This document shows positions 1-41,410 of a stretch of 41,410 bases of DNA, piece after piece. Positions within the stretch are counted from its first letter, which is position 1, and each line of letters opens with the position of its first letter. The notes below the pieces were generated by a model that was given only the letters and a program-made list of their open reading frames with translations, had not been told where the DNA came from and made no database searches. This stretch comes from an uncultured Arenicella sp. (GTDB lineage Bacteria; Pseudomonadota; Gammaproteobacteria; Arenicellales; Arenicellaceae), in assembly GCA_937973905.1 (NCBI GenBank), contig CALJJR010000004.1, positions 1 to 41,410 on the forward strand, read 5' to 3'. The translations under genes were made by a program, and so were the position numbers.

Positions 1-1496
1 GTCACGTTGCCGTCGCCATCTTGAGTCGTACTGTTGTTGAGACCATTGTTGAAGCGTCCGGTAACAAATGGTACTTCTTGACCAACGACAATTTCGGCTT
101 CTTCGTTATCCAAGGTTAAAATTGTTGGTGTCGATAAAATGTTGCTATTAGTATCGGCACGCAAGGCATTTACAACCACATCGAGCTGGTACTTTTTGAA
201 ATCTAATAACTGATAATTTAAGCCACCAGTACCTAGTTCAAAAACTGTGTTCAGAGCAGCCGTCCCAATCGGAGTATTGAGATTATTTTCATCGCGCAGA
301 TTGCCGGTTCCCGCCACTGTAACTGCATTGCCATCACCATCTGTCGTGGTCGTCTCACCGCTGGCACCGCCAGCTCCCCATGTCACGCCAAGATTGGCTG
401 ATTGATCAAGCGATACTTCGGCAATTACGGTCTCAACAAAAACCTGAGCTCGGCGCAGATCAAGTTTTTCTATAACGGTCAATATCGTTTGCAGTTGGCC
501 GCCGGTGGCACGTACGATTAGCGAATTGGTTGCTTCATCAGCCTGCACTGTTGGCGCCGTCTGAGCACCGCCTTGCGGCACACTCTCTTGGGTTAAATCG
601 TTAATCACTGTTACCAAGTCTTCGGCTTTTGCGTGCTTCAGATATATCACGCTAATGTCGGCTTCGAGCTTTCTCTCGATATCGAGCTCGTCAATAATCG
701 CCTTAAGCCGATCAAATTCATCGTCTGTCGCATTGATCACCAGCGCACCGATGGAATCTAAGGCTTGAATCGTGGTTGCTTTGCCCGAACCGGCATTTTT
801 CGGATCCGTCGTTGAAGCCACGATTTGCGTCAAGGTTGCGGCTAAGTCACTGGCTTTCGTCTTCTCCAAGTACACAACATGAATCGACGAGCGCTTGTCC
901 GGCACATCGATTCGTTTAATGATTCTCAACACTCGCTGTATATTCGCAGCCGTGTCGGTAATGATGGCGCTATTAGAAGCAACGTGGGGCGCAAAGTGAC
1001 TGGTCGGCGGGAGCAGCGGGCGAATGATTGCTTGGAGCTCTTGAACCGGCGCGTAAGCGAGCTGAATGATTTGCGTTACTTGTTCATCATTGGCTCTATC
1101 TGTAGGGCCTAGCCGGGTTGGGTTTGTCTTAATCTCGTTACTCGGCAGAACCTTAATGATGCCGCCTGAATCAACCGTGGCGAAGTTATACACTTCAAGT
1201 ATTGACAGAAAGACATCATAGAGCTGATCGGGATCTAAAGGCGCTCCTGAAATCACGGTAACCTTGCCTTTAACGCGTGGATCAACAATAAAATTCTTGC
1301 CGCTCACCTCCGCGACCGTATTAATCAGCACACGGATATCAACGTCTTCTAACTTGAGTGATATTTGTTGTTTGCTAGGTTCTAATTCATCCTCATCTTG
1401 CGCAACCACTGATGCAGGCAACCCGTAAGAAACCATAAAAGCGAGTCCGGCAGCAAGAACTGTAACGCGAGTTTTGCTCAATATACGATGCACCAT
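1..1496 (-). CDS. gspD: Type II secretion system secretin GspD (3' end outside window)
   Basis: This gene forms the outer-membrane channel of the type II secretion system, a multimeric secretin that releases folded exoproteins. It is absent from the ORF track because its stop lies beyond the left edge. I read it on the minus strand as about 498 residues. It has a signal peptide (basic start, hydrophobic core, cleavage near ASVVAQ), an N0 domain (ISLKLEDVDIRVLINTVAE), N1-N3 ring-building repeats (RVLRIIKRIDVP, ILTVIEKLDLRRAQ), and the start of the secretin domain (NILSTPTILTLDNEEAEIVV, VGQEVPFVTG). I chose ATG 1496 because it gives a basic n-region. ATG 1520, in frame 8 codons upstream, would add an acidic extension. 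The gene before it is thrC, so gspC, usually adjacent, is not here. The family call is firm. GspD is favoured over PilQ because of the NVGQEVP-like motif and N-domain arrangement. Confidence 0.93.
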   Translation of the reverse strand, partial: MVHRILSKTRVTVLAAGLAFMVSYGLPASVVAQDEDELEPSKQQISLKLEDVDIRVLINTVAEVSGKNFIVDPRVKGKVTVISGAPLDPDQLYDVFLSILEVYNFATVDSGGIIKVLPSNEIKTNPTRLGPTDRANDEQVTQIIQLAYAPVQELQAIIRPLLPPTSHFAPHVASNSAIITDTAANIQRVLRIIKRIDVPDKRSSIHVVYLEKTKASDLAATLTQIVASTTDPKNAGSGKATTIQALDSIGALVINATDDEFDRLKAIIDELDIERKLEADISVIYLKHAKAEDLVTVINDLTQESVPQGGAQTAPTVQADEATNSLIVRATGGQLQTILTVIEKLDLRRAQVFVETVIAEVSLDQSANLGVTWGAGGASGETTTTDGDGNAVTVAGTGNLRDENNLNTPIGTAALNTVFELGTGGLNYQLLDFKKYQLDVVVNALRADTNSNILSTPTILTLDNEEAEIVVGQEVPFVTGRFNNGLNNSTTQDGDGNV

Positions 1497-1781
1497 GCCG
1501 CCTAAACTTTCGCCTTCCATTTTACTCGGAATTATTCTCTGTCTTTTTATCATTTATATTTATGCTGCACGCGCAGGCTGTCGCCCCCCCGAGGCGTGCG
1601 TTGTGACTAATTTTCTGACGACATCATACTCAAAAGCATAGGTAGTGACTATGTTTAAGCACGCCTCTACCAATGATTTAATTGCTTGTTAATGTGAGTG
1701 ATTGTTAATGAAATGGGACGAAATTCTATTCTTAAGCCATTTTCTATTTTGCCTGCCGTGATGATGCTCGGTCTAGAGACT

Positions 1782-3173
1782 TTATCGGCAATGCGCTGCC
1801 ACATGAGACTGAACCGCGCTGACTTCATTTGGCAACACCACGAATCGCTCCTCCGACTCAAAAAGATTACTCATTGAATTGGGCAAGCTTGCAGTAGGAA
1901 GACCTGCTTGTTCCACGGCAGTAGGAAATTTCGCAGGATGAGCTGTAGCCAAGCACGCAATGGGGCCGGAAATTTCGGCTGCTCGAGCCCGCGCCGCCGC
2001 CACGCCAATTGCAGTGTGCGGGTCAAGGGTGTAACCCGTTGCGGCACAAACTTCGCGAATAACTTTCAGCATGGCTTCATCGTCCTGGCGGAAACTGCTG
2101 AACAACACGCGCGCTTGATCCATGGCCGTGGCACTCAATGTCATTTCACCTTGATCAAACTCATCCATCAAGCGACGAATTTCAGCGCCATCACGATTGT
2201 AGAGATCGAACAGCAGGCGCTCAAAGTTACTCGACACCATGATGTCCATGGATGGCGACAAAGAGTGATGCAATGGCTTTTTGCTGTGATCATTGCTGCT
2301 AATGCAGCGGTGCAAAATGTCGTTCGCATTGGTCGCAATAATGAGTTCCGAAACTGGTAGGCCCATTTGCTTGGCAAGATAGCCAGCAAAAATATCACCG
2401 AAGTTCCCTGTTGGAACCGAGAAGGCGATCTCTCTGTGCGGGCTTCCAAGTGCAACGCCAGCGTAAAAGTAGTAAACGATTTGCGCCATGATCCTGGCCC
2501 AGTTAATCGAATTCACCGCCACCAATTGGCGCCCATCGGGCAAAAAGTCTTGATTTCTGAAGCTGTGTTTTACAATATTTTGGCAGTCGTCGAAGTTACC
2601 TGTTACCGCCAAGTTATGAACATTGTCCGCAAGCACTGTAGTCATTTGGCGGCGCTGCACCTCAGAAACTCGTTCATGCGGATGCAGGATAAAAATGTCG
2701 ATATTGTCACAACGGCGGCAGCCTTCAATCGCGGCTGAACCGGTATCCCCAGATGTTGCACCCAAGACAACAACGCGCTGCCCCCGTCGAGCCAACAGAA
2801 AATCCAGCAGATGCCCCAAGAATTGCAATGCGAAATCTTTAAAGGCAAGCGTAGGGCCATGAAATAGCTCCAAAACCCACTCATTTCTATCAGTCTGGAT
2901 TAGCGGTGCGATGGCCGGATGCCTAAATTCACGATACGCTTTATCTATGATTGCAGTGAGTTCATCATCGCTCAGCACACCGACAACAAACGGACGCATT
3001 ACCGTAAATGCCACTTGTTGATAATCTGCATTGGCCAAAGCGGCGATTTCTGCAGAGCTGAACGATGGCAACTCTTTGGGTACATACAATCCACCGTCTG
3101 CAGCCAAGCCGGTTAGCACCACTTCTTCAAAATTGAGCGCCGGGGCTTGCCCGCGCGTACTTACAAATTGCAT
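1782..3173 (-). CDS. thrC: Threonine synthase
   Basis: It converts O-phosphohomoserine to threonine, the last step of threonine synthesis, in the cytoplasm and with PLP. The 463-aa length fits the long proteobacterial form. The N-terminal FVSTRG motif, the PLP lysine in GPTLAFKDFALQF (about K112), and the phosphate-binding ATSGDTGSAAIEG loop are all visible, and SVPTGNFGDIFAGY is typical of this subfamily. The start lies one base after the stop of hom, so the two are very likely translationally coupled and co-transcribed with the upstream aminotransferase gene. No clear terminator is visible in the 285 bases between it and gspD. Confidence 0.97.
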   Translation of the reverse strand: MQFVSTRGQAPALNFEEVVLTGLAADGGLYVPKELPSFSSAEIAALANADYQQVAFTVMRPFVVGVLSDDELTAIIDKAYREFRHPAIAPLIQTDRNEWVLELFHGPTLAFKDFALQFLGHLLDFLLARRGQRVVVLGATSGDTGSAAIEGCRRCDNIDIFILHPHERVSEVQRRQMTTVLADNVHNLAVTGNFDDCQNIVKHSFRNQDFLPDGRQLVAVNSINWARIMAQIVYYFYAGVALGSPHREIAFSVPTGNFGDIFAGYLAKQMGLPVSELIIATNANDILHRCISSNDHSKKPLHHSLSPSMDIMVSSNFERLLFDLYNRDGAEIRRLMDEFDQGEMTLSATAMDQARVLFSSFRQDDEAMLKVIREVCAATGYTLDPHTAIGVAAARARAAEISGPIACLATAHPAKFPTAVEQAGLPTASLPNSMSNLFESEERFVVLPNEVSAVQSHVAAHCR

Positions 3174-3174
3174 A

Positions 3175-4494
3175 TCAGGAATCCAAGTGCTCGACTCTGA
3201 GCCGCGTTACCGACTTGAGAACATCCTGCATGTCTTCAATCTGGTTAATGGCTTTTGAGATCAAGGCTTCATTAGTTCGCTGAGTAATAAAAATAACGGA
3301 CACATGGTGTTGGCCGCGAGCTGGCTCCTTCTGTGTAATCGCTACAATACTCACGCCGAGGTCGGCAAAGATGGTGGTCAACTCAGACATCACACCTGGC
3401 ACGTCGTTGACATCAATCCTGAGATAGTACGCACTAGTAAACTCTTCTGATGTACGGACTCTACGCGCACGAATGGCATCCGCTTGAAAAGCCAGATGCG
3501 GGACTGGCGCCGCGCTATTGCCAGCCAATGCTCGGCTCAAATCAACGATATCGGCGACCACCGCGGATGCTGTAGGTTCGGCGCCAGCACCCGCACCATA
3601 GTGGAGGGTATTGCCAACCGCGTCACCGCGCACCAACACCGCGTTCATAACTCCATCAACGTTGGCGATTAGTCGCTTTTCGGGAATCAGTGTTGGGTGT
3701 ACTCGCAATTCAAGCTCATCCGCTACCGGCCGAGCAATCCCTAAATGTTTGATGCGGTAACCAAGGTCGCCTGCGTACCCAACATCAACTAATTCAAGCT
3801 CCGAAATACCTTCTGTGTAAACTTTGTCAAACTCAAGCGGCACACCGAAAGCGATCGAAGCCAGAATCGTCAATTTATGTGCGGCATCGATCCCTTCAAC
3901 ATCGAAAGTGGGGTCAGCTTCTGCGTAGCCCAGCGCTTGAGCTTCGGCGAGCACGTCCTCAAAGGTTCTTCCCTTGTCTCGCATTTCGGTAAGAATGAAA
4001 TTACCGGTACCGTTAATGATGCCTGCTACGAGCTCAATTTGGTTCCCAGCCATGCCCTCGCGAATACTCTTGATGATATTAATACCGCCAGCGACCGCTG
4101 CCTCGAACAAAACTGAAACGCCAGCATTTTGAGCAGCAGCGAAAATCTCATTGCCATGCAGCGCCACCAGCGCTTTGTTTGCAGTCACCACATGCTTGCC
4201 GTTATGTACCGCCGCCAAAACCAACTCTCTTGCCAATCCTTCGCCGCCCATAAGCTCGACAACGATATCCACGTCTGGGTGAGCCACTACTTGCTTTGGC
4301 TGGTCGGTTAATTCGAATTCACTGCAGTCACAAATTCGTGGCGCCGACAATTCCCTGACGCTCGCAATCTTGATTTCGATTGGGCGACCCACTCTGCGCG
4401 CAATCTCATCAGCGTTACGGCGCAATACATTAACCGTTCCACCGCCTACGGTACCAAGACCTAACAAGCCGAGTTTTATGGGTAAATCACTCAT
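3175..4494 (-). CDS. hom: Homoserine dehydrogenase
   Basis: It reduces aspartate semialdehyde to homoserine with NAD(P)H, at the branch point to threonine and methionine. The 439-aa monofunctional form is seen, with no fused aspartokinase. An N-terminal Rossmann motif [13 protein letters not shown] lies near residues 9-21, [13 protein letters not shown] holds the conserved catalytic-region lysine, and the central catalytic domain ([31 protein letters not shown]) follows. The last ~85 residues form an ACT domain ([20 protein letters not shown]), which in this family carries feedback control by threonine. It overlaps the aminotransferase stop by 4 bases (ATGA) and is one base from thrC. Together the three form an aspartate/alanine-family amino-acid operon. 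Confidence 0.97.
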
Positions 4495-5711
4495 TCGCTA
4501 TCCGCCTCATTGTTCATAGAATGATTGTATTCTGGCTGCCTAAATAAAGCTTTGATATTTCTGGTGGCTTGTCGAATTCGATGTTCATTCTCGATGAGGC
4601 TAATGCGCACATAATCATCGCCATACTCTCCAAAGCCCAAGCCAGGTGACACGGCAACTTTGGCTTCTTTTAGCAGTAACTTACTGAATTCCATGGATTT
4701 TAAGTGCGCAAAGGCAGGAGGAATTTTTGCCCAAACAAACATAGTGGCGCGCGGTTTTTCCACGTCCCAACCAGCGGCATTTAGGCCATCGCACAAAACA
4801 TCTCTACGACGTTGGTAGCGGTCACGGATTTCGCCGATCCATTGCTCTGCTTCCGGAGCTTCTAAGGCGAAAATGGAAGCAATTTGAATCGGCGTGAACA
4901 TGCCGTAATCCAGATAAGATTTCATTCTTGCCAGCGCCGCAATCAAAGTCGGATTACCGACTAGAAAACCAACACGCCAACCAGGCATATTGTAGCTTTT
5001 AGACAGGCTAAATGACTCAACAGCCACATCTTTAGCGCCGGCAACTTGCATAATTGACGGGGCCACATAGCCATCAAAAACGATGTCGGCGTAGGCTAAG
5101 TCTTGGATGACCCAAAACTTATGTTCAATGGCCATCTCAACGATGCGTTCAAAAAACTCAATGTCAACACATTGTGCTGTGGGGTTGCCAGGAAAATTCA
5201 GCACCAGCATCTTTGGCTTAGGAAACATGTTCTTAAGCGCAGTTTCCAATTCAGCAAAGAAATCAATACCAGGCCCGATCGGCACATGCCGAATATCCGC
5301 GCCTGCAATAATAAAGCCGTAAGGATGGATCGGGTAGGCTGGGTTCGGCACCAACACCGAATCTCCTTTATCAACCGTCGCCATGGCGAGGTGCGCCAAA
5401 CCTTCTTTGGAGCCAATCGTAACAATCGCTTCTCGATCAGGGTCTAAATCAACGTCAAATCTACGTCCGTACCAATCACAGATGGCTTTACGCAGGCGAG
5501 GAATTCCGCGTGACACCGAATATCGATGTGTATCGCCGCGCTGTGCTGCTTCACACAGCTTATCGACAATTGGCTGCGGTGTAGGTTGATCTGGGTTTCC
5601 CATGCCAAAATCGATGATGTCTTCACCGCGCGCGCGGGCAGCAGCCTTTAGGTCTCCAACGATATTGAAAACGTAATTTGGTAAGCGTTGAATTCGGGGG
5701 AAAGTGTCCAT
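4491..5711 (-). CDS. alaC: PLP-dependent aminotransferase, AlaC-like (alanine transaminase)
   Basis: This is a fold-type I class I/II aminotransferase, most like the AlaC group that makes alanine from pyruvate and glutamate. PLP-binding features are seen: SKEGLAHL, the NFPGNPTAQ loop, the [12 protein letters not shown] aspartate segment, and the Schiff-base lysine in [17 protein letters not shown]. The ORF track starts at a TTG (5723). I prefer ATG 5711, which gives [15 protein letters not shown], the usual N-terminus. Neither has a strong ribosome site. The gene overlaps hom by 4 bases. Its place before hom and thrC suggests coordinated amino-acid synthesis. Substrate is inferred from similarity, and other aspartate/alanine-type specificities are possible. 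Confidence 0.88.
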
Positions 5712-5740
5712 CTCGTCGACCAACAGAAGGTCAATTCGTA

Positions 5741-5784
5741 AAGGCCGATATTTTAACGATGTGCGACGCCCCTGTCGCGGCCTT
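5741..5784 (-). terminator. Possible weak terminator or leader hairpin between rpoS and alaC
   Basis: On the minus strand the arms AAGGCCG and CGGCCTT enclose a smaller GCGAC/GTCGC stem. The structure sits just after the rpoS stop and about 30 bases before the alaC start. Only a short T run follows, so termination would be weak. It could instead be a processing or leader structure. Confidence 0.3.
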
Positions 5785-5801
5785 ATTAAGTCAATCTCTG
5801 A

Positions 5802-6701
5802 TCAATCGCCAAATTTTGAGACATCGTCCCATGAATAACCATTGCGCACGAGAATTTGCCTTAGCTTGCGCAGTGCTTGAATCTGAATCTGGCGCACTCT
5901 TTCGCGCGTTAGTCCTACGGCCTTAGCCACTTGCTCAAGTGTTTGTGCCTCACCGCGATTTAAACCGAACTCAGAAAGGCCGAATCGACGGGTAATTATC
6001 TCACGCGGTTTGTCGCCTAGAAACGCCAGCCATTCTCTGACATGATCAGCAACCTCATGTTGCTGCGTAACCGCCATTGGGTTCTCTGCGCATTTATTCT
6101 CAATGGCGTCGAGAAACGTATAGTTAGATTTGCCGGCTGCATTAATCGGCTCATCTACAGAAGCAGAAGCGCGATTGAGATTAAAAATCCGACTTACTTT
6201 GCTAACCTCATTTTCAGTACTTTCCGCAATCTCAGATAAGCTGGGTTCGTGCTGCAAGGTTTGCACCAGTTCGTAACTCACGCGTTTGAATTTATTGAGT
6301 TCACGAACAACGTGCACTGGCAGACGCACAGTTCGAGACTGATTCATAATTGATCGTTCTATCTCGTGCCTAATCCACCATGACGCGTAGGTTGAAAAGC
6401 GAAAGCCTTTTTCAGGGTCAAACTTTTCCACGGCATGCATTAAGCCGATATTCCCTTCTTCGATTAAATCGAGCAATCCAAGTTTTTGTACTCGGTATTT
6501 TCTGGCTATCTTTACCACCAATCGGAGGTTGGCTTCGATCATCTGACGGCGAGCGTCTTCGTCGCCTTTTTGAACTTTTCTACCGAGTTCGATTTCCTCC
6601 TCAGCAGAAAGCAGATCGAAATACTCAATATCCCGCATGTACAGGAACTCAGCGTCATGACTGGCGCGAGAAACCGATGCTTGAGTATGTTCCTTATTCA
6701 A
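5802..6701 (-). CDS. rpoS: RNA polymerase sigma factor RpoS (sigma-38)
   Basis: This is the stationary-phase and general stress sigma factor. The 299 residues contain region 1.2 ([20 protein letters not shown]), region 2 ([49 protein letters not shown]), region 3, and region 4 ([29 protein letters not shown]). Position directly downstream of nlpD separates it from RpoD and RpoH. Region 1.1 is short: only about 15 residues precede the [10 protein letters not shown] block. The only plausible start for this frame is a TTG at 6701, since in-frame stops lie just upstream. It has no Shine-Dalgarno sequence and lies inside the last codons of a small ORF with a good one, so expression may depend on translational coupling. 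By analogy with other gammaproteobacteria a promoter may lie inside nlpD; none was identified here. Confidence 0.95.
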
Positions 6702-6738
6702 TGTTTGGCAGGCTAAATAACTTACATTTGCCTATCAT
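6694..6738 (-). CDS. Putative 14-codon leader ORF overlapping the rpoS start
   Basis: Between nlpD and rpoS, AAGAGGAGTAAT immediately precedes an ATG that opens a 14-residue frame ([14 protein letters not shown]) ending at TAA. Its last codons, ATT GAA TAA, overlap the TTG start of rpoS by 8 bases in a different frame. This is the only strong ribosome site near rpoS. It may be a coupling or regulatory leader peptide. Alternatively, a single-base error or a frameshift could join this good start to rpoS. I know of no named homologue. Confidence 0.4.
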
Positions 6739-6778
6739 ATTACTCCTCTTAGTACAGGAAGCAATCGCTTTATGGATT

Positions 6779-7573
6779 TCAGGGCAGGTAATTCCGCGGG
6801 TTTACAGGCTCCCCGTGACGCCGAATTTGAAAATGAAGTGCTGCGGTTTGCTTAATTTGACCCATGGTCGCAATTCGTTGCCCTGCCTCAATCATCTGTC
6901 CCTCGTTAACGAAGGTTTCTAGATTGTGAGCATAGGCACTGAGAAATTCATCACCGTGTTTTAAGATAACCAAATTGCCATAGCCTTTAAGTCCATTTCC
7001 CACGTAGACCGTCTCTCCAGCGCGAGCGGCCGTGACGGCTTGGCCGAGATTACCGGCAATATCCACACCTTGCTGGCCCCTTCTCAAGTCAAAATTCTTT
7101 ACCACTTTGCCAGAGCTTGGCCAGCGCCAGCGATCGTCATTGGACCTATTGGCAGTAGGGCTCGCAGGCCTTGATCCACGATCAACATCTGTAACCGCCG
7201 GTTTAGGCGGTGAAGGAGAAGCGACCACCGTCGTTGCTCGAGAAGGTCTTTGAGAAGAAGGCTTTTGAACCTTCGGCGGTTCAACAAAGCCTACTGGTCT
7301 AGTGAGTCTAAGACGCTTCCCAACCGGCAGCTTGTCTTTAACCCCAATGGAGTTCCAAGCGGCGAGTCGTTGCGCGTCCAAGCCATTTGCAAACGCGATA
7401 GCGTATAAAGTGTCACCTGACTGCACGATGCGAATATGCGCCCCGCCAATTTTTTCAGTTTCCTGTGCCCGAGTCACCGTAACGCGCTCTTCAACCGCCA
7501 CCGATCTCGGCGGCGCGCAACCTGCTACAGCTATACCCAAGATCATCAACAATGAGGTTAAGCGTTTGCGCAT
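6779..7573 (-). CDS. nlpD: NlpD-like lipoprotein, LysM + degenerate M23 (LytM) domain
   Basis: This is an envelope lipoprotein that, in the known family, activates the amidase AmiC during cell separation. From ATG 7573 it has a lipoprotein signal with lipobox VAGC, a LysM peptidoglycan-binding domain (HIRIVQSGDTLYAIAFANGL), a Pro/Ser-rich linker, and a C-terminal M23 fold (GVDIAGNLGQAVTAARAG, YGNLVILKHGDEFLSAYAHN, LHFQIRRHGEPVNPRNYLP). The usual metal-binding HxxxD histidine is replaced (QGVDIAG), as in NlpD/EnvC activators, so it is probably not itself a hydrolase. I chose the start because it places the signal peptide at the N-terminus and lies one base after the upstream gene's TGA. The track's longer start adds residues from the neighbouring gene. 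rpoS follows directly. Confidence 0.93.
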   Translation of the reverse strand: MRKRLTSLLMILGIAVAGCAPPRSVAVEERVTVTRAQETEKIGGAHIRIVQSGDTLYAIAFANGLDAQRLAAWNSIGVKDKLPVGKRLRLTRPVGFVEPPKVQKPSSQRPSRATTVVASPSPPKPAVTDVDRGSRPASPTANRSNDDRWRWPSSGKVVKNFDLRRGQQGVDIAGNLGQAVTAARAGETVYVGNGLKGYGNLVILKHGDEFLSAYAHNLETFVNEGQMIEAGQRIATMGQIKQTAALHFQIRRHGEPVNPRNYLP

Positions 7574-7574
7574 G

Positions 7575-8159
7575 TCAGCTAAGTTTATAGATCCCAAATC
7601 CGAGCCCAACGATTAACAACGTAACCCAACCAAGTTGCTCAATTCGGTCAACAATGACTGATTCGAGTTTCTCGCCGCCGAGTCGAATCAAGCCTGCAAC
7701 CAAGAAAAAACGTGCTCCTCTGCCTATCAATGACATCAACATAAACGGCAAAATCGCGACTCCCACGACACCGGAAGCGATCGTAAATATCTTGTACGGC
7801 ACCGGTGTGAACCCTGCCAGTAAAATAATAATGATGCCGTGTTCTATATACGACGCCTGAATACTTGCGAACGTCTCGTGTGCTTCGAAATAGGTCAATA
7901 TTTGATCGCCCCAGGCCTCGAAAAAAAACACACCGATAAAGTAACCAAACAAGCCGCCAAGTACCGACATCACCGTGGTGATGGTGGCCAAACGCCAAGC
8001 TTTATCACGTGCTGCAAATACCATCGGTGCCAGCATCACGTCCACTGGAATAGGGAAAAAAGAGGATTCAGCAAAGCTGACACCTGCCAAATATCGTTCC
8101 GCATGCCGATGCTTTGCCCACTTTACAACTTGCTCGTAAATGGGCGCGAAAATTTTCAT
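7575..8159 (-). CDS. YqaA-like inner-membrane protein of the DedA/SNARE-associated family
   Basis: A 194-aa polytopic membrane protein. It has the YqaA-type arrangement: an N-terminal amphipathic stretch (YEQVVKWAKHRHAERYLAG), a re-entrant-like SFAESSFFPIPVDVMLAPM segment, then hydrophobic segments including GGLFGYFIGVFFFEAWGDQI and LLAGFTPVPYKIFTIASGVV, which match the VTT (DedA) domain. DedA proteins are associated with membrane lipid transport and envelope homeostasis; the substrate of this subgroup is not known to me. It lies 4 bases after pcm and one base before nlpD, the arrangement seen in several gammaproteobacteria, so it is co-transcribed with envelope and stress genes. Confidence 0.85.
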   Translation of the reverse strand: MKIFAPIYEQVVKWAKHRHAERYLAGVSFAESSFFPIPVDVMLAPMVFAARDKAWRLATITTVMSVLGGLFGYFIGVFFFEAWGDQILTYFEAHETFASIQASYIEHGIIIILLAGFTPVPYKIFTIASGVVGVAILPFMLMSLIGRGARFFLVAGLIRLGGEKLESVIVDRIEQLGWVTLLIVGLGFGIYKLS

Positions 8160-8163
8160 GTGA

Positions 8164-8793
8164 TTACCCTAACCCAGCCAACCTTGGCACGAAGCGCACA
8201 GCCTCTATCTCTTGTTTTTTTAAGCCTGATTCTGTTTTATCGATCACCACCAAGCTTTGCTTTTCTCCACGCCCAACCGGCATCACGATTCGACCACCAA
8301 CCGACAACTGAGTGACAAGTTCTTCAGGCACATCAGCAGAGACTGCCGCTGCAAGAATACCGTCAAATGGGGCAAAATCAGCGAGACCATCAAAGCCATC
8401 CCCATGCCGGAAAACTACGTTTCTCACACCTAGATCATAGAGCCGATCTCGCGCTTCTCGATGCAGCTTAACAATTCTCTCAACACTGATCACTTGCTCA
8501 CAAAGCGGTGCAAGAATAGCCGTTTGATAACCGCAACCCGTCCCTATTTCAAGAACTTTGCTGCGCGGCTGGTCAAACAGAACTTGTGTCATCAATGCCA
8601 CAATATAAGGCTGTGAAATAGTTTGCCCTTGCCCAATTGGTAGCGCCGTATTCTCATAAGCTCGGCTTGCCAATGCCTCTTCAACAAAAATATGCCGCGG
8701 CAAACTTTGCATTATTTGTAGCACCTTCTCACTGTTAATACCCATGTCACGCAATAATTCGACGAGCCGCCGGCGTGTACGCTCAGAGGTCAT
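8164..8793 (-). CDS. pcm: Protein-L-isoaspartate O-methyltransferase
   Basis: It repairs damaged proteins by methylating L-isoaspartyl residues with S-adenosylmethionine, in the cytoplasm. Family motifs are clear: ALPIGQGQTISQPYIVALMT (substrate region), VLEIGTGCGYQTAILAPL (SAM motif I), VISVERI, NVVFRHGDGFDGL, and the C-terminal AVRFVPRLAGLG. The conserved family N-terminus corresponds to MTSERTRRRLVELLRDMGI, so I chose ATG 8793. The track's start at 8838 adds 15 residues and lies just 6 bases from a TATAAT hexamer that looks like a -10 box. The gene heads the operon with yqaA-like, nlpD and rpoS. surE, often found before pcm, is missing and repeats occupy that place. Confidence 0.93.
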   Translation of the reverse strand: MTSERTRRRLVELLRDMGINSEKVLQIMQSLPRHIFVEEALASRAYENTALPIGQGQTISQPYIVALMTQVLFDQPRSKVLEIGTGCGYQTAILAPLCEQVISVERIVKLHREARDRLYDLGVRNVVFRHGDGFDGLADFAPFDGILAAAVSADVPEELVTQLSVGGRIVMPVGRGEKQSLVVIDKTESGLKKQEIEAVRFVPRLAGLG

Positions 8794-8844
8794 ACCGATA
8801 CCGGCAAACCCAGGTTTGTGAGAAGGAACTTGATACATGGGCGG

Positions 8845-8850
8845 ATTATA
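8845..8850 (-). promoter_or_regulatory. Possible -10 element for the pcm-nlpD-rpoS operon
   Basis: On the minus strand a perfect TATAAT hexamer lies about 50 bases before the preferred pcm start and just before the alternative ATG. No convincing -35 box sits at the usual distance, so the call is tentative. Confidence 0.3.
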
Positions 8851-8891
8851 CGTGAGACATGCCTAGCAAAGCACTCATTCTTATGGGGTCC

Positions 8892-9064
8892 ACTCGCGCA
8901 TCCTGCGCTCGGCCGGTGGCCGGCCACTTCGGGCCGTACAATATTGCTCCCGGCAATATTGTGAACCTCTGTTCGGTTCGAACCTCTCACCTGGGAGTCT
9001 TGTTTTAGTGAGGCACTAAACATTCAGTTCAGCTTGTTTTTTGAATTGGTCGGGGTGAGAGGAT
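8892..9064 (-). repeat. Tandem tRNA-tail repeat, distal copy
   Basis: This is the second (tRNA-distal) of two 173-base units spaced exactly 176 bases apart, differing at roughly six positions without gaps. On the minus strand it begins with a copy of the last 18 bases of tRNA-Pro including CCA (ATCCTCTCACCCCGACCA). It continues through a T-arm-like GAGAGGTTCGAACC, a perfect CAATATTG ... CAATATTG inverted pair, and a GC-rich GGCCGGCCAC ... GGCCGAG block. Track ORF 8790..9023 is a shadow of this unit. Confidence 0.9.
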
Positions 9065-9067
9065 AAT

Positions 9068-9299
<232 letters not shown>

Positions 9300-9422
9300 A
9301 TCAGATGGGCGACTATAAAGGCATGGAATGTGAACTTCAATTATTTATTTCCAATGCATTTAAATAATTGCTCTTAGAACACCCGCAGCCTTGTTCAGTA
9401 CTCTCTCTAGATAGCAACAAGA

Positions 9423-10397
9423 CTAGCGCATCGACCATCCACTACCCAATACCCTGGCGATTCCCATACCCACGGAAACACCGAAATCGCGGCTCAACTG
9501 TTCCCAAAAATTGGGTTGAATTGTGTAGTTCACCAGTTCTTCGGCACCAATAACGTCACGAGCGACCGCGTCCAAGCTGGCAAACTCATCCACCAAACCA
9601 AGGTCTTTAGCCTCTTCGCCAGACCAAAACAGCCCTGAATAAACTTCTGGTGCTTGGCTGATTCGCTCGCCACGACCGTTTTTAACCGCTTCGATAAAAT
9701 GCTGGTGCACTTGATCCAGCATACGCTCAGCGTGCGCTTTTTGAGCCGGCTGAACGGGAAGGAATGGATCGAGAATGGCCTTATTTTCACCGGCGGTGAG
9801 TGAGCGGCGCTCAATACCGTATTTTTGCATCGCGTCGACAAAGCCAAAACCATCCATTCGCACACCAATTGAACCCACCAGACTAGAACGATTCGCGTAG
9901 ATCTGATCTGCGGCGACAGCGACAAAATAGCCACCTGAAGCAGCCAAATCGGTTACCACAGCATGCATTGGCTTGTCAGGGTGCGCAGCTCTGAGGCGCA
10001 AAATTTCTTCATTGATTTCAGCCGACTGCACTGGTGTGCCACCTGGGCTGTTAATACGAATGACAACACCTTTGGCATTTTCAGCAGCAAATGCGTTGCG
10101 CAGACTGCGATTGATCTGATCAGATGTCACACCCACCTCGGTGCCAATCACACCATAAAGGTCAACCACGGCCGTATGGCTGCGTGCAACCGCGCCACTT
10201 CCACCCGCAAAAGAAAAAATCAGCAGACTAAACAAGTACAACAAAATCAGCAACATGAATGCAATTCGCCAGCGACGCCGAAGCTTTTTATCGCGCATGT
10301 AGTCCACTGCAAGTTCTTGCAGTAAGGCGTTGTTTCCGGCTGAAGATCCGGGCAACGCGGCCGGTTGCTCAGATTGTGACGTAGATCGATTAAACAT
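9423..10397 (-). CDS. sppA: SppA/SohB-type S49 signal peptide peptidase
   Basis: A membrane-anchored serine peptidase that degrades cleaved signal peptides in the periplasm. The 324 residues start with a cytoplasmic tail, then one transmembrane helix (about 46-64, IAFMLLILLYLFSLLIF), then a single S49 domain, so this is the short form rather than the duplicated 600-aa E. coli SppA. Seen are VVIRINSPGGTPVQSAEI, the nucleophile serine in DLAASGGYFVAVAAD (about S154), SLVGSIGVRM, and the general-base lysine in GENKAILDPF (about K206). It lies 48 bases after the Rieske gene in the operon that begins with rluC. Confidence 0.9.
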   Translation of the reverse strand: MFNRSTSQSEQPAALPGSSAGNNALLQELAVDYMRDKKLRRRWRIAFMLLILLYLFSLLIFSFAGGSGAVARSHTAVVDLYGVIGTEVGVTSDQINRSLRNAFAAENAKGVVIRINSPGGTPVQSAEINEEILRLRAAHPDKPMHAVVTDLAASGGYFVAVAADQIYANRSSLVGSIGVRMDGFGFVDAMQKYGIERRSLTAGENKAILDPFLPVQPAQKAHAERMLDQVHQHFIEAVKNGRGERISQAPEVYSGLFWSGEEAKDLGLVDEFASLDAVARDVIGAEELVNYTIQPNFWEQLSRDFGVSVGMGIARVLGSGWSMR

Positions 10398-10445
10398 CTC
10401 TATTTATCTCCGTTAAGTATTTCCATGCATCATTACTCGGCCAAA

Positions 10446-10844
10446 TTAGCTCGAGTGGTCGGCCTTGTCGACGGCTTCAACAAGACAAAAATCATCGCTG
10501 GAAAGATAAAGTTTACCGTCTGCCGCGCTTACCGCGAGCGGTTCCAAACCAATACCAAAACATGGCCCGCCTAAACAGGCACCGGTATCGGGTGCGTACT
10601 CGGCACCATGCGTCGAGCACATAATAGTTCGCCCATCATCACTAAAAAATTCTCCGGGCATATAATCAAGCGGGATGGCGATATGCCCACAGCGATTTAT
10701 ATATGCAAAGTATCCGGCGTCAAAACACACCGCAAAAGCGGGTAATACCTCGCCCTGATTATTTTCGACTTTGAACACCAGGCCTTTGCCACCTTCTTGC
10801 ATGACATCCAGATCACCAATGATTTGATCTGACGTTCCACTCAT
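10446..10844 (-). CDS. Rieske [2Fe-2S] domain protein
   Basis: A 132-aa cytoplasmic protein with a complete Rieske ligand set: CGH (C52, H54) and CSTHG (C76, H79), followed by GACLGGPC. It should bind a [2Fe-2S] cluster and transfer electrons; the partner is unknown. There is no signal peptide, membrane helix or oxygenase catalytic domain, so it is a stand-alone ferredoxin-like protein. It overlaps the HAD phosphatase gene by 4 bases (ATGA), and an equivalent gene often lies between a HAD phosphatase and SppA in related bacteria. Its physiological role in that operon is not established to my knowledge. Confidence 0.85.
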   Translation of the reverse strand: MSGTSDQIIGDLDVMQEGGKGLVFKVENNQGEVLPAFAVCFDAGYFAYINRCGHIAIPLDYMPGEFFSDDGRTIMCSTHGAEYAPDTGACLGGPCFGIGLEPLAVSAADGKLYLSSDDFCLVEAVDKADHSS

Positions 10845-11518
10845 GATTCATGCGCCGGCTCTAGTCGCCCGTCTAATAACCAATCCATCAACCCAGCAAA
10901 ATCTGGCACGACCGAGACAGCGCCACTCGCCAATAAAGCGTCTTCGTCATGCACGCCATACCCCACGCCCAGACCTGTTATTTTTGCGTTACCAGCCATA
11001 TCAATATCATAAGTAGTATCGCCAATCATTATAGCCTTGTGCGGTTCAATCGCCGTGTATTCCAGTATTTCTTCGAGCATTTGTGGATGCGGCTTGGATC
11101 GAGTTTCATCCGCGCAGCGGGTGCAAGTAAACAAATGTTCGACTTCAAGCTCCTGGAATACTCGGTTCAGCCCCGCCCTCGATTTGCCAGTTGCAATACT
11201 AAGAAAAACACCCTCTTGATCCAAGCGATGGAGGCCATCATGAACGCCTTCAAATAGTTTTTGTTCTGTCGAGTCGGCGACCAGCCAATGGTGGCGGTAG
11301 GCATCCAGCAAGCGCGCGATCTGATTGCCATATAATTTAGGAAACAAAATCTCCATCGCCTCGGTTAAACCTAAACCGATTATATGCTTCGCTTGTTTGT
11401 CTGTGGGCTCGGCTAAACCGAGATCGCGGGCCGCAGCTTGAATACAGTTGGCGATCTTCTGCGCTGAATCCATCAGCGTACCGTCCCAATCAAAGATCAG
11501 CAGTTGGAACTGACTCAT
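10841..11518 (-). CDS. HAD-superfamily phosphatase, Gph-like
   Basis: A 225-aa haloacid-dehalogenase-family hydrolase. Motif I FDWDGTLMDS supplies the two catalytic aspartates, motif II is SIATGKSRAGL, motif III is the lysine in RSKPHPQML, and motif IV is MIGDTTYDIDMAGNA. A helical cap lies between motifs I and II, as in phosphoglycolate phosphatase and beta-phosphoglucomutase relatives. It overlaps rluC by 4 bases and the Rieske gene by 4 bases. The substrate cannot be set from sequence; a small phosphorylated metabolite is likely. Confidence 0.88.
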   Translation of the reverse strand: MSQFQLLIFDWDGTLMDSAQKIANCIQAAARDLGLAEPTDKQAKHIIGLGLTEAMEILFPKLYGNQIARLLDAYRHHWLVADSTEQKLFEGVHDGLHRLDQEGVFLSIATGKSRAGLNRVFQELEVEHLFTCTRCADETRSKPHPQMLEEILEYTAIEPHKAIMIGDTTYDIDMAGNAKITGLGVGYGVHDEDALLASGAVSVVPDFAGLMDWLLDGRLEPAHES

Positions 11519-12525
11519 GCAGACGCCATCGGCAGGTCATCGACAACCGCTTGAAGCTCTGTGGGTAGCGGTGCCTCAACGGCGACAACTTGTTCAGAAA
11601 TCGGGTGCGCAAACCTAATTTCACTGGCATGCAAAAATAACCGTCTGAGTTGGTACTTCTTCAACATCACTGTATTGAACTCTTCAGAACCATAGCGTTG
11701 ATCTCCAGCAATCGGGTGGCCTTCGGCTTGCGCATGAACTCGAACCTGATGAGTGCGACCCGTTAAAAGCTCCACTTGCAGCAGCGAGGCGGTTTTGCAT
11801 CGCTGTAAGGGACGCATGATTGAGCAGGCATGACTACCGGAAGCCGAGACGGTGACATAGCGCTCTCCACTACGGCGTGAATCAGTGTTCAACGCTTTGG
11901 TGACCTTACGTTCACCAAAACGCCAATAGCCGCCTACTAGAGCTAAATAGCGTTTAGATAGCTTTTTATGACTCATAGAATTGCTTGCAAAATCAGCATT
12001 TAATTTTCGTAACACAGACATTTTTTTGGCCAGCACTAGACACCCTGAGGTCTCACGATCTAGACGATGCGCGAGTTCGAGATAGGACAAATCGGTTCGC
12101 AATGCTCGCATTGCCTCAATAATCCCAATCGAAACTCCGCTCCCTGAATGCACGGCCATGCCGCTCGGCTTATTAAGTACGATGATGGCGTCGTCTTCAA
12201 ACAAAATCGCATCGTTAAGAAATGCATATTTGCTCTTAGAAATCGTCGTAGCTGGACGATCACCTAAACGAATTGGTGGCACTCTAAGGACATCACCCTC
12301 AGCTAGACGAGTCGTTTGCTTGACTCGCCCACGATTGATTCGAACTTCACCCTTGCGAATAATTCGATATATATGCGACTTGGGCACGCCCTTTAGAAGG
12401 CTGATCAAGTAATTATCAAGGCGCTGCCCAGCGTGAGTTTCCACCACTTCAATAAAGACCGGTTCTCGACCGATAGATGCGGGTGGTTTCAGGCTGGTTC
12501 CGTGTGATTTTTGCGATGCAGACAT
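11515..12525 (-). CDS. rluC: 23S rRNA pseudouridine synthase RluC
   Basis: It isomerises specific uridines of 23S rRNA (955, 2504 and 2580 in E. coli). The 336 residues hold an N-terminal S4 RNA-binding domain (RLDNYLISLLKGVPKSHIYR, GEVRINRGRVK) and a RluA-type catalytic domain. The catalytic aspartate is in LAHRLDRETSG (about D156), and the TGRTHQVRVHAQAEGHPIAGD motif follows. It is divergent from rne, the same arrangement as in E. coli, which supports RluC over RluD. It heads the operon with the HAD phosphatase, Rieske and SppA genes. Confidence 0.93.
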   Translation of the reverse strand: MSASQKSHGTSLKPPASIGREPVFIEVVETHAGQRLDNYLISLLKGVPKSHIYRIIRKGEVRINRGRVKQTTRLAEGDVLRVPPIRLGDRPATTISKSKYAFLNDAILFEDDAIIVLNKPSGMAVHSGSGVSIGIIEAMRALRTDLSYLELAHRLDRETSGCLVLAKKMSVLRKLNADFASNSMSHKKLSKRYLALVGGYWRFGERKVTKALNTDSRRSGERYVTVSASGSHACSIMRPLQRCKTASLLQVELLTGRTHQVRVHAQAEGHPIAGDQRYGSEEFNTVMLKKYQLRRLFLHASEIRFAHPISEQVVAVEAPLPTELQAVVDDLPMASA

Positions 12526-13296
12526 AACGAGCTATTCGATAGCAAGCGCGGATTATAGGTCAGAATAGCTTCGCGCCCTAGCCTATTGAAATTAAAATGT
12601 TTTTCCTCGCCTAACTCAGACTAAATTCGTCTCTAAATCACAGCCGCTTGAGATTGCCACCACAGGTACATACTGTTATGCTTCGCCAGTCTGAGATGTC
12701 CGTTTAGAGAACTCAAACTTACGGCTTTTGATCTGCCTTATAGGCGAAGTAAGAAAAGCCAGAAAAATCATAAGTTTAAGCAATCCTCAGGACGGCCCAG
12801 ATCGCTTAGATACAAGAAATTTTGGACTCTGAAGACACGCGATTTTTGTGTTATCGCATTGATGGCCCTCTCGCCAGCTTTCTTTAACGGGTAAGCAGCG
12901 TAAGGATTTATCAAAAATATGCGCGTTTGTTTGGAGGTTTAAAATCCAGTAAAGATCGTATTTGAAGCAAACACTTTGTGATGTTGGTTTAGCAGATTGC
13001 ACGATGATATAGATCATCGACAAACCAATCGGGCAACAAATGGCCCTAGTCACCAAAGGCTGCTCGCTGAGTGCCACAGCTATTTCTGCTGACTCGGTTG
13101 CGAGCACTTTTGCACGATTCGTGAAAAGTACTGTGACAAATACAACAGGGTAACGCCCCCTCCCTGATTGAATGGGGCATATACCGTAAGACCGGCCAGT
13201 GTGTGCCGACAGATTTCGCTAAGACTAAAACCACGCTCGCAACAAACGAGCACCTTAAGGTTAGCGAAAGGTTAAGAACGGTTGAAGAAAGAATTT
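12526..13296. other. Gene-free region between rluC and the rne leader
   Basis: This stretch holds no convincing gene. The minus-strand ORF 12787..13107 has no family resemblance and no good ribosome site. The region must contain the rluC promoter near its left end and probably the rne promoter near its right end, but I could not place either with confidence. Confidence 0.6.
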
Positions 13297-13781
13297 AGTG
13301 CTGGTCTTTGATATTACTTGTCAAAGCCAAGAGCACTGGGGAACTAAAAGAAACGAATAGCGCTGTTATTCCAAGAAATGTGTAAAGCGGCAAACCGCCA
13401 AGTTTGCACCATTGTAAATAAGGAACAGCAGCACCAATATTCACCTCGCTGCCTCGAAGCAGCGCAAAGCAAAATAGGTGAATAGTAGATTAGCGAAGGC
13501 GTCTATCGCCTTCTCGATTTACAGCAGTTTTTACGTAATGTTAGTTGGTGTGAGAAAGAGTTCTCACCCAGGTCAGAAACACGGTTGGCTGTATATATTT
13601 CGATCATACAGCCAGATCAAGGCTTACCTACTATGTATGCGTAAAATGCCTCTTGGCAACGCTGACTTGTCGTTCGTTTCTTCCCCATACCTTCCTTCAT
13701 CCTTTTACTGTTGGCCCAAGCTATGTGCAGAGCTTAACGCTGCCTAGCCCGAGCAATTAGTCGGTTGGAAAGGAAATAATA
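13297..13781 (+). promoter_or_regulatory. Structured 5' leader of rne with four hairpins
   Basis: Four inverted repeats precede rne. The first is AGTGCT/AGCACT with inner CTTTGA/TCAAAG (13297-13337). The second is ATTCACCT/AGGTGAAT with a stacked CGCTGC/GCAGCG tip (13439-13483). The third is GTGAGAA/TTCTCAC with a 4-base loop (13550-13567). The fourth is GGCTGTAT/ATACAGCC (13587-13613). E. coli rne has a long leader with hairpins that RNase E binds to shorten its own mRNA (Rfam family rne5), so an equivalent autoregulatory leader is a reasonable inference. The ribosome site is AAGGAAATAATAATG. Track ORF 13478..13747 would cross these hairpins and is not believed. Confidence 0.6.
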
Positions 13782-15956
13782 ATGAAAAGAATGTTATTCA
13801 ACGCAACTCACCCAGAAGAGTTGCGCGTTGCCATCGTAGATGGTCAAAAACTGATCGATCTAGACATCGAATCAGCAAATTCTGCGTTAAAGAAAGGCAA
13901 TATATACAAAGGCAAGATCACTCGAATCGAACCCAGTTTGGAAGCTGCGTTCGTGGAATACGGTGCTGGCCGCCAAGGCTTTTTGCCAATGAAGGAAGTG
14001 TCTAGAACATACTTCCAAAACTACAATTCGGAAGTGCCAATCTCGCAAGTCAAAATTGCAGATGTCTTAAAGAACGGGCAAGAATTGCTGGTTCAAGTTG
14101 AAAAAGACGAACGCGGTAACAAAGGCGCTGCGCTGACCACTTTCATCAGCCTTGCAGGGCGCTACTTGGTATTCATGCCAAATAACCCCAAGGGCGGTGG
14201 CATATCACGTCGAATCGAAGGCAAAGATCGGCAAGAGTTACGTGACGCTATGTCTGAGCTCGAAATTCCTCGCGAACACGCGTTGATTGCGAGAACCGCT
14301 GGAATTGGTAAAAGTGCCGAAGAACTGCAGTGGGATTTAGACTATCTGCAACGTCTCTCTGACGCCATCCAAACTGCATCTGAATCACAGGCCGCACCGT
14401 TTCTTGTCTATCAGGAAACCAATTTGGTGGTGCGCTCCATCCGTGATTATTTTCGTAGCGATATTAACGAAATCATTATCGATGACAAAGAGATTTTTGA
14501 GCGCGCAACACGCTTCATGAATCAAGTGATGCCACAAAATGTCATCAAACTAAAGTTATACGAAGACACTGTGCCGCTATTCTCGCGGTATCAGGTTGAG
14601 CATCAAATCGAATCAGCCTACGCACGCGAGGTACGGCTGTCATCAGGTGGCGCCTTAGTCATTGACCCAACCGAAGCCCTCACCTCAATCGATGTTAACT
14701 CCGCTCGTGCTACCAAAGGCGGTGATATCGAAGAGACAGCACTGCAAACCAACTTGGAAGCGGCAGAAGAAATTGCTCGTCAGTTGCGTATCCGTGACCT
14801 CGGCGGTCTGGTCGTTATCGACTTCATCGATATGCTGGCTAATAAAAACCAACGCGCGGTCGAACAATGCTTACAAAATGCCCTGAAAGCAGACCGTGCA
14901 CGCGTACAAGTTGGCAAGATTTCGCGCTTTGGCTTACTGGAGATGTCTCGTCAACGTCTTCGCTCTTCTATTAGCGACTCAAATTATCATGTCTGCCCAC
15001 GCTGCGAGGGTAATGGTCATATCCGCAGTGTTGGCTCATCGGCACTGAGCGTGTTGAGAATCATTGAAGAAGAGGCGTTGAAGGAAAACACCGAAGCCAT
15101 CATTGCGCACCTTCCGATCAAAACGGCAACCTATCTCCTCAACGAGAAGCGTCATGAGGTCACCCTGCTTGAGTCTCGTTTGGGCACCAATATTACAATT
15201 GTGCCTACCATGGAGCTCGAAACACCGCACTTCAAGATTCAACGCTTGCGCAGTGAAGATTTGGACGACATGCCAAACTTGCCGAGCTACAAAGTAGAGA
15301 TTGCCGAACCTCAAGAAGATCCTCGTAAAGCGAAGTATCAGAAAAAACAGCAAGCGAGCAGTGTCGTTATTGCTCCGAATACCGCACCGGCTGTTGGTAT
15401 CGAATCAATTCAAATGGAAGACAAGCCGCTGCCTCAACCTAAACCCGAGCCCATCAAGCCTGGTTTATTTGTGCGAATCTGGCGAGCTCTGTTTGCTACT
15501 GGCGACGAACAAACCAAGAAAAAGCAAACCGAGAATAAGAAACAACACAGCAAAGGACAAAAGCATCGCGATAGCCGTGGTGGTCAACGCAATAATCAGC
15601 GACGCGGCGGCAAAGGCAACCAAAATCGTGGTGGACGTAACCCTAACGCCAAAGGCGGTAATCGCAACCGTGGGCAAAACTCCAAACAACAATCCAAGCC
15701 TAAAGGTAGTACTCAGCAAGGCAGCAACCAAAGCGCTGGCAAAGCTGAGAATAAAGGTGAATCTGGGAATGCCAATACCGCCAATAACAAAGGCGGAGGT
15801 AATCGCGGCCGAGGTCGTGGCGGACGTGGACGCGGTCGAGGCCGCGGCAACAACCAACAAGGCAAGCCGCAAAATAATCAGGCAAGCAGATCGCAGAACA
15901 ACCCACCAGCGACTCCAAAACCAGCAGCTAATGTCGACGGTAACCGAGCCGAGTAA
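13782..15956 (+). CDS. rne: Ribonuclease E (short form)
   Basis: The endoribonuclease that starts mRNA decay and matures rRNA and tRNA. The N-terminal catalytic half matches E. coli closely: an S1 domain (about 37-120), the 5' sensor region, catalytic aspartates D304 ([13 protein letters not shown]) and D347 ([10 protein letters not shown]), and the zinc-link CPRC (C405, C408). At about 561-572, [12 protein letters not shown] looks like the amphipathic membrane-targeting segment A. Beyond it lies only a ~150-residue low-complexity tail rich in Gly, Arg, Asn and Gln with RG repeats. At 724 residues it lacks most of the long degradosome scaffold of the 1061-aa E. coli enzyme. The tail could still bind RNA or a helicase. 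ORF 15301..15993 is a shadow of the tail. Confidence 0.96.
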
Positions 15957-16032
15957 CAATAATAGAGCTGCGAGTAGGTTCGCAGGAGCTTAATTGCAAA
16001 GTGTTCTGTTAAAACTTAAAGCCTAGTTCAGG

Positions 16033-16078
16033 AGCCCGTGCCAATGTGACTTGCATCACAGCACGGGCTCTTCTATTT
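16033..16078 (+). terminator. Rho-independent terminator after rne
   Basis: The arms AGCCCGTGC and GCACGGGCT pair perfectly over 9 bases, followed by CTTCTATTTT. It lies 76 bases after the rne stop and ends only about 8 bases before the GTG of the glycosyltransferase gene. Confidence 0.85.
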
Positions 16079-16085
16079 TGACTGC

Positions 16086-17285
16086 GTGAAGATCTTACAC
16101 ATTATCCCCTCCTTAGCGCCAAGTCGAGGCGGTGCTAGCAAAGCAGCCATCGATATGGTGGCTGCGTTACGTGCAGCCGACGCTGACGTCGAACTAGCCT
16201 GCACCAATGATGATGGCGACAATGAATTGAATGTCGAACTAAATCAGCTGGTTGACTATCAGGGTGTACCGGTACGGTTTTTTCAACGTTATTCCCCCGC
16301 AGGAAAACAAAAAATTACCCGAGCAATTCGTGAATTTGCTTATTCGAGCTCTTTCCGCAAGTGGTTAAACGACTCCATAGATGACTACGACGTGGTCCAC
16401 GTGCATGCTTTGTTTTCGTTTACGTCGAGCTATGCCATGTGGTTGGCGCGACGACGCAATATCGCTTACATTGCGCACCCCATCGGCAGCTTGGAACAGT
16501 GGTCAATCAAGCAGAGCCGATGGCGAAAACGAATCTTTCTGGGGCTGATCGACAGAGCCAATTTAGTCAGTGCTCGTTTTGTGCACTTTACCGCCGATTC
16601 TGAACGACAGCAGGCTCTCATGGTCGAGGCTAATATACGAGCAGTCGTTATCCCTCTGGGTCTTGCCTTACCGCAGCTTGCAAATACGCCTGAAGATACG
16701 TTACGCAAGGAATACGAATTACCTCAGGAAGCGAGAACGATCCTGTTTTTAGGTCGAATTCATCCGAAGAAAGGCATCGAGTTGCTGTTCGAGGCATTGG
16801 CGAAGGCGAACGTTAAAGACACTTACCTACTTGTCGCGGGCTCTGGCAGTGATGTGTATCTGAACCATCTTGCGAGTCTAGCAATAGATTTAAAAATTAC
16901 AGACCGCGTCAAGTTTCTCGGCCACGTGAGTGGACAGCAAAAAAGGAGTCTGCTACAGAATTCTGATATTTTTGCTCTGACGTCATACTCAGAAAACTTT
17001 GGCATTGCCGTACTTGAAGCCCTCGCTCACGGTACACCAGCTCTAGTCACTGAGGGAGTTGCTTTGTCTGCACAGGTAAAAGAACACAAACTAGGCGCCG
17101 TATGTGACGCGAACCCAAACTCGATTTGTTGCGCGCTCAACGAGTTACTTAACGACAAGGAACTATCAAAACTTGGTCGTCGCGGTCGCCTGTATGTTGA
17201 ACAAAATCACGATTGGGCAGCGTTAGCCGAGCAGTTGTTAGCAACTTATCACCGTGCATTGGGCCTAGCTGAAAAAGCTCACTAA
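16086..17285 (+). CDS. GT4-family glycosyltransferase
   Basis: A 399-aa GT-B fold glycosyltransferase that probably adds a sugar from a nucleotide donor to a surface polysaccharide or lipid-linked acceptor. The N-terminal half has the acceptor-side Rossmann start (KILHIIPSLAPSRGGASKAAIDM). The C-terminal half has FLGRIHPKKGIELLFEAL, LGHVSGQQKRSLLQNSDIFALTS and the donor-binding glutamates in SENFGIAVLEALAHGTPALVT. The start is a GTG right after the rne terminator, with no room for a normal leader and no visible Shine-Dalgarno sequence, so it may be leaderless or start further in. No other polysaccharide genes are adjacent, so donor and acceptor are unknown. It is convergent with dps. Confidence 0.88.
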   Translation: MKILHIIPSLAPSRGGASKAAIDMVAALRAADADVELACTNDDGDNELNVELNQLVDYQGVPVRFFQRYSPAGKQKITRAIREFAYSSSFRKWLNDSIDDYDVVHVHALFSFTSSYAMWLARRRNIAYIAHPIGSLEQWSIKQSRWRKRIFLGLIDRANLVSARFVHFTADSERQQALMVEANIRAVVIPLGLALPQLANTPEDTLRKEYELPQEARTILFLGRIHPKKGIELLFEALAKANVKDTYLLVAGSGSDVYLNHLASLAIDLKITDRVKFLGHVSGQQKRSLLQNSDIFALTSYSENFGIAVLEALAHGTPALVTEGVALSAQVKEHKLGAVCDANPNSICCALNELLNDKELSKLGRRGRLYVEQNHDWAALAEQLLATYHRALGLAEKAH

Positions 17286-17303
17286 CGCCCTAGACCTGAC
17301 TTT

Positions 17304-17777
17304 CTAGTCGCTGCCGACAGCACGCAGCATCCAAGCAGTTTTCTCATGAATACGCATGCGGTCAGAAATTAGGGCGGCTGATGATTCATCGTCAGCTTCT
17401 TGCGCAACTCTTAGCGCGGCTCGACATGTCTTTACAACTTGTTCATGCCCTTTGGTAAGCGTGGCAATCATATCAGCTGACGATGGCACACCGGCTACTT
17501 CATCAATACTGCTAAGGCGAGCAAACTCTGAGTATGTCCCTGGCGCAGCGACATCGAGACTCCGGATACGTTCGGCTATATCATCAACCGCAGTGGCTAA
17601 TTCTGTGTAATGCCCCTCAAACATCAAATGAAGTTGATTGAACATCGGCCCCGTGACATTCCAGTGGAAATTGTGTGTTTGTAAATAAAGAGAATATGAA
17701 TCGGCTAACAGCTTTTTGAGTTGTTGTGCGATAGCAGTTCTGTCCTCTTGGCTAATTCCAATATCAATGTTGTGCAT
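17304..17777 (-). CDS. dps: Dps-family ferritin-like DNA-protection protein
   Basis: A 157-aa mini-ferritin that oxidises and stores iron and protects DNA in starvation and oxidative stress. The inter-subunit ferroxidase motif is intact: H38 (HNFHWNVTG), H50 ([11 protein letters not shown]), D65 and E69 (DDIAERI). The N-terminus has few lysines, so direct DNA binding through it is less likely than in E. coli Dps. A GAGGGC ribosome site precedes the ATG. It follows galE on the same strand after 88 bases and ends 18 bases from the convergent glycosyltransferase. Confidence 0.93.
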
Positions 17778-17865
17778 GAGCTGCCCTCGATTAGTTTCAA
17801 TGGGCTTAGCTTATAGCGCTGCGGCCAAGGAGAGAAATCGTTAGTTTCAGAGATATTTATAGAAA

Positions 17866-18852
17866 TTAGCTATAACTAGCAACGCCACTTCGCGCCCAAT
17901 TGAGCGCGGTAGAGATAATGTTGGGCAATTCGGAGTGACTTGGCGTCCATCCGAGTTCGCGCTGTGAAACCGAGATATCAGCCGTTAATTCAGGAGGATC
18001 GCCCGGTCGACGTGCTGCATAATCGTGAGGGACTGGTACGCCGAGCTGCAGAGCTATTTCATCCAGAACCTGCCGAATTGAGACCCCATGACCACTGCCC
18101 AGGTTGAACACATGATTGCCTGCTTCGCGATCCATATATTCCAATGCGGCGACGTGCCCTGCCGCTAAATCTGCGACATGTATGTAGTCGCGCACGCAGG
18201 TGCCATCAGCAGTAGGATAGTCATAGCCAAACACTTTCAAAGCCGACGAGGCACCCAGCGCAGCGTTAATTGCATTCGGGATCAAATGAGTTTCAGGCTC
18301 GTGCCACTCGCCAAGTTCGCCATCTGAGTCCGCGCCCGCGGCATTAAAATAGCGCAGCGCCACTGAGTCGACTTGGTGCGCGCGGCAGACATCATTCAGC
18401 ACCTGCTCCACCATTAACTTGCTGCGTCCATAGGGGTTTATTGGTCGCGTTGCCGTTTCCAGGTTGATGGGCAAAACCTCAACCTCGCCATACACAGCGC
18501 AAGTACTTGAAAAAACGAATCGCCTGCAGCCAACTTCATTCATCGCCGACAACAAAGACAAACTTCCAGTGACATTATTTTCGTAATACGTTTGCGGATC
18601 TCGCATCGATTCCCCCACATACGCAGAAGCGGCAAAGTGAATGACAGCGTCGGGGCGTACCTGCTTGAACACCTCGCCAAGTCGCTCACCATCGCGAGTA
18701 TCGCCGGCAAAAAAATCGCCCCAGCGAACAAATTCGCGATGTCCCTCGGACAAGTTGTCGTAGACAACGGGCGTATAGCCACGTTGCGCGAGAGCCTTGC
18801 AGGTGTGGCTACCAATATAGCCGGCACCTCCGGTCACTAAAATTGTGCGCAT
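17866..18852 (-). CDS. galE: UDP-glucose 4-epimerase
   Basis: It interconverts UDP-galactose and UDP-glucose with bound NAD. The 328-aa extended short-chain dehydrogenase shows the NAD motif TGGAGYIGSHTC at the N-terminus, FSSTCAVYGE, the catalytic YxxxK in NPYGRSK, the RYFNAAGA segment and RDYIHVADLA. It lies 44 bases after the sodium/sugar symporter on the same strand, which suggests joint use of galactose or supply of UDP-galactose for surface glycans. Confidence 0.95.
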   Translation of the reverse strand: MRTILVTGGAGYIGSHTCKALAQRGYTPVVYDNLSEGHREFVRWGDFFAGDTRDGERLGEVFKQVRPDAVIHFAASAYVGESMRDPQTYYENNVTGSLSLLSAMNEVGCRRFVFSSTCAVYGEVEVLPINLETATRPINPYGRSKLMVEQVLNDVCRAHQVDSVALRYFNAAGADSDGELGEWHEPETHLIPNAINAALGASSALKVFGYDYPTADGTCVRDYIHVADLAAGHVAALEYMDREAGNHVFNLGSGHGVSIRQVLDEIALQLGVPVPHDYAARRPGDPPELTADISVSQRELGWTPSHSELPNIISTALNWARSGVASYS

Positions 18853-18896
18853 GCGGGTCGCTAACTCGCTTTTATGCGGGCCTCAGAGGCATTGCC

Positions 18897-20423
18897 CTAA
18901 GCGGTTTGCGCCTCTTTCACCCAACCAAATTCTGCGCGATTCCCAAACACAAAACGATTAAAGATCAGTGCAGCCGGCACACTAGTGATGAGAGTTACAA
19001 ACATCAAGTGGATGTAGTGCAAAGTAACGGCCGGATTCTCTGGCAGCTCTACACCCATAAATTGAAGCATCACACCGAGCCCAATCGGCGCCGCCGCAGA
19101 AGACGCCATTGCCGTCATCACACCATACAGCCCCACGCCAAATAAAACGCCGAGCATTGCCGCACGGTAGTCCACATTCTGAAAAGCCAAGCCTAAGATA
19201 AAACAAGATAGGATCGGCATACTCAACAATCCGTAGAGCTGCTGCACTAGATTGATGAGACTGTCAGCCGTGGCAAAAACCGGCACCAAGGACAAACTGA
19301 TCACCACGAGCACTAAGGTAACCAGGGCATTAAGCCTTGAGACATTGGGTTTTTTATTGAAATACTTCTCGTGGATGTCGCAGACATACAGTGCGGACGA
19401 GGAATTCAAGATACTGTTGAATGACGTCAGTGCGGCCGCCAACAGTGCTGCCGCAAACGCACCAGACAGCCACAGAGGTAAAATATCACCTACGATGCGC
19501 CCATACGCCGCGTCGCCAATATCGCCGTACAATTTGTACGAAACGATTCCCGGTAATACGATCATCGGCGGCACGATCAAGAAGCGAATTACTGCCGCAA
19601 CCACGACGCCTTTTTGCGCTTCTTGCAGATTGGGTGACGCCATGGCGCGCTGGGTAATTGTTTGATTGGTACTCCAATAAAAAATCTGAATAAAAATCAT
19701 CCCTGTTAACAGCGTATGCCATGGAATCGGTGAATCAGTGCTTCCAATCAGGGTGAGTCGCTCAGCGGGAATTCCGGAAAAATCCCAATTGATTGCGCTG
19801 AGCGCGAGAAAAACAACCAGCATGCCAAGTGACAACAACAACACGCCACTGTAAGTGTCGGAGATCGCCACAGCACGCAAACCACCCAAAATCGCGTAAC
19901 AAGAGCCGATCACGGCGATCACGATCGAAACCGTCATTATTGAAGCATCGAGATCAAACATATTGATCAAGAATAAAGAACCGCCATACAGAATAGACGG
20001 CAGGAAGATAAAAATGTTGCCCAATAAAAACAACACCGCAATCAAGGCACTAATGTGATGATTGTTATAGCGCTTCTCTAAAAGCTCGGTGGTTGTGGTG
20101 CATTTGTAGCGGTAGTAAATGGGCAGAAATACTTTGGCCAATACCACCAAGCCTAATACAGCCGCAAATTCCCACCATGCTAGCAGGGCCATTTGGTTAC
20201 CATTCATCCCAACCAATTGGTCGGTACTGAGATTGGTTAGCGTGATAGAGCCAGCCACGAATACCCAAGTGAGGCCGCCACCCGCAAGGAAGACTTCTTT
20301 GTTTTCCGCAGTTACATCATCACTCTTAGCTGGCGCCGCCTGACGGCACTTAATGTACGTGATCAGGCCAATCGCACCTGTAACGAGTAAAAACACGATA
20401 ATCTGGATGGCTTGTAATTCCAT
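18897..20423 (-). CDS. Sodium/solute symporter, SGLT-like (probable sugar transporter)
   Basis: A 508-aa inner-membrane transporter of the sodium:solute symporter (SSS) family with about 13-14 hydrophobic helices. The start of helix 1 (QIIVFLLVTGAIGLITY), AGGGLTWVFVAGSITLTNLS and STDQLVGMNGNQM match the galactose/glucose SglT branch, as does YWSTNQTITQRAMASPNLQEAQKG. The adjacent galE points to galactose or a related hexose as cargo, carried in with sodium. CGGGAGAAACGA precedes the ATG. Substrate is inferred from family and neighbour only. Confidence 0.87.
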   Translation of the reverse strand: MELQAIQIIVFLLVTGAIGLITYIKCRQAAPAKSDDVTAENKEVFLAGGGLTWVFVAGSITLTNLSTDQLVGMNGNQMALLAWWEFAAVLGLVVLAKVFLPIYYRYKCTTTTELLEKRYNNHHISALIAVLFLLGNIFIFLPSILYGGSLFLINMFDLDASIMTVSIVIAVIGSCYAILGGLRAVAISDTYSGVLLLSLGMLVVFLALSAINWDFSGIPAERLTLIGSTDSPIPWHTLLTGMIFIQIFYWSTNQTITQRAMASPNLQEAQKGVVVAAVIRFLIVPPMIVLPGIVSYKLYGDIGDAAYGRIVGDILPLWLSGAFAAALLAAALTSFNSILNSSSALYVCDIHEKYFNKKPNVSRLNALVTLVLVVISLSLVPVFATADSLINLVQQLYGLLSMPILSCFILGLAFQNVDYRAAMLGVLFGVGLYGVMTAMASSAAAPIGLGVMLQFMGVELPENPAVTLHYIHLMFVTLITSVPAALIFNRFVFGNRAEFGWVKEAQTA

Positions 20424-20449
20424 TCGTTTCTCCCGGTAGTGTTTATTTT

Positions 20450-20468
20450 TTATTTATCATATAAATAA
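20450..20468. promoter_or_regulatory. AT-rich palindrome upstream of the symporter
   Basis: TTATTTAT and ATAAATAA flank CAT in the 67-base gap between rlmD and the symporter gene, about 27-45 bases before the symporter start. It could overlap the promoter as an operator, or simply be AT-rich promoter DNA. Confidence 0.3.
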
Positions 20469-20490
20469 TATCAGGCTCACAGCCAGCGCG

Positions 20491-21840
20491 CTACTTTTCA
20501 AAAACAGCAATCGACTCAACATGTGCTGTGTGCGGGAACATGTCAATCACTCCCAACTGCGTTAAGCGGTAACCATGCTCGTTCACCATCACGCCCGCAT
20601 CCCGCGCCAGCGTAGCCGGCCCACAAGACACATAAACCACCTTGGAGGCCTCAAATTGAGGCAGTCGGCTAATCATCTCAGCAGCACCAGAGCGTGGCGG
20701 ATCGAGCAAAATCTTGTCGAATTTCTGTTCCAGCCAATCCCCGTGCGAGGACGATGACATATCCTCCTTAAACAAATCGCCATAATGAAATTCAGTGTTT
20801 TCAATGTCATTGATACGCAAATTATGATTCGCGCGCTTGACCAAAGCCTGATCACCCTCGACGCCAACAACGTGCCGAGCGGTTCGCGCCAACGGCAAAG
20901 TAAAGTTCCCAACTCCACAGAACAAGTCCAGCACACGATCTTGCGGTGTTAGGTCTAATAGTCCAACGGCTTGGCTGACCAATCGTTCGTTGATGCTGCC
21001 GTTCACTTGAATAAAATCGGTCGGCAAAAACTCGACCCGAATATCAAACTCCTGAAAGTGATAAAAAAGTGGGTTCGGGTTATTTGGGTACAAGGCATGG
21101 ACGCTTTGTAAATTGCCCGGCTGTAAAAACAGCACGAGGTTGGACTGGCGCCCGAACGTTTTTAATAACTCTAAATCAGCAGGCGTAAAATCCTCTAAGT
21201 GACGCACAATCATGACCACTGCATTATCGGCAACGGTAATCTCGATCTGCGGCACCTTATCGTTGCAAGACAACTGCTCTAGGGTGGCACGCAAGGACGG
21301 TAACAAAGCAGAAACTTGGGGGTACAGCACTTCGCATTGCGTGGTTGGCTGAATAAAGCTGCTATTGCGTTCTCGAAAGCCGACAATCATGCCCCCTTTT
21401 TTAGGCACGAACTTGGCACCTAGCCTGGCGCGACGCCGATAACCCCAATGATCGCCAACCAAGGGTTCGAGTAACGCCTCCGGTTGCACGCCACCAATCT
21501 TCTTGAAATTCTCGAGCAACTGCTCTTGCTTATATTGAATTTGCACACGCTCATCGAGATGCTGTAAAACACAACCACCACACTCCCCAAACACGGCGCA
21601 TTTTGGCTCAACTCGATGTTCCGACGCATCAAGAATTTCAGTCGCGGTGCCAAATTGAAATTTTTTACGGTTCTGAACTGGGACGAACATGACCCTTTCC
21701 CCAGGCAGTGCGTAGTCCACGAAAACGACTTTACCGTCTTCATCTCGCCCAACGCCTCGGCCATCATGTGCCATAGACTCAATCTGGATTTCTTTGGGGG
21801 TTAAATCAATGGGTTTGCGATTGCGGCGACGTCGAGCCAT
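20491..21840 (-). CDS. rlmD: 23S rRNA (uracil-1939-C5)-methyltransferase RlmD
   Basis: It methylates U1939 of 23S rRNA with SAM and carries an iron-sulfur cluster. The 449 residues start with a basic tail and a TRAM RNA-binding domain (IESMAHDGRGVGRDEDGKVVF), then the cluster cysteines CAVFGECGGCVLQH. The catalytic domain has RVLDLFCGVGNFTLPLA (SAM motif), LLDPPRSGA and the nucleophile cysteine in VVYVSCGPATLARD. The N-terminal MARRRRNRK is typical. It is divergent from the MAPEG gene. Confidence 0.94.
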   Translation of the reverse strand: MARRRRNRKPIDLTPKEIQIESMAHDGRGVGRDEDGKVVFVDYALPGERVMFVPVQNRKKFQFGTATEILDASEHRVEPKCAVFGECGGCVLQHLDERVQIQYKQEQLLENFKKIGGVQPEALLEPLVGDHWGYRRRARLGAKFVPKKGGMIVGFRERNSSFIQPTTQCEVLYPQVSALLPSLRATLEQLSCNDKVPQIEITVADNAVVMIVRHLEDFTPADLELLKTFGRQSNLVLFLQPGNLQSVHALYPNNPNPLFYHFQEFDIRVEFLPTDFIQVNGSINERLVSQAVGLLDLTPQDRVLDLFCGVGNFTLPLARTARHVVGVEGDQALVKRANHNLRINDIENTEFHYGDLFKEDMSSSSHGDWLEQKFDKILLDPPRSGAAEMISRLPQFEASKVVYVSCGPATLARDAGVMVNEHGYRLTQLGVIDMFPHTAHVESIAVFEK

Positions 21841-21925
21841 TTCATTCCTTCGGTAAGTTACGGGTTGGGTATTCTAGTTGTTCACGATATGCTTTGGCCA
21901 TCTTCAATTTATTCGTGAACTCACA

Positions 21926-22309
21926 ATGATTTATGTCGCACTCGTTACCATTCTTATCTTACTGCAATATGTGTTCTTTACCATGCAAGTCGGCATGGCG
22001 CGCGGCAAAGGAGATGTGAAAGCGCCGGCAATATCTGGCGATGAAACTTTTGAACGATACAGCCGCGTTCAAACCAATACGGTTGAGCAACTTATGGTCA
22101 CCTTACCGGCCATGTGGATTTGTGCCCATTATTTTCGCCCTGATGTTGCTGCTATTCTTGGTGTTGTGTTTTTAATAGGCCGTTTCCTTTATGCGCGAGC
22201 TTATGTCAAAGATCCCGCGAGCCGCGCACTTGGATTTGTCTCCGGTTTTCTCGCCAACGTTGCGCTTTTATTATGCTGTCTATACGCATTGGTGACGGGC
22301 ATATTATAG
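21926..22309 (+). CDS. MAPEG-family membrane protein
   Basis: A 127-aa protein with about four transmembrane helices. The cytoplasmic loop [34 protein letters not shown] matches the MAPEG family (membrane-associated glutathione/eicosanoid metabolism), including the conserved ERxxRxxxNTxE pattern, and [19 protein letters not shown] matches the later conserved segment. Bacterial members may have glutathione transferase activity, but the substrate is unknown. The track's TTG start at 21878 adds 16 residues; ATG 21926 opens directly into the first helix and is preferred. Confidence 0.85.
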
Positions 22310-22312
22310 CTA

Positions 22313-22331
22313 CCAGCAAGTATTTAGCTGG
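22313..22331. terminator. Possible short bidirectional terminator between convergent genes
   Basis: CCAGC and GCTGG flank a 9-base loop in the 31-base gap between the MAPEG gene and the exonuclease gene. The stem is short and the T tract poor. Confidence 0.25.
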
Positions 22332-22340
22332 ACTCCTTAA

Positions 22341-23120
22341 TTATTCTTCGCCTCTCCATTGTCGAAGAAATTCTTGCAAATGCGGTTCACCGCTCTGCAA
22401 GAATTTCTCGACCGCTTCATGTTCGTGCTTAAGCCCAGTTTGACTCAAGTGCCCACGCATAAAGAGCCACTGCAGATAAACCAAATAAGTATTTAAGGCG
22501 TCAGTCTCGCAATAATCACGAATCTCCTTCAGTTTGCCTTCTTGGTAGTAATCCCAAACTTTGCTGCCACTCATTCCCATTTTGCCTGGCAAGCCGAGCA
22601 ACATCGCGATTTCATCAAGTGGTGCAAATGCGCGAGGGCTATAGCCTGCCATCACATCCATAAGGTCCGTATGGCGCAAATGAAATCGCCCAATATAATT
22701 GTTCCACTTAAAGTTACTGTCGTCCTCACCTAGATCCCAATAACGCGGAGCTGTCACGCCGTTGACCAAACCACGGTAATGCAAAACAGGCAAATCAAAG
22801 CCGCTGCCATTCCAGGTAACTAAGGTCGGCGTGTGCTTATCGATTCCATCATAAAAATTCTGCACCATGTCTTTCTCAGTGCTGCTTTCTTCACCAATGG
22901 TCCACACTGATAGCTTATCGGTTTGCGAATTTCGATAAACGGCTGATATTGCTACCACCTTTTGCAAATGTGTAGCAATGAAGTCACTACCAGTTTTCTC
23001 TCGGCGCAATCGAAACATTGCATGCGCAACTTCGTGATCGGGCAAATTTGCTAAATCATATAGTTTTCTACCGCCGTCAACGTCAGGAATCGTCTCGATG
23101 TCAAAGGCCAATACGTTCAT
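22341..23120 (-). CDS. Predicted 3'-5' exonuclease related to the PolB exonuclease domain
   Basis: A 259-aa DEDD-superfamily nuclease of the stand-alone DNA polymerase B exonuclease-like group. Motif I is LAFDIETIPD (D7, E9), motif II is TWNGSGFDLPVLHYRG, and motif III is EIRDYCETDALNTYLVY. It should remove nucleotides from a DNA 3' end with two metal ions; its cellular role is not established. I chose ATG 23120 because it gives the motif-bearing N-terminus and overlaps the cysM stop as TAATG. The track's longer start is inside cysM. Coupling to cysM suggests co-expression rather than shared function. Confidence 0.87.
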   Translation of the reverse strand: MNVLAFDIETIPDVDGGRKLYDLANLPDHEVAHAMFRLRREKTGSDFIATHLQKVVAISAVYRNSQTDKLSVWTIGEESSTEKDMVQNFYDGIDKHTPTLVTWNGSGFDLPVLHYRGLVNGVTAPRYWDLGEDDSNFKWNNYIGRFHLRHTDLMDVMAGYSPRAFAPLDEIAMLLGLPGKMGMSGSKVWDYYQEGKLKEIRDYCETDALNTYLVYLQWLFMRGHLSQTGLKHEHEAVEKFLQSGEPHLQEFLRQWRGEE

Positions 23121-24019
23121 TAGTAAACTCCAGTTGAGAGATAACGATCCCCTCGGTCGCAAACGATCGACACGATAACGGCAGGTTGACCCAACTTCTC
23201 TTGCTCGGCGGCAATTTGCAGCGCAACCGTCATCGCCCCGCCCGATGAAACGCCTGCAAAAATGCCCTCGTCGGTCGCGAGACTCCGCATTGTCTGCTCG
23301 GCTTCGCTTTGTGCAACATCGATAGTGCGATCCACTCGAGTCGAATCGAAAATTTTAGGTAAATAAGCCGCTGGCCAACGCCGAATACCCGGTATCTGAG
23401 AACCATCTTTCGGTTGCACCCCAATGATTTCAACTTCAGGATTTTGTTCCTTTAGGTACTTAGATACTCCCATGATGGTGCCAGTGGTCCCCATCGAACT
23501 TACAAAATGCGTAATTCCACCCTCAGTATCACGCCAAATCTCAGGACCAGTGGATTCATAATGGGCATTCCAGTTATCAGGATTGGCAAACTGATCAAGC
23601 ATTTTTCCTTTGCCATCGGCCTGCATTTGTTCTGCCATATCGCGCGCCAACTCCATTCCACCATCGGCCGCAGAAACAGAAATAAGCTCGGCGCCAAAAG
23701 CTCGCATCGATGCCCTACGTTCTTCGCTCATGTTATCAGGCATGATCAACTGCATTTTATAACCTTTCATGGCGGCCGCCATTGCCAGCGCGATACCGGT
23801 ATTGCCGCTGGTGGCCTCGATCAAAGTATCGCCAGGCTTGATATCACCTCGCTGCTCCGCTTTGCTGATCATATTTAAAGCGGGTCGATCTTTGACCGAT
23901 CCCGCAGGATTGTTACCCTCAAGCTTGCCTAGCACGGTCACGTATTCGCCTTGCCAAAGTCGTTTAATCGTCACCAGCGGGGTGTTCCCAACAGTGTCTT
24001 CTAGGTATTTTTTTTGCAT
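23120..24019 (-). CDS. cysM: Cysteine synthase B
   Basis: It makes cysteine from O-acetylserine and sulfide or thiosulfate, using PLP. The 299 residues show the TVGNTPLV N-terminus, the Schiff-base lysine in NNPAGSVKDRPAL, the EATSGNTGIALAMAAA substrate loop, SSMGTTGTIMGVSKYL, and GVSSGGAM. The C-terminal VCDRGDRYLSTGVY and overall length separate CysM from CysK. The start is ATG 24019; the track's TTG adds 5 residues. The strong hairpin at 24033-24059 lies just 13 bases before the start, so the cysM promoter position is unclear. Confidence 0.94.
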   Translation of the reverse strand: MQKKYLEDTVGNTPLVTIKRLWQGEYVTVLGKLEGNNPAGSVKDRPALNMISKAEQRGDIKPGDTLIEATSGNTGIALAMAAAMKGYKMQLIMPDNMSEERRASMRAFGAELISVSAADGGMELARDMAEQMQADGKGKMLDQFANPDNWNAHYESTGPEIWRDTEGGITHFVSSMGTTGTIMGVSKYLKEQNPEVEIIGVQPKDGSQIPGIRRWPAAYLPKIFDSTRVDRTIDVAQSEAEQTMRSLATDEGIFAGVSSGGAMTVALQIAAEQEKLGQPAVIVSIVCDRGDRYLSTGVY

Positions 24020-24032
24020 CGACTTAAAAAGC

Positions 24033-24059
24033 AAAGTGGCCGCTCAATGCGGCCACTTT
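24033..24059 (-). terminator. Strong terminator hairpin after the YccA/BI-1 gene
   Basis: AAAGTGGCCGC and GCGGCCACTTT form a perfect 11-base-pair stem with a 5-base loop, followed on the minus strand by TTTGCTTTTTAAG. It ends transcription of the YccA/BI-1 gene and lies immediately before cysM, where it may also limit read-through into cysM. T residues also occur on the plus strand. Confidence 0.85.
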
Positions 24060-24089
24060 TATTAGAAATAATTGAAACTTAGAGAACTA

Positions 24090-24797
24090 TCAGTCCTGAC
24101 CGAAACTCATCAAAAATTGCACCACATACCAAAACATGAGTGCGACAGATGCAAACAAGGCCAAAGAGGCGGCCACATGTTGATCTTCGCGATAAACATG
24201 AATGATGTTAGAAGTCGTGTACAAAATAGAACCCGCGGCGAACACGATCATCGCAGCTGAGAAGAACACGCCAATAGAAAAGCCAAATGCTATCGAAGCG
24301 ATGATAATCCCCATAGCAACAACACCACCGATTGCTAAGGCCGGTGCTAGAAATGAGAAATCTTTGCGCGTAGTGAATACCACCAGTGTTAAACCACCCA
24401 CCAAAGCACCCGTAATCATGGCGGCTTTGGGCAGCACATCAGGTGCATAACTCAATGCGATGTAAATCAGCGGAAGGAATATGATCGCTGAAGCAACAAT
24501 GTAGAGTGCTAAACCAGCGTACTGCAAATCTCGCGAGGCGCCACTGCGCGCCCAGCGGTCTGCAATCACGCCAGCGAGCATATAAGCACCCAATACCAAC
24601 AACCAACTCCAGCGTGACGTTGATAGCATGGCCATCATCTGTTCGCCTAAGCCCATTTTGATAAGCTGAGATTCCAACAGCGCAAAAGCGGCAATGGCGC
24701 CGGCTAAGTGGCCGTAGGTGCGGCGAATAAAGCCAGCTTTTTGTTCGCCTGGCAAATCGCTAACCACTGCACCTGAAGCAACGTCTAAATAGCTCAT
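24090..24797 (-). CDS. yccA: Bax inhibitor-1 / YccA family membrane protein
   Basis: A 235-aa inner-membrane protein with about seven transmembrane helices and the family pattern: LRxTYGHLAGAIAAFALLESQ, AGVIADRWARSG, FLPLIYIALSYAPDVLPKAAMITGALVGGLTLVVFTTRKDFSFLAP, and a terminal helix with SLALFASVALMFWYVVQFLM. E. coli YccA interacts with and modulates the FtsH protease, so a membrane quality-control role is likely but inferred. Ribosome site GGAGACG precedes the ATG. It appears monocistronic with a strong terminator. Confidence 0.88.
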   Translation of the reverse strand: MSYLDVASGAVVSDLPGEQKAGFIRRTYGHLAGAIAAFALLESQLIKMGLGEQMMAMLSTSRWSWLLVLGAYMLAGVIADRWARSGASRDLQYAGLALYIVASAIIFLPLIYIALSYAPDVLPKAAMITGALVGGLTLVVFTTRKDFSFLAPALAIGGVVAMGIIIASIAFGFSIGVFFSAAMIVFAAGSILYTTSNIIHVYREDQHVAASLALFASVALMFWYVVQFLMSFGQD

Positions 24798-24896
24798 TTT
24801 TCGTCTCCGTTTAAATTAATGAAAAATTGATTGTGGAATAATACCCCGACAACAGTGACGATTAAAGAAACTGTCGTCCAAAGCTTGCTCTATTCA

Positions 24897-26603
24897 TCAC
24901 TCAAGGTGCTGAACAATGAGCTGCAGACTTTGTCGGCCCTGCCATTCATTGATATCGAGCCGGTAAGCTATCCTTACTCTGGAATTTTCAGGTTCGACAT
25001 GCTCATCGAGGTATCCGAAACAGATTGCATCGATGTGCTGGCTCGAATGTTCGGGCTGCAAACGAAGTTTAAGATGGCGTTCACCAACAACCTTGGAATC
25101 GATAATTTGAAAATACCCATCAAATAATGGCTCAGGAAAGGACTGCCCCCACGGTGTACTGGTCCGCAACTGCTCCGCGAATTCCAAGGACAGATCATTT
25201 GCGCTCAAGGACCCGTCCGACCAAATCACCTTGCGCCAGTCTTTGTCACGCGTCATTTCTGCGGTCGCTTGCACAAAAAGCTCACCAAAACGCTGCAACT
25301 TAGAGCCAGATATAGAAAGACCCGCCGCCATTGCATGACCACCGAATTTATCCATAAGACCGGGGGCCAAACTATCAACGCGAACCAAAACATCACGCAC
25401 ATTAACTCCCTCCACACTTCTAGCTGAACCTTTCCATTCGCCCTCTTCGCCCGGCGCTAAAGCAACCACCGGCCGATTGGTTCTTTCTTTGATGCGCGAG
25501 GCCACCAAACCTACGACGCCCTGATGCCAAGTCTCATCAGACAACACATACGCACAGGGCGTTTCATCTTCGCCAATTGCAATATCGTCGACAATTTTTT
25601 GTGCATCATTTTGCATTCCAAGCTCTAAACTACGCCGCTCGCTATTAAGGCTGTCTAGTTCTAAGGCTATTTTGAATGCGCTGGTCTCATCGTCACTCAA
25701 CAGGCACTCAATGCCCAACGACATATCGTCCAAACGACCCGCTGCATTAAGTCTTGGCCCGACCGCAAAACCGAGATCACTGGCTGCAATGCGATCCGTA
25801 TTGCGCTTGGCAACATTCAGCAAGGCCTTGATCCCTTCGCAGGCTTTTCCAGATCGGATCCGATTCAAGCCTTGCTGTACCAAAATGCGATTATTTTGAT
25901 CCAGTGGCACAACATCTGCGACTGTACCAAGCGCTACGAGATCAAGAAACTGCGACATATTTGGTTCAGTAATTCCGCTGTCACGAAACCATCCCAAACT
26001 GCGAAGCTCGGCGCGCAGCGCCAACATGACGTAAAAAATTACCCCGACGCCAGCCAAGTTCTTACTTTTAAACCGATCACCAGGCAGATTTGGATTAACA
26101 ATCACATCGGCACTTGGAATCTCTTCACCAGGCAAATGATGATCGGTAATCAGAACCGACATACCTAGCTGCTGAGCTGCATAAACGCCATCCACGCTGT
26201 TAATGCCATTATCCACGGTGACAATAATGTCCGGGTGTTGCGCTGCTGCAACGCCAACAATCTCAGGCGACAACCCATAGCCGAATTCAAAGCGATTGGG
26301 CACCAGATATCCGACATCGCGCAAACCAAAGCTGCGCAAACTCTTAATGGCCACCGCACAAGACGTTGCGCCATCGGCATCAAAATCACCCACAATAAGC
26401 ACTTTTGCGCCAGCCGTAACCGCCTCAGCAAGTAATACGGCAGCGTCATGCACTTGCCCCAACTGGGCCGGCGGAAGTAGTCGACCCAACCCATAGTCGA
26501 GATCAGCTGGCCCGCGCAAACCTCGAGCCGCTAGTACGCGTTCAAATGCAGAAGCGTCAGACGAGAAAGAGTCTGGCAGGGGGCGTTGTTGAATATTGGT
26601 CAC
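24897..26603 (-). CDS. recJ: Single-stranded-DNA 5'-3' exonuclease RecJ
   Basis: It degrades single-stranded DNA from the 5' end in recombination and mismatch or base-excision repair. DHH-family catalytic motifs are present: GDFDADGATSC, TVDNGINSVDGV, LITDHHLPGEE and AVGPRLNAAGRLDDMS. DHHA1 is represented by DKFGGHAMAAGLSI, and an OB-like C-terminal domain follows. I prefer GTG 26603 (VTNIQQRPLPDSF), giving 568 residues, because the track's GTG at 26687 adds a non-conserved 28-residue extension into the shared promoter region. It is divergent from the carboxylase gene. ORF 24831..25127 on the other strand is a shadow. Confidence 0.93.
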   Translation of the reverse strand: MTNIQQRPLPDSFSSDASAFERVLAARGLRGPADLDYGLGRLLPPAQLGQVHDAAVLLAEAVTAGAKVLIVGDFDADGATSCAVAIKSLRSFGLRDVGYLVPNRFEFGYGLSPEIVGVAAAQHPDIIVTVDNGINSVDGVYAAQQLGMSVLITDHHLPGEEIPSADVIVNPNLPGDRFKSKNLAGVGVIFYVMLALRAELRSLGWFRDSGITEPNMSQFLDLVALGTVADVVPLDQNNRILVQQGLNRIRSGKACEGIKALLNVAKRNTDRIAASDLGFAVGPRLNAAGRLDDMSLGIECLLSDDETSAFKIALELDSLNSERRSLELGMQNDAQKIVDDIAIGEDETPCAYVLSDETWHQGVVGLVASRIKERTNRPVVALAPGEEGEWKGSARSVEGVNVRDVLVRVDSLAPGLMDKFGGHAMAAGLSISGSKLQRFGELFVQATAEMTRDKDWRKVIWSDGSLSANDLSLEFAEQLRTSTPWGQSFPEPLFDGYFQIIDSKVVGERHLKLRLQPEHSSQHIDAICFGYLDEHVEPENSRVRIAYRLDINEWQGRQSLQLIVQHLE

Positions 26604-26822
26604 TATGAGGGCTGCGTTTATGGTGATGGAGAATCGTTTGAAGCATTGGATTATGCCGCAGTCACTGGAAATCAGGAAATCAGGCACTACGATACAGAAA
26701 TCAGGTAAAATCGACGCCTACTCAAACCAGCCGCGTTCCGCGTGAGCTGTATAAGAAAGACAACACGACCCTCAGACATTCGCTCCTGGCCTTGCCGTCA
26801 GCTGCGTGACCATGAATCAAAG

Positions 26823-29800
26823 ATGGAAATTAAAGATACACAAGTCAGTCTTTTTGACGATATAGAACACCGTGCTCAAAACTTTGCTCTGAGTGGAGCA
26901 GAACGGCCGTTTGAATGGCACAACGAAATTGTCGGTCTGTTGAGCGAGGAAGAAATTGAACGTACTCGCAAAGCGTTACATAAACTCGATGTTGATGAGT
27001 ATGTTGCACAAGCTCTAGAACCTGCCGAATCAGCCAAACGCCCGAGCGCGAAGGATACGCTTGGCCGCGTCAAAGGCAAAGTTCACGCGGAATTTGAGCT
27101 TGGCCCTCTGTACAGCGTTGAGATGAACGTTGAACATCAAGGGGCGGTAAAACGAGTCGGGTTCATTGCCCAAAACCGCAATATTAATAACGGGGTATGG
27201 GGGCCAGAGCATCACCTCGAAGCCTGTCGTTTGGCTGAGGAATTCGCCGAACGCAATGTTCCGATTATTACTCTAATGGACACCCCCGGCGCCGATGCCG
27301 GCACCGAGGCCAACGCCAACAATCAAGCCCATTCGATTTCTCGATTAATTGCAGTAATGGCGGCATCAAAAATGCCCAGCATCGGCATTATTTATGGGTT
27401 TGGTTACTCTGGTGGGGCAATTCCGCTGGCAACAACAAACTTATTATTCGCGGTTAGAGATGGTGTGTTCAATACCATTCAACCCAAAGGCCTCGCTAAC
27501 ATTGCTCGACAATACAATTTGTCATGGCAAGAAAGCGCTCGATATGTTGGTGTCTCACCATCGGAGCTTTACCGCAGCGGAGCAATCGATGGAGTAATCG
27601 ATTGGGACCCAATGGATAAAGACGCAGAGTTGGCGAACCTTAGCGCGGCAATTTTTACCGGCTTAGAAAAAATAGCTGCAGCAGCGAAACAAGAGGTATT
27701 GGAAAATCCCTTGGTAGCAAATGACTATCTTACCAAAGTCAGAACCGAGCGACCGCATAAACAAGCGTTTGAAAGATTGCAGCGCGAGGCTAACTTTTTG
27801 GTTGATCGCGGTATTAGCGACTTCCCGAGTGTTTATGCTCATGCGCTGCAGTACCAGCGTTCGGTTGCCCTACGTTGCCGTATTCGAGCTACTTCGTTGG
27901 AAGCATATGGCCGCTTGGCTGATGAAGAAATACCCAAAGGCGACTTAGAACAACGCATGCAAGCCTTGCGTGAAGAGTCTTTTCAACGCTGGTTGGCAGA
28001 TCCAGAAAAGTTGGTTTACAACGATCAACTCTCAAAAGCATGGTCGTCACTAAAACAAAAACAATCTGAGCTCGAAACCGAGCGTAACCGGATCACCGCC
28101 TTAATCTTGGGCGATCCGCAAAGCAATTATGAAGATGCTAAGCTGCATTTTTGCTATGTGACCTGTCTATATTTATACAATCGCTGGAAATCCGACGCAG
28201 CGTTTAACTTCATCGAAATTAGCCGTCTCGTTCAAACCGGTAATCCTGAAGCAAAAGACGCTTTTGATCTTTCTGATCAGGATGTGACGCTGCTCGATAC
28301 GCTGTACTCGCCGGCGTTGCGAGAAAGCATGCAGTTGCAGTTCCGCAACATGCTGGTTTTTGATGCGCTGTATAACAACATCGTCAATAACTTTGGCGAA
28401 ATTGCCGAAGAATCCAAGCAATTTCAGTCTTTATCGGAAGACACCCTACGCAGAATTCTCGACACCTCATTAGAAAAGGTTGCTTCTTCAATCGATCATT
28501 CGATCGAGACCAACACCGACGCAGAGGCCGTGCCAGGCGATATCAAAGCGCAATTCGCTAATTGGCTGAGCTACTTTGTTAAATACGATAAACGCGGCGA
28601 TTTTTTAAAGGACGTCGAAGAATGGAAACGCGTTAACTTTCCGCGACTGTCTGACTCATTACTGGTCTTGATTACCTATTTCTTCGAGACTTTGGTACCA
28701 CGCTTTATCGACGCACAAATGCAGGGCAAAAGCTATAACGGCCAGATTAACCCAGGTCGAATTGGCAAGCGTAAAGACTTTTGGAACCAGCTCAATATTG
28801 CGTATCAAGACTTACTGATCCAAAGGGTGCTCACTTCATTCAAGCGCCAGAAGCTCACAACTGTTGCTGCGATTCGTGAAGCCCTATTCCAAAATTTTGA
28901 AGAGACTCACGCGAACTTAATGACCGCCAACCCGGTGTCATTCCCCGGGTTTCGACAGTCTATTGAAAAAGCACTCAAGAACGACATCTCTCCCTGCGGC
29001 GTGATCACCGGCATTGGTGAGCTTGAACTTAGCGATGGCAAAACAGCTAAAGTTGGTGCCGTTATTTCCAACGTCGGCTTCCAGGCTGGCGCTTTTGACA
29101 TGGCGGGCGCGGTTAAAGTGTGCGCACTTTTAAGTGATTGTGCAAAACGTGGCTTACCCGTGGTGGGTTTCGTATCGTCTGGCGGCATGCAAACTAAAGA
29201 AGGGCCAAATTCCTTATTCTCAATGGCCATTACCAATGACCGGATCACTCACTTTATATCGGAAACTGGTTTACCGGTGATCGTTTTTGGTTTCGGCGAT
29301 TGCACGGGAGGCTCGCAAGCCAGCTTCGTAACGCATCCGCTCGTCCATACTTACTATTTCAGCGGTACCGACATGCCGTTCGCCGGGCGAGTTGTCGTAC
29401 CATCATTTTTACCCTCGATGGCTACAACCTCCAATTATCTGGTCAAGACGCCGGGCGCCATGCAAGGCTTGGTTAAACACCCGTTTCATGAAGGTTTAGA
29501 TGCAAAGCTTCGTGAAGTTGACCCAGAGATAGCTTTACCTGACACCACAGTAGGTGAAGTTGTCAGCCAGGTTCTGGCCGGCACTGCTAGCGTGGACAGA
29601 GAGCCTGAAGAACGAAAAATCCATCGCGCCGTCGACATGATGGGCCCGATTGATAAAGTACTTATCCACGCTCGTGGTTGCACTGCGGTAAAGCTGATCC
29701 GCATCGCGCAACAGCGTGGTCACGCAGTTCTGCTAGTTCAGTCTGACCCCGATATGGAATCTGCACCTGCCGACATGTTAGGCGAGCGTGACGAGCTTGT

Positions 29801-31382
29801 TTGCCTAGGTGGTCAAACGCCTGGCGAAAGCTACTTGAATGCAGATTCAGTGGTTGCTATTGCGCGCAACAGACAGGCCACGGCCCTGCACCCTGGCATC
29901 GGTTTTCTCTCAGAAAACGCCGCGTTTGCCAGATTGTGCCGCGCTAATAATTTAAATTTCATCGGCCCCAAAGCGTCGTCGATGGACACCATGGGCAACA
30001 AATCCAATGCAATTTCGACCGCAATGTCGAACAATGTACCAGTGGTGCCAGGGTCACACGGTATTTTAACCAGCGCTGAAGCGACTGCCGCGGTGGCCGA
30101 AGAGATCGGTTATCCAGTTTTACTAAAGGCTGTGCACGGTGGTGGCGGCAAAGGCATCAAAGTGGTGCGTAGCGCCGCAGAGGTAAAGTCAGCATTCAGC
30201 ACGGTATTCAGCGAAGCTCGCAGCGCCTTCGGCAACGGCGATCTTTATCTCGAGAAGTTCGTTGAATCAATGCGGCACATCGAAGTGCAAATTCTACGCG
30301 ACTCTCATGGCAACACCAAGGTGCTCGGCTTACGTGATTGCACGGTGCAACGCAATAACCAAAAGGTCCTAGAAGAGTCTGGCTCAACCATGCTGCCAAA
30401 GAAGCTTGAGCAACAAGCTTACGACTGCGCCGCTGACTTAGCCAACGCTGTGGATTATTTTGGCGCCGGTACAGTTGAGTTTATTTATGACCTTAGCTCA
30501 GACGCGATTTATTTCATGGAAATGAATACCCGTCTACAGGTCGAACACCCGGTCACCGAGTGGACCTCGGGTATTTCAATCGTCAGTCAACAATATGCAA
30601 TTGCGCAGGGTGAATCGATTGCGGATTTAAAACCAAAGAACAAAGGCTTCTCAATTGAAGCTCGGATCGTGGCGGAGAAAGCCAGATTAGATGATGAAGG
30701 TGCGGTAGATTTTCTACCCACGCCCGGAAAAGTTATCGAATGCCGTTTTCCCGAGCATCGTGATGATGTTGAGGTGATCGCCGCGGTCAATGAAGGCAAA
30801 ACAATTTCCCCTTATTACGACAGCATGATTGCGCAGTTAATCGTTCATGGTAGTAGCCGGAAGGACGCCATAAAACGTTTGCTATCGGCCTTAGATGAGA
30901 CAACCATTAAAGGTGTCTGCACTAACATCTCGTTGCTGAAACGTATTCTTAACGACAAGGTATTTGTTAAGGGTGACTACGACACGAAATACCTACCAAA
31001 ACTCTTGGAAACCCTCGATAAGGATGTCCTGATCGAAGAAATGTCCTACACAGGAGTTGAATCATCAGCCAGCAATCTGGATGATCTTAGAATTCAAGGC
31101 ACCGATGAAATCAAAGTAATCTCGCCAATGACCGGGATTTTCTATACCACGCCATCACCAAATGAGCCCCCATTTGTAAAAGCTGGCGAAAAAATCAGCA
31201 GCAAAGACACCTTGTGTCAAATTGAGGCGATGAAACTTTTCACACACATTTCGCTGACTAGCGTCCCAGGTGCTGGGGAGATTTTTGCCGAAGACTCTAA
31301 CTATGAGATCGTTCGTGTTAACCAAGCGAACAACGCTCAAGTAAACACCGGTGATCTGCTCTTTGTAGTAAAACCAGCGTAA
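26823..31382 (+). CDS. Single-chain multidomain biotin-dependent carboxylase (acetyl/acyl-CoA carboxylase family)
   Basis: One 1519-aa chain carries every part of an acyl-CoA carboxylase. About 90-275 resembles the carboxyltransferase alpha half AccA (PIITLMDTPGADAGTEAN, YGFGYSGGAIPLATTN). About 290-720 matches no domain I recognise and looks mostly helical. About 725-920 resembles the beta half AccD (VGFVSSGGMQTKEGPNSLFS, FGDCTGGSQASF), without the AccD zinc finger. About 945-1400 is a biotin carboxylase with ATP-grasp motifs HGGGGKGIKVV and EMNTRLQVEHPVTEW. The C-terminal ~90 residues are a BCCP domain whose biotin lysine is K1471 in IEAMKLF. In fused acyl-CoA carboxyltransferases the beta-like half usually comes first; here the order is reversed and split by a long insert. 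The substrate (acetyl-, propionyl- or longer acyl-CoA) is unknown. ATG 26823 is preferred over the track's GTG 26742. Confidence 0.9.
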   Translation: MEIKDTQVSLFDDIEHRAQNFALSGAERPFEWHNEIVGLLSEEEIERTRKALHKLDVDEYVAQALEPAESAKRPSAKDTLGRVKGKVHAEFELGPLYSVEMNVEHQGAVKRVGFIAQNRNINNGVWGPEHHLEACRLAEEFAERNVPIITLMDTPGADAGTEANANNQAHSISRLIAVMAASKMPSIGIIYGFGYSGGAIPLATTNLLFAVRDGVFNTIQPKGLANIARQYNLSWQESARYVGVSPSELYRSGAIDGVIDWDPMDKDAELANLSAAIFTGLEKIAAAAKQEVLENPLVANDYLTKVRTERPHKQAFERLQREANFLVDRGISDFPSVYAHALQYQRSVALRCRIRATSLEAYGRLADEEIPKGDLEQRMQALREESFQRWLADPEKLVYNDQLSKAWSSLKQKQSELETERNRITALILGDPQSNYEDAKLHFCYVTCLYLYNRWKSDAAFNFIEISRLVQTGNPEAKDAFDLSDQDVTLLDTLYSPALRESMQLQFRNMLVFDALYNNIVNNFGEIAEESKQFQSLSEDTLRRILDTSLEKVASSIDHSIETNTDAEAVPGDIKAQFANWLSYFVKYDKRGDFLKDVEEWKRVNFPRLSDSLLVLITYFFETLVPRFIDAQMQGKSYNGQINPGRIGKRKDFWNQLNIAYQDLLIQRVLTSFKRQKLTTVAAIREALFQNFEETHANLMTANPVSFPGFRQSIEKALKNDISPCGVITGIGELELSDGKTAKVGAVISNVGFQAGAFDMAGAVKVCALLSDCAKRGLPVVGFVSSGGMQTKEGPNSLFSMAITNDRITHFISETGLPVIVFGFGDCTGGSQASFVTHPLVHTYYFSGTDMPFAGRVVVPSFLPSMATTSNYLVKTPGAMQGLVKHPFHEGLDAKLREVDPEIALPDTTVGEVVSQVLAGTASVDREPEERKIHRAVDMMGPIDKVLIHARGCTAVKLIRIAQQRGHAVLLVQSDPDMESAPADMLGERDELVCLGGQTPGESYLNADSVVAIARNRQATALHPGIGFLSENAAFARLCRANNLNFIGPKASSMDTMGNKSNAISTAMSNNVPVVPGSHGILTSAEATAAVAEEIGYPVLLKAVHGGGGKGIKVVRSAAEVKSAFSTVFSEARSAFGNGDLYLEKFVESMRHIEVQILRDSHGNTKVLGLRDCTVQRNNQKVLEESGSTMLPKKLEQQAYDCAADLANAVDYFGAGTVEFIYDLSSDAIYFMEMNTRLQVEHPVTEWTSGISIVSQQYAIAQGESIADLKPKNKGFSIEARIVAEKARLDDEGAVDFLPTPGKVIECRFPEHRDDVEVIAAVNEGKTISPYYDSMIAQLIVHGSSRKDAIKRLLSALDETTIKGVCTNISLLKRILNDKVFVKGDYDTKYLPKLLETLDKDVLIEEMSYTGVESSASNLDDLRIQGTDEIKVISPMTGIFYTTPSPNEPPFVKAGEKISSKDTLCQIEAMKLFTHISLTSVPGAGEIFAEDSNYEIVRVNQANNAQVNTGDLLFVVKPA

Positions 31383-31406
31383 GCGTCGCTCGCTCAGCTG
31401 GTTTTC

Positions 31407-31440
31407 ATTAGGCATTCTGTTTCACTGCTGAGTGCCTAAT
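31407..31440. other. Perfect inverted repeat between the carboxylase and the amidohydrolase
   Basis: ATTAGGCA and TGCCTAAT flank an 18-base loop in the 102-base intergenic gap. There is no T tract after it on the plus strand, so it is not a standard terminator. It could be an operator or a weak RNA hairpin. Confidence 0.35.
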
Positions 31441-31484
31441 CCGGAGTTTGTCTAAATGGCAATCAACCTATAGAGGAAAGCCAA

Positions 31485-33179
31485 ATGAATTTATCGCTCG
31501 CAAAAAGAGCTCTGTCAGGCCTTAGCGTCTGTGCATCATGTTTTGCATTCTCAATTTATGCAGCGCAAGTCGGCAACTCGAAAACTTCACTCTCTGAGGA
31601 AATTGAAAACCTAATCGAGCAACGATCTCATTACGATCAGCTTATTATTCGTGGCGGCTACCTGATTGATGGTTCTGGTGCACCTCCCACTGGGCCCGTT
31701 GACATCGTTGTTGAGCAAGATCGAATTGCAAAAATTGTGAGCGTTGGCACTCCGGGGGTGGGAATCAACCCAAAACTGCGGCCTAAACTGCTGGATGAGG
31801 ACGGAAAGAACGTGCGTGAAATTGATGCTGACGGTAAGTTTATCTTACCCGGGTTTATTGATTCACATACCCACATCCATCGAGAGTCTAGCGGCCAAAA
31901 TGTGACTCCAGAATATATCTTCAAATTGTGGCTTGGGCATGGAGTGACCAGCGTGCGAGAAGTGTTCGCAACTGGCGGCGAAACGCGCTTGATGAAACTC
32001 AAGGCGATGAGTGACCGCAATGAAATCATCGCCCCTCGCATTACGGCATTCCCATTTTTTTACCTGCCAGCAATCATGCCGACAGACGGCGACCCGCAAC
32101 AGGCACCGATTGTCGATGCAAAGTCAGCGCGTGCACGCGTTCGGCATATTAAAAAAATTGGTGCGGACGGCATCAAATTTATGGGCGCACGAGAAGACAT
32201 CCTCTGGGCAGCCTTAGACGAAGCCGATAAAATAGGCCTCGGCACCACAATGCACCATGCGCAGCTCAATGTCGCCCATGCCAACGTTTTGGACACATCT
32301 GCTCGCGGCCTTGACTGTATGGAACATTGGTACGGCCTACCTGAAGCCTTGTTCACCGATCGAGTTATCCAAGACTACCCTTCTGACTATATTTACAGCA
32401 ACGAACAAGACCGTTTCGGGCAAGCTGGTCGACTCTGGAAGCAAGCCGCAGAACCGGGCAGTGAACGCTGGAACGAGGTAATGCAAACCTTGCTTGATCG
32501 TGACTTTTGTCTCAGCCCAACTTTCACGATATACCTCGCCAGCAGAGACTTGATGCGCGCTTACACGGCGGAGTGGCACTACCAATACACGGACCCTGGA
32601 CTGTGGGAGTTCTACCGCGCCAATCGCACCCAGCACGGTTCTTTCTTTTTCAATTGGACCACCGAGGACGAAGTTGAGTGGCGTCGCAACTTCAAACTGT
32701 GGATGCAGTTCGTTAACGAGTTTAAAAACCGCGGCGGTAAAGTGGTTGTGGGCAGCGACACCGGTTATCTCTACAGCCTCTACGGATTTGGCTATATTCA
32801 AGAATTAGAGCTGCTTCAAGAAGCCGGCTTTCATCCATTAGAGGTGATCCGTTCCGCGACCAAAGTTGGCGCGCAAGTTCTCGGCAAAGAAGATCAAATT
32901 GGCACCATTAGCGTGGGCAAAAAAGCCGACATTATCGTGGTGGATGAAAACCCGCTGCATAATCTAAAGTCTTTGTATGGCACCGGCGTGCCGAAACTCA
33001 ACGACCAGACGCAGAACGTTGAAAGAGTTGGCGGTGTTCGCTGGACGATCAAAGATGGCCTTGTTTACGATGCCAAAGCGTTACTTGCAGATGTTCGCGC
33101 CATGGTTTTGCAAGAAAAAAAGGCCCGTGGCATCGACCCCAAACTGCCACTCACGGTGGAAACACCTCTCGTTAACTAA
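31485..33179 (+). CDS. Secreted amidohydrolase-family metal-dependent hydrolase
   Basis: A 564-aa amidohydrolase-superfamily enzyme with an N-terminal Sec signal peptide (SGLSVCASCFAFSIYAAQ), so it acts in the periplasm. Metal and catalytic features are seen: LPGFIDSHTHIH (H128, H130), a possible carbamylated lysine in GIKFMGAR, TMHHAQLN, CMEHWYG and the aspartate in VVGSDTGYLYS. The C-terminal IGTISVGKKADIIVVDENPL belongs to the beta-sandwich. It is preceded by a good ribosome site (GAGGAAAGCCAA) and opens the seven-gene operon ending at 38448. The substrate is unknown; imidazolonepropionase- and dipeptidase-like relatives act on cyclic amides or peptides, but the neighbouring oxidoreductases suggest small-molecule catabolism. 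Confidence 0.87.
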   Translation: MNLSLAKRALSGLSVCASCFAFSIYAAQVGNSKTSLSEEIENLIEQRSHYDQLIIRGGYLIDGSGAPPTGPVDIVVEQDRIAKIVSVGTPGVGINPKLRPKLLDEDGKNVREIDADGKFILPGFIDSHTHIHRESSGQNVTPEYIFKLWLGHGVTSVREVFATGGETRLMKLKAMSDRNEIIAPRITAFPFFYLPAIMPTDGDPQQAPIVDAKSARARVRHIKKIGADGIKFMGAREDILWAALDEADKIGLGTTMHHAQLNVAHANVLDTSARGLDCMEHWYGLPEALFTDRVIQDYPSDYIYSNEQDRFGQAGRLWKQAAEPGSERWNEVMQTLLDRDFCLSPTFTIYLASRDLMRAYTAEWHYQYTDPGLWEFYRANRTQHGSFFFNWTTEDEVEWRRNFKLWMQFVNEFKNRGGKVVVGSDTGYLYSLYGFGYIQELELLQEAGFHPLEVIRSATKVGAQVLGKEDQIGTISVGKKADIIVVDENPLHNLKSLYGTGVPKLNDQTQNVERVGGVRWTIKDGLVYDAKALLADVRAMVLQEKKARGIDPKLPLTVETPLVN

Positions 33180-33182
33180 CTA

Positions 33183-34109
33183 TTGCAAGCTTCTCAAGAA
33201 TGGTGCGACTGTTGCATGCAACTCGCAACAATGCTCGACGCCGGCCTGCTACCGAGCGTCGCTTTAGCGACGGTTGGAAAAGACCAAACAGAATTAAAAT
33301 CGACTTTACGCCGCGCCCGTGGTCTGGTTGAACGAGGGGTAGATCTACCCAGCGCTTTGAAACGAGCTAAAGCAATTTCTGAGTTTGATTTTGAGCTGCT
33401 TAAATCAGCCGCAGTTGCCGGTCAGCTCGGTAGCGGGCTTCGACATATCGCGGAACATCGCGCACAACAGCTCGCACGTGTAAATAGCCTAAAAGCAGCG
33501 CTGTGGATGCCTAAGGCTGTACTTTTTGTCGGTGCCTTGGCGGGGTTATTTATACGCATCGCCAGTTACAAGCAACCCCCTGTTACCGCATTTACCACCA
33601 TCCTCTTGATCGTTTGTTTAGTACTCGTCAGTAGTCATCTATTTATTCGAATTTATTGCCTTGATCGACGCCTGTGGCTATCTTGGATGTGGCCGATTCG
33701 AATAATCAGAACTCAAAGCCTAAGATTCAAACAAAATTTTGAGCAGCTCTTTTATAGAAGCTTTATTTGGCAATACTCGGGGGGAGTAAGCACTGAGCAA
33801 GCACTTGCAAACTGCCAAAAGCTACTCACTTCGCCCACCTTTCAAGCCAACGTAGAGCAAGCCATTCACAGCGTGGCTAAAGGCACATCAACACCACAAG
33901 CATTGCTCCAAAACGATCTCGTCTTGAGCAAGAGAATGCGTCAAACCCTAAAACTGGCCAACCAGGCTGGAACACTTGAAACTGCAGTAAATCAAGAACT
34001 CACCTTGCAACAAGATGACATCGATCGCCGGCAGCTAAATGACATCAAATGGATTCCGCGGGCTTACTACGTCATTATTCTCGTAATCGTCTTCTGGTAC
34101 ATGCTCTAA
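33183..34109 (+). CDS. Orphan GspF/PilC-like inner-membrane protein
   Basis: A 308-aa protein with two halves that each resemble the T2SSF domain of type II secretion and type IV pilus platform proteins. The first is CMQLATMLDAGLLPSVALATV ... LLKSAAVAGQLGSGLRHIAEHRAQQ. The second is YSGGVSTEQALANCQ ... LKLANQAGTLETAVNQE. Membrane helices follow each half (AVLFVGALAGLFI, TILLIVCLVLVSSHLFI, YYVIILVIVFWYML). No ATPase, pseudopilin or other secretion gene is nearby. It starts at TTG 33183, 3 bases after the amidohydrolase stop; ATG 33216 is an alternative. It is shorter than the usual ~400 aa GspF. What it does between enzyme genes is unknown; it could scaffold or help export its neighbours. Confidence 0.7.
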   Translation: MQASQEWCDCCMQLATMLDAGLLPSVALATVGKDQTELKSTLRRARGLVERGVDLPSALKRAKAISEFDFELLKSAAVAGQLGSGLRHIAEHRAQQLARVNSLKAALWMPKAVLFVGALAGLFIRIASYKQPPVTAFTTILLIVCLVLVSSHLFIRIYCLDRRLWLSWMWPIRIIRTQSLRFKQNFEQLFYRSFIWQYSGGVSTEQALANCQKLLTSPTFQANVEQAIHSVAKGTSTPQALLQNDLVLSKRMRQTLKLANQAGTLETAVNQELTLQQDDIDRRQLNDIKWIPRAYYVIILVIVFWYML

Positions 34110-34150
34110 GCAATTCGGCAATTCTCATTTCTTGGGGCATACTAGGTCGT

Positions 34151-35014
34151 ATGAAGACCAAGGTATTTCTCAAGCGTATATTGTTCGCACTGATTCTTCT
34201 CAGCGTCATCGTAGCTGCTTTGGGTTATTGGAAACTCAAATCGATGGGGATGTTTCGTGAACCTCATTACGACACGTCAGCCCCTCAAGTTCCCCCGTTA
34301 AACCGTCCCGCCCTGCTGGTGTTCAATAAATCCAATGGCTTTATTCACAAAGAGGCGATTCTGGCAGCAACAAAGTTAATCGAAAACTTGAGTGTTAAAA
34401 ACGGATGGTCAATTTATCAAACTGATAATGCTGCAATTCATAATAGCCAGGACTTAAGTCGCTTTGACGTGGTTATCTGGAATAACAACACCGGCGATTT
34501 ATTAACTCGACAGCAACGCCAAGATTTTCGACGCTGGATTGAACAAGGCGGTGCTTGGCTGGGAATCCATGGCGCCGGTGGTAATCGGAGTTATGAATGG
34601 GGCTGGTTTCGTGACACATTAATTGGCGCACAGTTTATTGGTCACACTATGAGCCCTCAATTTCAAGATGCTGAAGTTCTGGTCGCTGACCCATCTCTAC
34701 TCACCACCCATCTACCCCAACCTTGGTTGGTAGAACAAGAAGAATGGTACGGTTTTGCAGAAAACCCGCGCAGCACGGGGTCAAAAATTCTCCTAACACT
34801 CGATGAGGAAAGCTACGATACATCAGAGACTCTGTTTGCCGACACATCGATGCCAGACGAGCATCCGATCGCTTGGCACCATCCTGTGCTTAAAGGTAAG
34901 ATGATTTATACGGCGATTGGGCATCAAGCGCAAACCTACGCCAACCCTCATTATCAAGACTTTATCGAAAAATCGTTACAGCTGTTGGTCGACAGAACTG
35001 AGGACGTGGATTGA
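34151..35014 (+). CDS. Membrane-anchored ThuA-like domain protein
   Basis: A 287-aa protein with an N-terminal signal anchor (FLKRILFALILLSVIVAALGYW) and a periplasmic ThuA-like domain with a glutamine-amidotransferase-type fold. Seen are ALLVFNKSNGFIHKEAI, FDVVIWNNNTGDLLTRQQRQDFRRW, GGAWLGIHGAGG, EEWYGF, HPIAWHHP and GKMIYTAIGHQAQTY, in the order typical of secreted ThuA proteins. Family members are linked to metabolism of trehalose, 3-keto-sugars and other glycosides. I preferred ATG 34151; the track's start lies within the previous gene. It overlaps the next gene (TGATG). Confidence 0.87.
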   Translation: MKTKVFLKRILFALILLSVIVAALGYWKLKSMGMFREPHYDTSAPQVPPLNRPALLVFNKSNGFIHKEAILAATKLIENLSVKNGWSIYQTDNAAIHNSQDLSRFDVVIWNNNTGDLLTRQQRQDFRRWIEQGGAWLGIHGAGGNRSYEWGWFRDTLIGAQFIGHTMSPQFQDAEVLVADPSLLTTHLPQPWLVEQEEWYGFAENPRSTGSKILLTLDEESYDTSETLFADTSMPDEHPIAWHHPVLKGKMIYTAIGHQAQTYANPHYQDFIEKSLQLLVDRTEDVD

Positions 35015-35295
35015 TGTTGGGAGCTGTTACAAAAGCGGCCGGTTGGGCATTGGTTACTATGTTGTTCCTGCTCTTTGGTTTGGAACTCATTGGTTGGGGG
35101 TTTTATGAACTAAGCCATCTCTTCAACATCGAATGGACGTATAAGCTGTACAGTATTTTTCGTGGCGCCGGATACTTTATTGGCGAACACCGCAGCGCGA
35201 TTTGGATTTATTCCGGTGCGGCTTGCATTACTGGCAGTATCAGCTTCTTTTTATCCAAACGAAAGATGTTAAAAGCAAAGGCCCTAGTTCGATGA
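35014..35295 (+). CDS. Small membrane protein of unknown function
   Basis: A 93-aa protein with two hydrophobic segments (WALVTMLFLLFGLELIGWGFY and AIWIYSGAACITGSISFFL) and a basic C-terminus. I recognise no family. The ATG overlaps the ThuA stop (TGATG) and its own stop overlaps the next start (ATGA), so it is translated within the operon. No haem motif CxxCH is present, so it is not the cytochrome subunit expected in gluconate-type dehydrogenases. It might anchor the periplasmic enzymes made from the next two genes. Confidence 0.72.
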   Translation: MLGAVTKAAGWALVTMLFLLFGLELIGWGFYELSHLFNIEWTYKLYSIFRGAGYFIGEHRSAIWIYSGAACITGSISFFLSKRKMLKAKALVR

Positions 35296-35936
35296 GTATT
35301 CAGAGTTTCGACCGACGAGACTTCCTCCGCCAAGCGGCCATCGCCTGTGCCAGTATCAGCGTTCTGCAAAGCCAAGCGATGACGCCGAGTCAAACTCGGG
35401 CAATGGCGGCCCACCCGGATTTTCTAGACCACTATCTTGCGACAATTTTCAGCCTAGAGCAAAAAGCCACCGTCGCTGCAATTGCGCGCCATATTATTCC
35501 AACCACGGATACTCCAGGTGCTGACGAAGCGAATGTGGCTTTGTTTATCGAACTGATGGTCGAGTACTGGTTGACCGAAAACGAGCGCAAAATATTCCTC
35601 GGCGAGTTCAACGAATTTGACTCTACTCCAGGGCTCAAATTTTCACAGCGTTCGCACACTCAACAACGTCAACTATTAGAGAACTTGGAATCAAAAGTGT
35701 CAGACGCAGCGTGGTTCAAGCTTGGAAATACTTTACGAACTTGGGACGCCGAAGCGCCGTTCATTTGCCAAGTTAAAGAGCTTACTGTTCTCGGCTTTAT
35801 GCTATCTGAAGTCGGCAGTAGAGAGTTTTTGCAGCTCAATAAAATGGGAGAGTTTCGCGGCGATATTGCAAAAAATAATGACACCTATGCCTACGCTACC
35901 GATATGCCGCTACGAGTATTTGTTAAAGACCAATGA
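35292..35936 (+). CDS. Gluconate 2-dehydrogenase subunit 3-like protein with Tat signal
   Basis: A 214-aa protein of the gluconate 2-dehydrogenase subunit 3 family, the small partner of GMC flavoprotein dehydrogenases. The N-terminus SFDRRDFLRQAAIACASIS is a twin-arginine export signal. The family region includes FSLEQKATVAAIARHIIPTTDTPGADEANVALFIE and ELTVLGFMLSEVGSREFLQ. In known FAD-dependent glucose dehydrogenases this subunit carries the Tat signal and brings the folded flavoprotein across the membrane with it. The next gene is a GMC protein without a signal of its own, which fits. I chose ATG 35292; the track's start belongs to the overlapping gene. Confidence 0.87.
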   Translation: MSIQSFDRRDFLRQAAIACASISVLQSQAMTPSQTRAMAAHPDFLDHYLATIFSLEQKATVAAIARHIIPTTDTPGADEANVALFIELMVEYWLTENERKIFLGEFNEFDSTPGLKFSQRSHTQQRQLLENLESKVSDAAWFKLGNTLRTWDAEAPFICQVKELTVLGFMLSEVGSREFLQLNKMGEFRGDIAKNNDTYAYATDMPLRVFVKDQ

Positions 35937-37618
35937 GCACTGATTTCGACGTCATCGTTGTGGGGTCTGGGGTGTCGGGCGGCTGGGCCGCTAAAGAGCT
36001 TTGCGAACGCGGATTTTCCGTCTTAGTACTTGAGCGCGGACGCAATGTTGAGCATGGCAAGGATTACCCAACCGAGCATATGCCGATCTGGAAACTCCCA
36101 TTTAATGGCCTACCAAATCGAGCGCAGAATGAACGAAACTATGCAGTGCAACAACGTTCCTACGCGTTCAATGAATCGAACAAACATTTCTGGAATAACG
36201 ACCGACTCAATCCTTATTTAAAAACGCCTGACAGCGAATTTATCTGGCATAGAGCGGATGTCGTAGGCGGGCGCTCACTCATGTGGAACCGCCAAGTGTA
36301 TCGGATGAGCGAATTGGATTTTAAAGCTAACGAGCAAGATGGAAATGGCGTACCGTGGCCGATCACCTATCAAGATTTAGAGCCTTGGTATGAGCATGTA
36401 GAGAAGTTCATTGGTGTCAGCGGTCAGGCTGAGGGTTTAGCGCATTTTCCAGATGGTGAGTTTCTACCGCCAATGAATATGTTCGAGTTCGAAAAAACGA
36501 TCAAAAAGAGACTCGCACGCAAAATGCCAGAACTGACGATGACCATCGGCAGAACGGCGACGCTCACCGTGCCACACAATGGAAGAGCCGCTTGTCATTA
36601 CTGTGGCCCATGCGATCGAGGTTGCAGTTCTGGGAGTTATTTTTCATCCCAAAGTAGCACGCTGCCCGCAGCACGACGCACAGGAAGGCTCACACTGTTG
36701 AGCGACAAAATTGTAACGAGCTTGGAAACTGATGAGAGTGGCCGCCGCGTTACGGCGGTGAACACGATGGATGCCTTAGGTAAGAATGCTCAACGTTTTT
36801 CATCGAAGCTCATCTTCTTATGCGCGTCTACCCTAGCGTCCACGCAAATTTTGCTTAATTCTCGTAGCGCTAAACATTCCCATGGATTGGCGAACTCCAG
36901 CGGCACCTTAGGGCACTATCTGATGGACCATTGTTCATACACTCACAGCGCCGTTATGATCGATGACACAGATAAATTCTACGTCGGCAATCGCCCCAAC
37001 GGCTGCTATATCCCACGCTTTAGAAACCTTGAGGGTAGTGATGATTTGGGCTTCTTGCGCGGCTACGGATATCAAGCAAATGTGCTTGCCGCCGATTGGC
37101 AATCAAGCTTCAACCGCAAAGGGTTCGGCGCTGAGTACAAAAATTCATTGCGCAAACCAGCGCCCTACTGGATATGGGCACTCAGTGGATTTTTAGAATG
37201 CTTACCGTATAAAGACAATCAAATCTCTCTCCACGACAGCAAGACGGATAGGTTTGGCGTACCACTGCTAAACACGCAATTTAATTGGCGCGATAACGAA
37301 TTCAAACTTGCTGACGATAGTGCACAGTATGCCGCCAGAATATTTCGTGCTGCTGGAGCAATCCAATACTCGATCTCCGATAAGTCAGCGATGCGAACCG
37401 GCGGCGGCACCATTCATGAAATGGGCACGGCTAGAATGGGAAGTGATCCGAAGACATCAGTGCTTAATCGATACAACCAGGCTCATGACGTTGACAATCT
37501 GTTCGTGACAGACGGGTCGTTCATGAGTTCTTCTTCCTGCGTCAACCCTTCACTAACTTATATGGCGTTTACAGCAAGAGCTTGTGACTACGCTGGCAGC
37601 TTAATTACAGCAAAGTGA
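35933..37618 (+). CDS. GMC-family FAD-dependent oxidoreductase
   Basis: A 561-aa glucose-methanol-choline flavoprotein. The FAD-binding GSGVSG motif lies at residues 11-16, VVGGRSLMWNR is the second FAD-contact motif, and the C-terminal HEMGTARMGSDP, NLFVTDGSFMSSSSCVNPSLTYMAFTARA segments carry the catalytic region. A four-cysteine cluster CHYCGPCDRGC (C221, C224, C227, C231) could bind an iron-sulfur centre, as in some FAD sugar dehydrogenases. It lacks a signal peptide and overlaps the Tat-tagged partner by 4 bases, so it is probably exported with it. A sugar or polyol is the likely substrate, oxidised in the periplasm; the electron acceptor is not encoded nearby. Confidence 0.9.
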   Translation: MSTDFDVIVVGSGVSGGWAAKELCERGFSVLVLERGRNVEHGKDYPTEHMPIWKLPFNGLPNRAQNERNYAVQQRSYAFNESNKHFWNNDRLNPYLKTPDSEFIWHRADVVGGRSLMWNRQVYRMSELDFKANEQDGNGVPWPITYQDLEPWYEHVEKFIGVSGQAEGLAHFPDGEFLPPMNMFEFEKTIKKRLARKMPELTMTIGRTATLTVPHNGRAACHYCGPCDRGCSSGSYFSSQSSTLPAARRTGRLTLLSDKIVTSLETDESGRRVTAVNTMDALGKNAQRFSSKLIFLCASTLASTQILLNSRSAKHSHGLANSSGTLGHYLMDHCSYTHSAVMIDDTDKFYVGNRPNGCYIPRFRNLEGSDDLGFLRGYGYQANVLAADWQSSFNRKGFGAEYKNSLRKPAPYWIWALSGFLECLPYKDNQISLHDSKTDRFGVPLLNTQFNWRDNEFKLADDSAQYAARIFRAAGAIQYSISDKSAMRTGGGTIHEMGTARMGSDPKTSVLNRYNQAHDVDNLFVTDGSFMSSSSCVNPSLTYMAFTARACDYAGSLITAK

Positions 37619-38448
37619 TGAAATTCAAACATTCAATTCATAGCAAATGTCAGCTAGCAACTATCGTTTTGATAATGCTGACATACTCTTGGCCTGCGAC
37701 CGCGCAAACTGGTTTGAGCCTTCGAGGCTTAGCCTCATTCGATGTCGCGCCAATCAATACACTCACCCTCGAGATATCTGTCCGTAACCATAGCTTCGTC
37801 GTTTTACCTCCACCACTAGGGTTCATTCGACCAATAACAAGCTCGGTTATGACAGTGGTATCAGTTCCCAGCGGATCACAAAGTATCAGCTACTTGATTG
37901 AAGATATTGAACCAGACCCGGTGGACTACACCATTCAGATGAAGTGTCTGGGTTGTTCGGACATCGTTCCAACCCAGTATTACACCATGAACGGAAATGC
38001 GACTGGATTGGTTAACTCGGCCTTTATTGATCCACTCGACTTTCCCTCCGAATTGAACCTTAATCTGATCACCAGAGGCATGATTTCAGGCGAAATTGAG
38101 TTGTTAAACGAGTCAAGTCAAGATTTGGAATTCATCGTAGAAGCTTTTGATAGCAATGTTCCAGAATTCGCAATCGAACAATCGCCGCCAATTATTCTTC
38201 CAGCAGGAGAGTTAATTGTCGACTACCAAATCAGAGGTATTCGCCGTAATAACGTGCAACTACGCCTGGCAGCCAAATGTGAAAATTGCTTTGGCCGAGC
38301 ACGCAAACCAGAGACATTTGAGCGCCTGCTCTCAAGCCAAGAAGATCACAATGGAATTAATTTCTATTTTGAAGGACGCGGAACCCCAGTTCTAGATCCA
38401 ATTTTATTGCCGTTACTTGAGGAGGAAATCTCGCCTATCAATCCGTAA
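37618..38448 (+). CDS. Secreted protein with two CxxC-bearing repeats, function unknown
   Basis: A 276-aa protein with a Sec signal peptide (LATIVLIMLTYSWPATAQ). The mature part seems to contain two related beta-rich halves. Each has a VPSG/LPAG-type turn, then SYLIEDI or DYQIRGI, then a strand ending in a CxxC pair (QMKCLGCSD and AAKCENCFG). The pairs could form disulfides, bind metal, or react in redox exchange. I recognise no family. It overlaps the GMC stop (TGATG), so it is made with the oxidoreductase and may be its periplasmic partner or structural subunit. The start could be GTG 37615 instead. Confidence 0.75.
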   Translation: MKFKHSIHSKCQLATIVLIMLTYSWPATAQTGLSLRGLASFDVAPINTLTLEISVRNHSFVVLPPPLGFIRPITSSVMTVVSVPSGSQSISYLIEDIEPDPVDYTIQMKCLGCSDIVPTQYYTMNGNATGLVNSAFIDPLDFPSELNLNLITRGMISGEIELLNESSQDLEFIVEAFDSNVPEFAIEQSPPIILPAGELIVDYQIRGIRRNNVQLRLAAKCENCFGRARKPETFERLLSSQEDHNGINFYFEGRGTPVLDPILLPLLEEEISPINP

Positions 38449-38451
38449 AGG

Positions 38452-38490
38452 ATTACTTAGTAAACCTTTGTTTAGTAATTAACATTTTTA
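38452..38490 (+). terminator. Possible weak terminator of the oxidation operon
   Basis: An imperfect AT-rich stem (ATTACT..AAAC / GTTTAGTAAT) begins 4 bases after the stop of the last gene and is followed by AACATTTTTA. The stem is weak and interrupted by 4 unpaired bases. Confidence 0.3.
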
Positions 38491-38493
38491 CAC

Positions 38494-38627
38494 TGTCGAT
38501 TTATCAACAAAGGTGAGAAACAGTGGTCGAAAAGCTGAAAACGTGTAAAACTCTTGTTGTCGATTACAGTTTTTGCAGTTTCATAGATTTGGGGAAATCG
38601 TTATGGAACATATGTCAATAATCGACA
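38494..38627. promoter_or_regulatory. Three TGTCGATT motifs upstream of the CheX-like operon
   Basis: The octamer TGTCGATT occurs at 38494 and 38558 on the plus strand and at 38620-38627 inverted (AATCGACA), all before the 51-aa ORF. Spacings are 64 and 62 bases, about six helical turns. They may be binding sites of a regulator. The rest of 38449-38666 is gene-free. Confidence 0.35.
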
Positions 38628-38666
38628 AATAAGCAGTCAACCAATATCTCTCAAGGGGGGATAGGA

Positions 38667-38822
38667 ATGAAGTACCGTTACGGACCATCGAGGTTTTACT
38701 CGACACTCGCTGAACGCTTTCCGCTTCAGTGTGTTAATTATTTCGAATCTGCTGTAAAACAGCGCAGGCTTAACCAAAGTATTCTCGCTTACTTCCAAAT
38801 CAAAGAAGGCTCACTATGTTAG
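38667..38822 (+). CDS. 51-aa basic protein coupled to the CheX-like gene
   Basis: Below the ORF-track cutoff. An unusually strong ribosome site (AAGGGGGGATAGGA) leads into an ATG that opens a 51-residue frame, MKYRYGPSRFYSTLAERF...., ending Ser-Leu-Cys. The peptide is basic and mixed, with no signal peptide or membrane helix. Its stop overlaps the start of the next gene (ATGTTAG), a typical coupling arrangement, while that next gene lacks a good ribosome site of its own. I recognise no family. It could be a real small partner protein or mainly a translated leader. Confidence 0.6.
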   Translation: MKYRYGPSRFYSTLAERFPLQCVNYFESAVKQRRLNQSILAYFQIKEGSLC

Positions 38823-39280
38823 AACATAAGTATATGGAGGTGTTCGTAGATGGGCTTACGCGATACTTTAAACATCTTGACGAAGCACGCGAGACGAGCA
38901 GCCCCTCTTTACAAATTGGGTCGCCTTTTCTAATCGACGAAGCCAGTACTCGCGGGCTTGATTACACCGGCGTTATTTCAATTTCTGGAGAAAATAAGGG
39001 TCATGTTTTTTTCTCCGCAAATAGTTCACTGTTGAAAATTATTCTCTTGGCGTATGGCGCTAAAGACCTTACCACCTCGAAACACCGTGATGTTGTAGGG
39101 GAAGTCGCCAATACTATTGCGGGTAACGCGCGAGAACATCTGGGTAATCACTTTAATATATCCACGCCGTCGGTTGTGGAAGGACCTATAAGCCCCGAAA
39201 AATACAAGTTGAGCCCACGCTGTTTCGTCTTGCCGTTTCGCTGGAAAAGCAATCAAGCCGAGCTAATTGTCAGTGTCTAA
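38816..39280 (+). CDS. CheX-like chemotaxis phosphatase domain protein
   Basis: A 154-aa protein of the CheC/CheX/FliY phosphatase class. The signature ExxN is present in VVGEVANTIAGNAREHLG (E96, N99), preceded by the beta strands GVISISGENKGHVFFSAN. Such proteins remove the phosphate from CheY-type receiver domains; CheX acts as a dimer. It has a single ExxN site, as in CheX, rather than two as in CheC. No receiver, kinase or flagellar gene lies nearby, so the target response regulator is unknown. It probably depends on the overlapping 51-aa ORF for translation. Confidence 0.83.
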   Translation: MLEHKYMEVFVDGLTRYFKHLDEARETSSPSLQIGSPFLIDEASTRGLDYTGVISISGENKGHVFFSANSSLLKIILLAYGAKDLTTSKHRDVVGEVANTIAGNAREHLGNHFNISTPSVVEGPISPEKYKLSPRCFVLPFRWKSNQAELIVSV

Positions 39281-40088
39281 TTGACTCCTACGGTTAGCGT
39301 AACTTTATCAAGATCTGCGTGAGTGCATCTCCTTATGTAACTCCTATGTAACTACGCCGTTTATTTGCGTAGCGATAACTCAGTACAGCCATCACAAAGA
39401 AGGGCCACTTAATTCTTAAGATGGGCGGCATCTATACGGCCGCCATCTGACTGCTCCAGCTTAGGCTTCTCTTGCGTCACTACAACGCATATTTGTGCCG
39501 TTCAAAAGCATCGTCTCGTTCATCTCCTTGCTAAACTCGAATTCGATGCCCTAAGCGACTAAGTTCACTGTATTGATATTTGCAAGAATCAGTGTCGCTT
39601 CGTGCCACTTCACCTACTCTAACAAGACTAGGCATTGAGACCATATTCATGATCTCGCGGGTTCACAACGAAACAGTGATCTATCTCCCAACTGGGCATC
39701 CAAGGTTCAATTTCGAGGCTATAAGGCATACACATGTCAGCTAAAGAGCGGCGAACATTAGAGCTAGCTTCATCTAACTATCAATTTAGTTATTAAGCTT
39801 GCATAACGTATATACGCGGTTATTATCGCCAATTCCGGTTAGCGGAATCAGTTAAAGAAGAATAAAAATATTCGCTGATTTCATCGATTAATAAAAACAC
39901 TTCAAACCAAAAGCATGGTGCTTTGAAGGCTCACGGAAGCCTGTTAGAGCGCTTAACTAGCAGAACCTGTGAGTTACTCGACTCCATCTCTCAGACTCCT
40001 GCTGCTATCTAGAGTTTGAATTGCAGCGTGCCGTCAAGGCCCTCGTAAGTGGTGGGGCCGCGCACGTGTCATCCCCCTGCAACAAGAA
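39281..40088. other. 808-base region without a recognisable gene
   Basis: No frame longer than the track cutoff occurs on either strand, and I see no tRNA-like fold. Visible structures are a GGCGGC/GCCGCC hairpin with a 9-base loop (39424-39444, no T tract), a near-perfect direct repeat around ATGTAACT (about 39334-39352), the palindrome CGTATATACG near 39808, and a short AAAGCA/TGCTTT hairpin near 39910. It may hold promoters, a small RNA or decayed genes. Confidence 0.55.
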
Positions 40089-41410
40089 ATGCCATCAAGA
40101 TCCTTCGTGCTTCTACGCATACTTTGGCTAGCCCCATTGCTAGCACTCATCTACCTCGTTTTCGCTGCTAAACCTGCGCTCGATTCCTTGTGGATTGAAG
40201 TGTCGACAACCAAGGAGCTCGAGGGCGAAGTCAAAGCCTATTTTTTGCAGGATAAGAAAGTAGTCCACTCAGACCAGAGCACTAGGCACTCTCAGGGCAA
40301 TACAATTCTATTGTCTCAAAACTTGCCCAAACATGTTGAGCATGACGGCATTTTCTTTGACTTGGGACGCAAACCCAATAGTTGGCGAGTCGAAAACGTA
40401 TCGGTTCGCTCTAGCTTTCTAATGTTTCGTTTGAAGGCTTACGATTGGCCGCTGCAAGGTTTTGAAGAGCAGCTTTCCACGTATTTAGATTCAAGCACAA
40501 TAAAAAGTGGTGTCAAACCAAGGATCGTAACGAAAAAGTGGCCGTTTCGTTTTCACCTCCAGCTCGATAGCTCAGAACTAAGCCAATCAACAGAATTGTG
40601 GTTGTTAAAAGCTTTTGTTGCACTATCGCTAGTCGGGCTTTATAGCTTTTTATTCAGTGGCTATTTCAAACGTCTTTTCACTACTAGAAAGAAAGACTAT
40701 TTGCTATTGGCGGAACAGTTCGAGCGATTCAGAAACAGCCATAAATTTGAGCGCTACTTTGGTGCTCTTGCCCTGCTCCTACTAATGTTATTCCTGGGGC
40801 GAGAAATTATCTTGCAGCCGGGTTTGTACATTGAAGATTCAATGGAGTTCACTGACGCGCTAGCCGGCAATCTAAACCTGCTTGATCCCGCCACCTATGA
40901 TTACTATCGAGGTTATCCCGTACTACTTACGAAGTGGATAGCGTATTTCACTACGTTTTTTCCGCTTGAGTGGCAACCCTATATTTACGTAGGGTTCGGT
41001 ATCGGGATGTGCTGGATAGCCATGGTCGCACTATCAAATTCTGGCTTGCTACAAACTCGCACGGCGGTAATTTTAGGCCCAACACTCCTGTTTGTCGGCA
41101 GCTTCAATGTGCCGACGATGTACCTCTCGCTCACCGGCGTCTTTTTTTCGAGCATTGCCTTACTTGTCGCCTTAGCATTGAGACCAACGCCCAACACATG
41201 GCTGGGCTTCTTAATGTTTGCCGCAGTATTGGCGATACTCGCTTGGTCTGGACCCTATGCACCGCAAATATTGCCAATCGCTTTTGCTCTCATGCTACTG
41301 GTTAGTTCAGGAAAGAAAAACATTTTGTTAATTGGCCTGATGGCACTTGCGGTGCTTTACACACTGGATTCAGCGAGCAGCATGGTGCAGTTAAATCATG
41401 CGCTCGACCC
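40089..41410 (+). CDS. Large polytopic membrane protein (3' end outside window)
   Basis: An open frame of at least 440 codons runs from ATG 40089 off the right edge; the track omits it for lack of a stop. Residues 1-35 include a first hydrophobic helix (ILWLAPLLALIYLVFAA). A ~150-residue mostly polar, probably periplasmic segment follows (about 35-175), then another helix (LLKAFVALSLVGLYSFLF) and a string of further helices (GALALLLLMLFLG, WLGFLMFAAVLAILAW, LPIAFALMLLVSS). The motif PGLYIEDSMEFTDALAG after a helix recalls the acidic first-loop motif of GT-C membrane glycosyltransferases, but this is only a resemblance. No close family is recognised. ORF 40970..41305 is a shadow of it. Confidence 0.72.
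   Translation, partial: MPSRSFVLLRILWLAPLLALIYLVFAAKPALDSLWIEVSTTKELEGEVKAYFLQDKKVVHSDQSTRHSQGNTILLSQNLPKHVEHDGIFFDLGRKPNSWRVENVSVRSSFLMFRLKAYDWPLQGFEEQLSTYLDSSTIKSGVKPRIVTKKWPFRFHLQLDSSELSQSTELWLLKAFVALSLVGLYSFLFSGYFKRLFTTRKKDYLLLAEQFERFRNSHKFERYFGALALLLLMLFLGREIILQPGLYIEDSMEFTDALAGNLNLLDPATYDYYRGYPVLLTKWIAYFTTFFPLEWQPYIYVGFGIGMCWIAMVALSNSGLLQTRTAVILGPTLLFVGSFNVPTMYLSLTGVFFSSIALLVALALRPTPNTWLGFLMFAAVLAILAWSGPYAPQILPIAFALMLLVSSGKKNILLIGLMALAVLYTLDSASSMVQLNHALD

Follow-up and report, generated by a model that had tools for sequence, protein, structure and literature searches.

Acetyl-CoA carboxylase, an antibacterial target, is the essential enzyme that starts fatty-acid synthesis. In the stretch of DNA analysed here (the window, 41,410 nucleotides from an uncultured Arenicella sp.), one open reading frame joins AccA-like, AccD-like, biotin carboxylase (BC) and BCCP domains, which raises the question of which carboxylase it encodes and how it relates to separate accA, accB, accC and accD genes. 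We conclude with high confidence that the product is a predicted acetyl-CoA carboxylase of the biotin-dependent, single-chain type, AccS (AccADCB), which is very probably the only one of its genome and replaces the four separate subunits.

The accS (accADCB) reading frame extends from 26823 to 31382 on the forward strand, begins with an ATG at 26823, contains no internal stops and encodes 1519 aa. Translation might alternatively start at an in-frame GTG at 26742, which would add 27 aa; the ATG is most likely the true start, since alignments with homologues begin at about residue 6-10. Promoter and terminator scans around accS gave matches at chance level only. According to Pfam and TIGRFAM profiles, the chain consists of an AccA-like carboxyltransferase (CT) domain (CT-alpha), a central region, an AccD-like domain (CT-beta), BC and BCCP. 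The Carboxyl_trans family (PF01039) matched two stretches of the chain (E 3e-17), and the best one, residues 111-234, corresponded to profile positions 295-422, i.e. to the alpha half. Because this half is N-terminal and the beta half, also matched by TIGR00515, follows downstream, the order alpha, central, beta, BC, BCCP was confirmed. The domain order given in the initial annotation, with carboxyltransferase in the first approximately 300 residues, was thus upheld.

The CT-alpha domain (residues about 86-295; 27078-27707, forward strand, as are all parts of the gene) was matched by ACCA (PF03255) over residues 117-294 (E 9e-25), contains the motifs DTPGA (153) and SGGA (196) and shares 25% identity with an AccA from the same order (E 7e-21). 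The central region (residues 296-700; 27708-28922) gave no Pfam family above cut-off; a weak match to LepB_N lay below the cut-off of that model and was rejected. Across 54 homologues, 40 of its 405 residues are invariant, and we infer that it forms a family-specific scaffold between the two CT halves. In 20 homologues, e.g. L040, L043, L051 and L070, residue 473 is followed by 90-120 extra residues; judged by homologue length, this insertion seems limited to the Oceanospirillaceae/Pseudomonadales part of the AccS tree.

The CT-beta domain (residues about 701-935; 28923-29627) is the weakest-scoring assignment: PF01039 positions 33-146 matched 28956-29315 (E 1.3e-4), TIGR00515 (accD) matched 28890-29474 (E 7e-10) and BLASTP against AccD gave E 4e-6. 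The motifs SSGGMQTKEG (785) and TGGSQASF (828) are retained, and 64 of 235 residues are invariant in the 54 homologues. When cysteines were read directly from the sequences, this half had no CxxC...CxxC four-cysteine zinc ribbon, which the AccD of a sister genus has. The BC domain (residues about 942-1397; 29646-31013) scored up to 488 bits with accC models and was covered by Biotin_carb_N (943-1054), CPSase_L_D2 (1060-1266) and Biotin_carb_C (1279-1392); its motifs are GGGGKGIK (1106), RDCTVQRNNQK (1171) and EMNTRLQVEHPVTE (1233). For the BCCP domain (residues about 1427-1518; 31101-31376), matches were obtained with Biotin_lipoyl (residues 1432-1477, E 2e-7) and TIGR00531 (E 1e-16), and the AccB-type segment SPMTGIFYTTPSPNEPPF is present. 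The biotinyl lysine, K1471 within EAMK (codon 31233-31235), is invariant in 54 of 54 full-length homologues, which also keep DTPGA, SGGA, SSGGMQ, TGG.QASF, the ATP-grasp glycine loop and EMNTR.QVEHPVTE.

A sequence search of the PDB returned a single full-length match, 9kkm (and 9w4a), with 1618 bits over residues 7-1518. The title of these entries is "Acetyl-CoA carboxylase multifunctional enzyme AccADCB", and they were also the sole significant match to the central region alone (277 bits, E 2e-81). Judging from name and length, they presumably represent the Shewanella oneidensis protein; a literature search found no paper citing 9kkm or 9w4a. AccS of S. oneidensis has been published as a biotinylated single-chain ACCase of approximately 170 kDa, and low AccS levels cause a growth defect that is relieved by E. 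coli accA, accD and accBC (PMC11602165). The Arenicella chain has the same domain order and is collinear over its full length (1519 aa vs 1517 aa). The chain agrees with AccS/AccADCB in its domain order, in homology along the full length (central region included), in its catalytic motifs and in the biotinyl lysine. The acetyl-CoA carboxylase role has been shown by others in Shewanella, the corresponding activity is predicted for the Arenicella protein, and its substrate is most likely acetyl-CoA rather than an open 'acyl-CoA'. An 'accADCB' mentioned for Candidatus Berkiella (PMC9803151) was considered as a further fusion and rejected, as it is shorthand in a gene list with no sign of fusion.

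Compared with other carboxylases, the chain shares homologous catalytic domains and motifs with the heteromeric AccA/AccB/AccC/AccD enzyme of the E. coli type, which however consists of four chains with an AccD zinc ribbon and no central region, whereas here one chain has a central region and no ribbon. Fused carboxyltransferases of the PccB/MccB type likewise carry both CT halves on one chain, but with the beta half first and BC-BCCP on a separate chain; here alpha comes first and BC is included. Eukaryotic ACC and bacterial single-chain LCC also combine all functions in one chain, with BC first and CT last, the beta half leading. By Pfam, the Arenicella chain has neither the N-terminal BC and C-terminal CT of the ACC/LCC type nor the beta-before-alpha order without BC of the PccB type, and the initial annotation was right to set its order apart from fused carboxyltransferases, LCC and eukaryotic ACC. 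Its suggestion of a distinct holoenzyme architecture does not hold as a novelty: the A-D-C-B arrangement, though real and unusual, had been described, named and structurally solved in a relative before (9kkm, 9w4a), and the authors of the AccS study had already pointed out that its domain order differs from the eukaryotic one (PMC11602165).

The gene neighbourhood differs from that of Shewanella, where the LysR regulator gene accR is divergent from accS, an arrangement that is found in some further genera and does not define AccS. Here, the place of accR is occupied by recJ (24897-26687, reverse strand; RecJ_OB, DHH and DHHA1 domains), and accS is followed by an amidohydrolase gene; thus, the accR-accS pair is not conserved at this locus. 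LysR-like genes were recognised by eye downstream of accS, on its strand, at two other loci (L040:12963-13859 and L070:12977-13912); a second regulator has been reported in a like position in other genera (PMC11602165). Elsewhere in the window, a gene for a PolB-type 3'-5' exonuclease-like protein (PF10108; 22341-24034) overlaps the end of a same-strand gene for a PLP-dependent enzyme, with bounds taken from mechanical ORF calls.

The initial annotation had also proposed a search for accA, accB, accC and accD elsewhere in the genome, a draft of an Arenicella relative comprising 3.38 Mb in 231 contigs at 88.75% completeness. Profile searches of this draft gave six PF01039, four Biotin_carb_C and six BCCP-model matches, and no separate accA, accB, accC or accD was detected at this level of completeness. 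The remaining carboxylase matches belong to a PCC pair (C229), MCC alpha, a BCCP-CT protein (C81), pyruvate carboxylase (C133) and an OadA-like protein (C47). Two apparent hits, accA on C97 and accD on C219, were rejected; both are CT fragments at contig ends covering complementary halves of PF01039 (186-484 and 2-182), the C97 fragment adjoins the MCC-alpha gene, and most simply the two are one MCC-beta gene apparently split by assembly. The BCCP-CT protein (C81:18004-19869, also L090:6005-7870) is 622 aa long and lacks BC; its N-terminal biotinyl domain precedes a complete carboxyltransferase. Frames of a similar kind, 587-614 aa in length, are present in other Arenicellaceae genomes. Since no separate subunit was detectable, this genome very probably has no acetyl-CoA carboxylase besides AccS. 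Replacement of the separate subunits, which is common in AccS carriers and not required of them, is therefore found here as well, in a genome that is 88.75% complete.

AccS was found in 19 of the 21 Arenicellaceae genomes, although some have only fragments of it at contig ends. No accA, accB or accD exceeded the cut-off in any of the 19, several of which are 98-99% complete in few contigs. Only one Arenicellaceae genome (G018) has a full separate acc set, and it has no AccS; in the last one (G009, 78% complete) neither system was seen. AccS and the separate subunits are thus mutually exclusive across Arenicellaceae, in 19 genomes against one. Of the 109 genomes of the whole order, 83 exceeded the accA cut-off, and no AccS carrier is among them.

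Three other explanations were weighed against this reading. The source is a fragmented draft, and the fusion might have arisen by assembly or frameshift error; it is no such artefact, since the same full-length chain was recovered from more than 50 Gammaproteobacteria loci, on contigs that include those of Psychromonas and Pseudomaricurvus isolates, and from a PDB entry, so that the probability left for this explanation is negligible. A secondary role beside a canonical accABCD missed by the draft could be envisaged, as seven other AccS genomes retain canonical accA and accB and the own genome is 88.75% complete. At this completeness a single missing subunit gene could be an assembly gap, but chance absence of all four, also from near-complete congeners, is unlikely; with the 19 AccS-bearing Arenicellaceae devoid of accA, accB and accD over the cut-off, we regard this role as very improbable.

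Slightly less remote, yet still improbable, is that the enzyme has a broader or different acyl-CoA specificity, with propionyl- or longer acyl-CoA as substrate, and is not the acetyl-CoA carboxylase of fatty-acid synthesis. The divergent sequence and order of the CT halves and the weak score of the AccD-like half speak for it. The CT halves nevertheless resemble AccA and AccD and the BCCP resembles AccB, the genome holds separate PCC and MCC yet no second acetyl-CoA carboxylase, and E. coli ACC rescues growth of S. oneidensis at low AccS (PMC11602165). The acetyl-CoA carboxylase AccS therefore remains the preferred identification.

By the mechanism proposed for AccS, the BC domain would use ATP and bicarbonate to carboxylate the biotin on K1471 of the C-terminal BCCP, which would then swing to a CT site built from the AccA-like and AccD-like domains. 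There, the carboxyl group would be transferred to acetyl-CoA, and the malonyl-CoA so formed would enter fatty-acid synthesis. Judged by analogy to other carboxyltransferases, formation of the CT sites should require at least a homodimer.

The wider sample comprised 33 AccS genomes of the genome collection, two of them identical to G002 and G020. No accA over the cut-off was present in 26 of the 33; the other seven (G109, G114, G116, G117, G118, G124 and G141) had accA and, in every case, also accB. These seven, which are more distant than the Arenicellaceae genomes, are Pseudomaricurvus, a Granulosicoccaceae bin, a Bugula symbiont and four members of the Woeseiaceae clade in the tree. In the genome G132, which bears AccS and gave no accA above the cut-off, a stand-alone AccB-like gene is still present (C9:159784-160209, 137 bits). 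In the AccS tree (FastTree, midpoint root), the protein studied here groups with Arenicella and adjoins the Pseudomaricurvus/Granulosicoccaceae group. The distribution would fit a history in which AccS was gained first and the canonical genes were then lost, perhaps with lateral transfer. We tentatively consider, at somewhat less than an even chance, that AccS may be a transferable one-gene replacement of the four-gene acetyl-CoA carboxylase, existing beside it in some lineages, with the canonical genes lost in others. As part of the same tentative reading, both systems may have been kept in Woeseiaceae, Granulosicoccaceae and Pseudomaricurvus, and the canonical genes lost in Arenicellaceae, Psychromonas and Oleispira and its relatives.

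A second, single-chain solution with another domain order shows how the essential acetyl-CoA carboxylase can be rebuilt. The AccS solution itself was already published and solved, and what is added here is its distribution, exclusive in some families and beside the canonical enzyme in others. If the replacement reading is true, genomes with both systems would make it possible to test directly why an essential enzyme comes to be replaced.

Follow-up and report, generated by a model that had tools for sequence, protein, structure and literature searches.

The window (the whole stretch of DNA analysed here, 41,410 nucleotides from an uncultured Arenicella sp.) is contig C4 of a 3.38-Mb MAG that is 88.75% complete. 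Between positions 31485 and 38448 it contains the seven ORFs, all on the + strand, that an earlier note on this DNA had described there:

31485..33179, + strand: secreted amidohydrolase (PF01979 Amidohydro_1, E=1.8e-22); neighbour, outside the conserved unit
33183..34109, + strand: short GspF/PilC-like membrane protein, 308 aa (PF00482, two T2SSF domains, 5e-20); neighbour, outside the conserved unit
34151..35014, + strand: ThuA-family protein, 287 aa, with an N-terminal TM anchor (PF06283, E=3.8e-49); core gene 1
35014..35295, + strand: 93-aa membrane protein with three predicted helices (no Pfam/NCBIfam family); core gene 2
35292..35936, + strand: Tat-exported small (hitchhiker) subunit of a dehydrogenase (PF13618, E=6.4e-20; TIGR01409 Tat signal); core gene 3
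35933..37618, + strand: GMC flavoprotein dehydrogenase, catalytic subunit (PF05199/PF00732; GMC_oxred_C 1.9e-22); core gene 4
37618..38448, + strand: secreted protein with two CxxC motifs and two predicted beta-sandwich domains (no family); neighbour, outside the conserved unit

The domain calls made earlier all lie above the Pfam curated cut-offs (Amidohydro_1, T2SSF in two stretches, ThuA, Gluconate_2-dh3 with TAT_signal_seq, and GMC_oxred_C); the membrane protein (taken as 94 aa) and the 277-aa CxxC protein matched no family in a Pfam/NCBIfam profile search. The close order with overlapping starts is likewise confirmed, all junctions being short gaps or overlaps. The gap between the amidohydrolase and GspF-like genes is 3 bp and that between the GspF-like and ThuA genes 41 bp; ThuA and the membrane protein overlap by TGATG (ATG 35014), the membrane protein and small subunit and the small subunit and GMC genes by ATGA (at 35292 and 35933, respectively), and the GMC and CxxC genes again by TGATG (ATG 37618). 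The starts at 35014 (membrane protein) and 37618 (last gene) are corrected from the sequence, and the likely ThuA start is ATG 34151 and not the upstream ATG 34049, as judged from the sequence and from the ThuA of a congener (G008), which starts at the same place. A sequence scan found no more promoter- and terminator-like sites around the seven genes than expected by chance. Since the junctions are so short, a single transcript for all seven genes is plausible in this genome. On one side of them, at 26742-31382, the window encodes one 1546-aa protein that combines acyl-CoA carboxyltransferase parts with a complete biotin carboxylase (PF03255/PF01039, PF00289, PF02786, PF02785) and has a biotin-attachment-like EAMK motif near its C-terminus; it is, to judge from these matches, a fused acyl-CoA carboxylase. 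Downstream, at 38816-39280, a CheX-family protein (PF13690, E=2.8e-15) is encoded alone, with no chemotaxis genes seen beside it.

The earlier note proposed that the seven genes together could be a new catabolic system. Our search of 60 genomes of relatives does not bear this out, as the set of seven is not conserved, an outcome that the note itself had named as refuting its proposal; just the four-gene core at 34151-37618 recurs, and the amidohydrolase, GspF-like and CxxC genes lie away from the core in every relative examined. These separate conservation patterns make the unit one of four genes, not seven: the ThuA, 93-aa protein, small subunit and GMC genes are a real conserved unit, and the other three are unrelated neighbours that are found elsewhere in relatives. 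We thus reject the seven genes as one conserved system, the latter three being scattered across congener genomes. The seven might nonetheless have become one recent, lineage-specific catabolic operon, in which the amidohydrolase would act on an amide or ester to free a glycoside, while maturation or electron transfer would involve the CxxC protein. The single strand, the junctions of -4 to 41 bp, the TGATG overlap into the 277-aa gene and the lack of a terminator above chance would all agree with this, but the three neighbour genes are absent from the core loci of G008 and of a Halieaceae MAG (L043) and are scattered in congeners, and we consider such an operon quite unlikely.

The amidohydrolase has orthologues with 77–80% identity in three congeners (G014, G004 and G008), where its neighbourhood differs; in G008 it is on a different contig from the core. 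Homologues of the GspF-like protein are solitary in four congeners (G002, G009, G010 and G011), in four unrelated contexts. Such short (~310 aa), solitary GspF/PilC-like proteins are a sporadic family in the genus (5 genomes), with no GspE gene beside them in the loci that were read. Of the features that identify GspF/PilC proteins (two T2SSF domains, about 400 aa, a GspE/PilB ATPase), the window's protein has the domains, is 308 aa long, and has no ATPase gene linked to it in the window or at the four homologous loci; with no linked ATPase and solitary homologues in four congeners, we reject it as part of a T2SS/T4P locus. No other PF00482 protein was detected in this MAG (88.75% complete), although ATPases of the GspE type and of the PilT/PilU type are encoded on other contigs. 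It could be argued from this that the GspF-like protein works in a secretion or pilus machine by which the core enzymes are exported; however, its homologues are linked neither to the core nor to GspE, a PilC/GspF protein may be missing from a MAG of this completeness, and the core already has its own Tat signal and TM anchor, so that an export role is highly improbable. Homologues of the CxxC protein occur in 11 congeners (one of the matches is weak and falls inside proteins that are far larger), and these are away from the core in all seven neighbourhoods read. Its residues C111, C114, C222, C225, H59 and H245 are invariant among the genus-wide homologues, each of the two predicted beta-sandwich domains having one CxxC and a conserved His. 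Its AlphaFold model has a mean pLDDT of 81.8, and its listed Foldseek matches, with TM-scores <0.4, are to generic beta-sandwich proteins and say little about it.

The core genes stand in the order ThuA, 93-aa membrane protein, Tat small subunit (PF13618) and GMC flavoprotein. The same order is present in congener G008 (contig C246), where the four proteins are 60, 45, 47 and 68% identical, in gene order, to those of the window, and where an apparent toxin-antitoxin pair flanks the core at one end and a different secreted protein does so at the other. All four genes are also found in this order in the Halieaceae MAG. An alignment of six GMC proteins, used to scan named genomes, picked up 80 loci, and the core is partly kept in three further loci of Gammaproteobacteria (L044, L045 and L046). 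At the first of these, in Pseudoteredinibacter isoporae, one locus has all four gene types but arranged differently, the membrane-protein gene lying on the opposite strand; this species provides a named isolate with the complete complement. ThuA or the membrane protein accompanies dehydrogenase genes at L045, L046, L048, L049, L055 and L088. In a maximum-likelihood tree of 90 GMC proteins, those of the window, G008, L043, L044, L045 and L046 form one clade (SH-aLRT 99), of whose six loci five have ThuA and five the membrane protein. The clade is also marked by a specific cysteine in the small subunit (APFICQ motif), present in 6/6 of its members and 0/67 of the others. The fourth cysteine of the GMC protein, Cys224, was considered as a marker of the ThuA-linked clade and rejected, as it is present in 30/84 homologues, mostly without ThuA; it occurs without the APFICQ cysteine in 22 loci, so a pairing of these two cysteines would be conjectural.

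The closest solved relatives of the GMC protein are the catalytic subunits of fructose dehydrogenase and FAD glucose dehydrogenase (E about 1e-34). The catalytic pair is kept: among the homologues with letters at these positions, His495 is found in 83/83 and Asn538 in 82/82, and the two align with fructose dehydrogenase residues that are mutated in entries 8k6j and 8xcn. Cys221, Cys227 and Cys231, present in 84/84 homologues, match fructose dehydrogenase cysteines by alignment and have the same C-x5-C-x3-C spacing as the ligands of the BcGDH 3Fe-4S cluster, Cys212, Cys218 and Cys222 (PMC6719666), so a cluster of this kind may be present here. The small subunit has no sequence match in the PDB, and its gene adjoins the GMC gene in most of the 80 loci. 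No signal peptide is visible on the GMC protein, which, with the Tat signal on the small subunit, fits the expected hitchhiker export.

The 93-aa membrane protein is a rare, undescribed family. It has five members, all beside a GMC gene; this linkage is partly by construction, because the loci were collected by GMC similarity, and an unbiased search found no members in 368 other genomes of the class. Residues E33, H36, Y44, Y47, S48 and F50 (numbered from TTG 35011) are invariant. The AlphaFold model has a mean pLDDT of 89.6 and no fold match in the PDB (E >4). The invariant Glu33 and His36 appear to lie near the membrane surface, a position that would suit a role with quinone.

The ThuA domain scores 168.2 bits against a cut-off of 33.4, the protein is 59–61% identical to that of G008, and it is the only ThuA found in this MAG. 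Four of its residues (His140, His165, Glu198 and His258) are invariant in nine homologues, and its domain would be periplasmic. Among about 84 loci, ThuA is linked to GMC in 9 and DUF1080-type matches are present in 12, with no overlap; a statistical pattern of ThuA replacing DUF1080 was set aside, 9 against 12 loci being too few. A literature search for ThuA proteins with 3-keto chemistry found nothing relevant, and the literature read assigns no reaction to ThuA.

The neighbours of related loci bear on the substrate. Genes for xylose-isomerase-like TIM barrels, Gfo/Idh proteins or transporters lie beside L043, L045, L046 and L049 (Gfo/Idh specifically at L045 and L049), and many loci of the wider family have genes of the DUF1080, isomerase-like and Gfo/Idh types. 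Neither the window nor G008 has a sugar gene next to the core. Other loci have neighbours of a second type. On the Alteromonas sp. I4 plasmid pAltI4 (L198, 56% GMC identity), where the GMC protein and small subunit are kept without ThuA or the membrane protein, genes for acyl-CoA dehydrogenase, AMACR, feruloyl esterase and a TonB receptor adjoin; acyl-CoA dehydrogenase is encoded beside L048, P450-like and hydrolase genes beside L046, and DUF1302/DUF1329 and enoyl-CoA-hydratase-like genes beside L055. These suggest, as a tentative alternative of rather low probability, that the alcohol oxidised by the core belongs to a lipid, steroid, terpenoid or hydroxycinnamate compound, or to a glycoside of one, the aglycone then being degraded via acyl-CoA intermediates, and that free sugars are not the core's substrate. 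Against it stand the sugar-isomerase-like genes at L043, L045, L046 and L049, the Gfo/Idh genes at two of these, and the literature read on this GMC type, which reports sugar or glycoside oxidation (PMC9007349, PMC10628242). Both types of neighbour would be accounted for if the substrate were a lipid, steroid or aromatic (aryl) glycoside, which is possible. At locus L042, in a genome of the same order (G062, contig 24), two GMC/small-subunit pairs are clustered with DUF1080-like, Gfo/Idh-like, isomerase-like and MFS-like genes; by its gene content the locus looks like a full sugar 3-oxidation island.

What holds of the earlier reading is thus sugar oxidation, which is likely for the four genes; it is supported for ThuA, the small subunit and the GMC protein by family membership, by the active-site and cluster residues, and by the sugar-type neighbours in relatives, and does not extend to a new system of seven. 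Outside the inner membrane, the core probably oxidises a sugar, or a compound that bears one, and then processes it further, and we favour, with somewhat better than even confidence, its being a variant of the LacABC/GlycDH-type periplasmic glycoside 3-dehydrogenases, with ThuA acting on the keto product. In this mechanism the small subunit would carry the GMC flavoprotein across the inner membrane via the Tat pathway, the His/Asn pair and FAD of the latter would oxidise a ring hydroxyl of the glycoside, most likely at C3, and the electrons would pass through the cysteine-bound Fe-S cluster. The three-helix protein may anchor the complex, or may take electrons towards quinone or towards a cytochrome encoded elsewhere, and the membrane-anchored ThuA would act in the same location on the resulting 3-keto compound. 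A narrower version, in which the 93-aa protein, as a membrane subunit of a novel type, anchors the GMC/Fe-S dehydrogenase and passes electrons to quinone without a cytochrome, and ThuA also replaces DUF1080 by cleaving or isomerising the 3-keto-glycoside, is doubtful as a whole. Bacteria can open glycosides without ordinary hydrolases by oxidising them to 3-keto sugars, and a compact, conserved unit of four genes that pairs the dehydrogenase with ThuA and an undescribed membrane protein offers a handful of candidates for both functions.

Proteins of the ThuA family PF06283 are known from the trehalose-utilisation operons of rhizobia. The ThuA of the core belongs to the same domain family, but unlike those proteins it is membrane-anchored, is paired with a periplasmic GMC dehydrogenase and has no ThuB-type Gfo/Idh gene beside it. 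The closest solved structures, BcGDH of Burkholderia cepacia and the fructose dehydrogenase of Gluconobacter, have the His/Asn pair and the three 3Fe-4S cysteines aligned with those of the core, which differs from them in that it has no multiheme cytochrome c subunit and its fourth cysteine is placed differently. LacA of the LacABC system is a GMC protein. In the periplasm of Caulobacter crescentus, LacABC oxidises the C3 position of lactose, and a protein of the DUF1080 family has been proposed to hydrolyse the product (PMC9007349). The core is like this system, to judge from the latter's description, in that a periplasmic dehydrogenase of several subunits has, close to its genes, a gene for a putative partner that processes keto-glycosides, and a GMC protein with a Tat-type small subunit is common to this family. 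On the other hand, the core has no cytochrome or DUF1080 gene and has instead ThuA and the rare three-helix membrane protein: there is no CxxCH motif in the seven translated proteins or at the G008 locus (L030), and no match to DUF1080 (PF06439) in this MAG (88.75% complete) or in G008 (78% complete). GlycDH of Rhizobium sp. GIN611, which with a TAT protein oxidises C3 of glycosides, is likewise similar by description, as an FAD-dependent oxidoreductase co-expressed with a Tat-signal protein; GlycDH-type genes in Agrobacterium have sugar isomerases and a Gfo oxidoreductase as neighbours (PMC10628242), whereas the core in the window has no adjoining isomerase or Gfo/Idh gene. The best reading of these comparisons is that in the core ThuA stands where DUF1080 hydrolases often do, and the membrane protein where cytochrome c often does.
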